A stretch of DNA of 64,000 nt from Aquabacterium sp. (GTDB lineage Bacteria > Pseudomonadota > Gammaproteobacteria > Burkholderiales > Burkholderiaceae_C). The DNA is taken from positions 868,001 to 932,000 of the forward strand of contig NZ_JACPYU010000003.1 in NCBI RefSeq assembly GCF_016195855.1, read 5' to 3'. Positions 1 to 64,000 of this stretch are shown here, one piece after another. The notes below the pieces were generated by a model. That model saw only the letters and a list, made by a program, of their open reading frames with translations, was not told the DNA's origin and did no database searches. Every line of letters begins with the position of its first letter. The first letter of the stretch is position 1. The translations under genes and the position numbers were made by a program.

Positions 1-2674
1 AGACCAGCAGCACGCACAGCGGGAACACATAGATCATCGTGTTGCCGGCCAGGATCTCCTGATAAGTCAGGTCGGTCCACTCGAAGTTCACGCCCTTGGG
101 CAAGGTCTCCGCGGCGATCTTCTCCATGATGGCCTGGGCCTGGCCCGAGGAGACCCCCGGCGCAGGACCACCGTTGATGTCAGCCGCCACATAGGCGTTG
201 TAACGCTGCACGCGGTCCGGGCCATACGAATCCGACACCTTCATCAGGCTGCCCAGCGGCACCATCTCACCCGAGTTGCTGCGCACCTTGAGTTGCGAGA
301 TGGCTTCCGCGTTGCTGCGGAAAGGCGCATCGGCCTGCACGACGACCTGGAAGGTCCGACCGAACTTGTTGAAGTCGTTCGTATAGAGCGAGCCCAGGTT
401 GATCTGCAGCGTGTCGAAGATGCTGCCCAGCGGCACGCCCATCTGCTTGGCCTTCGTGCGGTCCACGTCGGCAAAGAGTTGCGGCACATTGATCTGGTAG
501 CTGCTGAACACACCAGCGAGCTGCGGGGTCTGCCAGGCCTTCATCTGCAAGGCCTGCACGCCCTTGTAGAGCTCGTCGTAGCCCACGTTGCCGCGGTCCT
601 CGACGAAAAGCTTGAAGCCGCCGATGGTGCCCAGGCCATTCACGGAAGGCGGCGGGAAGACCATGATGAAGGCGTCCTGGATCGCGCCCAGGCGCTTGTT
701 GACCTCGGCCGCAATGGCACCGCCCGACAGCGACGGGTCCTTGCGGTTCTTGAAGTCATCGAGCGTGTAGAACACGATGCCGGCGTTGGGCGCATTCGTG
801 AAGCCGTTGATCGACAGACCCGGGAAGGCCACCGATTCCTTCACGCCCGGCACCGACTTCACGATGTCCGACATGCGACGGATCACGGCGTCCGTGCGCT
901 CCAGCGAGGCGGCATCAGGCAGCTGCGCGAAGCCCACCAGGTACTGCTTGTCCTGTGCCGGCACGAAGCCCGAAGGCACCTGCCTGAACACGAAGAACGC
1001 CGCCACGCACAGCAGCAGGTAGACGCCCATGGTCGCGGCCTTGTGGCTCAGCGTGCCACGGACACCGCCCTGGTAGTTGTGCGAAGCCCGGTCGAACACG
1101 CGGTTGAAGCGCTTGAAGAAACCGCCGAGCACCTTGTCCATCAGGCGCGACAAGGCGTCCTTGGGCGCGTCATGCGGCTTGAGCAGCGTGGCGGCCAAAG
1201 CCGGCGACAGCGTCAGCGAGTTGAAGGCCGAGATCACGGTCGAGATCGCGATCGTCAGCGCGAACTGGCGATAGAACTGGCCTGTGAGGCCCGACACGTA
1301 GGCGATGGGCACGAACACCGCGCACAGCACCAGCGCGATCGCGATGATGGGCCCGGACACTTCCTTCATCGCCTGGATGGTCGCGTCGCGCGGACTCAAG
1401 CCATTGGCGATGTTGCGCTCGACGTTCTCGACCACCACGATGGCATCGTCCACCACGATGCCGATGGCCAGCACGAGGCCGAACAGCGACAGCGTGTTGA
1501 TCGAGAAGCCAAAGCCCAGCAGCACGGCAAACGTCCCCACGATGGACACAGGCACGGCCAGCAGCGGGATCAGCGAAGCGCGCCAGGTCTGCAGGAACAC
1601 GATCACGACCAGCACGACCAGGGCCACGGCCTCGGTCAGCGTCTTGATCACGGCCTTGATGGAGTCGCCCACGAACTGCGTCGGGTCGTACACGATCGTG
1701 TAGTCGACGTCGGCCGGGAAGTCCTTCTTGAGTTCGTCCATGGCCTTGCGCACATCGGCGGACAACTGCAGCGCGTTCGAATTGGGCGCCTCGAAGATGC
1801 CCATGCCGATGGCCGGCTTGTTGTTGAGCAGCGAGCGCAGTGCGTACTGGTTCGAACCCAGCTCGATGCGGGCCACGTCACGCAGGTGCGTCACGCCACC
1901 GTCGGCACTCGTCTTGACGATGATGTTGCCGAACTCCTCTTCCGTGCTCAGGCGACCGGATGCATTCACGGACAGCTGGAACGGAGCCTTGGTGTCGGGC
2001 GGTGCCCCCACCACGCCGGCGGCCACCTGCACGTTCTGCTCGCGGATCGCCGCCACCACATCGCCGGCTGTCAACCCGCGCTGCGCCACCTTCTGGGGGT
2101 CCAGCCACACGCGCATGGCGTAGTCGCCGGCACCGAAGATCTGCACGTCGCCCATGCCGGGCAGACGCGCCAGGCGGTCCTTCACATTGAGCGTCGCGTA
2201 GTTGCGCAGATAGACATCGTCATACGTGCCCTTGGGCGAGAGCAAGTGCACGACCAGCGTCAGATTGGGCGAGCTTTTGACCGTCGTCACGCCGATCTGG
2301 CGCACTTCTTCGGGCAGTCGCGGCAAAGCGCGCTGCACACGGTTCTGCACCTGCGTCTCGGCCTGCTCGACGTTCGTGCCGATCTTGAAGGTGACCGTCA
2401 GCGTCAGCGAACCATCGGTGGTCGCTTGCGAGGACATGTAGAGCATGTTCTCGACGCCGTTGATCTGCTCCTCCAGTGGCGCGGCCACGGTCTCGGCGAT
2501 CACCTTGGGGTTCGCGCCCGGAAACTGCGCGCGCACCACGACCGAGGGTGGCACCACCTCCGGATACTCGGAGACCGGCAGACGAAAGATCGCGATCAAC
2601 CCCGCGATGAAGATGAAGATGGACAGCACGGCCGCGAAGATCGGCCTGTCCACAAAGGTTCTGGATATGTTCAT
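1..2674 (-). CDS. RND multidrug efflux permease (CeoB/BpeF/AcrB type), 3' end outside window
   Basis: Inner-membrane proton/drug antiporter of the hydrophobe/amphiphile (HAE1) family. The translation starts MNISRTFVDRPIFAAVLS and stays open to the window edge, giving about 891 of the usual ~1040-1060 residues. The first membrane helix lies near residues 10-30. The proton-relay aspartate pair in VVDDAIVVVENVERN falls at D409/D410, matching AcrB D407/D408. The start lies 18 bp after the stop of the adaptor gene, so the two are co-transcribed. The operon with a lipase-like gene and a divergent LysR gene matches the Burkholderia CeoAB-OpcM and BpeEF-OprC pumps, which export chloramphenicol, trimethoprim and quinolones. 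Substrates here are inferred only. An outer-membrane factor gene would be expected just beyond position 1. Confidence 0.95.
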   Translation of the reverse strand, partial: MNISRTFVDRPIFAAVLSIFIFIAGLIAIFRLPVSEYPEVVPPSVVVRAQFPGANPKVIAETVAAPLEEQINGVENMLYMSSQATTDGSLTLTVTFKIGTNVEQAETQVQNRVQRALPRLPEEVRQIGVTTVKSSPNLTLVVHLLSPKGTYDDVYLRNYATLNVKDRLARLPGMGDVQIFGAGDYAMRVWLDPQKVAQRGLTAGDVVAAIREQNVQVAAGVVGAPPDTKAPFQLSVNASGRLSTEEEFGNIIVKTSADGGVTHLRDVARIELGSNQYALRSLLNNKPAIGMGIFEAPNSNALQLSADVRKAMDELKKDFPADVDYTIVYDPTQFVGDSIKAVIKTLTEAVALVVLVVIVFLQTWRASLIPLLAVPVSIVGTFAVLLGFGFSINTLSLFGLVLAIGIVVDDAIVVVENVERNIANGLSPRDATIQAMKEVSGPIIAIALVLCAVFVPIAYVSGLTGQFYRQFALTIAISTVISAFNSLTLSPALAATLLKPHDAPKDALSRLMDKVLGGFFKRFNRVFDRASHNYQGGVRGTLSHKAATMGVYLLLCVAAFFVFRQVPSGFVPAQDKQYLVGFAQLPDAASLERTDAVIRRMSDIVKSVPGVKESVAFPGLSINGFTNAPNAGIVFYTLDDFKNRKDPSLSGGAIAAEVNKRLGAIQDAFIMVFPPPSVNGLGTIGGFKLFVEDRGNVGYDELYKGVQALQMKAWQTPQLAGVFSSYQINVPQLFADVDRTKAKQMGVPLGSIFDTLQINLGSLYTNDFNKFGRTFQVVVQADAPFRSNAEAISQLKVRSNSGEMVPLGSLMKVSDSYGPDRVQRYNAYVAADINGGPAPGVSSGQAQAIMEKIAAETLPKGVNFEWTDLTYQEILAGNTMIYVFPLCVLLV

Positions 2675-2692
2675 GTCCTCACTCCGTGGGGA

Positions 2693-3928
2693 TTAGGGCT
2701 TGGCGGCCGAAGCCGACGCTGCGGGCGCATCCATGGGCACCACCTGCGGCGCCACCGGCACCCCCGGGCGCACGCGCTGCAGGCCATCGACGACCACGCG
2801 CTCACCCGGCTTCAGGCCCGACAGCACCACGCGCAACTCGCCCACGCTCGTCCCCAGCTGCACCGGGCGGTACTCGGTCTGGTTGGCAGCCGACACCACA
2901 TAGACGAACTTGCGGTTCTGGTCCGTGCCGACGGCCCGCTCCAGCACCAGCGGCGACGCCGCACCGTTGTGCGTATCCGCACCCAGCTGGACCTTGGCGA
3001 ACAGGCCCGGCGTCAGCAAGCCATCCTTGTTGTCGACCACGGCGCGCATGCGCACGCTACCGGCCTGCGGGTCAATCTGGTTGTCGACGAACTCAAGGCG
3101 CCCCTCATGCGGGAAGCCCTGCTCATTGGCCAGGCCCACATGCAGCTTGAGCGCACCCGGCGTGCTGCGCACGAGCTTGCCCACCTGCAGGTACATGGAC
3201 TCGTCGCCATTGAAGCTCACATACATGGGGTTGGCCGACACGACCGTGGTCAGCACGGTGTTGCCGTCCACCAGGTTGCCCGCGGTGACCTCGGCCTTGC
3301 CCACGCGGCCGTCAAAGGGCGCACGCACGCTGGTCCATTCCAGATTGAGCCGTGCGGTCTGCAGCGCAGCCTGATCGGCCAGCACGGCCGTCTCGAGCTG
3401 GCGCGCATTGGCCGAGCGCTCGTCGTAGTCGCGCTGGGCGATCGCGTTGTCATCGAGCAGGCGCTTGGAGCGTGCCAGCTCGGTCTGCGCCAGCGCCAGC
3501 TTGACCTTGGAGCTCGCCACCGCGGCCTCCAGCCGCGCCATCTCGGCCTGATACGGACGCGGGTCGATCACGAAGAGCACCTCGCCCTTCTTGACGAGGC
3601 TGCCTGGCTGAAAGCGCACGCTGTCGAGCGTGCCCGCCACACGCGGGCGCACCTGGGCCTTGTCGATGGCCTCGACGAGCCCGGAGAACTCGCGCAGCTC
3701 GGCCACGGGGCGCGCGATGACCTCGGCCACGCTCACAGGCATGGCGGGCGGCGCACCACCGGGGGCCGGGGCGGCATGCGCATCTTGTCCCTGCCCACAA
3801 CCGGCCAATGAACCGATCACAGCCAGCGACACCAGGGAGCCCAGCAACCAGGCCGAACGGGACGCATGCGACAGACGGAATCCCGCGGCAAGCGGGCGTA
3901 ACAGGGATGACAGGTTGTTCAGGTTCAT
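2693..3928 (-). CDS. RND efflux periplasmic adaptor (membrane fusion protein), lipoprotein
   Basis: Periplasmic adaptor (MexA/AcrA/CeoA type, 411 residues) linking the RND pump to an outer-membrane channel. The ATG at 3928 is preferred over the longer reading frame because GAGGTAA lies 5 nt upstream. The N-terminus carries a signal segment ending in a lipobox (SLAGC, Cys44), so the protein is probably lipid-anchored in the inner membrane. Then come the barrel-sandwich half-motif (IDKAQVRPRVAGTLDSV), an alpha-hairpin and beta-barrel (WTSVRAPFDGRVGKAEVT), and an Ala/Pro/Ser-rich tail. It is the middle gene of the minus-strand operon between the lipase-like gene and the pump. Confidence 0.95.
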   Translation of the reverse strand: MNLNNLSSLLRPLAAGFRLSHASRSAWLLGSLVSLAVIGSLAGCGQGQDAHAAPAPGGAPPAMPVSVAEVIARPVAELREFSGLVEAIDKAQVRPRVAGTLDSVRFQPGSLVKKGEVLFVIDPRPYQAEMARLEAAVASSKVKLALAQTELARSKRLLDDNAIAQRDYDERSANARQLETAVLADQAALQTARLNLEWTSVRAPFDGRVGKAEVTAGNLVDGNTVLTTVVSANPMYVSFNGDESMYLQVGKLVRSTPGALKLHVGLANEQGFPHEGRLEFVDNQIDPQAGSVRMRAVVDNKDGLLTPGLFAKVQLGADTHNGAASPLVLERAVGTDQNRKFVYVVSAANQTEYRPVQLGTSVGELRVVLSGLKPGERVVVDGLQRVRPGVPVAPQVVPMDAPAASASAAKP

Positions 3929-4020
3929 GACAGTTACCTCGGACGCGGAAAAAATGCAGACGAAACGGCACCGTCGCGCCCCGGACACGGTGGGGCGCGA
4001 TCAGCCTGGGGAGCAAAAGA

Positions 4021-4839
4021 TCAAGCAGCGGGGACCAGGAAGCGTTTCATCGCCAGGACACAAGGGTCGTCGGACGTGAGTTCGCAGCGGTCTTTGTTGT
4101 CGTGCAGCTCGGGCGGTGGCGGCAAAGCCACCTCATGGACTTCATTACCGGCCTGCCGCAACTTCGCGGCATAGGCCAAAGCCTCGTCGGACAGCGGATC
4201 TCCCTCCGTGTGCATGATGAGCGAAGGCGGAAGACCTGACAGCCGACTGGCATTCAATGGACTGGCGTAGGGATGCAGACGGTCGGCGGGGTGCGGCAGG
4301 TAACGGCGGTAGGCCTGGGTCACGGCCTCCACCATATCCCGCTTGCTGGGATCGCCCATCGCACACTGCATCGACGGACACCGCAAGTTCGCGTCCAGCA
4401 TGGGCATGATCAGGATCTGCCCGGCCAGTCCAGGCCCGCGCCGATCCCGGCTCACCAGCGCCGATACCGCCGCCAGATTGCCACCCGCTTCCACACCGCC
4501 CACATAGAGGCGTCGCCCCGACCATCCGAGCTGGCGACGCTGCTTGCCCACCTGCATCAGCACGCTGTGTGCGTCCTCCACGGCGGCCGGGAAAGGACGT
4601 TCAGGTGCCAGGGCATAGCGGGGCGCCAGGATGTTCACGGCACAGGCATTGGCCAGCACGCGCAGACAGCCATCGGCTTCATCGAGCTCGTCGACCACAA
4701 AACCACCTGGGGCAAAGAACACCACCAATGCCTCAGCCTGCGTCACGCCTCCCCGGTAGAGGCGCAGTTGCAGCGGACCGCTGTGCCCCTGCCATTCAAG
4801 CAGGTCGTCGGGCCCGGGAGAGGTGTCGGTCGGGTTCAT
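4021..4839 (-). CDS. LlpE-like alpha/beta hydrolase-fold protein, catalytic serine and oxyanion motif lost
   Basis: A 272-residue protein of the hormone-sensitive-lipase (HSL) alpha/beta hydrolase family, seen from the spacing of its motifs and the conserved segment RYALAPERPFPAAVEDA. The family catalytic motifs are degenerate: the HGGG oxyanion motif reads A43-P-G-G, and the GDSAGG nucleophile elbow reads G115-V-E-A-G-G, with Glu117 where Ser is expected. An acidic motif EGDPLSDEA remains. It is first in the operon ahead of the RND adaptor, 92 bp upstream. That is the position of llpE in the Burkholderia ceo and bpe loci. It is unlikely to be an active serine esterase; a ligand-binding or vestigial role is possible. 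The assignment as an llpE counterpart rests on gene order and fold. Confidence 0.85.
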   Translation of the reverse strand: MNPTDTSPGPDDLLEWQGHSGPLQLRLYRGGVTQAEALVVFFAPGGFVVDELDEADGCLRVLANACAVNILAPRYALAPERPFPAAVEDAHSVLMQVGKQRRQLGWSGRRLYVGGVEAGGNLAAVSALVSRDRRGPGLAGQILIMPMLDANLRCPSMQCAMGDPSKRDMVEAVTQAYRRYLPHPADRLHPYASPLNASRLSGLPPSLIMHTEGDPLSDEALAYAAKLRQAGNEVHEVALPPPPELHDNKDRCELTSDDPCVLAMKRFLVPAA

Positions 4840-4939
4840 GGCCTGGTCAGACAGTCATGTCGTCACATGGAAAGGGCTTTACGAAGCTCTACTGTATTGA
4901 TTTGCCATTTCTTCATAAACTCCGATAAATCGAAATGAC

Positions 4940-4957
4940 TGTTCAGATTCTTGAACA
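4940..4957. promoter_or_regulatory. 18-bp dyad abutting the LysR start, candidate operator
   Basis: The sequence TGTTCA-GATTCT-TGAACA is a perfect 6-bp inverted repeat with a 6-bp spacer. Its last base touches the LysR ATG. It lies in the 118-bp region between the divergent LysR gene and the efflux operon, as expected for autoregulation by a LysR-type protein. No Shine-Dalgarno fits between the dyad and the ATG. Function is inferred. Confidence 0.5.
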
Positions 4958-5863
4958 ATGGACAAAATCAAAGCCATGGAAGCCTTTGTGCGGGTGGTCG
5001 ACACGGGCGGCTTCTCCAAGGCGGCCGAGTCCTTGCTGACGCCCAAGGCCACCGTCTCGACCCTGATCCAGGACCTGGAGGGCCAGCTCGGCGTGCGCCT
5101 GCTGCACCGCACGACGCGGCGGGTCACGGTCACGGCCGACGGCGCGGCCTATTACGAGCGCTGCGTGCGCATCCTCGACGACCTGCGCGAGGCCGACGAA
5201 TCGCTGTCCTCACGCCACCGCGAGCCCGAAGGCACGCTCAAGGTCGACATGACCACCAGCATGGCCAGCATGCTCATGCAGGACCACCTGCCCGACTTCC
5301 TCAAGCGCTACCCGGGCATCGCGCTGCAACTGGGCTGCACCGACCGCCCCATCAACATGATCAGTGAAGGCGTCGACTGCGTCGTGCGCGTCGGCGAGGT
5401 CAGCGACCCGTCGCTGGTGGCGCGCCGTATCGGCTCGATGCACTTCGTGACCTGTGCGTCGCCACGCTATCTGGCCGAGCACGGCTTGCCGCTGCATCCC
5501 AACGATCTTTTCCAGCACCGCTGGATCAACTACTTCGTGCAGGGCCGCATCCACCATTGGGAGTTCGTCAAGGGCGAGGAGCGGCTCGAGCTGGCACTGG
5601 TAGGCGGTCTGGCCATCAACGATTCCAATGTCTACCGCGACGCCTGCGTGGCCGGGGTCGGCATCGGCCAGATTCCCAGCTACGCCTTTCAGCTCTACGA
5701 GCGCTACGGCAAGCTCGTGCAGGTCCTGGCGGACTGGGGCACCGATGCCCTGCCTGTGCACGTGCTCTATCCCTCGAACCGCCACCTGTCTACCAAGGTG
5801 CAGGTCTTCGTGGAGTGGGCCGCTGAAGTGTTCGAGAACACGCCGGGCCTGCGGCGCATTTGA
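4958..5863 (+). CDS. LysR-family regulator divergent from the RND operon (CeoR/BpeT/MexT-like)
   Basis: LysR-type transcription factor of 301 residues. The N-terminal winged helix-turn-helix (residues about 1-60) includes MDKIKAMEAFVRVVDTGGFS and the core SLLTPKATVSTLIQDLEGQ. A LysR substrate-binding domain follows (about 90-295). It is divergent from the lipase-like/RND operon and is most simply its activator and its own regulator. In the related Burkholderia loci the LysR regulator responds to salicylate or chloramphenicol-like effectors; the effector here is unknown. The start codon directly follows an 18-bp dyad and lacks a ribosome-binding site, so translation may be leaderless. Confidence 0.93.
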   Translation: MDKIKAMEAFVRVVDTGGFSKAAESLLTPKATVSTLIQDLEGQLGVRLLHRTTRRVTVTADGAAYYERCVRILDDLREADESLSSRHREPEGTLKVDMTTSMASMLMQDHLPDFLKRYPGIALQLGCTDRPINMISEGVDCVVRVGEVSDPSLVARRIGSMHFVTCASPRYLAEHGLPLHPNDLFQHRWINYFVQGRIHHWEFVKGEERLELALVGGLAINDSNVYRDACVAGVGIGQIPSYAFQLYERYGKLVQVLADWGTDALPVHVLYPSNRHLSTKVQVFVEWAAEVFENTPGLRRI

Positions 5864-5927
5864 CGGAAGAACAGACCGTCAACCTGCAGCAGACGCCGCC
5901 TTTGTGAACAATCCTAGAATCCCTGGC

Positions 5928-6629
5928 ATGTCAAAGAACGGGCAGTCCATCAGCAAGCCACCATCGAAACCGCCGGCAGGCGCTGCCAATCCGTCTTTCA
6001 AAACGGAGTACGGTCAAGGTCGACGCAAGCTGCTGGATGCAGTCGCACGCCTGGTGGCCAGAGAGGGGAGCGCGCGCTTGACGCTGCGCGAGCTGGCGAA
6101 AGAGGCGGGCATGAGCCACAACTCGATCTACCGGCATTTCCCGAGTGTGGGTGACATGATGCCCACGCTCATCGGGGAGTTCAACCTGGCGCTTCGCAAC
6201 GGCTTGCGCCAGGCACGCAGCCAGGTGCCCCCCGATGAACTGTCATCGCGCACGGTGGTCAGCTGGCTGCTGGACTTTGCCTTGGCCAACAAAGATTGTT
6301 TTGTGGTGGCCATGCGTGAACGACATGGCCCCTTGGGCCCCGCCAGAGCCGCCATCGAACAAGGGACGCATCAGATCCTGGCAGATATGCGCAGCGATCT
6401 GGGCGCCGCAGGGCGTCTGCCCCCGTTGCCGCCAGACAAACTGGATCTGGCGCTGAGGATCATCGTCCAGCAAACCTTCGAGTTGTGTCTGTCATACATC
6501 GAGGCCCCTGAACGCCGAGAAGCCCTTCTGGCCGAGGCCGAATTGATCTTCGCCTGGTGCCTGGCGGGAGCGGCGATGCTGTCCGGCGACAAGACGACGC
6601 TGCCGCTAGCCCAGGCCAAGTCGCTTTGA
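5928..6629 (+). CDS. TetR/AcrR-family regulator
   Basis: A 233-residue TetR-type repressor. After a Ser/Pro/Lys-rich extension of about 25 residues comes the DNA-binding helix-turn-helix (about residues 34-80: GRRKLLDAVARLVAREG, then LRELAKEAGMSHNSIYRHFP). The C-terminal ligand domain resembles the WHG-type TetR C-terminus. The ATG at 5928 is chosen because the reading frame upstream runs through the end of the LysR gene. It ends 24 bp inside the convergent amidohydrolase gene. No ligand or target can be assigned. Confidence 0.88.
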   Translation: MSKNGQSISKPPSKPPAGAANPSFKTEYGQGRRKLLDAVARLVAREGSARLTLRELAKEAGMSHNSIYRHFPSVGDMMPTLIGEFNLALRNGLRQARSQVPPDELSSRTVVSWLLDFALANKDCFVVAMRERHGPLGPARAAIEQGTHQILADMRSDLGAAGRLPPLPPDKLDLALRIIVQQTFELCLSYIEAPERREALLAEAELIFAWCLAGAAMLSGDKTTLPLAQAKSL

Positions 6630-7703
6630 CAGGCGCGGCAGTTGCGCCAGCGCATTGGCTCGGTCAACCTGCTGGCGCTCCGATGGCGTGAACGTATCGT
6701 TCAACTCCGAATTGGGATCGCCAGGCAATTTGAGCGCGTAAACCATGCCCGCGTAGGGATAGTCCGTGCCCAGCAAGATGTGGCTGACCTCGGTCACTTT
6801 GCGGACCGCTGCCATCGCAGGCGGTGCAGCCGACAAGGCCGTGTCATAGAAGAGCCGGGAATAGGCGCTGTTCCTGGGGTTCAAGTTGAGGGCCAGCAAA
6901 GCACTGCGGTACGACAGGAACGGGATGGTGCCGCCCGCATGCGCAGCCTGCCAGCGAATGAAGGGATACCTCAGGAAGATGCCCTTGTAGAGCAGGTTGG
7001 TCACCGCGCGTGTGGTTTCGAAGGGGAAGTCCAGGACGAAGTTCGGCATGGACAAATCCGGGCGCACAGGCGGTGCCACAGGATGAATGAACACATAGGC
7101 GCACAGCTCGTTCAAGGTCCTCATCAACGGGTCCAGCCTCGGGTCCCCCAGGTAGATCCCTTTGTAGCTGGAGTACAGGCCAATGCCGTCCAGCCCCAGC
7201 GTGGTGATGGCCCGTACGGCTTCAGCACAGGCTGCGGCCACTTCACTGGGGTTGTCGGGGTCACCCAGAGGCAAGGACGCAAAGCCGCCAAAGCGTCGAT
7301 AGAGCTGCGAGGCGGACGACACGTTGATGAGACCGTCACGGATGTAGTCGTTGATTTGCCGCGCCATTTGCGTGCGCGAAGCGAGATCGGGCAGGAATGC
7401 GAAGCCCGGCTCCGACAGCGACACCACCTGCGCCTGGATGCCGAACTTGTCCATGAAATTCACGGCGGCACCAGGCGACCAGGAAGGGACAGGGATGCCG
7501 CCATCACCTGCCACGTTGTAGTCCGTCATCGCCTGCCTGTAGAAGTCAGGAATGAGGTGGGCATGCACGTCAATGCGCGATGGCGCCGCGGCAGCCCTGC
7601 CCATGAGGGGCGTCAAACCGCCGACGGCCATGACACCCAGCCCCAGGGCGGATTTCACGAGACTGCGGCGATCTGTTGCGTTGATGTGTCGGTCGGAGGC
7701 CAT
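6606..7703 (-). CDS. ACMSD-like metal-dependent amidohydrolase with Tat-type signal
   Basis: A 365-residue member of the amidohydrolase_2 family (ACMSD / gamma-resorcylate decarboxylase group), which decarboxylates or hydrolyses ring-derived acids with a bound metal. Visible ligands are the HxH pair in RIDVHAHLIPDFY, a histidine in YVFIHPVAPP, a histidine in WQAAHAGGTIPFLSY and the aspartate in LLGTDYPYAG. The N-terminus has a twin-arginine-like sequence (DRRSLVKSALGLG) followed by a hydrophobic stretch and AAAAPS, so periplasmic export by Tat is likely. The ATG at 7703 is chosen because it places this signal at the N-terminus. It converges on the TetR gene. The substrate is unknown; a role in the neighbouring degradative genes is inferred. 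Confidence 0.85.
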   Translation of the reverse strand: MASDRHINATDRRSLVKSALGLGVMAVGGLTPLMGRAAAAPSRIDVHAHLIPDFYRQAMTDYNVAGDGGIPVPSWSPGAAVNFMDKFGIQAQVVSLSEPGFAFLPDLASRTQMARQINDYIRDGLINVSSASQLYRRFGGFASLPLGDPDNPSEVAAACAEAVRAITTLGLDGIGLYSSYKGIYLGDPRLDPLMRTLNELCAYVFIHPVAPPVRPDLSMPNFVLDFPFETTRAVTNLLYKGIFLRYPFIRWQAAHAGGTIPFLSYRSALLALNLNPRNSAYSRLFYDTALSAAPPAMAAVRKVTEVSHILLGTDYPYAGMVYALKLPGDPNSELNDTFTPSERQQVDRANALAQLPRLSKRLGLG

Positions 7704-7863
7704 GGTGGTGACGCTGACTAGCGCGCTGACAAGATGCGACCAAATGTACACATCTTGGCCAGAATGGCACCTCGGGCTTTCACCATGTCCAAGCCCAGGC
7801 TGCCGTACACGCCCTTCATAATCAAGGCCTCCTCCCGCTTGTTCGAGATACTCGCCTGTCATC

Positions 7864-8346
7864 ATGGATAAACTCTTGCTGCAACAGCAGGTGCTGGAAC
7901 GGCTCGCCGAAGACCTGCAGCAGATCGAACAGGCAGCTCGGATGGCCCATGAAACGGCGACTCACGAAGAGAACATCGCCGAAAACAAATACGACACCTT
8001 GGGACTCGAAGCCGCCTACCTGGCCACCGGCCAGGCTCGTCGCGCCGAAGCCATCCGCCAGGCGATGGCCACCTGGCGCCAGTTCCGCCCGAGCCCCTAC
8101 GACGCCAGCAAAGGCATACAGATCGGCGCGCTGGTCTGCCTGATAGACGCCGACGACAAGCAGCAACAGCTCTTTCTCGGCCCGGATGGGGGCAGCATGA
8201 AGCTGGTCAGTGGCGCACAGATCGTGCAGGTCATCAGCTGCGCATCACCTTTTGGCATGGCCCTGCTGGGTAAATGCGAGGGTGATGACGTGTCGATACA
8301 AGTCGCGCCAGTCCGACAACAGTTCGAAGTGCTGCGGGTTGATTGA
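7864..8346 (+). CDS. GreA/GreB-type C-terminal domain protein
   Basis: A 160-residue protein. Residues 1-75 are mostly helical with heptad-like Leu and many charged residues (MDKLLLQQQVLERLAEDLQQ) and probably form a coiled coil. Residues about 85-160 match the FKBP-like C-terminal domain of GreA/GreB/Rnk factors (GALVCLIDADDKQQQLFLG, then SPFGMALLGKCEGDDVSIQ). Such proteins bind the RNA polymerase secondary channel. The acidic tip that GreA needs for transcript cleavage is not evident, so an anti-Gre or other regulatory role is possible. Similar stand-alone proteins are annotated as hypothetical or GreAB-family. It stands alone on the plus strand with no clear ribosome-binding site. Confidence 0.75.
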   Translation: MDKLLLQQQVLERLAEDLQQIEQAARMAHETATHEENIAENKYDTLGLEAAYLATGQARRAEAIRQAMATWRQFRPSPYDASKGIQIGALVCLIDADDKQQQLFLGPDGGSMKLVSGAQIVQVISCASPFGMALLGKCEGDDVSIQVAPVRQQFEVLRVD

Positions 8347-8623
8347 GCGGCCAGCAAGTTCAGCTTTGAGGCGGGGTCGACATTTTGTGTCGAATCACCT
8401 GGGGCGGCACCCAAACTGAAGCTAAGCCGACCTTGCAGATGGCCACTTTGTAGCGATTGTCGTCAGTGGCACTCGGCTGCGTATGTCCGCTTAGAGCCAT
8501 GAAGCTGACCTGGAGCCTGGCCACAGGAGCGCAAGAATGGTCGCTGTACTTGGTGCTGCAGCCGTACGACTTCACAGGTGGTATTCATACTGCTCGACCA
8601 CCCGCGGTTTAGCACATGCGGCT
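8347..8623. other. gene-free gap in the accessory region
   Basis: No open frame in this 277-bp stretch resembles a protein I know. It carries ATGTCCGCT followed closely by GAGCCAT at 8483-8499, a motif that recurs in the gap at 11640-11940. It may be the decayed remnant of a mobile or repeated element. Confidence 0.4.
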
Positions 8624-9679
8624 CTATGGCAAACGCATGCGGCCTGCAGCCGGATACTCGATGCTGCCGAAATAGAGCGTGCCGTCGAATTCCCGCACGC
8701 TGGTGATGGGCGCGTAAGCGGTGGGTTGATCGTCTTGCAGATCGACCTGCACCTTGCCATTCATGTCGAGCCTCAGCACATGCGCCACTTTTTTCGCCTT
8801 CGGCTGAAGCGCCTGAGGGATGCGATAGGCCGCCTTGAGCAGTGCAGGATACGGGAGCAACGCATCCAGCAAGGCATCTCTGGGCGCATACAAAGCTAGC
8901 CAGTATCCGTCTCGACCATTGAAGCTGATGTTGTCAGGAAAGCCGGGCAGGTTGTCGATGAAGACCTCTTTCTGGCCGGCTTTGGCGCCCTTCAACCAAT
9001 AGCGCCAGACGCGGTAGGACAAGGTTTCCGACACGAGGATGTAGCTCTCATCAGGCGCCAACGCGACACCGTTGGCGACATGCAGTCCCTTCATCAGAAC
9101 GGTGACTTTCCTGCTGACAGGATCGTATTGCAGCAAGCGCCCGTTCGCGCCGTGCTCGAACACGTCCGACATCATCTTGTCGATGCCGAATTTGGACGAT
9201 GCATCGGAGAAGTAGATCTTGCGTGAGGGGCCTTGAACAACATCATCGGTCAAGCGAAAGGGAATACCTTCCGCTTGCGTTGCCAGCGTGCTGACACGGC
9301 CTCCCTCGATGTTCAGAAGCCCTTTGATGGCGTCTGCCACCAGCACGCTCTGACCATCTGCAGAAGCGTATGTTCCCCATGGGCGGCCCCTTGTGTTGGC
9401 CAGAACATCGACATGTTGGCCATCACTTGAGAAGCGCACCACACGCCCATCCAGGTAGCCAGCATAGACCCGACCGCTGGCATCCAGTGATATGCCCTCC
9501 GGTCCTGTGCCCTGATTCGCGGCCATGCGTTCGATTGAGGCCAGACTGCCTTTGGTAACGGCAGTGGATGGTGCCTGGGCAGGCGGTTCCCAGCCAACGG
9601 GCGCGATGTCCACGGGCCAAAGGCTGAAGTACGCCAGCAGCGCTGTGCCTGCCGCTGCGGCGACAAAGATCTTTCGCAT
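8624..9679 (-). CDS. SMP-30/strictosidine-synthase-like beta-propeller hydrolase, membrane-anchored
   Basis: A 351-residue protein. The N-terminus MRKIFVAAAAGTALLAYFSL is a signal anchor or signal peptide. The rest is a six-bladed-propeller protein of the strictosidine synthase / gluconolactonase superfamily (APMAP-like), with landmarks GPEGISLDASGRVYAG, GLHVANGVALAPDESYILV and LPGFPDNISFNGRDGYWLAL. Bacterial members are mostly calcium-dependent lactonases or arylesterases; none is a true strictosidine synthase. It starts 15 bp after the phytanoyl-CoA-dioxygenase-family gene and forms an operon with it. Next to a Baeyer-Villiger enzyme, a lactone-opening role is an attractive inference but unproven. 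Confidence 0.82.
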   Translation of the reverse strand: MRKIFVAAAAGTALLAYFSLWPVDIAPVGWEPPAQAPSTAVTKGSLASIERMAANQGTGPEGISLDASGRVYAGYLDGRVVRFSSDGQHVDVLANTRGRPWGTYASADGQSVLVADAIKGLLNIEGGRVSTLATQAEGIPFRLTDDVVQGPSRKIYFSDASSKFGIDKMMSDVFEHGANGRLLQYDPVSRKVTVLMKGLHVANGVALAPDESYILVSETLSYRVWRYWLKGAKAGQKEVFIDNLPGFPDNISFNGRDGYWLALYAPRDALLDALLPYPALLKAAYRIPQALQPKAKKVAHVLRLDMNGKVQVDLQDDQPTAYAPITSVREFDGTLYFGSIEYPAAGRMRLP

Positions 9680-9694
9680 CTGAGAGGCCCCTGG

Positions 9695-10702
9695 TTACTT
9701 CGTCTGTTGATTCGCTGCCGGCCCGATCTTCGAGGGATCGCCCCAGGTCTGGCGCGGCGCAATGGTCGACTTGTTGCCGCTCAGTTCCAGCTTGACGGCG
9801 GAGACGGCGTTGTGGATCGCCGAGCCAATCATCTTGTGCGGTTGCTCATGTTCGATCTGCACGCGCGCTGCACGCTCTGCGGGATCATGGTGCGGCAGGA
9901 TGATCGGGAATGCCGCGCCTTTCAATGGACCACCAGGCTGGGCGTCATGTCGGAAGTGAATAGGCATGCGCTTGGCGCCAGGCTCGTAGGTCACGTCATC
10001 GCCAGTCCAGCGCAGCGCCAGCGCGCGCCTCGGTGTCGTGCGGGACTTGTTGCCAAACGAGCCGTGCAGCGTGAGGGGGTGAAACATCAGGATGTCGCCC
10101 GGTTCCATGTCCCAGTGGAGCAGGTCGTACTGGTCCGGGTTGGCGTTGATGTCGGGAATGTCGTCTGCCTTTTCATCGATCAGCGCGGCCACATAGTCGG
10201 GTGACAAGGCCTTGAAGCGTTGCGGCCACTTGTGTGAACCCTTCACATACAACAGCCCGCTGTTTTCGGTCGTCACCGGATTCAAGGGGATCCAGAACGA
10301 GGTGATCTGTTCGCCGCGAATGGGCCAGAAGGTCAAGTCCTGGTGCCAAGGGGTAGGCGCATCCGTGCCCGGTTCCTTGATGAACATCTGGTCATAAAAG
10401 AAGCGGACCTCTTCGGACCTCATCAAGTCCTTGGCCCACCGGGCAAAGGGGCCGTAGTAGATCAGGTCGCGCAGCACGTCGATACGCTTCCACAAGAAGA
10501 TGTCCATCTTGTAGCCCTCTGTCTTGCGGGACATGAACTTGCCTGTCACAGATTGGGCGTTGCGGGCCTCTTCAACACCTCGCTCCACCATCTCCACCCA
10601 GTTCTTGTCCAGCGCACCTTTGAGCATGATGACCCCATCCTCGTCGTAGCACCGGAGTTCTTCGGCTGTGAGTTGACGTGAGGGAAAAGCAGGAAAACCC
10701 AT
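9695..10702 (-). CDS. Phytanoyl-CoA dioxygenase (PhyH)-family Fe(II)/2-oxoglutarate oxygenase
   Basis: A 335-residue non-haem iron oxygenase. The iron-binding HxD is visible in PTPWHQDLTFWP, and the distal histidine with the 2-oxoglutarate arginine lie in FHPLTLHGSFGNKSRTTPRR. The family hydroxylates unactivated carbon, with phytanoyl-CoA as the type substrate; bacterial members act on varied lipids and small molecules. It is the first gene of a two-gene operon with the SMP-30-like protein and is divergent from a TetR gene across a 133-bp AT-rich region with dyads. The actual substrate is unknown. Confidence 0.88.
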   Translation of the reverse strand: MGFPAFPSRQLTAEELRCYDEDGVIMLKGALDKNWVEMVERGVEEARNAQSVTGKFMSRKTEGYKMDIFLWKRIDVLRDLIYYGPFARWAKDLMRSEEVRFFYDQMFIKEPGTDAPTPWHQDLTFWPIRGEQITSFWIPLNPVTTENSGLLYVKGSHKWPQRFKALSPDYVAALIDEKADDIPDINANPDQYDLLHWDMEPGDILMFHPLTLHGSFGNKSRTTPRRALALRWTGDDVTYEPGAKRMPIHFRHDAQPGGPLKGAAFPIILPHHDPAERAARVQIEHEQPHKMIGSAIHNAVSAVKLELSGNKSTIAPRQTWGDPSKIGPAANQQTK

Positions 10703-10710
10703 GAAAACCT

Positions 10711-10759
10711 CGATAAGTTGATTGCATCATCGTTAATGATATATTCATCAGTTTTATCG
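10711..10759. promoter_or_regulatory. nested dyads between PhyH operon and TetR, candidate operator
   Basis: An AT-rich island in GC-rich DNA. An outer inverted repeat CGATAA (10711-10716) / TTATCG (10754-10759) encloses an inner one, ATCAT-CGTTA-ATGAT (10726-10740). It sits between divergent genes, one of them a TetR repressor, so it is the natural candidate site for that repressor. Binding is inferred. Confidence 0.45.
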
Positions 10760-10835
10760 CAATATAGGGTTTGCGCCAGGTTGTGGGCTGCTGTTAGTCT
10801 TGGGCAGTAGTCGCCGCTTTCACCTCACTCCGGTC

Positions 10836-11639
10836 ATGCCTCCTCTCAAGAAATCAATGCCTTCAGGAATTGCCAACGCCCCTTCCAAACGGACGAGGGA
10901 CGCGCTGAAAGTCGGGAAAGCGAAGCAGACCGACGAAGCCGGTCGTGAGTCGGTCGGCGCTGCAACAACGCGCCAGGACAAGCGGCGACAGGAGACGCGC
11001 TTCAAACTGATGCGTGCCGCTTTGCAGCTCATGTCGGCCAAGGGGCTGGACGGGGTGGCCATTCAAGACATCACCAATGCGGCGGATGTCGGTTTTGGCT
11101 CGTTCTATAACTACTTCCCGTCCAAAGAAGCGATCTTCCAGAACTTGAAGGAGGAGTTGATCGAGCACTATGCCGCGGCGCTCGACAAGCTGGGCGAACA
11201 GGTAGCGGACCCGGCCGAGAAGATCGCGGCATCCGCGCGCTACACGATGCGGCACGGAAGGGCCGATCCCGTGTGGGGCAAGTTTGTGCTGGCCACCAAT
11301 TTCAATCGCGATAGCCTGCATGCAGGCCTCGGGCGCTATCTGCTCAGAGACGTGATGACAGGCATTGAGGCCAAGCGCTTTGTCTGCCACGACCTTGCGA
11401 GCCTGGTGGTCGCTGTGGGGAGCACCATACTGGGTGGACTCATGGCTGAGGTCACCGTGTCCGAGCATGCAGACGACCCTTTTGGTTCGCCCGACGATCT
11501 GCCTGAAAAGATTTCAGCCACCTTGTTGGTGACGCTAGGCCTGCCTTGGGCAGAAGCTTGGACGATTGCCAGTCGCCCACTGCCTGTGGTCGATTTGCCG
11601 GCCAATCCACTCTCAGTCGGCATGCGGCCTGACTCGTGA
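10836..11639 (+). CDS. TetR/AcrR-family regulator divergent from PhyH operon
   Basis: A TetR-type repressor of about 267 residues. A long basic, low-complexity N-terminal extension (rich in Lys, Arg and Ala) precedes the helix-turn-helix (RRQETRFKLMRAALQLM, then DITNAADVGFGSFYNYFPSK). The C-terminal domain carries GRADPVWGKFVLATNFN. The start is uncertain: ATG codons at 10836 and 10857 and a TTG at 10800 are all possible, and none has a convincing ribosome-binding site. It is divergent from the PhyH/SMP-30-like operon, which it probably represses until the pathway substrate or a fatty-acyl-like ligand is present (inference). Confidence 0.87.
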   Translation: MPPLKKSMPSGIANAPSKRTRDALKVGKAKQTDEAGRESVGAATTRQDKRRQETRFKLMRAALQLMSAKGLDGVAIQDITNAADVGFGSFYNYFPSKEAIFQNLKEELIEHYAAALDKLGEQVADPAEKIAASARYTMRHGRADPVWGKFVLATNFNRDSLHAGLGRYLLRDVMTGIEAKRFVCHDLASLVVAVGSTILGGLMAEVTVSEHADDPFGSPDDLPEKISATLLVTLGLPWAEAWTIASRPLPVVDLPANPLSVGMRPDS

Positions 11640-11940
11640 TCTCTGCGGCGGTGAATGTCCGCTGTTGACCGTAGGAGCCATACAGGCACAGCGTGAGAAT
11701 GCCGCAGATCAGCCTGACGCTGACATTGATGGTCTGCTCCAGCGCGAACGATGAGGCCAAGGCGTCTATGCTGCGGGAGCTGGCGGCGGCTAACCCGGCG
11801 GGCATTCTGCAGCGGCGCTGCAGGGCACACGTCCACCTGCCAGGCACGCTATGTCGATTTGGCTTCCCGTCGTTCGTCGAAGGGATACGAGGTGCCCTCA
11901 GGCGGGCGCGCCCACCGTTCAACTTAACAGGAGCGAAGAC
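11640..11940. other. gene-free gap after the TetR gene
   Basis: A 301-bp stretch with no frame that looks coding on either strand. ATGTCCGCT (11655-11663) followed by GGAGCCAT resembles the motif in the 8347-8623 gap and may be part of a dispersed, decayed repeat. The last 20 bp hold the ribosome-binding site of the DUF1428 gene (AGGAG ending near 11931). Confidence 0.4.
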
Positions 11941-12309
11941 ATGTCATACATCGATGGTTTTGTGATCGCGGTCCCCACCGCCAACAAGCAGAAGTTCATC
12001 GACCACGCGCGCCATTTCGACTCGATGTTCATCGAGCTGGGCGCGATCCGTGTGATCGAAGGTTGGGGCGACGATGTCCCCGACGGCAAAGTCACCGATT
12101 TCCGCCGGGCAGTCCAGGCCACGGCCGAGGAGACGGTGGCTTTTTCGTGGGTCGAATGGCCTGACAAGGCCACGCGCGACGCGGGCATGAAGCAGATGAT
12201 GGAAGACCCGCGCATGGATCCGTCCACACCTGGCAACCCGCCCATGCCCTTCGACGGCAAACGCATGATCTTCGGCGGCTTCGAACAGGTGGTCGAAGTG
12301 AAGGCCTGA
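11941..12309 (+). CDS. DUF1428 family protein
   Basis: A 122-residue protein matching the DUF1428 family (dimeric alpha-beta barrel, RNA-signal-like fold). Landmarks are MSYIDGFVIAVPTANKQKF, GWGDDVPDGKVTDF and RMIFGGFEQVVE. The ATG at 11941 has AGGAG 8 bp upstream, which decides the start over a longer frame. Biochemical function is unknown. It stands alone on the plus strand between the TetR gene and the convergent alpha/beta hydrolase. Confidence 0.9.
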   Translation: MSYIDGFVIAVPTANKQKFIDHARHFDSMFIELGAIRVIEGWGDDVPDGKVTDFRRAVQATAEETVAFSWVEWPDKATRDAGMKQMMEDPRMDPSTPGNPPMPFDGKRMIFGGFEQVVEVKA

Positions 12310-12566
12310 GCGACGGGGGCGACGACGCCTCTAGACGCTTCATGCGTCACGGTGGGCATCTGGCGCAAACGGTATGCCCGCAGGCCGGTGGCTCTGGGAC
12401 ATCGTGCAAGGCGCTCACCCCGGGACCCGCAAGCGCCGTTGACCTTTCCGTGCCATCCCCGTATGTCGGCGCTCGAATCCCTGCGTGGCTTCACACTCCC
12501 GGCCAGGCGCAGTCAAGGCGATTTTTCACGAGGGAATCGGTTTTCCCTCCTGGTCACCGTGAAACG

Positions 12567-13484
12567 TCAGCGGTGAAGAAACTTCAACTGGTGCGCCAGC
12601 ACTTCAGGAAACAGCGGATCGAAGTAGGGGTCGAAATGATTGGCATCGATCTCGATCACCTGCACATTGGGGTTTCCGACGCGGCGGACTTTGTCGGACA
12701 CGAAAGGCGCGACGGTGTCCCCCATGGCGCCAATCATCAGCATGGGGATCTTGACGTCCTTCAGGCGCAGCCACGGGCGATAGAAAGGCATGGTGAGCAC
12801 AGACTGCGCGGCAACGCGGTTGTCGTAGCTGCGGTCCTTCCAGGCGGCCAGTGCGATCTCCATGGCATCCCAGGCGCCATCGCGGTCCATGGTGGCGAAC
12901 TCGCCTTCGCGAGCCAAGGTCGGAACGTAGATCTGCGCGCCAGGCTTGATCTGGTCCCACATGCCAAGAGCGATCAGCTTCATGAGCCTGACAGGCGGCG
13001 TGGCGAGCGTCGCGGCCAGGCCATCGAGCATTGGCACCTGGATGATGGCGCCCTTCAGTTCAGGATGCTGAGATGCCAGATCCACCACATGCCCGCCGCC
13101 AAAGGATGTGCCCCACAGCGTGATCTGGTGCGCCGCCACCATGGGGTGGGACTTCAGGTGAGCAAGCGCGGTATCAGCGACGCGAGTGCGACGCCACGGA
13201 TTGATGCCCTGTCTGGGGAAGCCGCCGCTGTCTCCCCATCCTGGGTAATCAAACTCCATCACGGCGAAGCCCGCCTCAACAAAGCTGTGAGTGAACGACG
13301 AGGTCAGCGCCCGCTGAATGCTGCCCCAGCCACCCAGCATGAGGATGGTGGCCAGCTCTTGATCGGGGTCGGCATCTTGCGGCACATATAGTGTGGCGCC
13401 GCACAGTGCGCCCTCCGCCGTGAAAGTGGACTTGATTGCGCGCAGGCGCACATGCGAGGTATCGGGGTAACGGCGAGACTTCAC
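12567..13484 (-). CDS. alpha/beta hydrolase downstream of the BVMO-esterase fusion
   Basis: A 305-residue serine hydrolase. The nucleophile elbow is LWGTSFGGGH (GxSxG), the acid is likely in MLMIGAMGDTVAPF and the histidine is in EIDANHFDPYFD. The fold resembles dienelactone-hydrolase / acyl-peptidase-like enzymes. The reading frame starts at a GTG (13484) with GGAAT upstream. It follows the fused monooxygenase-esterase by 76 bp on the same strand, so the two are probably co-transcribed across an intercistronic hairpin. A second ester- or lactone-cleaving step in the same pathway is inferred. Confidence 0.83.
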   Translation of the reverse strand: MKSRRYPDTSHVRLRAIKSTFTAEGALCGATLYVPQDADPDQELATILMLGGWGSIQRALTSSFTHSFVEAGFAVMEFDYPGWGDSGGFPRQGINPWRRTRVADTALAHLKSHPMVAAHQITLWGTSFGGGHVVDLASQHPELKGAIIQVPMLDGLAATLATPPVRLMKLIALGMWDQIKPGAQIYVPTLAREGEFATMDRDGAWDAMEIALAAWKDRSYDNRVAAQSVLTMPFYRPWLRLKDVKIPMLMIGAMGDTVAPFVSDKVRRVGNPNVQVIEIDANHFDPYFDPLFPEVLAHQLKFLHR

Positions 13485-13518
13485 TTGGGATTCCGAAATT
13501 AATGCGATGTGAGATGGG

Positions 13519-13551
13519 CGCTTGCATCACACACATCGTGTGACGCAAGCG
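13519..13551 (-). promoter_or_regulatory. intercistronic hairpin between BVMO-esterase and hydrolase genes
   Basis: CGCTTGC-A-TCACAC, loop ACATC, GTGTGA-C-GCAAGCG: a 13-bp stem with a single A/C mismatch. No run of T follows on the minus strand, so it is not a typical intrinsic terminator. It may stabilise or process the upstream message and set unequal expression of the two genes. Confidence 0.5.
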
Positions 13552-13560
13552 AGCGTGCGG

Positions 13561-16038
13561 TTAAAGCGCCATGGCCTTGGAGATGGGACAGCCCTCGACC
13601 TCGTGCCAGGCATATCGAGGTGCTTGCGACTGCGTTCTTTGAGCGGCGAAAGTGGCCAGGCGGCTCACCGCATTTGTGGCAGAGGCAAGGTATGCGGCTT
13701 GCAGCTGGAACACATGCCAACGGCCTGCATACACCTCCAGCCTGCAAGGTACCCCGCAATGCGCCGCGCGTGCATTCAACCTGGTCGAATCGGACTCAAG
13801 CACCTCCTCGTCACCCACCTGAATCAGCATGGGGGGAAGGCCGTGCAGATCCGCTTCCAGCAAGTGCGATCCTTTGACCGGTTCATACCAGCGCACGGCT
13901 TGTTTGAGCCAGGCCACATTGAGCATGGGGTCAAGCGCCGATGCGGATTGAATCGTCCCCCCTGACAAGGTCGGGTCCAGGAAGGGCGACAGCAGCATCA
14001 GTCCTGCGGGCAAGGGCTCGCCCGTGTCACGCAGCCTCAGCGCCAATGTCAGGGCCAGGCCGCCGCCAGCGGAATCACCACACACCACGATCTGATGGGG
14101 CGCAACACCGCGCTTGAGCAAGGTGCGATAGCAGGCCAGCGCGTCCTCGACAGCGGCAGGCTGAGGATGTTCCGGTGCGAGGCGGTATTGCGGAACCCAG
14201 ACCGTCATGCCGGTGGCGGCAAGGCGCGTCGTCAAGCTGCGATGCGTTCGGGCGCTGCCCACGCAAAAGCCCCCGCCATGCAAATAGAGAATCGTTGCCC
14301 CCTTCTTTTGGGCTTGTCTTGGGGTGATCACTTCCGTGGTCATGCCATCAACCTCATGGCGCGCGATATGCACGCGTCGATCGCTGGGCATGAGGTACGA
14401 CAAGGTGCTCACGATGAGACGTTGTGCACCGACCCCAACGGGCGGTCGAATGAAGGCCTTGAACGTCATGCGCAGGAGCGACCTCAGCATGCTGGCCCTG
14501 AAAGACTCCAGCAAGCCAGGCGGTTCAGCATGCCGCACCACATTGCCAGCGCCGCGGCGAGGCTCGATGAAGTTGTAGGCGTTGAGCGACGAGTACCGCG
14601 TGAGCCAACGGTATCCAAAGGTGAAGCCCGGCCAGTTGGTGCTGTTATGCCCGTTCGCATCAACGTACCAGCTCTTGCAGCCTTGCCATACTGTGGCGGC
14701 CAGGCGTTCCTGCACCTTGCCATTGAAGCTGGCGTAGCGTTGCGCATCGACTTCAACCGCGTTCGCGCAGGCCTTGTGAGCAGCTTTCATGCACCTCAGC
14801 ACATGTGCGATCTGGCTTTCGAGCATGTAGATGATCGAGCTGTGGCCCAGGTTCGTGTTGGGGCCATAGAGCATGAAGAAATTGGGGAAGCCTGGAACCG
14901 TCATGCCCAGATAGGCTTGAGCGCCCTTGCGCCACGCATCATTGAGCTCCATGCCATCCCGGCCGGTGATCGTCATGGGTGCCAGGAATTCGGTGGCCGC
15001 GAAGCCGGTGCCGTAGACAATCGCGTCCACGGTGTGATGCTGTCCATCTGCCGTCTCGATGCCATCGGACGTGATGCGGCGTATGCCCTGCGTGACCACG
15101 TTCACGTTGGGCTTGGCCATGGTGGCCAGATAGTCGTTGGACAGCAGGATGCGCTTGCAACCGATGGGGTAGTCCGGCGTCAGCTTGGCGCGCAGGCTGG
15201 CGTCCTTCACTTGTCGATGCAGCAGTGCCTTGAACGGCAGGCCCACCGCCAGATCCATCAAGGCCTTGACGCGCGTGAATCCGACCGCCCGACCTTCGTA
15301 TTGGGAATAGATACGGGCTCTGTGCAGTTTCATGGTCCAAGGCGCCATCTTGAACAAGGCCTTGCGCCATCCCGCATACGGCCCATCTGGGCGAGGCAGG
15401 ATGTAGGCGGCCGAGCGTTGGAACACGGTCAGCTTGCTCACCTGGCCAACAATGGCGGGCACGAACTGGATGGCCGACGCCCCTGTGCCGACCACCGCGA
15501 CGCGCTTGCCCTTCAGGTCATGGCCGTGGTCCCAGTGGGCGGAGTGGCAGACATGCCCCTGGAAGCTTTCCATGCCTTCCAGCTTGGGATAGACGGGGCG
15601 GCTGAGTTGCCCCGTGGCCGTGACAACAAAACGGGCTTGCAGGACCTGGCCGTTGGCCAGGATCACGGTCCACAGCGCGAGTTCCTCGTGGTAGTGGGCT
15701 TGAGCCACCTCGCAGCCAAAGCGGATGGATGGCAGCAGGCCGTATTTCTCGGCACAGTGTTTCAGGTATTGGTGGATCTCGGCCTGCGGTGCAAAGACCC
15801 TGGACCAATTTGGATTGGGTTCGAACGAGAACGAATACAAGTGCGACGGCACGTCGCACGCGGCACCTGGATAGGTGTTGTCTCGCCAGACGCCGCCGAC
15901 ATCGTTTTGCTTTTCAAGAATGAGGAAGTCGCCAAGGCCGGCCTTCTTCAATGCGACCGCCATCCCGATTCCCGCAAAGCCGGATCCGATGATGATGGTG
16001 TGAAAGGTGGCGCTGGCGTCCGAGCCGATGCTTTGCAT
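13561..16038 (-). CDS. fused Baeyer-Villiger flavin monooxygenase and HSL-type esterase
   Basis: An 825-residue two-domain protein. Residues 1 to about 500 are a class B flavoprotein monooxygenase: FAD site IIIGSGFAGIG (15-25), Baeyer-Villiger fingerprint FQGHVCHSAHW (159-169, fits FxGxxxHxxxW) and NADPH site VAVVGTGASAI (180-190). Residues about 530-825 are an HSL-family esterase: LYLHGGGF (His587), GDSAGG with nucleophile Ser656, acid in VGDEEVLESD and histidine in GRWHVFQ. All catalytic elements of both halves are intact. The expected sequence is ketone to ester or lactone, then hydrolysis to acid plus alcohol. These activities are usually encoded by separate adjacent genes. It is divergent from an AraC regulator and followed by another hydrolase. 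Confidence 0.92.
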   Translation of the reverse strand: MQSIGSDASATFHTIIIGSGFAGIGMAVALKKAGLGDFLILEKQNDVGGVWRDNTYPGAACDVPSHLYSFSFEPNPNWSRVFAPQAEIHQYLKHCAEKYGLLPSIRFGCEVAQAHYHEELALWTVILANGQVLQARFVVTATGQLSRPVYPKLEGMESFQGHVCHSAHWDHGHDLKGKRVAVVGTGASAIQFVPAIVGQVSKLTVFQRSAAYILPRPDGPYAGWRKALFKMAPWTMKLHRARIYSQYEGRAVGFTRVKALMDLAVGLPFKALLHRQVKDASLRAKLTPDYPIGCKRILLSNDYLATMAKPNVNVVTQGIRRITSDGIETADGQHHTVDAIVYGTGFAATEFLAPMTITGRDGMELNDAWRKGAQAYLGMTVPGFPNFFMLYGPNTNLGHSSIIYMLESQIAHVLRCMKAAHKACANAVEVDAQRYASFNGKVQERLAATVWQGCKSWYVDANGHNSTNWPGFTFGYRWLTRYSSLNAYNFIEPRRGAGNVVRHAEPPGLLESFRASMLRSLLRMTFKAFIRPPVGVGAQRLIVSTLSYLMPSDRRVHIARHEVDGMTTEVITPRQAQKKGATILYLHGGGFCVGSARTHRSLTTRLAATGMTVWVPQYRLAPEHPQPAAVEDALACYRTLLKRGVAPHQIVVCGDSAGGGLALTLALRLRDTGEPLPAGLMLLSPFLDPTLSGGTIQSASALDPMLNVAWLKQAVRWYEPVKGSHLLEADLHGLPPMLIQVGDEEVLESDSTRLNARAAHCGVPCRLEVYAGRWHVFQLQAAYLASATNAVSRLATFAAQRTQSQAPRYAWHEVEGCPISKAMAL

Positions 16039-16172
16039 GTTATGAAGCCCAAAAATGCGACGAAAGGTCTGCTCTGTGAGGGCGAATCATGCGCAAAACC
16101 ACCGCCATTGAGAATGTTGACTAAGGACAAAGGCTTTATGATTTGGGCCACGCACATTGGTATTCACCCTTC

Positions 16173-17207
16173 ATGAGCTTTTGGGATTTCAAGCGCAGTT
16201 CGGCGAGCGTTCGGCTTTTGGTTGAGTTCGGCCAAGAGCAGGGGCTGGACATCTCCAAGATCCTGGTTCGCTCCCGCCTGAACGAAATCGATCTGACCGA
16301 TCCGGCCATGGAACTCGATGCCAGTCAGGAACTGTGTGTGGTGGGCAACCTCATCCGCGCGTGCAGGCAGCCGGGGCTGGGGTTGGAAGTCGGCATGCGC
16401 TACAACTTCGCGTCATACGGGCTGTGGGGCCTGGGCTTGATCAGCAGCGCCACGGCGGGCGATGCCTTGGCGCTTGCCTTGCGGTTCATTCCTTTGACCT
16501 TCGCCTTCTGCCGCATCTCGGGCGGGCTGGATGGTGAGATGTGCACGGTGACGTTCGAGGCGCCGGACGTCGAGCCTGCGGTCCAGCGCTTTTTGGTCGA
16601 GCGGGATGTGGCAGCGGCTTCACGGCTGATGAAAGAGACGCTGGGACCAGACTTCACCTTGTCTCGGTTCACCCTCAAGCACACCATCCAGCCCGGTTCA
16701 GCCTTGTTGGCCGACCTTCCGCGCATGGGAGGCGTCCGCCCCGAGTTCGGTGCGGCCAGCAACAGCTTGTCATTTGACCGCAAGCTCTTGGATCTGCGGC
16801 TGCCTCAAGCCAATCCAGTCACGGTGGCCATGTGCGAGCGAGCCTGCGAGGAATTGATGGAACGCCGCCGTGCCCGCTTGGGTACGGGCGAATGCGTCCG
16901 CCAGTATCTGGCTGCCGCCCCCCTCAACATGACGCCGGACCTGCCCCAGGCTGCGCGCACGCTGGGCCTCAGCGACAGGACACTGAAACGGCGGCTACAA
17001 GATGAAGGCGTTTCGTACAGGATGCTGCTGGCCGAAGTGCGCGGCCGCCAGGCCAATGAGTTGCTGGCGGATGAAACGTTGTCGCTGACCCAGATCGCCG
17101 AGCGCATGGGCTTCAGTGACCTGTCCAGCTTCTCTCAGGCTTACAAAAGGTGGTTCGGTGTTGCGCCGAGTATGGGGCGATACAGCGCTCTTGACAGCGC
17201 ATCATGA
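16173..17207 (+). CDS. AraC-family regulator divergent from BVMO-esterase
   Basis: A 344-residue AraC-type activator. The N-terminal effector domain (about residues 15-200) belongs to the arabinose-binding-domain group seen in OruR-like regulators. The C-terminal double helix-turn-helix is at about 240-340 (AARTLGLSDRTLKRRLQDEG, then IAERMGFSDLSSFSQAYKRW). The ATG at 16173 is preferred because upstream codons give an atypical N-terminus. It faces away from the BVMO-esterase gene across 134 bp, an arrangement common for inducible BVMO operons, so it probably senses the ketone or a product. Confidence 0.92.
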   Translation: MSFWDFKRSSASVRLLVEFGQEQGLDISKILVRSRLNEIDLTDPAMELDASQELCVVGNLIRACRQPGLGLEVGMRYNFASYGLWGLGLISSATAGDALALALRFIPLTFAFCRISGGLDGEMCTVTFEAPDVEPAVQRFLVERDVAAASRLMKETLGPDFTLSRFTLKHTIQPGSALLADLPRMGGVRPEFGAASNSLSFDRKLLDLRLPQANPVTVAMCERACEELMERRRARLGTGECVRQYLAAAPLNMTPDLPQAARTLGLSDRTLKRRLQDEGVSYRMLLAEVRGRQANELLADETLSLTQIAERMGFSDLSSFSQAYKRWFGVAPSMGRYSALDSAS

Positions 17208-17366
17208 TCGACATGCGCCCTTGCTTGGCACATACCAATCTGCTCTGCGACTTCTAAGGCGTCACTGGCTGCAAATTGGTGCTGACCTGGAATTGGCGGT
17301 ATGCCGTCCAGTTTCCGATTGTCGACAAGGCATTCATGGGTGCCCAGTGATCATTCCTGCCGCGCA

Positions 17367-18068
17367 TCAATTCCAATCATGCCCCCGCCGAGGCTCTCGC
17401 AAGGTCGTGGTCACTCGCGAAGGCCTCACCCGCGCCCGCGCCTGCGCGGCAAGCGATCCTCCATCACGCTCCAGCACACCCCAGAACCCGACCAGAATCA
17501 AGCCGCCCATGAAGCCCGAAAGATGGGCGACATGGTTGATGCCCGGCTCATTGCGCCGCAAGCCCACAATGTCCATCATCAGAAAGCCGAGGACAAAAAC
17601 GATGGCGGGGACGGCGATCGTCCGGAAGATCCACAGGAACCAGATAAAGCAGTCGACCCTCTGAAACGGGAAGCGAGCGAGGAAGAGCCCCATGAAGCCC
17701 CACACCACGCCTGACAGGCCCAGGGAGGGAAGGATGGTCTTGGTCATCAATGAATAGGCCACGTGTGTGATGACCGCGAACATCAGGAAGATGGCCACGT
17801 AGCCTTTGGCGGTGATCTCTTTTTCGATCGTGCTGGAGAAGCAGTAAAAGAAAAAGAGATTGCCCAGCAGGTGCGACAGATCCGCATGCAGGAAGGCCGC
17901 CGAAATCATGTGCCCCACATGCAGCGTGCGCGGATCATAGGCAAATGCCATTTTCGTGGCAGGGCTCATGACAAAGTACAGAACGATGCAGACCAGACAC
18001 ACCAGCAGCGTCAAGAGCGGCGGGCTTGATCTGGCCTCACGGTGGGTACCAAGGGGAAGAATGAGCAT
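17367..18068 (-). CDS. rhomboid-family intramembrane serine protease
   Basis: A 233-residue polytopic membrane protein with about six hydrophobic segments. Rhomboid hallmarks are present: HADLSHLLGN in the second helix region, the catalytic serine in GLSGVVWGFMG, and the partner histidine in HVAHLSGFMGG. The C-terminal 40 residues are a cytoplasmic Arg-rich tail. Rhomboids cleave single-pass membrane proteins within the bilayer. It follows glmS on the same strand 110 bp downstream. The substrate is unknown. A secreted subtilase elsewhere in the window has a GlyGly-CTERM-like tail of the kind cut by rhombosortases, but this protein looks like an ordinary rhomboid. Confidence 0.88.
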   Translation of the reverse strand: MLILPLGTHREARSSPPLLTLLVCLVCIVLYFVMSPATKMAFAYDPRTLHVGHMISAAFLHADLSHLLGNLFFFYCFSSTIEKEITAKGYVAIFLMFAVITHVAYSLMTKTILPSLGLSGVVWGFMGLFLARFPFQRVDCFIWFLWIFRTIAVPAIVFVLGFLMMDIVGLRRNEPGINHVAHLSGFMGGLILVGFWGVLERDGGSLAAQARARVRPSRVTTTLREPRRGHDWN

Positions 18069-18178
18069 GGGTTCGGCCTAAGGCTCGCGGTACACCGCGT
18101 GGGCTGTCTGGCGCACTGGAAAGGTAGTCGATGCAAGTCAGATTGGCGCACAAAACGCTTGCGTCAAAACACAGAACC

Positions 18179-20062
<1,884 letters not shown>

Positions 20063-20204
20063 AGATGTCTCAACTCCTGCTTGTGCAGTGCAATGAGGTG
20101 TGATCCTATCGGCGTTGGCGTGAAATGTTGTTCTTTTTTATGGCGATTTTTGGAATCATCATTCACGCCACCTAACGCGAATACAAATTCAATCAACTTT
20201 GGCG

Positions 20205-20219
20205 ATTATTTGAAATAAT
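20205..20219. promoter_or_regulatory. 15-bp AT palindrome upstream of the Lrp-type gene
   Basis: ATTATTT-G-AAATAAT is a perfect palindrome ending 8 bp before the ATG of an Lrp/AsnC regulator and 143 bp from the divergent glmS start. Its AT core resembles Lrp-family binding sites, which are often autoregulatory. Its place over the expected ribosome-binding site suggests repression of the regulator gene. Inference only. Confidence 0.55.
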
Positions 20220-20227
20220 ATTTCCAC

Positions 20228-20743
20228 ATGAACACCCCATCGTCTCCACTGGATGACACCGACATCCAGTTGCTGAACCTGCTGCAGCACGATGCCAGCC
20301 AGTCCAACCAGGCGTTGGCGGAGCGGCTCGGCCTGTCACCGGCCACCTGCCACCGGCGCATCAAGCACTTGAAGGACGAGGGCTACATCGAAGGCCAGGT
20401 GGCCATCCTGTCGCCGCAGAAGATGGCCGATGCGCTGGGCTGGGGCCTGAGTGCGCTGGTCGAGATCAGCCTGGACATGCAGACGCAAGAGGCGCTGGAC
20501 GCGTTCGAGCAACGCGCACTGGCAGAGGACGAAGTGCAGCAATGCTGGCGGGTGTCACCGGGGCCGGACTTCATTCTGGTGGTGCAGGTCAAGGACATGC
20601 CGGCCTACCAGGACCTGGCCAGGCGGCTGTTCACGCAGGACAGCCAGGTGCGCAATGTGCGCGCCTTCTTTGCCGTCAAGCGGGCCAAGTTCGGCACGCA
20701 ATGGCCACTGCCACCCCTGCCGGCCACCCGGCGCCAGGATTGA
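20228..20743 (+). CDS. Lrp/AsnC-family transcription regulator
   Basis: A 171-residue Lrp/AsnC protein. The N-terminal helix-turn-helix spans about residues 8-60 (LDDTDIQLLNLLQHDASQSN, LAERLGLSPATCHRRIKHL). The RAM effector-binding domain follows (about 75-155), with the usual WRVSPGPDFILVVQVKDM. It is divergent from glmS and has a 15-bp palindrome immediately upstream. An amino-acid effector is expected from the family; which one cannot be read here. Control of glmS by it is possible but unsupported beyond location. Confidence 0.93.
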   Translation: MNTPSSPLDDTDIQLLNLLQHDASQSNQALAERLGLSPATCHRRIKHLKDEGYIEGQVAILSPQKMADALGWGLSALVEISLDMQTQEALDAFEQRALAEDEVQQCWRVSPGPDFILVVQVKDMPAYQDLARRLFTQDSQVRNVRAFFAVKRAKFGTQWPLPPLPATRRQD

Positions 20744-20786
20744 TCAGGCTGCCCGCGATAGGGGCAGCGAGGGGGTCAACAGAAGG

Positions 20787-21701
20787 TCAGCGGCCAGCCT
20801 TGCCGCCAGACTGGGCCGGCGCCACCTCGGGCAACTGCATGTCTGCTCGCAGGCCCAGGGGCTTGCCATCCAGCGGGTGGTGCACCGAGGGTAAGGCCGA
20901 ACGTGGTGTCGGTGTGGGTGCTGGCGCCGGTACCGCAGCCGTGGCGCGCTTGCTGCCTGCCGTGGCCACCGCCACCGATTCGGCCCCGGCGGTGCCCTTG
21001 CCATCCAGCGTGGGCAAGACCTTGAGCAACTCCTCGTCGGACATGCGCGACAACTCTTCGACCGAAGGCCGGCGGCCGCCCGCAGACTTGCTGCGTTTCT
21101 CAGCCGCCGCCACTTCCTGCTCGATGATGCGTTCTGCCGCGCTGATGTCGGCAGGCGATGCCGATGCGGCCACGGCCGTCACTTCAGGCGTGCCGGCATC
21201 CGGCGTGGTGGGCTGGGTATATTGATCAGACAGGGCGCGCTCCATGCGGTGCTGCCCTTCCATCTTGTAGAGCCAGCTCCCGCCGAGCAAGGCCACGGCC
21301 GCCACCAGCACGCCACCCAGCATCATCGTGCGCTGGGTGGGTGGCCAGTACACGGGGGATGCGGCTGCCTTGGGTGTGAGCCAATCCATGTCCACACGGG
21401 TGGCGGCGGGCTCTCTGGACAGGTCCGGCCCCGCGGCATCCAGCCCGGAGGGCTCCGCCACGGTCGGGCGGGAGGGGGCCAATGTGGCGTCGTATTCAAG
21501 GCGCAGCTTGGGGTCGATCAAGACCTCGTAGGCCTGGTTCAGGGCCGCCATCTGCGTGTGCATGGCGTCGTCCGGGCCGGTGTCGGTGCCCCCCTGCTGC
21601 TGGCGATCCGGATGCAACTTGGCCGCCAAGGCCCGGTAGGCCGCACGGATCACTTCCGGCGGCGCATCCTGGGAGACTTTCAGGCGTTCGTAGTGGTTCA
21701 C
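20787..21701 (-). CDS. DnaJ-domain membrane-anchored protein
   Basis: A J-domain protein of about 304 residues. The N-terminal J domain (about 1-70) contains NHYERLKVSQDAPPEVIRAA and the HPD tripeptide in AAKLHPDRQQ, which stimulates Hsp70 ATPase. A single transmembrane segment follows near residue 130 (MMLGGVLVAAVALLGGSWLY), then a low-complexity Ala/Pro/Thr-rich region. I prefer the GTG at 21701, which puts the J domain at the very N-terminus with an AGGA upstream; a GTG at 21737 gives 12 extra residues. It is last in the minus-strand array after glmU. The C-terminal part is unlike DnaJ itself. Confidence 0.85.
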   Translation of the reverse strand: MNHYERLKVSQDAPPEVIRAAYRALAAKLHPDRQQQGGTDTGPDDAMHTQMAALNQAYEVLIDPKLRLEYDATLAPSRPTVAEPSGLDAAGPDLSREPAATRVDMDWLTPKAAASPVYWPPTQRTMMLGGVLVAAVALLGGSWLYKMEGQHRMERALSDQYTQPTTPDAGTPEVTAVAASASPADISAAERIIEQEVAAAEKRSKSAGGRRPSVEELSRMSDEELLKVLPTLDGKGTAGAESVAVATAGSKRATAAVPAPAPTPTPRSALPSVHHPLDGKPLGLRADMQLPEVAPAQSGGKAGR

Positions 21702-21778
21702 GGCGTGAGGGTCCTGCAATCTAGATCGTGTGGGCACGATATTAGCGGCTCAACACGCTGCGTTACACCGGTATCACC

Positions 21779-23173
21779 TCAGCGCTTGATTTTTTGCGGC
21801 CTCTGCCACCCAGACAGCGAAACCTGTTTGGCGCGCGCCACTGTCAGTTGACCTTCGGGCGCATCTTTGCTTAGGGTGGTGCCCCCGCCAATGGTGGCGC
21901 CGTCACCCAGTTTGATGGGCGCGATCAGCACGCAGTTGGAGCCCACGTGCACGTCGTTGCCGATCACCGTGCGGTGCTTGTTGGCCCCGTCGTAATTGGC
22001 GGTGATGCTGCCGGCGCCATAGTTGACGCGCTCCCCCACTTCGGCGTCGCCCAGGTAGGCCAGGTGGTTGGCCTTGGCGCCGTTGGCCATGGTGCTGTTC
22101 TTGACCTCGACGAAGTTGCCGATGTGCACCTCTTTGCCCAACACGGCGCCGGGGCGCAGGCGGGCAAAGGGGCCGATGAGCGAGCCCTCGCCCACGCTGA
22201 CCCCGTCCTTGTCGCCGTCGATGTGCGTGAAGGGGTGGATCACCACGCCCTTGCCAATCACGGCATTGCGGATCACGCAGTTGGCGCCGATCTGGACTTC
22301 GTCGTCCAGGATCACGCGGCCTTCGAAGACGCAGTTGACATCGATGTCCACGTCGCTGCCGCATTGCAGCGTGCCACGCAGATCAAAGCGAGCCGGGTCG
22401 GCCAGGCGCACGCCCTGCTCCATCAGCTTGGCGGCCTGGACGGCCTGGTAACGCCGCTCCAGATCAGCCAGTTGCGCCGGGCTGTTGACGCCCAGCACCT
22501 CGACCTCGTCACGCGGCTGCGCGGCCACCACGCCCACGCCATCTTCGCGGGCCATGGCCACCACGTCGGTCAGGTAATACTCGCCTTGGGCGTTGTTGTT
22601 GTTCAGGCGGCTCAGCCAGCCTTTGAGCAGGCGGGTCGGCGCGGCCATCATGCCGGTGTAGACCTCTTTGAGGGCGCGCTGTGTCTCGGTCGCATCCTTG
22701 TGCTCGACGATGGCCAGCACCTGCTCGCCCCAGCCATCGCGCACGATGCGGCCGTAGCCGGTGGGGTCGTCCAGGTTGATGGTCAGCAGGGCCAGCTTCT
22801 CGCCGGCACACGCGTCCACCAGGGCTTGCGCGGTGGCCGCTTCGATCAGGGGCGTGTCGCCATTGAGGATGAGGGTGATGCCGTCATCAGGCAGCACGGG
22901 CACGGCCTGCTGCACGGCGTGGCCCGTGCCCAGTTGCGGCTCCTGGCGCACGAACTTCAAGGGCGCCTCGGCGAAGGCCGCCTTCATGGCGGACTCGACC
23001 TGCTCAGCACCATGGCCCGTGATCACCACTTGCTGCGCCGCCTTGAGCGACGAGGTGGTGCTGATCACATGCGACAGCATGGGGCGGCCGGCCAACTTGT
23101 GCAGCACCTTGGGGCGCGCCGACTTCATGCGGGTACCCTTGCCCGCGGCCATGATGACAATGGAAAGCGACAT
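21779..23173 (-). CDS. glmU: bifunctional UDP-GlcNAc pyrophosphorylase / GlcN-1-P acetyltransferase
   Basis: A 464-residue cytoplasmic enzyme making UDP-GlcNAc for peptidoglycan and LPS. The N-terminal uridyltransferase domain (1 to about 230) has the nucleotide loop IVIMAAGKGTRMKS and the LNGDTPLIEA segment. The C-terminal left-handed beta-helix (about 255-460) shows hexapeptide repeats and the acetyltransferase landmarks GEGSLIGPFARLRPG, FVEVKNSTMANGAKANHLAY and NYDGANKHRTVIGN. It starts 20 bp after the DUF4136 lipoprotein gene. Confidence 0.98.
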   Translation of the reverse strand: MSLSIVIMAAGKGTRMKSARPKVLHKLAGRPMLSHVISTTSSLKAAQQVVITGHGAEQVESAMKAAFAEAPLKFVRQEPQLGTGHAVQQAVPVLPDDGITLILNGDTPLIEAATAQALVDACAGEKLALLTINLDDPTGYGRIVRDGWGEQVLAIVEHKDATETQRALKEVYTGMMAAPTRLLKGWLSRLNNNNAQGEYYLTDVVAMAREDGVGVVAAQPRDEVEVLGVNSPAQLADLERRYQAVQAAKLMEQGVRLADPARFDLRGTLQCGSDVDIDVNCVFEGRVILDDEVQIGANCVIRNAVIGKGVVIHPFTHIDGDKDGVSVGEGSLIGPFARLRPGAVLGKEVHIGNFVEVKNSTMANGAKANHLAYLGDAEVGERVNYGAGSITANYDGANKHRTVIGNDVHVGSNCVLIAPIKLGDGATIGGGTTLSKDAPEGQLTVARAKQVSLSGWQRPQKIKR

Positions 23174-23193
23174 TCAAAAACCTGTTTGTTGGA

Positions 23194-23823
23194 TCAGCGA
23201 TTGTCCGCCGGGATGAGGACCGTGACTTCACGCGGGCTCACGGCCTGATACGGGAAGTCTTTCATGGCGGCTTCGAACATATAGGGCAGCAGGCGATCGT
23301 CGGCCGCGCCGAGGCGGTCGTACCGGGCGTGGGTTTCGTACAGCACCTGGTTGCCCTTGCGATCGCGGATGAGCAGGTCCACCGTCATCTGCACATAGGA
23401 TGGCTCCATGGCCATGCTGAACGACAGGCCGCCACGCCCACCACCGCCCCACCAGCCACCCACCCCGGGGTGCCAGGGGCCGTAAGGGCCCCAGAACGGG
23501 TCGTAGTAATGTGCGCGTTGATCAATGCGTACCCGCGCGCCCACCTGCACGGTGACGTCGGCCTTGTCGGCCTCAGGTACCTGCTCGAAGCCGGCAGCCA
23601 TCAACGCAGGTTGCGCCGCGGCTTCAAGCTTGTCCTGCGCCTCGGGCTGGGCTTGTTGCGAAGGCAGGCGCTCGAACACATAACGCCCGGGCTTGCGGCC
23701 TTCGGGCCAGCTGCCAAAACTGGACACCTGGCTGGTGAGCGACTGCGGCCCGGCACACGCCGCCAGGCTCGCCAGCATCACACAGGCCAGGGGCTTGCAG
23801 AGGTGCGTGGTCAGCCTGGCCAT
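23194..23823 (-). CDS. DUF4136 lipoprotein
   Basis: A 209-residue probable outer-membrane lipoprotein. Signal peptide MARLTTHLCKPLACVMLASL ends in a lipobox (LAAC). The mature part matches the DUF4136 family (TSQVSSFGSWPEGRKPGRY, a Gly/Trp/Pro-rich centre WGPYGPWHPGVGGWWGGGG, and PYMFEAAMKDFPYQAVSP near the end). The ATG at 23823 follows a strong GAGGAGG, which decides the start. It begins 10 bp after ttcA, so it is in the same transcript. Function is unknown; related proteins are linked to envelope integrity. Confidence 0.88.
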   Translation of the reverse strand: MARLTTHLCKPLACVMLASLAACAGPQSLTSQVSSFGSWPEGRKPGRYVFERLPSQQAQPEAQDKLEAAAQPALMAAGFEQVPEADKADVTVQVGARVRIDQRAHYYDPFWGPYGPWHPGVGGWWGGGGRGGLSFSMAMEPSYVQMTVDLLIRDRKGNQVLYETHARYDRLGAADDRLLPYMFEAAMKDFPYQAVSPREVTVLIPADNR

Positions 23824-23833
23824 GCGCGCCTCC

Positions 23834-24916
23834 TCAAGTGGCCTTGCGGATGCTGATGGTCGACAGCGAGACCTTGGTCTCGGCCGGCAGGCCATCGCTC
23901 GGGTCGCCACAGCCTTCGTCTTCGTCAAAGGCGATGTCGCCACCCTTGACGGGCGTGCCGGTGGCCTTGATGGTCTCGAAGGGGTAGAGCTTGCGGTCCA
24001 TCAGGTGCGAGGGCACGATGTTGGACAGGGCCGTGAACATGTTGTCCACGCGGCCGGGGAATTTCTTGTCCCACTCGTTGATCATCTCCCGCATCTGCTG
24101 GCGCTGCAGGCCTTCCTGGCTGCCACACAGGTTGCAGGGGATGATGGGGAAGGCGCGGTGCTCGGCGTAGGTGGCCAGGTCCTTCTCGCGGCAATAGGCC
24201 ATGGGGCGGATCACCACGTGCTCGCCGTTGTCGGTCACCAGCTTGGGCGGCATGCCCTTGAGCGTGGAGCCGAAGAACATGTTCATGAACATGGTCTGCA
24301 GGATGTCGTCGCGGTGGTGGCCCAGGGCGATCTTGGTGGCGCCCACTTCGGTGGCCACCCGGTAGAGGATGCCGCGGCGCAGGCGGGAACACAGGCTGCA
24401 GGTGGTCTTGCCTTCAGGGATCACCTTCTTGACCACGCTGTAGGTATCCTGCTCTTCAATACGGAAGGGCACACCGACCTTGGTGAGGTACTCGGGCAGC
24501 ACGTGCTCGGGGAAGCCGGGCTGCTTCTGGTCGAGGTTGACGGCGATGATCTCGAACTGGATGGGGGCCCGCTTTTGCAGGTTCATCAGGATGTCGAGCA
24601 TGCCGTAGCTGTCCTTGCCACCGGACATGCACACCATGACCTTGTCACCGTCTTCGATCATGTTGAAGTCGGTGATGGCCTGGCCCACTTCGCGGTGCAG
24701 GCGCTTGCTGAGCTTGTTCATCTCGAAGGCGTGCTTCTTGGCACGCGCTTCTTCGGCCGCATCGGCAATGGCCGTGGGTGAGCCGGATTCGACCACCAGC
24801 GCAGCCTGGGCGAACAACAGGGCATCGTCCACCATGCGGACTTCCTTTTCAGGGGTCACAGCACTCAGATGGGATTCATGGAGGGCCGGTGCGGCCAGGT
24901 TTGCAGCTTGGGTCAT
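23834..24916 (-). CDS. ttcA: tRNA 2-thiocytidine(32) synthetase
   Basis: A 360-residue enzyme that thiolates cytidine 32 in tRNAs, using ATP and a [4Fe-4S] cluster. The PP-loop is [15 protein letters not shown], and the two cluster CxxC motifs are [11 protein letters not shown] and [10 protein letters not shown]. The N-terminus is about 40 residues longer than in E. coli; an ATG at 24835 ([10 protein letters not shown]) is an alternative start. It lies between folB and the DUF4136 lipoprotein gene, the latter only 10 bp downstream. Confidence 0.96.
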
Positions 24917-24984
24917 AACCTTTCATTTTCGCCGATCTGGCCCGATTGGGAAAGCCTTACCCCCTCAGACGGGGCCGAGCCTCA

Positions 24985-25356
24985 TCACCACTGGCCGGAT
25001 TCCATGCGGATGGCGACCTCGCAGTCCTCGAAAATCTCCAGCTTGGCGATCTTCACACGCACACCCAGCACGCCGGGCAGCTCCATCAGGCGCTTGCACA
25101 GCTTGCCGATCAAGGTCTCCAGCAGGTTGACGTGCACCGCGGTGCAGTCCTCGATGATGATGGCGCGCACCTTGCGGTAGTCCAGCACGTTGAGGATCTC
25201 GTCGTCGTGCGGCAGCAAGGGCTGGCTGCCCATATTGAGCTCGGCGTCAACCTGGATGGGCTGAGGGGTGCCGATCTCGTGGTCCAGCACACCGAGGTTG
25301 GCGTCAAAGCGCAGGCCGGTGAGCTTGAGGATCTGGTTGCCTTTGGTCAGGGACAT
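24985..25356 (-). CDS. folB: dihydroneopterin aldolase family protein
   Basis: A 123-residue FolB-type enzyme (tetrahydrofolate pathway: 7,8-dihydroneopterin to 6-hydroxymethyl-dihydropterin plus glycolaldehyde). The pattern LTGLRFDANLGVLDHEIGTP, LNVLDYRKVRAII and VNLLETLIGKLCKRLMELPG fits the tunnelling fold, including the conserved Glu in the LLETL segment. Its start overlaps the end of the preceding pteridine-reductase-like gene by 10 bp, so the two are translationally coupled, consistent with pterin metabolism. Confidence 0.9.
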   Translation of the reverse strand: MSLTKGNQILKLTGLRFDANLGVLDHEIGTPQPIQVDAELNMGSQPLLPHDDEILNVLDYRKVRAIIIEDCTAVHVNLLETLIGKLCKRLMELPGVLGVRVKIAKLEIFEDCEVAIRMESGQW

Positions 25357-26162
25357 GGGGCGTCTCGCATCATGGAAAAATCGCGCTCGAAGCGCTGGAG
25401 GTGCTGGCCACCATCAACCAGCAGCGTGGTGCCCGTCATGGACTGATTGGCCAGGGCAAAGGCCACGGTTACGGCCACGTCTTGCGGCGTGGATGACCGC
25501 CCCAAGGGGGACAGTTTGTGCGCCTGCTCGAACTGCTCCCCTTGCAGCCATTCGCTGGTCAGCGTCAGTCCAGGGGCCACGCCCACCACGCGCACACGCG
25601 GCGCCAGGGTCAGGGCCAGCAAGGTGGTGGCCGCTTCGAGCGCGGCTTTGGACAGGGTGTAGCTCAGGAAGTCAGGGTTCGGGTTCCACAACTTCTGATC
25701 CAGCATGTTGACCACGGCGCCCTGCGCTTGCCGCGTCGACACGTGCTCAGCCAGGGCCTGGGCCAGCACGATGGCCGGCGCCGTGTTGGCGCGCAGGTGG
25801 CGCTCCAACATGGCGTAGCTGAAGGAGGCGGCGTTGTCGTACTCGAAGGTGGAGGCGCTGTTGACCACGGCGTCCAGCTGGCCCAGCACGGCCACAGCCT
25901 GTGGCACAAGGCCACGCGCAGCCGCCTCGTCGGACAGGTCGGCGCTGAGCACACAAGCCTCGCGTCCCAGCGCACGGATGGCATCGGCCGTGAGGTCGGC
26001 CTCGTCGCGCGAGGCGCGGCAATGCACGGCCACATCCCAGCCCTCTCGGGCCAGCTTGAGCGCGATCTCGCGGCCCAGGCGCTTGGCCGCACCGGTCACC
26101 AGGGCGACCCGGCGAACGGGGCTTTCAGGCAAAGAGGCAGAAGAATCAGGCGAAGCGGACAT
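25347..26162 (-). CDS. short-chain dehydrogenase, pteridine reductase/FolM-like
   Basis: A 271-residue SDR. The NADPH motif is VALVTGAAKRLGREIAL, where the Lys-Arg after TGAA is typical of FolM/PTR1-type pteridine reductases. The Asn-Ser motif reads VVNSASTFEYD and the active-site pair YTLSK provides YxxxK. It overlaps folB by 10 bp, which supports dihydrobiopterin or dihydromonapterin reduction. The ATG at 26162 is chosen because the upstream frame is atypical. The next gene on the other strand starts only 19 bp away. Confidence 0.9.
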   Translation of the reverse strand: MSASPDSSASLPESPVRRVALVTGAAKRLGREIALKLAREGWDVAVHCRASRDEADLTADAIRALGREACVLSADLSDEAAARGLVPQAVAVLGQLDAVVNSASTFEYDNAASFSYAMLERHLRANTAPAIVLAQALAEHVSTRQAQGAVVNMLDQKLWNPNPDFLSYTLSKAALEAATTLLALTLAPRVRVVGVAPGLTLTSEWLQGEQFEQAHKLSPLGRSSTPQDVAVTVAFALANQSMTGTTLLVDGGQHLQRFERDFSMMRDAPCP

Positions 26163-26181
26163 GAGCTTTCTACAATAGGGC

Positions 26182-27366
26182 ATGCGACGCCCGACGAACT
26201 CGGACCACAGTGTAGTGGCCGCCCCCGTGTCCAGCCACCCGCTGGGCGACCTGATTGCCCATGAAATCCGCGAACGTGGCGGCTGGATGCGCTTCGAGCG
26301 TTTCATGGAGCTGGCCCTGTACACCCCCGGCCTGGGTTACTACAGTGGCGGCCGGCGCGTGCTGGGCCACCGCCCGCAGGATGGCTCCGACTTTGTCACC
26401 GCCCCCGAGCTGACGCCGCTGTTTGGCGAAACCCTGGCGCGCCAGCTGGTCCAGGCCCTGGAGGCCACCGGCACCGACGAGATCTGGGAGTTTGGCGCCG
26501 GCACCGGTGCGCTGGCCGTGCAACTGCTGGGCGAGCTGGGCGACCGCATCAAGCGCTACACCATCGTGGACCTGTCCGGCAGCCTGCGTGACCGACAGCA
26601 CCAGGCCATCGTCAAGGCCCACCCGCAGATGGCCCACAAGGTGATCTGGGCAGACAGCCTGCCCGACGAGCTCACCGGCGTGGTCATCGGCAACGAGGTG
26701 CTCGACGCCATCCCCGTGCACCTGCTGACCTGGAACGGCAAGGCCTGGCTGGAGCGCGGCGTGGCCTTGTCACCCGAGCCGGAAACCGCCCAACGCTTTG
26801 TCTGGGCCGACCGCCCGGCCCCCGAGGGCGTGCGCCCCCCCACCGAGCACATCGACGATGTCTACCTGCCGGGCACCGTCACCGAAACGCACGGCCAGGC
26901 CGAAGCCTTCGTGGCCACGTTGGCCCAGCGCATGACACGCGGCGCGGCCTTCTTCATCGACTACGGCTTCCCGGAGGCCGAGTACTACCTGCCCCAGCGC
27001 ACAGGCGGCACCCTCATGTGCCACCACGCCCACACGGCAGACCCCGACCCGCTGGCCATGGTGGGAGACAAGGACATCACCACCCACGTGAACTTCACGG
27101 GCATTGCCCTGGCGGGCCAGGAGGCCGGCTGGGAAGTGTTGGGCTACACCTCGCAAGGCCGCTTCCTGACCAACTGCGGCCTGGCCGAAGCCCTGGCCAG
27201 CACCGGCCAGGCCAGCACGGCCGCCGAGCTCAAATCGCGCGCGGCCATGCAGATGCTGGTGGCCGAGCACGAAATGGGCGAGCTGTTCAAGGTGATCGGT
27301 TTCGTGAAAGGCCCGTGGTTTGATGCCATCGGCTTTGCCCAGGGCGACCGCACCCACACGCTGTAG
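26182..27366 (+). CDS. MidA/NDUFAF7-type SAM-dependent methyltransferase
   Basis: A 394-residue protein of the DUF185/MidA family, whose human member NDUFAF7 methylates an arginine of complex I subunit NDUFS2. Landmarks: GGWMRFERFMELALYTPGLG, DFVTAPELTPLFGETLARQL, the SAM site EFGAGTGALAVQLL, VVIGNEVLDAIPVHL and FFIDYGFPEAEYY. A TACAAT hexamer at 26171-26176 lies just before the ATG, so either the message is leaderless or translation starts downstream, for example at the GTG near 26230. It is divergent from the FolM-like gene. Confidence 0.92.
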   Translation: MRRPTNSDHSVVAAPVSSHPLGDLIAHEIRERGGWMRFERFMELALYTPGLGYYSGGRRVLGHRPQDGSDFVTAPELTPLFGETLARQLVQALEATGTDEIWEFGAGTGALAVQLLGELGDRIKRYTIVDLSGSLRDRQHQAIVKAHPQMAHKVIWADSLPDELTGVVIGNEVLDAIPVHLLTWNGKAWLERGVALSPEPETAQRFVWADRPAPEGVRPPTEHIDDVYLPGTVTETHGQAEAFVATLAQRMTRGAAFFIDYGFPEAEYYLPQRTGGTLMCHHAHTADPDPLAMVGDKDITTHVNFTGIALAGQEAGWEVLGYTSQGRFLTNCGLAEALASTGQASTAAELKSRAAMQMLVAEHEMGELFKVIGFVKGPWFDAIGFAQGDRTHTL

Positions 27367-27401
27367 GCCACCGCAGCCAAGCCGGCCGCGGGCGCTGGGA
27401 T

Positions 27402-28388
27402 TCAGGCCATCACGGCCCGGAAGGCCTGCTCGCAAGCCATGGCCACCTGCCGCTTGAAATCGCGCTTGCGCTGCGTGCGCTTGCGGTGCTTGGCGGCGAT
27501 CTCGCTCAAGGGCTTCTCGGCCACCGGCAGGCTCATGAGGTGGTGCCCACCTTCGAGCACCTGCCCGGCATAACGCGCCCAGAACTGCCCGTAGCAAAAG
27601 CTGCTGCCGGATTGGGCAATGGTGTCACGCGACACGCAGGTGCCATCGCTGACGCCGAGCACCGTATCGATGCCCAGTGCGCCCGCCAGCCCCGTCAGCA
27701 CCGACATGAGCAAGTCCTGTGGTGCGATGTCACCCAGCAGCGTGGTGGCCTGCCGTATGGCATCCATGGCCCCAGACACACCCTGGACGCGACCGATGTA
27801 CAAGGCGTGAGCCGCACGCCCGGCCGTGCCCACACCGGCCAGATTCAATCCGGCGAGGCGCACGATGGAAAAAGACATTTTGTAGATGGGCACACCGGCC
27901 AGCTTGAAGCACAGCGTCAGTTCACCCTCGCGGTGGCGCGTCACCGGGCACAGGCCCTGCAGGCTGACCGACATGGGCTCGCCACCCGCTTCGTTGCACC
28001 AGATTTCCAGGCTGTCGTCCATCACCCGCCTGGAAAAATCAGCGGCAAACACCTTGTTGACAAAGTCGTAATGCGACTTCAACGCGGCCCAGCGTTCTTC
28101 CCAGTCCAGGCTGGTGGACAGATAGGGCAAGGTGTAGCGGTACTGCACACGTGGGAAGGCAGCACGCACCATCCTGGTCCGAGGCTGGTCAATGACGCTC
28201 ACCAGGCTCTGATGCTGACGCCAGGTCAACAAGACGCCACACATGCGCATCGCACCCGACACCAGCCCCGCCAACCCCTGCTCAGTCAGCTTGTCCCGCA
28301 AATGGCCCAGTCCACCCGCCGGACGGACGGCACCCACTGCCTTCAAAGAGGCAGGGACTTGACGGGCAGCGGGCAAGACAACTGACAT
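27402..28388 (-). CDS. VirK/YbjX family (DUF535) protein
   Basis: A 328-residue protein of the DUF535 / VirK-YbjX family. Landmarks: YRYTLPYLSTSLDWEERW, LKSHYDFVNKVF, VPIYKMSFSIVRL and the basic C-terminus KHRKRTQRKRDFKRQV. In enterobacteria family members affect resistance to antimicrobial peptides and virulence-protein localisation; the mechanism is unknown. The ATG at 28388 is used; a TTG 15 bp upstream is the alternative. It is divergent from lpxC across about 260 bp. Confidence 0.88.
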   Translation of the reverse strand: MSVVLPAARQVPASLKAVGAVRPAGGLGHLRDKLTEQGLAGLVSGAMRMCGVLLTWRQHQSLVSVIDQPRTRMVRAAFPRVQYRYTLPYLSTSLDWEERWAALKSHYDFVNKVFAADFSRRVMDDSLEIWCNEAGGEPMSVSLQGLCPVTRHREGELTLCFKLAGVPIYKMSFSIVRLAGLNLAGVGTAGRAAHALYIGRVQGVSGAMDAIRQATTLLGDIAPQDLLMSVLTGLAGALGIDTVLGVSDGTCVSRDTIAQSGSSFCYGQFWARYAGQVLEGGHHLMSLPVAEKPLSEIAAKHRKRTQRKRDFKRQVAMACEQAFRAVMA

Positions 28389-28648
28389 GGGTTCTTGAAA
28401 CAATTGCGAAACATTAATTTACAACTGAAGCATACGTGAGGGGGCCGCGATACAAGATTCGGGTTCACGCTCAGTTATCGGCCGATCAGGGCGCCGCCCC
28501 CCGAATCGGGTGCCTTTCCCGACGAATATGGTGAATAGTCCACGCATTCGCCCTTGAGCCCCCATGCAGGCCACGCTCGCGTAGGCCGCGCCTCCTGGGA
28601 TAGCCCATGCGCTGGCAAGCATGCTGCGCCGCAGCGATAATGGCGCCC

Positions 28649-29585
28649 ATGCTGCAACAACGCACCCTCAAATCCCTGACCCGAGCCGTGGGCGTGGGCC
28701 TGCACAGCGGCCAGCGTGTCGAATTGACACTGCGCCCTGCGCCGCCCAACACCGGCATCGTGTTCCGGCGTGTGGACCTGGCCCAGCCGGTCGACATCCC
28801 CGTGACACCCAAGTCGGTGTGCGATACGCGCATGGCCACCACCATCTCGCCGAATGGTGATCCGGGCGCCCCCAAGGTCAACACGATCGAGCACCTGATG
28901 TCGGCCTGCGCCGGCCTGGGGCTGGACAATGTGTACGTGGACATCACGGCCGAGGAAGTCCCCATCCTGGACGGCTCGTCGGCGGCTTTCGTGTACCTGC
29001 TGCAAAGCGCCGGCATCGAGCTGCAGAAGGCGCCCAAGAAGTTCCTGCGCATCAACAAGATGGTGGAAGTGCGCGAAGGCGAAGGCCGCACGCTCAAATG
29101 GGCGCGCCTGGAGCCCTACAACAGCTACAAGCTGGCTTTCGAGATCGACTTCGACCACCCCCGCCGTGGACCAGACCGGCCAGCGCGTGGAGTTCGACTT
29201 CGCCTCCGGCCAGTACAAGCGCGACATCGCCCGCGCCCGCACCTTCGGCTTCACCAAGGACGTGGAGATGATGCGTGCCCGCGGCCTGGGTCTGGGTGCC
29301 AGCATGGACAACGCCATCGTGGTGGACGACTACCGCGTGCTCAACAGCGATGGCCTGCGCTACGACGACGAGTTCGTCAAACACAAGATCCTGGACGCCA
29401 TTGGCGACCTGTACGTGGTGGGCCACCCGCTGCTGGCCGCCTACACGGCCTACAAGTCCGGCCATGCGCTCAACAACAAGCTGCTGCATGCCCTGCTGTC
29501 CCAGCAGGACGCCTGGGACATCGTCACCTTCGAGGACGAGGCCAAGGCCCCACGCGGCATGGCCGAACTGGCCCCCGCCTGGTAA
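28649..29585 (+). pseudogene. lpxC: UDP-3-O-acyl-N-acetylglucosamine deacetylase, broken by a one-base insertion
   Basis: LpxC, the zinc-dependent committed step of lipid A synthesis. From the ATG at 28649 the frame reads [20 protein letters not shown] and the zinc-site segment [17 protein letters not shown] correctly up to EIDFDHP. It then slips into an Arg-rich nonsense frame. The next frame continues [20 protein letters not shown] and [10 protein letters not shown] to the normal C-terminus at 29585. The break is a C5 run at 29158-29162 where C4 restores a protein of 311 residues, the family length. lpxC is essential in nearly all Gram-negatives, so a base-call error is the likeliest cause and the gene is probably intact in the cell. 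Confidence 0.95.
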
Positions 29586-29597
29586 GCGCGGCCAGAC

Positions 29598-29786
29598 ATG
29601 GGTGCCGTCTTCCGGCTGATGACCCTGCTGCTGGTCGGCGGCTTCGTGGTGAGCATGGTCCTGCACACCTTGACGGGTGATGCCATCTGGCGCCAACGCG
29701 CCATGCAATTGCTCAAATGGGGCGTGGTGCTGGCGCTGGTCTTTTTCGGCTTCTTCATCTTGCGCCGCGCGGCTGTCTTCATTTAG
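29598..29786 (+). CDS. small two-helix membrane protein downstream of lpxC
   Basis: A 62-residue protein starting 12 bp after lpxC. It has two hydrophobic segments ([16 protein letters not shown] and [14 protein letters not shown]) joined by a short charged stretch ([15 protein letters not shown]). I do not recognise a named family. The tight spacing and the membrane-like composition favour a real gene over a chance frame. Function is unknown. Confidence 0.65.
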
Positions 29787-29833
29787 GCATTTTTCAGCCA
29801 TCCCCCTCGGATATCAGGACGAAAATCCGCGTC

Positions 29834-29853
29834 ATTCCCATTTTCATGGGGAT
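29834..29853. other. hairpin in the lpxC-prpE intergenic region
   Basis: ATTCCCAT-TTTC-ATGGGGAT forms an 8-bp stem with one G-T pair and a 4-nt loop, 84 bp before prpE. No T-run follows. It may be a weak terminator after the lpxC operon or part of the prpE leader. Confidence 0.35.
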
Positions 29854-29936
29854 ACCACTCATTTGAGGGGGGAGTGGAAAATCTAGTATGTCGAAATAAC
29901 AAATGACGTGCAGCACGCACGCTCTAGGGATTCGAC

Positions 29937-31832
29937 ATGACATATGAAGCTGTGTACAAGCGGTCGGTCACCGACCGCGATGCCTTCTGGCGAGAACAAG
30001 CCGAACGCATTGAATGGGCGCACCCATTCGATCAGGTGTGCGACCACAGCCAACCGCCCTTTGCCAGATGGTTTGGGGGCGGCAAGACCAACTTGTGCCA
30101 CAACGCGGTAGACCGCCATGTGCCCCACCGCCCTGATCAGCCCGCGCTGATCCACGTCTCCACCGAAACCGGCCAAGAACGCACCATCAGCTACGGCCAG
30201 CTGTTCGTGGAAGTGCAGCGCATGGCGGCGCTGCTGGTCAACATGGGCGTGGGCAAAGGTGACCGTGTCCTGATCTACATGCCCATGATCCCCGAAGCCG
30301 TGATCGCCATGCTGGCCACGGTGCGGCTGGGCGCCATCCACTCCGTGGTGTTCGGCGGTTTTGCCAGCCACTCCCTGGCCACCCGCATTGACGACGCCAA
30401 GCCCACCGTGGTCGTCACGGCCGATGCGGGCTCGCGCGGCGGCAAGGTCATTGCCTACAAGCCGCTGCTGGACGAGGCCCTGAGCCTGTGCCAGCACCCG
30501 GTCAAGCACGTGCTGCTGGTCAACCGCGGCCTGGCCCCGGCCGACATGGTGTCCCCGCGCGACGTGGACTACGCCAGCGCCCGCAAGGAAGTGATGGACG
30601 CCAAAGTGCCCTGTGAATGGGTCGAGTCCAACCACCCCAGCTACACGCTCTACACCAGCGGCACCACCGGCAAACCCAAGGGCGTGCAGCGCGACACCGG
30701 CGGCTACGCCGTGGCCCTGGCCACCTCGATGGACCAGATCTACTGTGGCAAACCGGGCGAGACTTTTTTTTGCACCAGCGACATCGGCTGGGTCGTGGGC
30801 CACAGCTACATCGTCTATGGCCCCCTGCTGGCCGGCATGAGCACCATCATCTACGAAGGCCTGCCGATTCGGCCTGACGCCGCCATCTGGTGGTCCCTGG
30901 TCGAGAAGTACCAGGTCAGCGTGATGTTCTCGGCGCCCACGGCCATCCGCGTGCTCAAGAAGCAGGACCCCGATTGCCTCAAGCGCCACGACCTGTCCAG
31001 CCTCAAGCACCTGTTCCTGGCAGGTGAGCCGCTGGACGAGCCCACCGCCCGCTGGATCGGCGAGGCCATTGGCAAACCCATCATCGACAACTACTGGCAG
31101 ACCGAAACCGGCTGGCCCATCCTGAGCCTGGCGCGCGGCGTGGACCCGGATGCCAAGCCGCGCCTGGGCTCACCGGGCGTACCCATGCCCGGCTACCAGG
31201 TCAAGCTGCTGGACGACCTCACGGGCGAAGAGTTGACCCAGCCCAATCAGAAGGGCGTGCTGACCATCGAAGGCCCGCTGCCACCGGGCTGCATGCAGAC
31301 CATCTGGGGTGACGACGAACGCTTCGTCAAAACCTACTGGAGTACCTTCAAGAACAAGCAGGTCTACAACACCTTCGACTGGGGCATCCGCGACGAGGAC
31401 GGCTACTACTTCATCCTGGGCCGCACCGACGACGTGATCAATGTTGCCGGCCACCGCCTGGGCACACGCGAGATCGAAGAGGCTGTGAGCAGCCACCCGG
31501 CCGTGGCCGAAGTGGCGGTGGTGGGCGTGGCCGATGAGCTCAAGGGCCAGGTGGCGCGCGCCTTCGTGGTGCCACGCGATGCCAGCCGTGTGGCCGATGA
31601 GGCCGGCCGCAAGGCCCTGGAAGCCGAGATCATGGCCACGGTGGACCAGCAGATCGGCGCCGTGGGCCGCCCCGCCCGCGTGCACTTCGTCAATGTGCTG
31701 CCCAAGACCCGCTCGGGCAAGCTGCTGCGCCGTGCCATCCAGGCCGTGTGCGAAGGCCGCGACACGGGGGACCTCACCACCATCGAAGACCCGACGGCGC
31801 TGGCGCAGTTGCAGGAAGCCGTGAAGCGCTGA
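29937..31832 (+). CDS. prpE: propionyl-CoA synthetase
   Basis: A 631-residue ANL-superfamily acyl-CoA ligase activating propionate with ATP and CoA. The N-terminus YEAVYKRSVTDRDAFW and CHNAVDRH are typical of PrpE. The AMP-binding P-loop is YTSGTTGKPKGVQRDTGGYA, the aryl/acyl site DNYWQTETGWP, and the C-terminal hinge and catalytic lysine region GRTDDVINVAGHRLGTREIEE and PKTRSGKLLRRAIQ. No prpBCD genes are nearby, so propionyl-CoA may feed another route such as methylmalonyl-CoA or PHA synthesis; the neighbouring phaZ makes the latter link plausible. Confidence 0.96.
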   Translation: MTYEAVYKRSVTDRDAFWREQAERIEWAHPFDQVCDHSQPPFARWFGGGKTNLCHNAVDRHVPHRPDQPALIHVSTETGQERTISYGQLFVEVQRMAALLVNMGVGKGDRVLIYMPMIPEAVIAMLATVRLGAIHSVVFGGFASHSLATRIDDAKPTVVVTADAGSRGGKVIAYKPLLDEALSLCQHPVKHVLLVNRGLAPADMVSPRDVDYASARKEVMDAKVPCEWVESNHPSYTLYTSGTTGKPKGVQRDTGGYAVALATSMDQIYCGKPGETFFCTSDIGWVVGHSYIVYGPLLAGMSTIIYEGLPIRPDAAIWWSLVEKYQVSVMFSAPTAIRVLKKQDPDCLKRHDLSSLKHLFLAGEPLDEPTARWIGEAIGKPIIDNYWQTETGWPILSLARGVDPDAKPRLGSPGVPMPGYQVKLLDDLTGEELTQPNQKGVLTIEGPLPPGCMQTIWGDDERFVKTYWSTFKNKQVYNTFDWGIRDEDGYYFILGRTDDVINVAGHRLGTREIEEAVSSHPAVAEVAVVGVADELKGQVARAFVVPRDASRVADEAGRKALEAEIMATVDQQIGAVGRPARVHFVNVLPKTRSGKLLRRAIQAVCEGRDTGDLTTIEDPTALAQLQEAVKR

Positions 31833-31843
31833 TCAGGCCTGCG

Positions 31844-33094
31844 TCAAGCCGCCGTCTGGTGGATCACATCCCGCACGCGGGGGTAGATCTCGTTTTGCCA
31901 GCGGCGGCCGCTGAACACCCCGTAGTGGCCGACCCCTGTCTGCACGTGGTGGGTGCGCCAATAAGGCCGCACCGAGGTGCACAGGTCCTGTGCGGCCACG
32001 GTCTGGCCCACCGAGCAAATGTCGTCGCGCTCGCCTTCCACCGTGAACAAGGCGGTGCGGCGGATGGCCCTGGGGTCCACGATGTTGTCGCGCCAGCTCA
32101 AGACGCCGCGCGGCAGGTCGTAGGTCTGGAAGACCTTGCCCACGGTTTCCAGGTAGAACTCGCCAGGCAGATCGGCCACGGCGAAGTACTCTTCATAGAA
32201 GGCCTTGGTGGGCGCGGCCTTCTCGTGCTCGCCGGCCGCAATGTGCGCGTACATGTCCTCGAAGGCCTTCTTGTGCCGCTCGTGGTTCATCGCCATGAAG
32301 GCCGACAACTGCACGAAGCCTGGGTAGACCTTGCGGCCCGAGCCACGCTGCGTCCAGGGCACCTTGTGGATCATGTTCTCTTCAAACCAGCTCATGGGTT
32401 TGCTGGTGGCCAGCTCGTTCACCCCGGTGGGGTTGACGCGGCAATCGATCGGCCCGGCCATCAGCGTCAGGCTGCGTGGCTGCGCGGGGTGGGCATCCTG
32501 CGCCATCAACGAGGTAGCCGCCAAGGCAGCGACACAAGGCTGGCAGATGGCCATCAGGTGCGAGCCCGGCCCCATGCGGTCCAGGAAACGGATCAGGTGC
32601 TCGGTGTAGTCGTCCAGGCCGAAGGGGCCGTGGCGCAAAGGCACGTCTCGGGCGTTGTGCCAATCGGTGATGTAGACATCGTGGTCTTGCAGCAGGGTGC
32701 GCACGGTGTCGCGCAGCAAGGTGGCGAAGTGGCCCGACATGGGCGCCACCAGCAGCACGCGCGGCAACTCGGGGCCGCCCTCCTTGCGAAAGCGCAGCAA
32801 GGTACCAAACGGGGTGCTCATCACCTTCTCTTCGGTGATGGCGTATTCGCGGCCCTGGCAGACCACGGAAGCGATGTCGAACGAGGGGCGGCTGTGGGTC
32901 AGCTTCAGGCGGGCGAACACCTCGTGGGCGGCGGCCATGCTGCGCGCGAACACGCCGCCGGCCAGCAGCTCCTCCATGGATGACTCGGCCGGGCCTGGTG
33001 GCAAGGTCTGATGCAGCCAGTCGGCCAGCCCCTGCGCCATGACGCGCCAGGGCTCCAGCATGGTGTGTTGTGCCTGATAGGTCGAGTACAGCAT
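31844..33094 (-). CDS. phaZ: intracellular polyhydroxybutyrate depolymerase
   Basis: A 416-residue PhaZ of the intracellular Ralstonia type, which degrades storage granules of poly-3-hydroxybutyrate. It begins MLYSTYQAQHTMLEPWRVMA as in the family. The nucleophile is a cysteine rather than serine (AICQPCVAA, Cys184), matching Cys183 of the R. eutropha enzyme. The C-terminal histidine lies in TGVGHYGVFSGRRW. It is convergent with prpE, with an 11-bp gap, and divergent from the GST-like gene. The presence of phaZ shows that the organism makes PHB. Confidence 0.95.
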   Translation of the reverse strand: MLYSTYQAQHTMLEPWRVMAQGLADWLHQTLPPGPAESSMEELLAGGVFARSMAAAHEVFARLKLTHSRPSFDIASVVCQGREYAITEEKVMSTPFGTLLRFRKEGGPELPRVLLVAPMSGHFATLLRDTVRTLLQDHDVYITDWHNARDVPLRHGPFGLDDYTEHLIRFLDRMGPGSHLMAICQPCVAALAATSLMAQDAHPAQPRSLTLMAGPIDCRVNPTGVNELATSKPMSWFEENMIHKVPWTQRGSGRKVYPGFVQLSAFMAMNHERHKKAFEDMYAHIAAGEHEKAAPTKAFYEEYFAVADLPGEFYLETVGKVFQTYDLPRGVLSWRDNIVDPRAIRRTALFTVEGERDDICSVGQTVAAQDLCTSVRPYWRTHHVQTGVGHYGVFSGRRWQNEIYPRVRDVIHQTAA

Positions 33095-33117
33095 GCGGGT
33101 CTTTCGCAGTTGGGGCG

Positions 33118-33135
33118 TTGCAAGGCCTGCTGCAA
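33118..33135. promoter_or_regulatory. TTGCA dyad between phaZ and GST gene
   Basis: TTGCA-AGGCCTGC-TGCAA is an 18-bp dyad in the 154-bp region shared by divergent phaZ and the GST-like gene. TGC-rich dyads are recognised by the PHB regulator PhaR in several proteobacteria, so this is a candidate site. No PhaR gene is in the window. Confidence 0.3.
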
Positions 33136-33248
33136 GTTGCGAGCCACACTTTGTTGAACGCACACCGGCACACACCTGGCGCCCGCATGGCACACCGCTT
33201 GCTGTCTCTTGCAGGTACACCCTCGGCACCCACAGAGAAGGAGACCCC

Positions 33249-34022
33249 ATGGCCACCCTTGCCAAAGCACCTGCCAAGAAGGCAGCGGCGAAAAAACCCA
33301 CCGCCCAGGCGGTGGCTCCGGCGGCCGTGAAAGCGTCTTCCCCCCCACCCCTCAAAGCCCTGCCCGACACCACGACCACGCTGACGATCACGAGCAAGAA
33401 CTACTCTTCGTGGTCACTGCGCGGCTGGCTGCTGACACGCTTCGCCGGCCTGCCCTTCGTGGAGCACGCCCTGCCGCCCGACGATCCCTCCACGCGCGCC
33501 GAGATCCTGCTGCTGTCGTCCTCCATCCTCGTGCCTTGCCTGGAGCACCAGGGCATCCGCGTGTGGGACACCCTGGCCATTGCCGAGTACCTCAACGAGG
33601 TCTGCCCCGAAGCGCACCTGCTGCCCGCAGACGCCAAGGCCCGCGCGCACTGCCGCGCCATCAGCGGCGAGATGCACTCGGGCTTCTCTGCGCTGCGCTC
33701 ATCGCTGCCGATGAACCTGCGCAACCACTTTCCCAAGTTCAAGATCTGGTCACGCGCCCAGGCGGACATCGACCGCATCACCGCGATCTGGCGTGACTGC
33801 CTCACCACCTATGGCGGCCCCTACCTGTTTGGTGCGCAACGCACGGTCGCCGATGCGATGTACGCACCGGTGTGCACGCGCTTTGCCACCTACGACGTCC
33901 AGCTCGACGCCGTCTGCCAGGCCTATTGCGCGCTGATGCTGGGCCAGCCCGAGATGAAGGAATGGCTCAAGGGCGCCAAGGCCGAACCCGCCGACATCGA
34001 CGAGCTGGACGTGGAGTTCTGA
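33249..34022 (+). CDS. glutathione S-transferase-family protein with Lys/Ala-rich N-terminal extension
   Basis: A 257-residue protein. Residues 1 to about 35 are a histone H1-like low-complexity tail (LAKAPAKKAAAKKPTAQAVA). From residue about 42 a thioredoxin-fold GST N-domain follows (LTITSKNYSSWSLRGWLL; glutathione-binding region WDTLAIAEYLNEVCPE), then an all-helical C-domain. The ATG at 33249 has AAGGAG 7 bp upstream, so the tail is translated. It is divergent from phaZ. Basic KA-rich tails occur on PHB-granule and nucleoid proteins of betaproteobacteria, so DNA or granule contact is possible (inference). Confidence 0.9.
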   Translation: MATLAKAPAKKAAAKKPTAQAVAPAAVKASSPPPLKALPDTTTTLTITSKNYSSWSLRGWLLTRFAGLPFVEHALPPDDPSTRAEILLLSSSILVPCLEHQGIRVWDTLAIAEYLNEVCPEAHLLPADAKARAHCRAISGEMHSGFSALRSSLPMNLRNHFPKFKIWSRAQADIDRITAIWRDCLTTYGGPYLFGAQRTVADAMYAPVCTRFATYDVQLDAVCQAYCALMLGQPEMKEWLKGAKAEPADIDELDVEF

Positions 34023-34034
34023 GCCGGCAACACC

Positions 34035-34469
34035 TCAGGCCTCCGGGCCATCCCAGGGTGTGGACTCGGGGATGGCGCACACCGGTGCCACGTCCACGGT
34101 CCGGAAATCAGCCGGGCTGACGATCTCCAGGTACTCCATGTCTGGCGAGTAGTCGAACAGGTAGTGGCGCACGCCCGGGCGCTGGTGCACGCAGTCGCCG
34201 GCCTTCACCAGGGTCTCCTGATCCTCGTACATGAAGCGCGCCCAGCCCTTGGTCATGATGACGATCTGGAAATCAGCCTCATGTCGGTGCCAGCCCGTGC
34301 CCGTTTCTGGCGCACTGTTCGCCTTGACGAGGTGCGCGATGACGCGGCCATTGGTCGCATCCTTGATCCCGAGGTCCTTGTAGAGGAAAAAATCGCGCAA
34401 TCCCTCGCCATGCCACTCGGTGTCTTCGGGTCGGACATGAGAGAACTTGGTCGCCGTGGTATCCAGCAT
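34035..34469 (-). CDS. cupin-domain protein
   Basis: A 144-residue single-domain cupin. The two metal-binding motifs are visible: GTGWHRHEADFQIVIMTKG (HxH...E region) and GDCVHQRPGVRHYLFDYSPD. The ATG at 34469 is chosen because GGAAAGGAG lies 7 bp upstream. Small cupins bind Fe, Mn or Ni and may be dioxygenases, isomerases or sensors; nothing here fixes the role. It is convergent with the GST-like gene. Confidence 0.87.
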   Translation of the reverse strand: MLDTTATKFSHVRPEDTEWHGEGLRDFFLYKDLGIKDATNGRVIAHLVKANSAPETGTGWHRHEADFQIVIMTKGWARFMYEDQETLVKAGDCVHQRPGVRHYLFDYSPDMEYLEIVSPADFRTVDVAPVCAIPESTPWDGPEA

Positions 34470-34566
34470 GGTGCAGCTCCTTTCCGTGCAAACCTGACGC
34501 CAGGACGCCACGCATAAAACATTCCCGGCACAATGCAGGCTTCAACGCACCGAAATTGCCCCCCAT

Positions 34567-35286
34567 ATGAAAAACACGCCCGCGCTGACCGACGCCGACA
34601 TCAACGAAATCGACCTGCTGCTGGCCGCCGTGCCGGCCCCGTTTGAAACCGTTGACGCCGTGATCCTGGACGGCTACCTCGCCGGCGTGCTGGTGCAGCC
34701 CGTGCTGCTGGAGCCCGAGCAGTGGCTGCCGCCGATCTTCGGCACCGAAGGCATGCCCGAGGGCGGCATCGAAGGCTGGACCGAAAAGCAGCACGACAAG
34801 CTGATCAGCCTGATCACCCGCCGCAAGGACGAGATCCTGCGCGGCATCCTGGAAGACGGCTGGTTCGACCCCATCATCCCGCTGATCGAGGACGACGACG
34901 GCAAGGTGCTGGAAGGCAAGGACGCCATGGAAGGCATCGGCTACTGGGCCGCCGGCTTCGAGTGGGCCCTGGCCAACTTCCCGCAACTGGAAGAAGCCGC
35001 CCTGCCCGGCGTGCCCGATCTGCTGGACTCCATCTGGCGCCACCTGCCCGAGCAGGACGAAACCCAGCAGGCCATGACCAAGGCCCTGGACGAAGAGCAC
35101 CCGCTGCAGGGCATGGATGACGCCATCGAGGCCCTGGTGTTCGACGTGGTGGACCTGGCCCAGATCGGCATCGCCGAGCGCGTCAAGGTCGAGACCGTGG
35201 TGCGTGACGGCCCCAAGATCGGCCGCAACGACCCCTGCCATTGCGGCAGCGGCAAGAAGTACAAGAACTGCCACGGCGCCAACTGA
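34567..35286 (+). CDS. YecA/UPF0149-family protein with SEC-C zinc motif
   Basis: A 239-residue protein. The N-terminal two thirds match UPF0149/YgfB-YecA ([39 protein letters not shown]). The C-terminus ends in a SEC-C zinc-binding motif ([20 protein letters not shown]), as in SecA. Proteins with this motif bind ribosomes or SecA-linked partners. It starts about 100 bp from the divergent cupin gene. Confidence 0.92.
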
Positions 35287-35322
35287 CCTGATGCAGCCGG
35301 CCGACAGGCTGGCTCTGCGCCG

Positions 35323-36201
35323 ATGCGTCTTCAACTGCTTTCCGACCTCCACCTCGAGCGCTACCCGCAGTTCAAGGCCCAGGCTGCGCCTGACGTCGAT
35401 GTGCTGATCCTGGCGGGCGACATTGGCTCCTACCAGCCCGGCAGCCGCCTGGAAACCGACGATTTCGGCCTGGGCCAGTTCTCGCCCCTGCGCCCTGATT
35501 CGCCCTGGCGCACGGTGCTGTATGTGCCCGGCAACCACGAGTACGACGGGCTGGAGTTCGCGCCCACGCGCGAGCGCCTGAAGGCGATCTGCGCACAGCT
35601 GGGCATCATCTGGCTGGAGCAGGCCGTGTACACCATCGGCGCTGTGCGCTTTGTGGGCACGACCTTGTGGAGCGACTTCGACGCCTTTGCGGCCGAGGAA
35701 TCCAACCTGACGCGCCAGCTGCAGCAGCGCGAGAAAGCCTACCGCGCGGCCAACTTCTACCTGCGCAAGAACACCACCTTGCTCAACGGCGAGCCCATGC
35801 TGGCCGAGGCCATGCGCGAGCTGGCCCTGCGTTGCCAGGACTGGCTGCGGCAAGCCCTGGCCGAACCGTTTGACGGCCACACCGTGGTGGTCACCCACTT
35901 CGCCCCCAGCCTGCTGAGCGCAGACCCCCGCTACGGCCTGACACCCGGCACCGCCGGCTTCTGCAACGGCCTGGACGCGCTGCTGCGGCATGCCCAGTTG
36001 TGGGTGCACGGCCACCTGCACTGCCCTGTCGACTACCTCAAGCGGGGTCAGCACGAAGGCCAGGCCTGGCAATGCCGCGTGGCCGCCAACCCGCGTGGTT
36101 ATGTCAGCAAAGGCGAGCAGGACACCTTCGTCGAGCAGTTCGTGATTGACCTAGACTTACGCCAACGCCCTGACACCGCAACAGAAAGAGGACCCTCATG
36201 A
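35323..36201 (+). CDS. calcineurin-like metallophosphoesterase
   Basis: A 292-residue phosphoesterase with all family metal-binding blocks: LLSDLHLE, LILAGDIGSY, VPGNHEYDG, VVVTHFAPSL and WVHGHLHCPVD. The substrate is unknown; related proteins hydrolyse phosphodiesters or nucleotides. Its stop overlaps the start of the universal stress protein gene by 4 bp (ATGA), so they are translationally coupled. Confidence 0.93.
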   Translation: MRLQLLSDLHLERYPQFKAQAAPDVDVLILAGDIGSYQPGSRLETDDFGLGQFSPLRPDSPWRTVLYVPGNHEYDGLEFAPTRERLKAICAQLGIIWLEQAVYTIGAVRFVGTTLWSDFDAFAAEESNLTRQLQQREKAYRAANFYLRKNTTLLNGEPMLAEAMRELALRCQDWLRQALAEPFDGHTVVVTHFAPSLLSADPRYGLTPGTAGFCNGLDALLRHAQLWVHGHLHCPVDYLKRGQHEGQAWQCRVAANPRGYVSKGEQDTFVEQFVIDLDLRQRPDTATERGPS

Positions 36202-36620
36202 AGATCTTGCTCCCCGTGGACGGCAGCCCCTACACCAAGCGCATGCTGGCCTGGTTGACGACGCACGAAGAGTGGCTCAGCGGCCAGCACGAGTACACGG
36301 TGCTGACGGTGGTGCCCATGATCCCGCCGCACGCCGCTTCGATGTTCCCGGCCGACCAGCTCAAGACCTATTACGACGACACGGCCGACGCCATCTTCAA
36401 GCCCATCCGCAAGTTCACGGCCAAGCACAACCTGGCCACGGCCTATGTGTCCAAGACCGGCCACGCGCCTGAAGTCATCGCCAAGATGGCCGACAAGGGC
36501 AAGTTCGACCTGGTCATCATGGGCTCGCACGGCCACAGCAACCTGATGAACCTGGTGACCGGCTCGGTGACCACCCAGGTGCTGGCGCGCAGCAAGGTGC
36601 CCGTGCTGCTGGTGCGCTGA
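36198..36620 (+). CDS. universal stress protein UspA family
   Basis: A 140-residue single-domain Usp. It starts MKILLPVDGSPYTKRMLAWL and ends with the ATP-binding signature (IMGSHGHSNLMNLVTGSVTT, then VLARSKVPVLLVR). This GxxGHS type usually binds ATP. It overlaps the metallophosphoesterase by 4 bp and is followed by a strong bidirectional terminator. Confidence 0.95.
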   Translation: MKILLPVDGSPYTKRMLAWLTTHEEWLSGQHEYTVLTVVPMIPPHAASMFPADQLKTYYDDTADAIFKPIRKFTAKHNLATAYVSKTGHAPEVIAKMADKGKFDLVIMGSHGHSNLMNLVTGSVTTQVLARSKVPVLLVR

Positions 36621-36667
36621 CACCCGCTGGTCCGGCGCCCGGCGCTTTGATCGCCATCCAAAAACAA

Positions 36668-36686
36668 GGCCCGCATCAAGCGGGCC
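36668..36686. terminator. bidirectional intrinsic terminator
   Basis: GGCCCGC-ATCAA-GCGGGCC, a perfect 7-bp GC stem, followed by TTTGCTTT on the plus strand and by TTGTTTTT on the minus strand. It serves the convergent Usp gene and the small membrane-protein gene. Confidence 0.88.
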
Positions 36687-36711
36687 TTTGCTTTGCTGGC
36701 GCAGCGAACGA

Positions 36712-37155
36712 TCAGGGTGCCGATGCCGCGGATGCCACGGAGGCTGCAGCAGCAGGTGCCGGCGTGGCATGCACCGCCGAACCAGGCGACATGGGTGCGT
36801 CTTCCACCGACACCACCTTGGTCACAAAGTAGCGTGTGTCGCCAAAGCAGCTGGTGGGCAGCCCCACCTTCTCTTCGTAGTGCAGGGCCACACGCTGGCC
36901 CATCATGCGGTTGATCTCATCGGCCACGGCATCGTCATGGACGGTGAACAAGAATTTTTCAGAGATGGCGCCGGGCTGCGTCACCAGCACCTGCTCGCCT
37001 TCCCAAGTCTTGCAGACCCAACCCTTTTTGGAAAGCTTTTGAACCCAGCCGGCACGCTCGCCAGTGGAATAACTCCACTTGAGCACACCCACCATGTACA
37101 GCGTGGGCAAGCCGATCAGGATCACGAGGGCGATGAGGATGCGTTTGAGGGTCAT
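36712..37155 (-). CDS. membrane-anchored hypothetical protein
   Basis: A 147-residue protein with one N-terminal membrane helix (RILIALVILIGLPTLYMVGV), a soluble region with Cys residues and Trp (GERAGWVQKLSKKGWVCKTW; GLPTSCFGDTRYFVTKVVSV) and an Ala/Ser/Pro-rich tail. The ATG at 37155 is used; a GTG at 37164 is possible. I recognise it as a conserved Burkholderiales type of hypothetical protein but know no function. Confidence 0.75.
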   Translation of the reverse strand: MTLKRILIALVILIGLPTLYMVGVLKWSYSTGERAGWVQKLSKKGWVCKTWEGEQVLVTQPGAISEKFLFTVHDDAVADEINRMMGQRVALHYEEKVGLPTSCFGDTRYFVTKVVSVEDAPMSPGSAVHATPAPAAAASVASAASAP

Positions 37156-37215
37156 GTGGGACACAGCGCCTGAATTGAAATATCAGGCGCTATGTTGACA
37201 TGAAACCTCGACGCA

Positions 37216-39144
37216 TCAGGCCAGCCGGAACTGCCCCACTGCATGCAGCAGTTGTTGGGCCTGGTCACGCAGGCTGTCGGCGGCGGCGCTGGACTCCTCG
37301 ACCAGCGCGGCATTCTGCTGCGTGGTCTGATCCAGCTGGTTGACCGCCTGGTTGACCTGCACGATGCCCAGGTGCTGCTGCTCGCTGCCCGAGGCGATCT
37401 CGGTCATCAGCTGACTGACCTGCTGAACCTGCGACACCAGGCGTTCGATGGAATCGCCGGTGTCGGAGGCCAGGGCACAACCCTCGTCCACGCTTTCGGA
37501 GCTGGCGCTGATCAGGCTCTTGATCTCGCGCGCGGCCTGGGTCGAACGTTGGGCCAGGCTGCGCACTTCGGCGGCCACCACGGCAAAGCCCCTGCCCTGC
37601 TCGCCTGCACGGGCCGCTTCCACGGCAGCGTTCAAGGCCAGGATATTGGTCTGGAAGGCGATGCCATCGATCACGGCGTTGATCTCGGCGATGCGGTGGC
37701 TGGACTGCTGGATGGCCGACATCTTCTGCACCACTTGCGAGAAGGTCTCGCCGCTGCGTGCGGCCTCGGAGGCCGCCTGCAAGGCCAGTTCATTGGCACG
37801 CTGCGCCGTGCTGGCGTTGTGGCTGACCGTGGCCGACATTTCCTCCATGGAGGACGCCGTCTGCTGCAGGGATGAAGCCTGGTTCTCGGTGCGGGCGCTC
37901 AGGTCCAGATTGCCTTGTGCGATCTGGGTGGACGCCGTGGCAACCGACTCGCTCGCGTCCTTGATGCCGGAGATCACGTGCTTGAACTGGGCCACGGCCG
38001 CCCCCATGGCGCGCACCAGTTGCCCGATCTCGTCGCGCTGCTCGGAATGCATGGACTGGCTCAGGTCGCCATCGGCCATGGCCTGGGCGGCCTTCACGGC
38101 GCCATGGACGGTGCGGGTCGTCATGCGGGTGATGACCATGGCCACCGCAGCCCCCAGGGCCGACATGATCAGCATCACCAGCGCGGTCAGGACGACCTGG
38201 CGGGTCTCGCCGTCGATGCGCGCCTGCAGGCGGCCATCCAGGTGGCCAACGATCTGCTCGCTGGCGGCAAACTGGGCCTGGATCACGCTGGTCAGGTCAC
38301 GGAAATAGGCCGTCGAGTCCATGCCCGACAGGTCTTCCGTCTGCACCACGGTGTTGATCAGATCCTGGCCGCGCACCAGGGCTGCTTTGGCCTCCTGCAC
38401 GGCGTGCAGCAAGTCGGCCGCATCGCCCTCCTTGAGAACGCCGGATTTGTCGACATCGCGCGCCACGTCCAGCGCATGCATCTGGATGCCATCGAGCAGG
38501 CTGGCCAGCGCCTGGGTCTCGGTGGAATTGGGGTCCTTCTTGACCAGCATGGTCGCACCCTTGGCTCGCGACAGCCCGAGCTTCTCGCTCAAGCGGGGCA
38601 GATCGCGGAAGGCGGCGGTGATCAGGTAGTAGCACTGGGCATCGGCATCCAGCGCCAGGCCAGACACGCCCACCACATCCTCCAGCAGCATGAGCTCACT
38701 CTTGACCAACTGCGTATGGCGCTTGACGCTCACGGGCATGGTCAGGCCTGCGCCCCCCACATCGTGGGCCAGCGTTTGCCATTCACCCTGCAGCGCCTTG
38801 ATGCTGTCTTTCAAACCGGTATCGGAGAGCTGCCCCAGGGTCTGGGCCACCTGCTCGAAAGCCTGATCCACCTGAGCCTGACGCTCCTGGCGGACAGCCT
38901 GCTTGCTGCTGTCCCCGCTGAGCACGGCGGCGGACAGGCCCCGATGCTCTTGCGTCAGCTTGATCAACTTGAGCATGGCCTTGGAAGGCGCCAGCCCCTT
39001 GTCCTCGTCCTTCAGTGCTTGAAGGTTGGCGACCGATTCGCTCAGCACAAGTGCCGAAGGCGCGCCCGCCATCAGCAAAGCCACGATGCTCAACAAGATG
39101 AACTTGTGGCGCAGTGGCAGATTGGCGATCCAGGTCGATATCAC
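37216..39144 (-). CDS. methyl-accepting chemotaxis protein
   Basis: A 642-residue transmembrane chemoreceptor. TM1 is near residues 13-33, then a long periplasmic helical sensor (about 40-310), TM2 (VLTALVMLIMSALGAAVAMV), a HAMP linker and a cytoplasmic signalling domain with the invariant tip region (NILALNAAVEAARAGEQGRG, then VAAEVRSLAQRSTQAAREIK). It starts at a GTG with GAGGAG upstream, which fixes the start. No CheR-tethering pentapeptide ends the protein. No other chemotaxis genes are nearby; the ligand is unknown. Confidence 0.95.
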   Translation of the reverse strand: MISTWIANLPLRHKFILLSIVALLMAGAPSALVLSESVANLQALKDEDKGLAPSKAMLKLIKLTQEHRGLSAAVLSGDSSKQAVRQERQAQVDQAFEQVAQTLGQLSDTGLKDSIKALQGEWQTLAHDVGGAGLTMPVSVKRHTQLVKSELMLLEDVVGVSGLALDADAQCYYLITAAFRDLPRLSEKLGLSRAKGATMLVKKDPNSTETQALASLLDGIQMHALDVARDVDKSGVLKEGDAADLLHAVQEAKAALVRGQDLINTVVQTEDLSGMDSTAYFRDLTSVIQAQFAASEQIVGHLDGRLQARIDGETRQVVLTALVMLIMSALGAAVAMVITRMTTRTVHGAVKAAQAMADGDLSQSMHSEQRDEIGQLVRAMGAAVAQFKHVISGIKDASESVATASTQIAQGNLDLSARTENQASSLQQTASSMEEMSATVSHNASTAQRANELALQAASEAARSGETFSQVVQKMSAIQQSSHRIAEINAVIDGIAFQTNILALNAAVEAARAGEQGRGFAVVAAEVRSLAQRSTQAAREIKSLISASSESVDEGCALASDTGDSIERLVSQVQQVSQLMTEIASGSEQQHLGIVQVNQAVNQLDQTTQQNAALVEESSAAADSLRDQAQQLLHAVGQFRLA

Positions 39145-39472
39145 GTCAGGCTCCTCGGGTTGCTCTTCAAAAAATGCAGAAGCCGGCTGGACGACACCTC
39201 CGGCTCATGCGGTGCGTCGACAGCAGCGCGCTTGACGCAAGGCGGGGTGCCTGCTGGCACCCGGGCATTTGTCATGCCCCGCTACAAAGGGCTTTACGTC
39301 GCTTGAGACGGAGACTTGAGCGATAAGACGTAACAAACCCGGCTCAACCCAGGCATTCGGACAAGGTATTGATGCCCTTTCGCCCGCGCCGTCATGAATC
39401 CGTCTCTAGAATGTTTGCGCTCCGTCTGCTGCGGGCATCCTTCTGCAGCGGTTCTCCAGCGCAAGGTGTCCC
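39145..39472. other. intergenic region with two tandem hairpins
   Basis: 328 bp between the divergent chemoreceptor and uvrA genes with no gene. Two perfect hairpins lie back to back: GGGTGCC-TGCT-GGCACCC (39245-39262) and GGGCAT-TTGTC-ATGCCC (39263-39279). No LexA-type box (CTGT-N8-ACAG) is visible before uvrA. The hairpins could belong to a leader RNA of either gene. Confidence 0.5.
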
Positions 39473-45520
<6,048 letters not shown>

Positions 45521-45526
<6 letters not shown>

Positions 45527-45544
45527 CACACCAATGTGTCAGCG
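45521..45544 (+). other. perfect hairpin over the uvrA stop codon
   Basis: CGCTGACACA-CCAA-TGTGTCAGCG is a 10-bp perfect stem with a 4-nt loop that contains the uvrA TGA in its left arm. No T-run follows. It may protect the 3' end of the message or slow termination. Confidence 0.5.
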
Positions 45545-45621
45545 CCGACAAAAAGCGCACACGAAGCAGCAGCATGCGGCAGGCAGCATGGCACCACCAC
45601 CACACCATGCCCCGCCCGACC

Positions 45622-46512
45622 ATGCACCCACACGGACTTGAACACGATCTGCGCGCACTGGCCCAGCAACAGGAGCGTCGCCAGATGCTGCGCTGGCTGG
45701 GCAGCGTAGGCACCTTGACGGCCACCGCAGCCCTGCCTCTGGTTGGCTGTGGCGGCGGCGGTGACGCGGGCAGCACAGGCACCACGACGGGCGCCACCAC
45801 GAGCAGCGGCTCCAGCACTGACACCACGTCCAGCACCAGCACCGGCGGCACGTCGGTCAACACCTGCTCGGTGGCCCCGGAGGAAACCGCCGGGCCCTAC
45901 CCCGGCGACGGCTCCAACACCAGCAACGGCGCCACCAGCAACGTCCTGGCCCTGGCCAGCATCGTGCGCAGCGACATCCGCAGCAGCATCGATGGCGCCA
46001 GCGGCACGGCCGCCGGTGTGCCGCTGGTTCTGACCATCCAGCTCACCAATACCAATGCGGCCTGCGCCTCGCTGGAGGGCTATGCCATCTACCTGTGGCA
46101 TTGCAACCGCGACGGCAAGTACTCGCTGTACTCCAGCGGTGTCACCGACCAGAACTACCTGCGCGGCGTACAGGCCACCGATGCCAGCGGCAACGTCACC
46201 TTCACCACGGTCTTCCCTGGCTGTTATGACGGCCGCATGCCGCACATGCACCTGGAGATCTACCGCAGCCTGACCACGGCCACGAGCTTTTCCAACAAGC
46301 TCAAGACCACGCAACTGGCATTTCCGGTCAGCACCTGCACCGAGGTCTACACCAACGCCAGCGGCTACAGCGCCAGCCTCACCAACCTGGGCAAGATCAG
46401 CTTCGCCACCGACAACGTGTTCAGCGACGGCGTCACCCTGGAGATGACCACCCTCAGCGGCAGCGTGGCCGCGGGCTACACCGGCCACATCACCTTGTCG
46501 ATCGCCGCGTAG
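45622..46512 (+). CDS. secreted intradiol-dioxygenase-like lipoprotein
   Basis: About 296 residues. The N-terminus has a twin-arginine-like motif (ERRQMLRWLGSVG) and a lipobox (PLVGC), then a Thr/Ser/Gly linker, so it is an exported lipoprotein. The core matches the intradiol ring-cleavage dioxygenase fold (protocatechuate 3,4-dioxygenase type): EETAGPYPGDG, IYLWHCNRDGKYSLYSSG, and VFPGCYDGRMPHMHLEIY with the iron-binding Tyr and His-x-His. This secreted subgroup is widespread but mostly uncharacterised. The start is uncertain: an ATG at 45607 and others upstream are possible, with no clear ribosome-binding site. Confidence 0.85.
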   Translation: MHPHGLEHDLRALAQQQERRQMLRWLGSVGTLTATAALPLVGCGGGGDAGSTGTTTGATTSSGSSTDTTSSTSTGGTSVNTCSVAPEETAGPYPGDGSNTSNGATSNVLALASIVRSDIRSSIDGASGTAAGVPLVLTIQLTNTNAACASLEGYAIYLWHCNRDGKYSLYSSGVTDQNYLRGVQATDASGNVTFTTVFPGCYDGRMPHMHLEIYRSLTTATSFSNKLKTTQLAFPVSTCTEVYTNASGYSASLTNLGKISFATDNVFSDGVTLEMTTLSGSVAAGYTGHITLSIAA

Positions 46513-46556
46513 AGAAGTGCTCAAGTCCCGACGGTGCACGCCGATAACCGTAGACG

Positions 46557-47624
46557 ATGGAGCGTGCACAGCCCTACATGGACAAGACTTTCGGCAACCG
46601 CAATACGGCTTTCGCCTTCTGGGGGCTGATGTACAAGATCGCCGTCGTGGCCGGCGCGACCCATGTGATGTTCATGGGCCTGTTCTACGGCCTGGGCGCC
46701 CACACGCTGGCGTGGATCAACCTGGGCAGCGTGCTCCTGTTTGCGGCCAGCTACCTGTGCCTCAAGAAGCGGCTCAACCTGCTGGCCGTCTCCCTGATCG
46801 TCTTCGAGATCCTGGCCCACGCCATCCTGGCCGTACGTGCCATCGGCTGGGACAGCGGCTTTCACTACTACCTGCTGGTGGTCGTGCCCGTCGTGGTGAT
46901 CAGTCAGATGAAGATCAAGGCCTTCAAGCCCGTGCTCATCACCTCCATGCTGCTGCTGTACATCGGCCTGGACCATGCCATGCGTGACCTCACGCCGCTG
47001 GACGTGATCAGTGCGCAAACGCTTTCAGGCCTGCGCTACTTCAACATCGCCGTCACCTTCCTGCTGCTGACCTACCTGTCGGGCATCTACCTCAAGCTGG
47101 TCACCAAGGCCGAAAGAGAGCTGCGCATCCTGGCCACGACCGACCCGCTGACGCAACTGCTCAACCGGCGCAGCCTGCTGGAGATCGCCGAGTACGAGCT
47201 CGTGCAACGCAAGCGCCACCAGGCCCCGCTGGCCTTTGTCCTGGCCGACATCGATCACTTCAAGTCCATCAATGACCAGCACGGCCATGCGGCAGGCGAC
47301 AAGGTGCTCAAGGCCGTGAGCCAGACCTTGCGACAAGCCCTGCGCGAGCAGGACAGCGTCGCGCGTTGGGGCGGTGAAGAGTTCCTCTTCCTGATGCCTG
47401 ACGCCACACTGGATCTGGCCAAAAGCGTGGCCGAACGGCTGAGGCAGCAGGTCGAAGCCATCGAGGTGCCCTTCAACGGCAAACAGATCAAGGTCAGCAT
47501 GACCTTTGGGGTGAGCACCCACCAGAACGACGAAGTCGTGGATGCGCCCATCAACCGCGCCGACACCGCCCTCTATCAGGGCAAGGTGGCCGGCCGCAAT
47601 CAGGTGGTGGCCAGCGCGGCCTGA
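46557..47624 (+). CDS. membrane-bound diguanylate cyclase (GGDEF)
   Basis: A 355-residue protein. The N-terminal half is about six membrane helices (residues ~20-190). The C-terminal GGDEF domain (about 200-355) carries the active-site RWGGEEFLFLMP and DIDHFKSINDQHGHAAGDKVL. An RxxD inhibitory site (REQD) sits five residues before GGEEF, so product inhibition by c-di-GMP is expected. It overlaps the end of the convergent AEC transporter gene by 25 bp. Confidence 0.95.
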   Translation: MERAQPYMDKTFGNRNTAFAFWGLMYKIAVVAGATHVMFMGLFYGLGAHTLAWINLGSVLLFAASYLCLKKRLNLLAVSLIVFEILAHAILAVRAIGWDSGFHYYLLVVVPVVVISQMKIKAFKPVLITSMLLLYIGLDHAMRDLTPLDVISAQTLSGLRYFNIAVTFLLLTYLSGIYLKLVTKAERELRILATTDPLTQLLNRRSLLEIAEYELVQRKRHQAPLAFVLADIDHFKSINDQHGHAAGDKVLKAVSQTLRQALREQDSVARWGGEEFLFLMPDATLDLAKSVAERLRQQVEAIEVPFNGKQIKVSMTFGVSTHQNDEVVDAPINRADTALYQGKVAGRNQVVASAA

Positions 47625-48607
47625 ACACCCAGCAGGTGCGCCCACAAGGCCACCGTGACCAGCGCGCAAGCCGTGGTCCACAAGATGACGCGTGCCACCA
47701 GCGTGGTGTTGGCCCCTTCACGCTCGGCCAGCATCGACACATTGCTGGCCGAAGGCAAGGCCGCGGCCATGGTCACCGTCAGCAGGCCTGCGTCGGTCAG
47801 GGTCACACCCGCACGATGCAGCCCCCAGCCCAGTGCGCAGACCAGCATCGGGTGAACCGCCAGTTTGAGCACAGCCGGCACCTGGATGCCCGGCATGGCC
47901 ACCTCCACATGCAAAGGCTGCATCTGCGCACGCGCCAGGATGGCCCCCAGTGTGAACAAGGCCGTGGGCGTGGCCGACAGGCCCAACAGGCGCACGGTCT
48001 CGTCCACCGGCTTGGGCAGATGCCAATGCAGCGCCGCGAACGCCATGCCCACGGCCATGGACCACAACAGCGGGTTGCGCAACGCCCCTTTGAGCGAGGC
48101 CTGCACCGCGTGCCACACCTCCTGCGGATCGTCACCGGGCGCATCCTGCGCCGCATGCGAATGCGCCCAGGCCAGGCAGAGTGAGCTGAGCAACAGCACG
48201 TCCACGATCAGGGTTGCGGCCACCGGCCCTGCGGCCTGCGGCCCCAGCAAACCGGTCAACAAGGGCAACCCCAGAAAGCCCGTATTGGGAAAGGCCGTGA
48301 CCAAGGCCACCAGCCCGCCATCGCGACGGACCAGGCCAGCGCGCACAGCCCAGATCAAGGCCAGCGCCGTCACCACCGAACCCGCCAAGCCATAAGCCAG
48401 CAGCAGGCCCAGCAAACCCTCTTGCATCAACGCGCCGCTGGCACTGAGCCGGAACACCATGGCCGACAGGCCGAAGTACAGCACGAAGCTGTTGAGCGAA
48501 CCGATGCCATCAATGGGCACCACGCCCCGGCGTGCTGCGACCCAGCCCAGCAGCACCAGGGCGAAGAAGGGGATGAAAAGAAGCAGCAGATCGATCATGG
48601 GCGACAT
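47600..48607 (-). CDS. AEC-family transporter (auxin efflux carrier-like permease)
   Basis: About 335 residues with ten hydrophobic helices. It matches the AEC/BASS-like permease family (IPFFALVLLGWVAARRGVVP; ALVTAFPNTGFLGLPLLTGL, with the conserved NxGFLGLP; MAAALPSASNVSMLAE near the C-terminus). Bacterial members transport malate, malonate or similar anions. Start codons at 48607 (AGGGTG upstream) and 48598 are both possible. It is convergent with the diguanylate cyclase gene. Confidence 0.9.
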   Translation of the reverse strand: MSPMIDLLLLFIPFFALVLLGWVAARRGVVPIDGIGSLNSFVLYFGLSAMVFRLSASGALMQEGLLGLLLAYGLAGSVVTALALIWAVRAGLVRRDGGLVALVTAFPNTGFLGLPLLTGLLGPQAAGPVAATLIVDVLLLSSLCLAWAHSHAAQDAPGDDPQEVWHAVQASLKGALRNPLLWSMAVGMAFAALHWHLPKPVDETVRLLGLSATPTALFTLGAILARAQMQPLHVEVAMPGIQVPAVLKLAVHPMLVCALGWGLHRAGVTLTDAGLLTVTMAAALPSASNVSMLAEREGANTTLVARVILWTTACALVTVALWAHLLGVQAALATT

Positions 48608-48642
48608 TGTCACCCTGGGCCCACGTTACGGGACCAGGGGGA

Positions 48643-49698
48643 TCAAGGCTTGTCCAGAAGGCGCGCCAGATCGCGGGTCAGCTCGGCTGCAGACACCTCG
48701 CGGCAACCGCTGACGTTCTGCCCTGCCCACAAAGGCGAGAAGTCACCTAGCCCCCGTTTTTCTGCTGCAGCACGCAAGGGGGCGACGGCACCCGTCGCCA
48801 GCGGAAACGCGGGCGCCACGGGGTTGACTGGCCCCAGTTCGCGCAAGAAGCGGTTGACGATGCCCCTGGCTGGGCGGCCAGTGAACAGATTGGTCAAGGC
48901 CGTGTGCCGGGCCGATTCGCGTTGCAAGGCAGCCCGGTGAATGGCAGAGGTGGTCGCCTCCGGACACAGCAGGTAGGCCGTTCCGACCTGGACACCGGCT
49001 GCACCCAGACGCATGGCGGCCGCCACGCCCTGCGCATCGGCGATGCCACCTGCCGCAATCACCGGCACGTCCACGGCGTGAACGATCTGCGGCAGCAGGG
49101 CCATCGTGCCCATCTGGGTGCTGAGGTCGTTCGTCAGGAACATGCCCCGGTGCCCACCCGCCTCCACGCCTTGCGCGATGACGGCATCCACGCCTCTGGC
49201 CACCAGCCAGCGTGCCTCGTCCACCGTGGTGGCAGAAGACAGCACCTTGGCGCCCCAGCCCCGCACGCGCTCGAGCAAAGCCGGCTCGGGCAAACCAAAA
49301 TGGAAGCTCACCACGGCTGGCCTGAACGCCTCCAATACATCGGCCACTTCATGGCTGAAGGGCTGGCGCCCCGGCCCGGCCGGGATCTGCGTCGGGTCAA
49401 TGCCGAACTCTGCGTAATAGGGCGCCAAGGCTTCACGCCAACGCTGCTCGGCAACCGCATCGAAAGCCGGCGGCACATGGCAGAAAAAATTGACGTTGAA
49501 GGGGCGCCCAGCCAATGCAGACTGAATGGCGGCCAGTTCGTGACGCATGGCGTCCAGCGACAACATCGCACAGGGCAAGGCACCCAGCCCGCCCGCACCA
49601 CTGACCGCCATGGCCAAGGCGCTGCCCTGCACGCCCGCCATGGGCGCCTGCAGGATGGGCAGGTCGATGGACAGCAGTTCGCGCAGGCTGATGCTCAT
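48643..49698 (-). CDS. nitronate monooxygenase
   Basis: A 351-residue FMN-dependent TIM-barrel enzyme of the nitronate monooxygenase / 2-nitropropane dioxygenase family, detoxifying alkyl nitronates such as propionate 3-nitronate. Landmarks: LPILQAPMAGVQGSALAMAV, the FMN/substrate motif AQGVEAGGHRGMF with the catalytic histidine, and PVIAAGGIADAQGVAAAMRL with LGAAGVQVGTAYLLCPE. It lies just downstream of msrQ with a 10-bp gap and is probably co-transcribed. Confidence 0.93.
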   Translation of the reverse strand: MSISLRELLSIDLPILQAPMAGVQGSALAMAVSGAGGLGALPCAMLSLDAMRHELAAIQSALAGRPFNVNFFCHVPPAFDAVAEQRWREALAPYYAEFGIDPTQIPAGPGRQPFSHEVADVLEAFRPAVVSFHFGLPEPALLERVRGWGAKVLSSATTVDEARWLVARGVDAVIAQGVEAGGHRGMFLTNDLSTQMGTMALLPQIVHAVDVPVIAAGGIADAQGVAAAMRLGAAGVQVGTAYLLCPEATTSAIHRAALQRESARHTALTNLFTGRPARGIVNRFLRELGPVNPVAPAFPLATGAVAPLRAAAEKRGLGDFSPLWAGQNVSGCREVSAAELTRDLARLLDKP

Positions 49699-49708
49699 GG
49701 GTGGCCTT

Positions 49709-50341
49709 TCAACGTGTCCGCAGCATGCCCATCACCCCGCCCTTGCGCATCGCGCGCCAGCCCAGCAGCACCGCCAGGATCACGGCATAGACCATGACCT
49801 CGCTCACATCATTCTTGGCCGCCTTCTTCCAGTAGAAGTGCAGCAGGCCGAGCAAGGCCACGGCGTAGACCAGCTTGTGCAGCGCCTGCCAGCGCTTGCC
49901 GCCCAGCTTGCGGATGGCCGCGTTGAACGAGGTCAAGGCCAGCGGGGTCATCAGCACCAGCGCCGCCACCCCCACCAGGATGAAGTTGCGCTTGTAGACA
50001 TCCTTGATGATGTCGTCGAGCACCAGGCCCTTGTCCAGCCAGGCATAGGCCAGGAAGTGCAGCACCGCGTACACGAATACCGTCACGCCCAGCGAGCGGC
50101 GGTAGCGCAACAAGGCCGGCAGGGACGCCGCCTCACGCAGGGGCGAGACGGCCAGCGTCAGCCACAACCAGCGCAGCGTCCACTCACCGGTTTCGCGGAT
50201 CAGTTTCTCGGCAGGGTTGGCGCCCAACTGGTCGGTGGCCAGGCCCACCATCAGGCCGGCAAAGGGCACGGCACACAGCAGCCACAGCAGGGGCTTCACC
50301 CAGGGCTTGAGCAGCCACTGGTTCACAAGAGACAGTTGCAT
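49709..50341 (-). CDS. msrQ: haem-binding membrane subunit of periplasmic methionine sulfoxide reductase
   Basis: A 210-residue inner-membrane b-type cytochrome of the YedZ/MsrQ family that passes quinol-derived electrons to MsrP. Helices carry the expected histidines (RRSLGVTVFVYAVLHFLAYA; WQALHKLVYAVALLGLLHFY). Its ATG overlaps the msrP stop by one base (TGATG), so the two are translationally coupled. Confidence 0.96.
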   Translation of the reverse strand: MQLSLVNQWLLKPWVKPLLWLLCAVPFAGLMVGLATDQLGANPAEKLIRETGEWTLRWLWLTLAVSPLREAASLPALLRYRRSLGVTVFVYAVLHFLAYAWLDKGLVLDDIIKDVYKRNFILVGVAALVLMTPLALTSFNAAIRKLGGKRWQALHKLVYAVALLGLLHFYWKKAAKNDVSEVMVYAVILAVLLGWRAMRKGGVMGMLRTR

Positions 50342-51390
50342 CAGTAGTACTTCTTCAAATCCATGCCGGCATAGAGTTGCCCCACCTGGGCCTCGTAGCC
50401 ATTGAACATCAGGGTTGTCTTGCGGGGCGCAAAGAAACCGCCCTCACCCAGGCGCCGCTCGGTGGCCTGGCTCCAGCGCGGATGGTCCACCGTCGGGTTC
50501 ACGTTCGAATAAAAGCCGTATTCACGGGCATTGGCCTTGGTCCACGATGACACGGGCTCCTTGTCGACCAGGCGGATCTTGACGATCGACTTGGCGCTCT
50601 TGAAACCGTATTTCCAGGGCACAACCAGGCGCAGCGGGGCACCGTTCTGGTTGGGCAGCACCTCGCCATACAGGCCAAAGGCCATCATGGTCAGCGGGTG
50701 CATGGCCTCGTCGATGCGCAGGCCTTCCACATAAGGCCAGTCCAGCACGCCAGACCGCACGCCGGGCATCTGCTTTTCATCAGCCAGGCTGATGAACTCG
50801 ACGTACTTGGCGCGACTGGTGGGTGCCGCGCGCTGTATCAGCGTCGACAGCGAATAACCCACCCACGGGATCACCATGGACCACCCCTCCACACAACGCA
50901 GGCGGTAGATGCGCTCTTCCATGGCGCCCAGCTTGAGCAAGTCATCCAGGCCGAGCTTCAGGGGCTTGCCCACCTCGCCTTCGATGCTCAAGGTCCAGGG
51001 ACGAGGCTTGAGCGTGCCGGCGTTGTGCCAGGGCGCTTCCTTGTCGGTGCCGAACTCGTAGAAGTTGTTGTAGCGGGTGACCTTCTCGTAGGGCGTGACT
51101 TTGTCCATGGCGTAGGCCCCTGCCACCGTGCTGCGCACACCCGGCAAGGGTGCCAGCACGCCCGGTCGCGCCACGAGCGGAGCCGCCGCCGTGGCCGCCT
51201 CGGCCTCGCCGCTCAGCCACAAGCCGGAGGCGGCTTGCAGACCCACCGCAGCGCCACCCAGGGCCGCCGCCTCTTTCAGCCAGGCACGACGGCCCTCGTA
51301 GACCGCGCGCGGCGTGATCTCGCTGGGCACCCCATGGGTCATCCCGCTGTCAGGGTGCGAAAAATGACGTGAGGTTCGGATCAAGGCCAT
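50341..51390 (-). CDS. msrP: periplasmic methionine sulfoxide reductase, molybdopterin catalytic subunit
   Basis: A 349-residue MsrP (YedY) that repairs oxidised methionines in envelope proteins. The Tat signal is [19 protein letters not shown]. The molybdenum-ligating cysteine is in [15 protein letters not shown], and the C-terminus [16 protein letters not shown] is typical. The ATG at 51390 has AGGAG 8 bp upstream and is preferred to the TTG at 51396. It is the first gene of an msrP-msrQ(-nitronate monooxygenase) operon. Confidence 0.96.
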
Positions 51391-51483
51391 GCTCAAACTC
51401 CTGCTGGATCGGGGCCCAAAACGGGCCGCATCGATTCAGTCGTGTCAGCAGCCCCAAACCTTACACCGCCTGGCGCATCAGGA

Positions 51484-52557
51484 TCAGGGGCTGATGAATT
51501 TGGGCACCTGGCCACCAGGGCCATGGATCTGAAGCAGGCGGCCGGACAATTTGGCCTGCACGCGCTCGGGCAAGGGGGCAAAGCCCGTGCCACGGGTCAG
51601 CTCGTCGCCATGCATGAAGCACCAGTAGACAAAACGGGCCACCCATTCGGCCGAGGCCATGTCCTTGGGCTCGGCATCCAGCAGCACGTAGCTGGTGGCG
51701 GTCAGCGGCCAGGCGTCCGCGCGGGCCACGCCCACCAGGCTGGCCATGTCTTCGCCCTTGCGGTAGACGTCCGACGCCAGGATCGCGGCACGGAAGGCCT
51801 CTTCAGAGGCCACCACGACATTGCCCGCCGGGTTGCGCAGTTTCACGCCCACCAGGCGGTCCTTGAGCACCCGGTCAAACGACACATAGCTGATGCCACC
51901 TGGCGTGTCCTTGAGCAAGGTGGCCACGCCGTCATTGCCCTTGGCGGCCATCGTGCTGCCCGGCCAGGCGGGCTTCTGCGACACCGGCACGGCGGACGCA
52001 AAACGCGCCGAGGACAGGCCCAGGTAGCGCGTCCAGACCTCGGTCGAGCCGGAGGCATCTTCACGAACGATGCGGCTCACGGGCAAGCCCGGCAGACGCA
52101 AACCGGGGTTCAGGGCAGCAATGCGAGGGTCGTCCCAACGCTGGATGTCACCCCGCATGATGTCGGCCAGCACCTCGCCGCTGAGCACCATTTGGTTGGC
52201 CCCGACACCCGGCAAATTGATCACCGGCACCAGGCCACCCACGACCATGGGGATCTGGATCAGCTTGTTCTCGCTGAGCTGCTGCGGCGTCAAGGGGCTG
52301 TCCGTGCCACCCAGGTGCACGGCACGCGCCTTGATCTGTTTGACGCCGTCACCAGAGCCCGAGGGGCTATAGCGCACCGCCACACCAGGGTTCAGCTCGG
52401 CAAACCGGTGCGTCCAGCGCTCGTAGACATGCGAGGGGAAGCTGGCCCCTGCGCCCTTGATCTGCACCTGGGCCCAGGCCTGCACACTGATCGCGCCCAG
52501 GCTCACTGCCATGGCCACCGACACGCACTTTTTCACCCAGGTAGAACGCAACAACAT
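51484..52557 (-). CDS. PstS-like phosphate ABC transporter substrate-binding protein
   Basis: A 357-residue periplasmic protein with a signal peptide (MLLRSTWVKKCVSVAMAVSL..AWAQ). It matches the PstS family: IKGAGASFPSHVYERW, YSPSGSGDGVKQI, FGGTDS-like LGGTDSPLTPQQL, IVREDASGSTEVWTRYLG and GNDGVATLLKDTPGGISYVS. No pstCAB genes are nearby and no clear Pho box lies upstream, so it may serve in a transport system elsewhere or as an accessory binding protein. Confidence 0.9.
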   Translation of the reverse strand: MLLRSTWVKKCVSVAMAVSLGAISVQAWAQVQIKGAGASFPSHVYERWTHRFAELNPGVAVRYSPSGSGDGVKQIKARAVHLGGTDSPLTPQQLSENKLIQIPMVVGGLVPVINLPGVGANQMVLSGEVLADIMRGDIQRWDDPRIAALNPGLRLPGLPVSRIVREDASGSTEVWTRYLGLSSARFASAVPVSQKPAWPGSTMAAKGNDGVATLLKDTPGGISYVSFDRVLKDRLVGVKLRNPAGNVVVASEEAFRAAILASDVYRKGEDMASLVGVARADAWPLTATSYVLLDAEPKDMASAEWVARFVYWCFMHGDELTRGTGFAPLPERVQAKLSGRLLQIHGPGGQVPKFISP

Positions 52558-52644
52558 CACCAACAACTTCAAGGTCCGGTTAACGAGGTGGCGAAGATAC
52601 ACCACCGGGGCAACCCTTGGTCCTGTCGGCTCATGTCAAAACGG

Positions 52645-52667
52645 AAAAAGGGCCGGTTGCCCGGCCC
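52645..52667 (-). terminator. intrinsic terminator of topB
   Basis: On the minus strand GGGCCGG-GCAA-CCGGCCC is followed directly by TTTTT. It lies 30 bp after the topB stop and before the PstS-like gene. A classical rho-independent terminator. Confidence 0.92.
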
Positions 52668-52696
52668 CTTACAACATCGTTACAACAGGATCAAGA

Positions 52697-55336
52697 TCAG
52701 GCGGCCTTCTTGGCTGCCGCCTTCTTGGCCGCCGGCACACGCGGCGCACGCGGCTCGAACTCGAAGCCCACCTTGCCCGCCTTGGCGTCCCAGCTCAGGA
52801 AGGCCTTGAACTTGCGGCGCGTCTTGTTGGACACGAAGCCGTCCAGCAGGTCGGTCTTGCCGGTTTCCAGCAGCTTGCTGACCTGGTCGGGCATGATGGG
52901 TTGCTGCAGGATGACCTTGCCGCTCTTGAAGTCGCACTTGGCCTTGGTGGCGCCCTGCGTGTTCTCGCACACGTAGTTGCTGCCGTACTCGTAGACCTGG
53001 CCCCCGCACTTGGGGCAAAGCCCCAGGCTGGTCTGGTCACTGAAGTCCACTGCCTCGCCGGATTCGTCGTCTTTCTTGGCGTCTTCGCCAAAGTCGAACT
53101 CCATCTTCCAGTTGGCGGACTCTTCGTCACGCACCAGCTTGAGCTCGGCCGTGAAGGGCCAACCCGCCTTGGAGCGGAAGCCTTCCAGCGGGCCGATCTT
53201 GTGCTCGCGCATCAGTTGCTCGACCTCGTGCAACTCGAAGCTGCGGCCTGCCGGGATCTTGGTCATGCTGAAGCCACAACCCGCGGCATCGTCACCACCG
53301 CCCTTGCCCGTGCAGGTGAAGCGGCGGTAGTTTTCCTTGACCACGCCGCCGCAGTTCGGGCAGGGCGCGCTCAGGGTGGCGTAGTCACCGGGGATGGTGT
53401 CGCGGTCGTATTCCTTGGCCTTTTGCACCACGCGCTGGGTCATGTCCGCGATCTCGGCCATGAAGGCCTCGCGGCTCAGGCGGCCCTTTTCCATCTCCGA
53501 GAGCTTGAACTCCCAGTTGCCGGTCAGCTCGGGCTTGGTCAGGTCTTCCACGCCCAGGCCACGCAGCAGCGTCATCAGCTGGAAGGCCTTGGCCGTGGGG
53601 ATCAGCTCACGGCCTTCGCGGTACATGTACTTTTCAGTGATCAGGCCTTCAATGATGGCCGCACGGGTGGCTGGTGTGCCCAGGCCCTTCTCGGTCATCG
53701 CGGCCTTCAGCTCCTCGTCGTCGATCAGCTTGCCGGCGCCTTCCATGGCGCTCAGCAGCGTCGCTTCAGAGTAACGTGCGGGCGGCTTGGTCTTCAAGGC
53801 GTTGACGGCCACGTCTTCATTGAGCACGGCCTCGCCCGGCTTGACGGCCACCAGCGTGCGCTCGTCGCCCTCTTCCGAGGCTTCCTTGCCATAGACGGCC
53901 ATCCAGCCCGGCTTGACCAGCACCTTGCCGTTGGTCTGGAAGCAATGCTCCTTGCCGGCCGCGGGCACCTTGGTGATGCGGGTGGTGACCATGAACTCGG
54001 CCGCCGGGTAGAACACGGCGATGAAGCGCTTGACGACCATGTCGTACAGCTTGGCTTCGGCCTCGGTCAGGCTCTTGGGCGCCTGCATCGTGGGGATGAT
54101 GGCAAAGTGATCCGACACCTTTGCGTTGTCGAACACGCGCTTGTTGGGCTTGACGTAGCCTTCCTTGATGGCCTTGCCGGCGTGCTGGGCCAGCTCACGC
54201 AGCGGCCCGGGCAGGTCTTCGCTGGCAATCATGCCCATGGTGTCCTTGACCACGTTGACGTAGTCCTCGGGCAGTGCGCGCGAATCGGTACGTGGGTAGG
54301 TCAGGGCCTTGTGCTTTTCATACAGGGCCTGCGCCAGGCCCAGCGTGGTCTTGGCACTGAAGCCGAAACGCGAGTTGGCCTCACGCTGCAACGTGGTCAG
54401 GTCATACAACAGCGGGCTGGACTGGTTGCTGGGCTTGGCCTCTTCGGTGACCGTGCCCTGCTTGCCACGCACCGCATCGGCAATGGCCTGCGCTTCGGCA
54501 GCAGACCAGACGCGGTCGGCCTTGAACTCGGCCTCGGCAGAACCTTCCGCGGCGGCCTTGTCCTTCTTGAAGGCGGGGTCGAACCACTTGCCGTCATAGG
54601 CACCAGCCTCAGCACCAAAGGTGCCCTTGATCTCCCAGTAATCACGGAAGACGTGCTTGCGGATCTTTTCTTCGCGCTCCACCACGATGGACAGCGTCGG
54701 GGTCTGCACCCGGCCCACGGTGGTCAGGAAGAAACCACCGTCACGCGAGTTGAAAGCCGTCATGGCACGCGTGCCATTGATGCCCACCAGCCAGTCGGCC
54801 TCGGAGCGGCAACGCGCGGCGCTGGCCAGCGGCATCATCTGCTCGTCAGAGCGCAAGGCATCGAAGCCATCGCGGATGGCCGCCGGCGTCATGCTCTGCA
54901 GCCACAGGCGCTTGACGTCCTTGCCCAGGCCCTTGGCGCGCGTGGTGGCCGTGCTGTCGGCCGCGTACTGCGCGATCAGGCGGAAGATCAACTCACCTTC
55001 GCGCCCCGCGTCACATGCGTTGATCAGCGTGGTGACGTCCTTGCGCTTGATCAGCTTGACCAGGGCATTGAGCCGCCCCTTGCTCTTGTCGATCGGGTTG
55101 AGATCGAAATGCGGCGGGATGACCGGCAGGTTGGCGAAGCTCCACTTGCCCCGCTTGACATCGAATTCGTCGGGCGCCTTGATTTCGACCAGATGGCCGA
55201 CGGCGGAGCTGACCACATAGTGTTCGCTCTCGAAGTATTCATCGTGTTTGTCGAATTTGCCGTCCACCGGCGTCAATGCGCGCACGATGTCTTGGGCAAC
55301 CGACGGTTTTTCTGCAATGACCAGGGCTTTGCTCAT
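52697..55336 (-). CDS. topB: DNA topoisomerase III
   Basis: An 879-residue type IA topoisomerase that resolves catenanes and recombination intermediates. The Toprim domain begins MSKALVIAEKPSVAQDIVRA, with NACDAGREGELIFRL. The active-site tyrosine is in LTYPRTDSRALPEDY. The C-terminus has zinc-ribbon cysteines (CPNCGGVVKENYRRFTC; CPKCGGQVYEYGSNYVC) and ends in a basic KKAAAKKAA tail. The ATG at 55336 is chosen over an upstream frame that reads through the CA-rich tract. It is divergent from the SET-domain gene. Confidence 0.96.
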   Translation of the reverse strand: MSKALVIAEKPSVAQDIVRALTPVDGKFDKHDEYFESEHYVVSSAVGHLVEIKAPDEFDVKRGKWSFANLPVIPPHFDLNPIDKSKGRLNALVKLIKRKDVTTLINACDAGREGELIFRLIAQYAADSTATTRAKGLGKDVKRLWLQSMTPAAIRDGFDALRSDEQMMPLASAARCRSEADWLVGINGTRAMTAFNSRDGGFFLTTVGRVQTPTLSIVVEREEKIRKHVFRDYWEIKGTFGAEAGAYDGKWFDPAFKKDKAAAEGSAEAEFKADRVWSAAEAQAIADAVRGKQGTVTEEAKPSNQSSPLLYDLTTLQREANSRFGFSAKTTLGLAQALYEKHKALTYPRTDSRALPEDYVNVVKDTMGMIASEDLPGPLRELAQHAGKAIKEGYVKPNKRVFDNAKVSDHFAIIPTMQAPKSLTEAEAKLYDMVVKRFIAVFYPAAEFMVTTRITKVPAAGKEHCFQTNGKVLVKPGWMAVYGKEASEEGDERTLVAVKPGEAVLNEDVAVNALKTKPPARYSEATLLSAMEGAGKLIDDEELKAAMTEKGLGTPATRAAIIEGLITEKYMYREGRELIPTAKAFQLMTLLRGLGVEDLTKPELTGNWEFKLSEMEKGRLSREAFMAEIADMTQRVVQKAKEYDRDTIPGDYATLSAPCPNCGGVVKENYRRFTCTGKGGGDDAAGCGFSMTKIPAGRSFELHEVEQLMREHKIGPLEGFRSKAGWPFTAELKLVRDEESANWKMEFDFGEDAKKDDESGEAVDFSDQTSLGLCPKCGGQVYEYGSNYVCENTQGATKAKCDFKSGKVILQQPIMPDQVSKLLETGKTDLLDGFVSNKTRRKFKAFLSWDAKAGKVGFEFEPRAPRVPAAKKAAAKKAA

Positions 55337-55372
55337 GGGCGTCTTTATATCTCTTCTTACAATCGGGCTTCT

Positions 55373-55410
55373 CGCGCACGCGCACGCACACATACGTGTG
55401 CACACACGCG
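55373..55410. repeat. 38-bp perfect alternating pyrimidine-purine tract (Z-DNA-prone)
   Basis: Every step from 55373 to 55410 alternates pyrimidine and purine (CG, CA and TG steps with one ATA). An internal hairpin GCACAC-ATAC-GTGTGC lies at 55386-55401. Such tracts flip to left-handed Z-DNA under negative supercoiling. It sits in the 114-bp region between the divergent topB and SET-domain genes. Confidence 0.85.
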
Positions 55411-55450
55411 GGCACGCGCGCCCACCAATTCAATGTACCCAATCTGGCCG

Positions 55451-55969
55451 ATGACGCAAGCCGCAAAAAAACCTCAAAGCGCCGCCCAACCGGCCCTCCC
55501 CCCTCTTGACGAGCCCACTTCAGGCCGCCGCACCCAGGTTCGCGAGTCGGGTATTCATGGCAAAGGCGTCTATGCCATCCGCCCGATCAAGGCCGGCGAC
55601 ACCGTGCTGGAGTACAAGGGCGAGATCATCACCTGGCAGGAAGCGCTGGACCGCCACCCGCACGATCCGTCACAACCGAACCACACCTTTTACTTCCATC
55701 TCGACGACGGCCACGTCATCGACGGCAAGTACAAGGGCAATTCGGCCAAGTGGATCAACCACTCCTGCGACCCCAATCTGGAAGCCGAGCAGGACGGCGA
55801 CCGCGTCTTCCTCAAGGCGCTGCGCGACATCAACGTGGGCGAAGAGTTGTTCTTCGACTACGGCCTGGTGATCGACGCCCGCATGACGGCCAAGCTCAAG
55901 AAGGAATACGCCTGCTGGTGCGGCTCGCCCAAGTGCCGCGGCACGATGCTGGCATCGCGCCGGCGCTGA
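55451..55969 (+). CDS. SET-domain protein-lysine methyltransferase
   Basis: A 172-residue protein. After a Pro/Gln/Ala-rich N-terminus comes a full SET domain: ESGIHGKGVYAIRPIKAGDT, the pseudoknot motif WINHSCDPN, EELFFDYGLV with the catalytic tyrosine, and a post-SET zinc motif YACWCGSPKCRGTM. SET enzymes transfer methyl from SAM to protein lysines. Bacterial targets are poorly known. The ATG at 55451 gives the usual start; an ATG 18 bp upstream is possible. Confidence 0.93.
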   Translation: MTQAAKKPQSAAQPALPPLDEPTSGRRTQVRESGIHGKGVYAIRPIKAGDTVLEYKGEIITWQEALDRHPHDPSQPNHTFYFHLDDGHVIDGKYKGNSAKWINHSCDPNLEAEQDGDRVFLKALRDINVGEELFFDYGLVIDARMTAKLKKEYACWCGSPKCRGTMLASRRR

Positions 55970-56019
55970 GCCCTCGCAACCTCCTTCGCTGACCCATTGC
56001 GATAGCCCCGCCGCTCACC

Positions 56020-56904
56020 ATGCCCGAGCTGAACGCCGCCCTGGCCGACCTGAACGCCTTTGCCGAGCGCATCTGGGAGGCGGCCTCACCCGCCTGCCCG
56101 ACGCTCAGCCTGGAGGTGCTGCCCGAGATCGGCTCGACCAACACCGAGCTGATGGCCCGTGGCCGCCGGGGCGAGCTCAGCCCGACCCTGCTGGCCGCCT
56201 GCAGCCAGACGGCCGGACGAGGCCGCCAGGGCCGCTCCTGGCTGGCCTCGGTGGGCGACAGCCTGACCTTCTCGCTGGGCCTGCCCATGCGGCTGGACGA
56301 GGTCCCTGGGGGCGGCAGCGCCCTGTCGCTGGCGGTGGGCCTGGCGGTGGCCCAGGCACTGGAGGCGGGCCTGCAGAAGCTCGGCACCACGCCCATCACC
56401 CCTGCCATCGGCCTGAAATGGCCCAATGACCTGTGGCTGCATGGCCGCAAGCTGGGCGGCATCCTGATCGAGGCCAGCCCGGCCCCCGGCCTGGACGATG
56501 GCCAGCGGTGGGTGGTCATCGGCATCGGGCTCAATGTCCGCCTGGGGCAGGCCCCTGAGGGCTCGGCGGCACTGCAATCGGGCCCTTTCGCCAACGCGGG
56601 CCTCACACCGGGCCTGGCCTGGTCGTGGATTGCACCCTCGCTGCTGGCACATGTCCGCCTGTTCGAGCAACAAGGCTTCGCACCGTTGCAGGCGGCCTAC
56701 AGCCAGCGCGATGTGCTGGCCGGCCAGGTCATCGGGCTGTGGGCCGCGCCAGGCCAGGGTGCCGCCAGCGGCCACCCCCCCTCTGACACCGGCATGGCGC
56801 AGGGCGTCAGCGAAACCGGCGCTTTGCTCGTGCATACTGACAACGGCCTCCAGTCCTGGACCACCGGCGAGGTCAGCGTGCGCTTGCAAGGCGCCTCGCA
56901 CTGA
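56020..56904 (+). CDS. birA: biotin--[acetyl-CoA-carboxylase] ligase
   Basis: A 294-residue ligase that attaches biotin to the AccB carrier. The biotinyl-AMP loop is AGRGRQGRSWLASVG and the active-site KWPNDLWLHGRKLGGILIE is intact. Residues 1-35 do not form the DNA-binding helix-turn-helix of E. coli BirA, so this is a class I (non-repressor) enzyme. The C-terminal domain ends DNGLQSWTTGEVSVRL. The SPOR gene follows 39 bp downstream. Confidence 0.95.
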   Translation: MPELNAALADLNAFAERIWEAASPACPTLSLEVLPEIGSTNTELMARGRRGELSPTLLAACSQTAGRGRQGRSWLASVGDSLTFSLGLPMRLDEVPGGGSALSLAVGLAVAQALEAGLQKLGTTPITPAIGLKWPNDLWLHGRKLGGILIEASPAPGLDDGQRWVVIGIGLNVRLGQAPEGSAALQSGPFANAGLTPGLAWSWIAPSLLAHVRLFEQQGFAPLQAAYSQRDVLAGQVIGLWAAPGQGAASGHPPSDTGMAQGVSETGALLVHTDNGLQSWTTGEVSVRLQGASH

Positions 56905-56943
56905 CCAGCCTCAACGCCCCATCACGCCTGCCTCTATCCACCC

Positions 56944-57765
56944 ATGCTGCGCTCCCTGGTGCTGATCCTGCTGATCGTCAACGCCGCGTTCTTCGCGTGG
57001 AGCCAGGGTTGGCTCAACCAGTTGGTGGGCGTCCAGCCCGATGCACAACATGAACCCCAGCGCCTGAGCCAGCAGATTCACGCGGACAAGATCGTGGTGC
57101 TGCCGGCGGCCTCGTCAACGGGTGACAAAGCCCGTCACGGCGGCCCGGTTGGCGCGCCCGATGCCGCCAGTGCCGCGGCCAGTGCGATGGCCGCTGCCAG
57201 CGCCGCGTCGGCTTCGGTGGATGCCGCTTCGGCTGCCACCCTGCCTTCAGCCACCGCCGCTGCTTCGGCTGCGGGCCCGGCCTTGGCAACGGCTGCCAGC
57301 AACAAGGACATGAAGTGCGTCGAAGCCGGGCCCTTCAGTGCCGCGGAATACGCCGGCGTGGAAGCCAATGTGCGCGCCGCCTTGCCTTCAGGCAGCTGGA
57401 ACAGCCGCACCGTGGCCATCCAGGGCCTGTGGCTGGTTTACATGGGCCCCTACGCCGATGCCGACATGCTGGAGCGCAAGCAAGCCGAGCTGCGCCGCAT
57501 CAAGGGTCTGAACTTTGAAGAAGTGCGCACACCCGCCAACCTGGCCCAGGGCATCTCGCTGGGCCGCTACACCCGGCTGGAAGAAGCCGAGGCCGGCCTC
57601 AATGTCCTGCGCAACCGGGGCATCCGCACGGCACGCATTGTCAACCTGCGCCCCAGCATGGAGGTGCAGGTTCTGAAGGTGCCCCACGCCACGGTCAACA
57701 TGCAGGTCGCCCTGGCCGGCATGAAGCTGCCTCAGGGCAAGGGTTTCAGCCCCTGCCGGCCCTGA
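56944..57765 (+). CDS. SPOR-domain membrane protein
   Basis: A 273-residue protein with an N-terminal membrane helix (MLRSLVLILLIVNAAFFAWS), a long Ala/Ser low-complexity linker (about 65-120), and a C-terminal SPOR domain (about 120-210: CVEAGPFSAAEYAGVEANVR, RNRGIRTARIVNLRP). SPOR domains bind glycan strands at division septa. It follows birA and overlaps the stop of the convergent subtilase gene by 20 bp. Confidence 0.88.
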   Translation: MLRSLVLILLIVNAAFFAWSQGWLNQLVGVQPDAQHEPQRLSQQIHADKIVVLPAASSTGDKARHGGPVGAPDAASAAASAMAAASAASASVDAASAATLPSATAAASAAGPALATAASNKDMKCVEAGPFSAAEYAGVEANVRAALPSGSWNSRTVAIQGLWLVYMGPYADADMLERKQAELRRIKGLNFEEVRTPANLAQGISLGRYTRLEEAEAGLNVLRNRGIRTARIVNLRPSMEVQVLKVPHATVNMQVALAGMKLPQGKGFSPCRP

Positions 57766-59626
57766 CAAGCCCAGCGCCGCCGGCCATCCAGAAACGGGCC
57801 AGACAGGCCGCCAACAGCGCCAGCAAGCTCGGCACGTCGCTGCTGCCGCCGCCGCCTCCACCGCCATCCCCGCTGTCACAGGAACTGCCACCGCCCAGCC
57901 GGTTGGGCTTGAAGCAGCTGCTGTCAGATGAGGCCACGGTGGCAGCGCCTGGCGCTGCGCTACTGGCCTGGCCCATGGCCCAGGTCACCGCGCGGTAGGC
58001 ATCCAGCACGCCTGTGCCACAGGTCTGCGTGGTGCAGACACAATTGCCCTGGCCATTCACCCCAGGCTGACACACGGGCAAGGCCGTGGGAAACACCGTC
58101 GGAAAAGGCTCGATCTGCGCCAGCAAAGCGTTGCGCAGCTCCGCCACCGTGAGATGGGGGTCCAGCGCCAGCATCAAGGCGGCCACCCCAGCGGCGGTGG
58201 GCGCGGCAAAACTGGTCCCGACAGCGGCCTGCATCTCGTAGTCGCCAAGAGGCCTGGTATTGATCCCTTCGTCGACCCCTTTGTCGGCCAAGGCCACGAT
58301 GCCATCGTCTACCAGGGTGAAGATCTGGCTGTTGTCGATGCCCCGTGTCATGACCATGTCGCCCCCCGCCACGGCCAGCCCACTTTGCTGCGTGCCATCG
58401 ACCAGGTTGGCGTAGTTGGCCTTGTAGCCCTGCTGGTTGAGTGCCGTCACCGCCAGTACCCCTGGGCAACTGGCGGGGCGGGTTGGTGTCGCCAGGCCCA
58501 GCCAGTTGTCCGGGTTGCCATTGCCTGCCGATGCCACCACCAATGCGCCCTTGCTCTCCAGCGTCTTGATCGTATCGCGGTACAACCAGGCCGCATCGTG
58601 CGTGCCCGAGTCGCCACACGAGCCATCCCCGCCAAAGCTGAGGTTGATCACGCGGGCCGGATGCAGGTTGCGAGGGGGAGAGCCCTGGTAATCGATCCCG
58701 GCCGCCCACAGCATGCCTTCCACAATGTCGCTGAGCTCGGCGCCGCACATGCCCGCCACCCGAACCGGCAGCACCACCAGACCAGGAACCGGCGCCAGCA
58801 TGCCCACGCCATTGAGCGCGTTGCCAGCCTGGGCGCCCAGCATGGACGCGATGCGCAAGCCATGCCACTGCAAGGGTGCCGGACTGCAGCCCGTGCGCAA
58901 GGAGGGGTTGGGGATCTTGTCCGGTGAGATGCCCGGGTCGGACGGATCGCTGTCCACCCCATCACCGTCCCCCGCGTAGTCGACCTCGGAGACAAAGTCA
59001 TGGCCCTGCGCGATGCGCCCGTCCAGATCAGGCGCAGACAAGATGCCCGTGTCCAGCACGGCCACCACCACCGGGGACACGGTCTTGCCGATCATGGCAT
59101 CCCAGGCCGCCGCGATATGGGCCACGCCCTGGCGCCCACCCAGCGTGCTCTCGCGCTCATGCAACCAGGTCTGCTGCGGGTAGGCCGGGTCATTGAAGGC
59201 CTGCGAAATCACACCCGCCGGATGCGCCACCTCGTTGACGACCACCCATTCCACATCGGGATCGGCACGCAGGCGCTCGGCCTGGGCCTGCACCTGCGCG
59301 TAAGGCTCCAGCTTGCCCGAATGAATCACCTGGGCCGCAAAGGCCGTGGGACGCTGCACCAGGTAGCTCACCCCGTGCCGCCTGGCCAAAGACGCCATGC
59401 GCATGCGCGCGCTTTGCATGGACTCGGTCGATGCGGCAGCCGCCTGCAGGCGCACCACCGAGGTGACCGGATCAACGCGCCGGTCCTGGCGCTTGAGTTT
59501 GACAATCAGCCCCTTGGCCATTCTGGGCGACGCCAAGGCCGTGGCTGACGCCAACGCGGCACCGCAAGCCAGAACCAGAGTCAGGCCAAGGCAGGCCGCC
59601 CAAGCCGCACGCAACGCCGCTCTCAT
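57746..59626 (-). CDS. secreted S8 (subtilisin-like) peptidase with GlyGly-CTERM-like tail
   Basis: About 626 residues. Signal peptide MRAALRAAWAACLGLTLVLA..ALASA. A propeptide region follows, then the subtilase domain with triad Asp (VVAVLDTGILSAPDL), His (LQWHGLRIASMLG) and Ser (AAVGTSFAAPTAAGVAALML). The C-terminus has a Gly-run (GGGGGGGSSDVPSLLALLAA) with a hydrophobic segment and Arg residues, resembling the GlyGly-CTERM sorting signal of rhombosortase substrates. Several Cys pairs suggest disulfides in an exported enzyme. The start is uncertain; an ATG at 59668 is an alternative. Confidence 0.9.
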   Translation of the reverse strand: MRAALRAAWAACLGLTLVLACGAALASATALASPRMAKGLIVKLKRQDRRVDPVTSVVRLQAAAASTESMQSARMRMASLARRHGVSYLVQRPTAFAAQVIHSGKLEPYAQVQAQAERLRADPDVEWVVVNEVAHPAGVISQAFNDPAYPQQTWLHERESTLGGRQGVAHIAAAWDAMIGKTVSPVVVAVLDTGILSAPDLDGRIAQGHDFVSEVDYAGDGDGVDSDPSDPGISPDKIPNPSLRTGCSPAPLQWHGLRIASMLGAQAGNALNGVGMLAPVPGLVVLPVRVAGMCGAELSDIVEGMLWAAGIDYQGSPPRNLHPARVINLSFGGDGSCGDSGTHDAAWLYRDTIKTLESKGALVVASAGNGNPDNWLGLATPTRPASCPGVLAVTALNQQGYKANYANLVDGTQQSGLAVAGGDMVMTRGIDNSQIFTLVDDGIVALADKGVDEGINTRPLGDYEMQAAVGTSFAAPTAAGVAALMLALDPHLTVAELRNALLAQIEPFPTVFPTALPVCQPGVNGQGNCVCTTQTCGTGVLDAYRAVTWAMGQASSAAPGAATVASSDSSCFKPNRLGGGSSCDSGDGGGGGGGSSDVPSLLALLAACLARFWMAGGAGLVRAGRG

Positions 59627-59837
59627 CAAAGATGCAATCCAACTACAGAGTTTTTTGATCCGCACCATGCACAGCCATGGTGCCAAATAAGGCCAAAGAG
59701 CCCGGATTATGTCGCTGCGTGTCGACTTCCCATGGCCCACATGGCCCATGGTGACAATTGCGCACAAAAAACCACCGAGCAGGCCAGATGCCTGCCTCAT
59801 CGTGAAATCCCGGGTTGCGCACCAGCGCCAGAAATGA

Positions 59838-59863
59838 AAACAGGGCCTCGACGGGCCCTGTTT
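59838..59863 (-). terminator. intrinsic terminator of gap
   Basis: AAACAGGGCC-TCGACG-GGCCCTGTTT, a perfect 10-bp stem 43 bp after the gap stop. The stem sequence is identical to that of the terminator at 63916-63939. Confidence 0.85.
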
Positions 59864-59905
59864 GTTCAGCGGATCGCGGCTGCAACAACCGCCTCTGCTT
59901 TGGCC

Positions 59906-63019
<3,114 letters not shown>

Positions 63020-63123
63020 GGTTGGTGGGCGTGTGGGCTGAATCGAATCCAGCATTCTAAATGGGGTCCGGGCACTCTCTTGGCGCCCGGCGTCAGATCC
63101 ACCCCGCGCCGCCCCGGCTCACC

Positions 63124-63876
63124 TCATTCCGGCAAACGCGCGTAGCCCCTTACCTCGGCCGTCTCGGCGTCCAGCAAGGCCACCCACCCCTTGTCCCGAG
63201 CCACAAGCGGCAGCACTTTCAGTGCCGCGGCGGCTTGCCCGGTTGCGGCCACCGCCGCTTGCAGGCTCTGCCGCTGGGCATCAGTGCCCAACTGCAACTG
63301 CTCAACAGGCCGCCCCCAGGCCAGCACCTGCTCACGAGACTGGGCATAAGGCTGCCAGTATTGAGGGCGAGAGCCCGGCATCTTGCCGCTCAGCAACAGC
63401 ATGCTCATCTGCTGACGCTCTTCATGGTCGCGGGGCGGCCTGATGCCCATCAAGACCGGTCGGTGCATGGACCAGCGCCCCATGCCTTCGGGCATCTTCG
63501 GCCAATCCTCATCCAGGATGTCAGCGGCGATCACCACCCGCATCATCTTGTATTCGGCCACCATGGCCACCGGGCGGACCTGCCACACGTTATACAGGCC
63601 ATAAACCAAGCCGACCAGTTGCAGCACCACGATCACGGCTACGTCCGCAGCCAGGTGACGACTGGTCTTGCCGGGGCTGGCGGCCACGGCTGTCAACACC
63701 GGCCCCAGGATCAGGTCCACGGACAGCATCAGGACCAGCAGGTCCTGGCCGCCTGCCACGTACCAATAGGGCATGGGGTACCAGACCCCTAGAACCAAGG
63801 CCACTGCCAGCGCAGCCACCAAGGCGCAGCCCCCCAGATGCATCAGGCTGGCTTTCAGTCGTCTGGACAAGGTCAT
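63124..63876 (-). CDS. TfpX/TfpZ-family type IV pilin accessory protein
   Basis: A 250-residue membrane protein. The first 100 residues hold three hydrophobic helices with the family patterns GVWYPMPYWYVAGGQDLL and VDLILGPVLTAVAASPGK, then a periplasmic part with RPVAMVAEYKMMRVV. TfpX/TfpZ proteins modify or stabilise one specific neighbouring pilin. A pilin C-terminus lies just upstream on the same strand. The ATG at 63876 puts the usual SRRLKASLMHLGG at the N-terminus; a TTG at 63912 is less likely. Confidence 0.88.
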   Translation of the reverse strand: MTLSRRLKASLMHLGGCALVAALAVALVLGVWYPMPYWYVAGGQDLLVLMLSVDLILGPVLTAVAASPGKTSRHLAADVAVIVVLQLVGLVYGLYNVWQVRPVAMVAEYKMMRVVIAADILDEDWPKMPEGMGRWSMHRPVLMGIRPPRDHEERQQMSMLLLSGKMPGSRPQYWQPYAQSREQVLAWGRPVEQLQLGTDAQRQSLQAAVAATGQAAAALKVLPLVARDKGWVALLDAETAEVRGYARLPE

Positions 63877-63915
63877 GATGGAAGGTGATTTTGCAAAAAA
63901 ATGATCGGCCAATGC

Positions 63916-63939
63916 AAACAGGGCCCGAAGGCCCTGTTT
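63916..63939 (-). terminator. terminator/attenuator between pilin and tfpX
   Basis: On the minus strand AAACAGGGCC-TTCG-GGCCCTGTTT: a 10-bp perfect stem capped by a stable UUCG loop. Only three T follow at once, so some read-through to the TfpX-type gene is likely, giving much pilin and less accessory protein. Confidence 0.8.
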
Positions 63940-63965
63940 GTTGTTCGCTTGAGCGAGTCAGACGA

Positions 63966-64000
63966 TTACTTGCACTCGGCGGGAGCGAAGCGGGGATCCA
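63966..64000 (-). CDS. type IV pilin, C-terminal ten codons only
   Basis: The last complete codons before the window edge read DPRFAPAECK and then TAA. A C-terminal cysteine two residues from the end, preceded by Pro-Ala-Glu, is typical of PilA-type pilins, where it closes the disulfide loop. The TfpX-type accessory gene directly downstream supports this. The rest of the gene is outside the window. Confidence 0.7.
   Translation of the reverse strand, partial: DPRFAPAECK

Follow-up and report, generated by a model that had tools for sequence, protein, structure and literature searches.

One predicted protein from Aquabacterium sp. joining a Baeyer-Villiger monooxygenase and a hormone-sensitive-lipase-type esterase: a conserved, one-chain form of known enzyme pairs

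Within the window analysed here, i.e., a stretch of 64,000 nucleotides from Aquabacterium sp. whose positions are used throughout, one gene of the minus strand (13561..16038, ATG to TAA) encodes a type I Baeyer-Villiger monooxygenase (BVMO) followed, after a short linker, by a hormone-sensitive-lipase-type (HSL) esterase. This 825-aa fusion is real and conserved and looks functional; judged from sequence, it appears to be a natural one-chain form of already known BVMO-esterase pairs. We consider it probable that it is a bifunctional enzyme cleaving C-C bonds in two steps, which arose once from an overlapping gene pair and serves ketone or sub-terminal oxidation.

AcmA/AcmB, MekA/MekB and ChnB/ChnA are pairs of separate BVMO and esterase proteins. 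Others are SadD with SadA/SadB of Acinetobacter, in ketone and sub-terminal alkane catabolism (PMC12753306), and the BVMO and esterase of Thalassolituus oleivorans, described in sub-terminal oxidation (PMC6304351). As far as the accessible text of both papers describes them, these systems have the same expected order of reactions as the fusion (BVMO, then ester hydrolase), but they consist of two proteins instead of one chain, and the likeness is one of description, not of sequence. No published report of a natural BVMO-esterase fusion was found in searches of open-licence literature. Laboratory fusions of a BVMO with an alcohol dehydrogenase do exist (PMC5624969), which, like the natural one, contain a BVMO in a two-enzyme chain; in the accessible part of that source they are designed and join the BVMO to the preceding step, whereas the natural fusion joins it to the following one.

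The fused frame and its catalytic motifs

The original prediction had placed a BVMO and an HSL esterase in one chain at 13561..16038, and the gene was recovered at exactly these coordinates, on the minus strand (as are all the features of this section) and with 825 aa. No stop codon interrupts the 825 codons of 13561-16038, nor does one separate the halves of any of the other 38 BVMO-first fusions described below. The BVMO half comprises residues 1-490 (14569..16038), as delimited by Pfam and PDB relatives, with the boundary taken from relatives without HSL; hmmscan against Pfam assigns Pyr_redox_3 to residues 15-209 and FMO-like to residues 15-216. Its FAD-binding GxGxxG motif (GSGFAG, residues 18-23, 15970..15987) keeps the three glycines in 39/39 BVMO-first fused proteins. 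The BVMO fingerprint FxGxxxHxxxW(D) (residues 159-170, 15529..15564) shows F in 38/39, G in 39/39, H in 38/39, W in 39/39 and D in 36/39 of them, and the second Rossmann motif, for NADPH (GTGASA, residues 184-189, 15472..15489), has both glycines in all 39. Arg296 (15151..15153), present in 39/39, aligns with Arg342 of steroid monooxygenase 4ap3, which we take to be the active-site Arg. Lys295-Arg296 is as invariant among the 39 proteins as the FAD and NADPH glycines, His587, Ser656 and His775. Two Rossmann GxGxx(G/A) motifs flanking FxGxxxHxxxW(P/D), together with a conserved Arg after the NADPH domain, place this half among type I BVMOs, and the solved enzymes of this type (steroid, cyclohexanone and phenylacetone monooxygenase) share the two Rossmann motifs, the fingerprint and the conserved Arg with the fusion.

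The linker spans about residues 491-508 (14515..14568, approximate limits) and is considered short because the match to the PDB chain 9izt begins already at residue 515. The HSL half with its N-terminal region extends over about residues 509-801 (13636..14514) according to the PDB matches and to Abhydrolase_3 (residues 583-778, E 1.1e-48); EstD11 (7at3) matches from about residue 548. The esterase looks complete from its sequence, including the region before HGGG. In the oxyanion-hole motif HGGG (residues 587-590, 14269..14280), H, G and G occur in 39/39 proteins, with A in 28 and G in 11 at the fourth position. The nucleophile Ser656 of the motif GDSAGG (14062..14079) is present in 39/39 and aligns with Ser144 of EstD11. 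The candidate triad acid Glu745 (13804..13806; E in 38/39, D in 1) aligns with residue 238 of EstD11, Asp750 (13789-13791; 38/39) is an alternative candidate, and His775 (13714..13716; 39/39) is the candidate triad histidine. HGG(G/A), GDSAGG and the candidate acid and His follow each other in the order of family IV bacterial HSL esterases, and EstD11 and 9izt share these motifs and positions; they are stand-alone proteins of about 300 aa, whereas the HSL of the fusion is half of one chain. The best NCBIfam subfamily for this half, GESAG_HSLs, scored 229 bits against a cut-off of 430, i.e., below membership. Among the best 60 of 178 PDB matches, flavin proteins of 432-655 aa matched over the flavin half, and other, stand-alone chains matched the esterase half. 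All the catalytic motifs that had been predicted (the FAD site, residues 159-169, the NADPH site, His587 and Ser656) are thereby found at the named residues. BVMO-esterase operon pairs are two separate neighbouring genes and this is one gene; the fusion is a fused variant of such a pair and would work like one.

Distribution and gene neighbourhood

A search for other two-domain proteins and a comparison of their surroundings (GMC oxidoreductase, AraC-type regulator and the hydrolase AB1), as the original prediction had proposed, gave a main BVMO-first family of 38 non-duplicate proteins: 10 from the genus of the window, 26 from Burkholderiaceae and 2 from elsewhere. In a set of 100 relatives including the window's own genome, full-length matches were present in 10/42 genomes of the window's genus and, beyond it, in one genome of the same family (G056, 57% identity) and one of the same order (G062, 55%). 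Among Burkholderiaceae, with up to three candidates scored per genome, 23/249 genomes carry the fusion at 61-66% identity, and three records of a plasmid collection contributed fused proteins. In 99 records of this collection a locus spans 80% or more of the query, in some cases as separate neighbouring genes, and the best-ranked matches belong to Burkholderia; the copy of B. glumae is annotated as "alpha/beta hydrolase fold domain-containing protein." In 398 phylum-wide and 399 order-wide genomes, with two candidates scored per genome and distant or reversed fusions showing as two pieces, the stop-free single matches through both halves were, among the matches listed, the window's own and that of G062. 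The fusion seems rare outside the genus and Burkholderiaceae; outside Pseudomonadota, the coverage comprised the close-relative scan, the plasmid and phage collections and one further genome. Three matches (G932:C24, G1057:C1 and G908:C1; 35-45%) extend into the HSL half or across it and contain stop codons. A candidate single fused match in G181 (34% across both halves, five stops inside) was rejected, as it actually consists of two separate frames.

Loci were classed by the presence or absence of a single stop-free frame common to BVMO and HSL. Removal of 29 duplicates (L033-L049, L065-L067, L070-L077, L082) from 138 BVMO loci left 109 (L064 was excluded as too weak): 39 BVMO-first fusions, three HSL-first fusions, 13 adjacent pairs in the order BVMO-HSL, one adjacent pair in the reverse order, and 53 loci without an HSL found, where "alone" refers to the absence of an HSL from that strand of the sequence examined, the flank being only about 1.5 kb for many lone copies. 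Since full-length relatives occur in many other genomes, chance and assembly error are excluded as the source of the joined frame. The same one-frame architecture recurs in many assemblies and several genera, and the probability that an assembly or frameshift artefact underlies it is practically negligible.

A divergent AraC-type regulator (16143..17207, plus strand; Pfam Arabinose_bd and HTH_18) stands beside the fused gene and most of the unfused BVMO orthologues, and the next gene on the other side, AB1 (12567..13484, minus strand), encodes a second alpha/beta hydrolase (Pfam Hydrolase_4/Peptidase_S15). AB1 follows the BVMO in 10/10 fused loci of the genus and in 9/11 unfused ones. A GMC oxidoreductase gene lies directly upstream of the fusion in 25 of the 26 Burkholderiaceae loci and also in G062; in B. 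glumae, a divergent AraC gene, an aldehyde dehydrogenase gene and the GMC gene precede the fusion in this order. No GMC gene lies beside the window's fusion, where AB1 is found instead. A GMC gene precedes the lone BVMO of G177, and a short-chain dehydrogenase lies downstream of the fusion in G056. An Acinetobacter contig (L173, CAKLQF020000036.1) carries AraC, BVMO, dehydrogenase, HSL ("mlhB") and "choD" as separate genes; filed as Acinetobacter phage, it also holds porin and transporter genes and looks like host DNA.

Other genes of the window deserve mention in their own right. A stand-alone Abhydrolase_3 esterase with an adjoining LysR regulator lies about 9 kb from the fusion (4021-4839, minus strand), and 8624-10702 (minus strand) holds a strictosidine-synthase/SMP-30-like gene next to one resembling phytanoyl-CoA dioxygenase, accompanied by a divergent TetR regulator. 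Farther away, the frame at 39473-45526 (plus strand, 2017 aa) matches the UvrA interaction and UvrA DNA-binding domains and contains several ATPase stretches, which suggests a UvrA of double length; a putative coding frame of 1172 aa (293-3811, plus strand) has no Pfam match at E 1e-5.

Origin of the fusion and loss of the esterase half

In the HSL tree (86 rows; L143-L146 and HSL matches below about 150 query residues were also left out), a single clade (SH-aLRT 97) unites 38 of the 39 BVMO-first HSL halves, with one subclade for the window's genus (98) and another for all other members (96). One founding fusion is well supported by this single clade, and a single fusion most likely founded the family. 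The BVMO tree (109 rows) contains a 57-row clade (100) of the same 38 fused proteins and 19 lone copies; its neighbouring branch comprises 10 adjacent BVMO-HSL pairs and two lone copies, with moderate support (86; union 91). The HSL tree places a different adjacent pair nearest to the fused clade (L091, L093; support 80). It also joins G056 and G062 to Burkholderiaceae, while these two branch earlier in the BVMO tree. Both trees are quick ones and contain long rows.

The two steps had been expected to be normally carried out by two adjacent gene products, and the relatives do have adjacent, often overlapping genes: an ATG for the HSL precedes the BVMO stop codon by 14 nt in 9/12 adjacent loci, according to predicted starts, and one more has an ATGA junction (12 of the 13 adjacent BVMO-HSL loci were checked, L103 being left out). 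The ancestor would have had overlapping genes, BVMO and then HSL, presumably translationally coupled, and a small frame change within such an overlap would bring both into one frame. This ancestral fusion would go back to a common ancestor of the Burkholderiaceae carriers and the window's genus, and would have been passed on as a unit afterwards. Outside the main fused clades of both trees stand the HSL-first fusions (loci L092, L105 and L099, in G342, G048 and G404), in which Pfam finds Abhydrolase_3 first and the flavin domain second, and a remote BVMO-first fusion in G456 (L098, the 39th of its kind), whose nearest row in both trees is the HSL-first L099, on long branches. The HSL-first fusions arose separately.

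Orthologous BVMOs without HSL (75-87% identity) occur in 11 genomes of the window's genus; in the sequence examined, nine are flanked by AraC and AB1, one by AraC only and one by neither. More careful trees of 26 rows, which also contained L024 (lone) and four fused loci of Burkholderiaceae, require at least seven changes between fused and lone states (6-8 in 5-95% of bootstraps); well-supported branches force three (DNA) or six (protein) changes, with many branches unresolved, and these counts alone are blind to the direction, gain or loss. The direction, fused first and lone later, comes from L017 (G011), whose lone BVMO ends in AGDPLARAIAR where fused proteins have AGDPIARAMAF or similar, with 8/10 aligned residues identical. 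Its tail scored 43 against a maximum of 41 in 500 shuffles and, in this one case, reads as the scar of an in-frame deletion of the esterase; among the 11 lone C-terminal tails, nine showed no scar and that of L020 was left out. The spacing of L017 to AB1 (41 nt) equals that of two fused loci, and also that of three scarless lone copies. The esterase half was probably lost, and repeatedly so; the L017 scar and the grouping of the fused HSLs in one clade speak against repeated separate gains of the same HSL. No relocated esterase was found in 16 genomes without fused HSL (20 genomes were searched, with a completeness of only 75% for G032 and 86% for G040), the best-scoring match being 40-45% identical. 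The idea that a spare hydrolase always adjoins when HSL is missing was rejected by a domain search of neighbouring genes, which found no hydrolase family in the tested neighbours of L018, L021, L024, L030, L031, L032, L094 and L100 (a subset of neighbours, from a simple frame picker). The lone BVMO orthologue L016 (G040) has an in-frame TAG and is a pseudogene or an assembly error. L018, L038 and L039 each carry a further BVMO (about 48% identical) a few kb past the first; in L018 and L038 an HSL-like gene in another frame comes after it (in L018, about 4-6 kb further on).

Purifying selection acts on both halves. In eight pairs of same-genus fusions, dN/dS was 0.058-0.155 for the BVMO and 0.093-0.235 for the HSL; residues 491-550, linker included, reached 0.128-0.519 and were the highest region in 7/8 pairs. 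The scattering of lone orthologues among fused ones within the genus could suggest an esterase half on its way out that no longer matters in this genome, but the HSL motifs are intact and the HSL dN/dS in the three pairs involving the window is low (0.093-0.131, at a high dS of 0.90-1.09 for this half, dS in these pairs being 0.63-1.16), and such decay is very improbable.

Predicted function and significance

The BVMO half would use NADPH and O2, via FAD, to insert an oxygen beside the carbonyl of a ketone, and the resulting ester or lactone would be hydrolysed by the HSL half to an acid and an alcohol. The enzyme would serve sub-terminal oxidation or ketone catabolism under control of the AraC-type regulator. 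In Burkholderiaceae the upstream GMC oxidoreductase would supply the ketone, in a pathway leading from alcohol to ketone, to ester, and to acid plus alcohol. We infer these two reactions and their substrates from the domains and motifs, and the fusion would bring the benefit of equal amounts, closeness and perhaps channelling. The gene context (GMC, aldehyde dehydrogenase and the Acinetobacter cluster) fits C-C cleavage. The prediction of a one-protein C-C cleaving machine is thus partly supported, by intact motifs, by the adjacent genes of relatives and by gene context, but not as to strict coupling: the esterase half, or its coupling, is dispensable, because 11 same-genus orthologues do without HSL. 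Two of these 11 also lack AB1 nearby, which counts against the bifunctional reading, as do the missing GMC gene at the window and its presence at the lone BVMO of G177, the disagreement between the BVMO and HSL trees, and the score of the HSL half below the NCBIfam cut-off. A stronger version would have the esterase docked to the oxygenase for direct transfer of the ester, in a machine built several times in both orders and repeatedly dismantled; it is conceivable but doubtful.

AB1 could do the hydrolysis instead. Both halves might be active, though not on each other's product, with the fusion fixing only equal amounts or location, the HSL half working on different esters, and AB1 or other esterases cleaving the BVMO product; that AB1 follows the gene at each of the genus's 10 fused loci and is retained at nine of the 11 without HSL speaks for this. 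Fusions in both orders and overlapping adjacent genes, however, indicate that the two steps belong together and are consecutive, and the 26 Burkholderiaceae loci gave one weak AB1 match (32%, in L116, some 0.8 kb past the HSL), the flank being at most about 1.5 kb in 23 of them. We regard such separate products as unlikely. BVMOs oxidise heteroatoms too, and substrates cannot be read from the sequence, so the flavin half might instead be an N or S monooxygenase with the esterase as a detoxifying side activity; the BVMO fingerprint, whose W is followed by D in 36/39 proteins, the Arg aligned with Arg342 of 4ap3 and the GMC oxidoreductase neighbours make this very unlikely. The two-step cleavage of ketones by one bifunctional chain remains the preferred explanation.

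Engineers join enzymes by hand for cascades; here, an oxygenase seems to have been linked naturally, and long ago, to the enzyme that acts next. Fused, split and esterase-less natural versions would allow measuring whether fusion speeds two-step C-C cleavage, and the family could offer single-gene catalysts for converting ketones into acids and alcohols.
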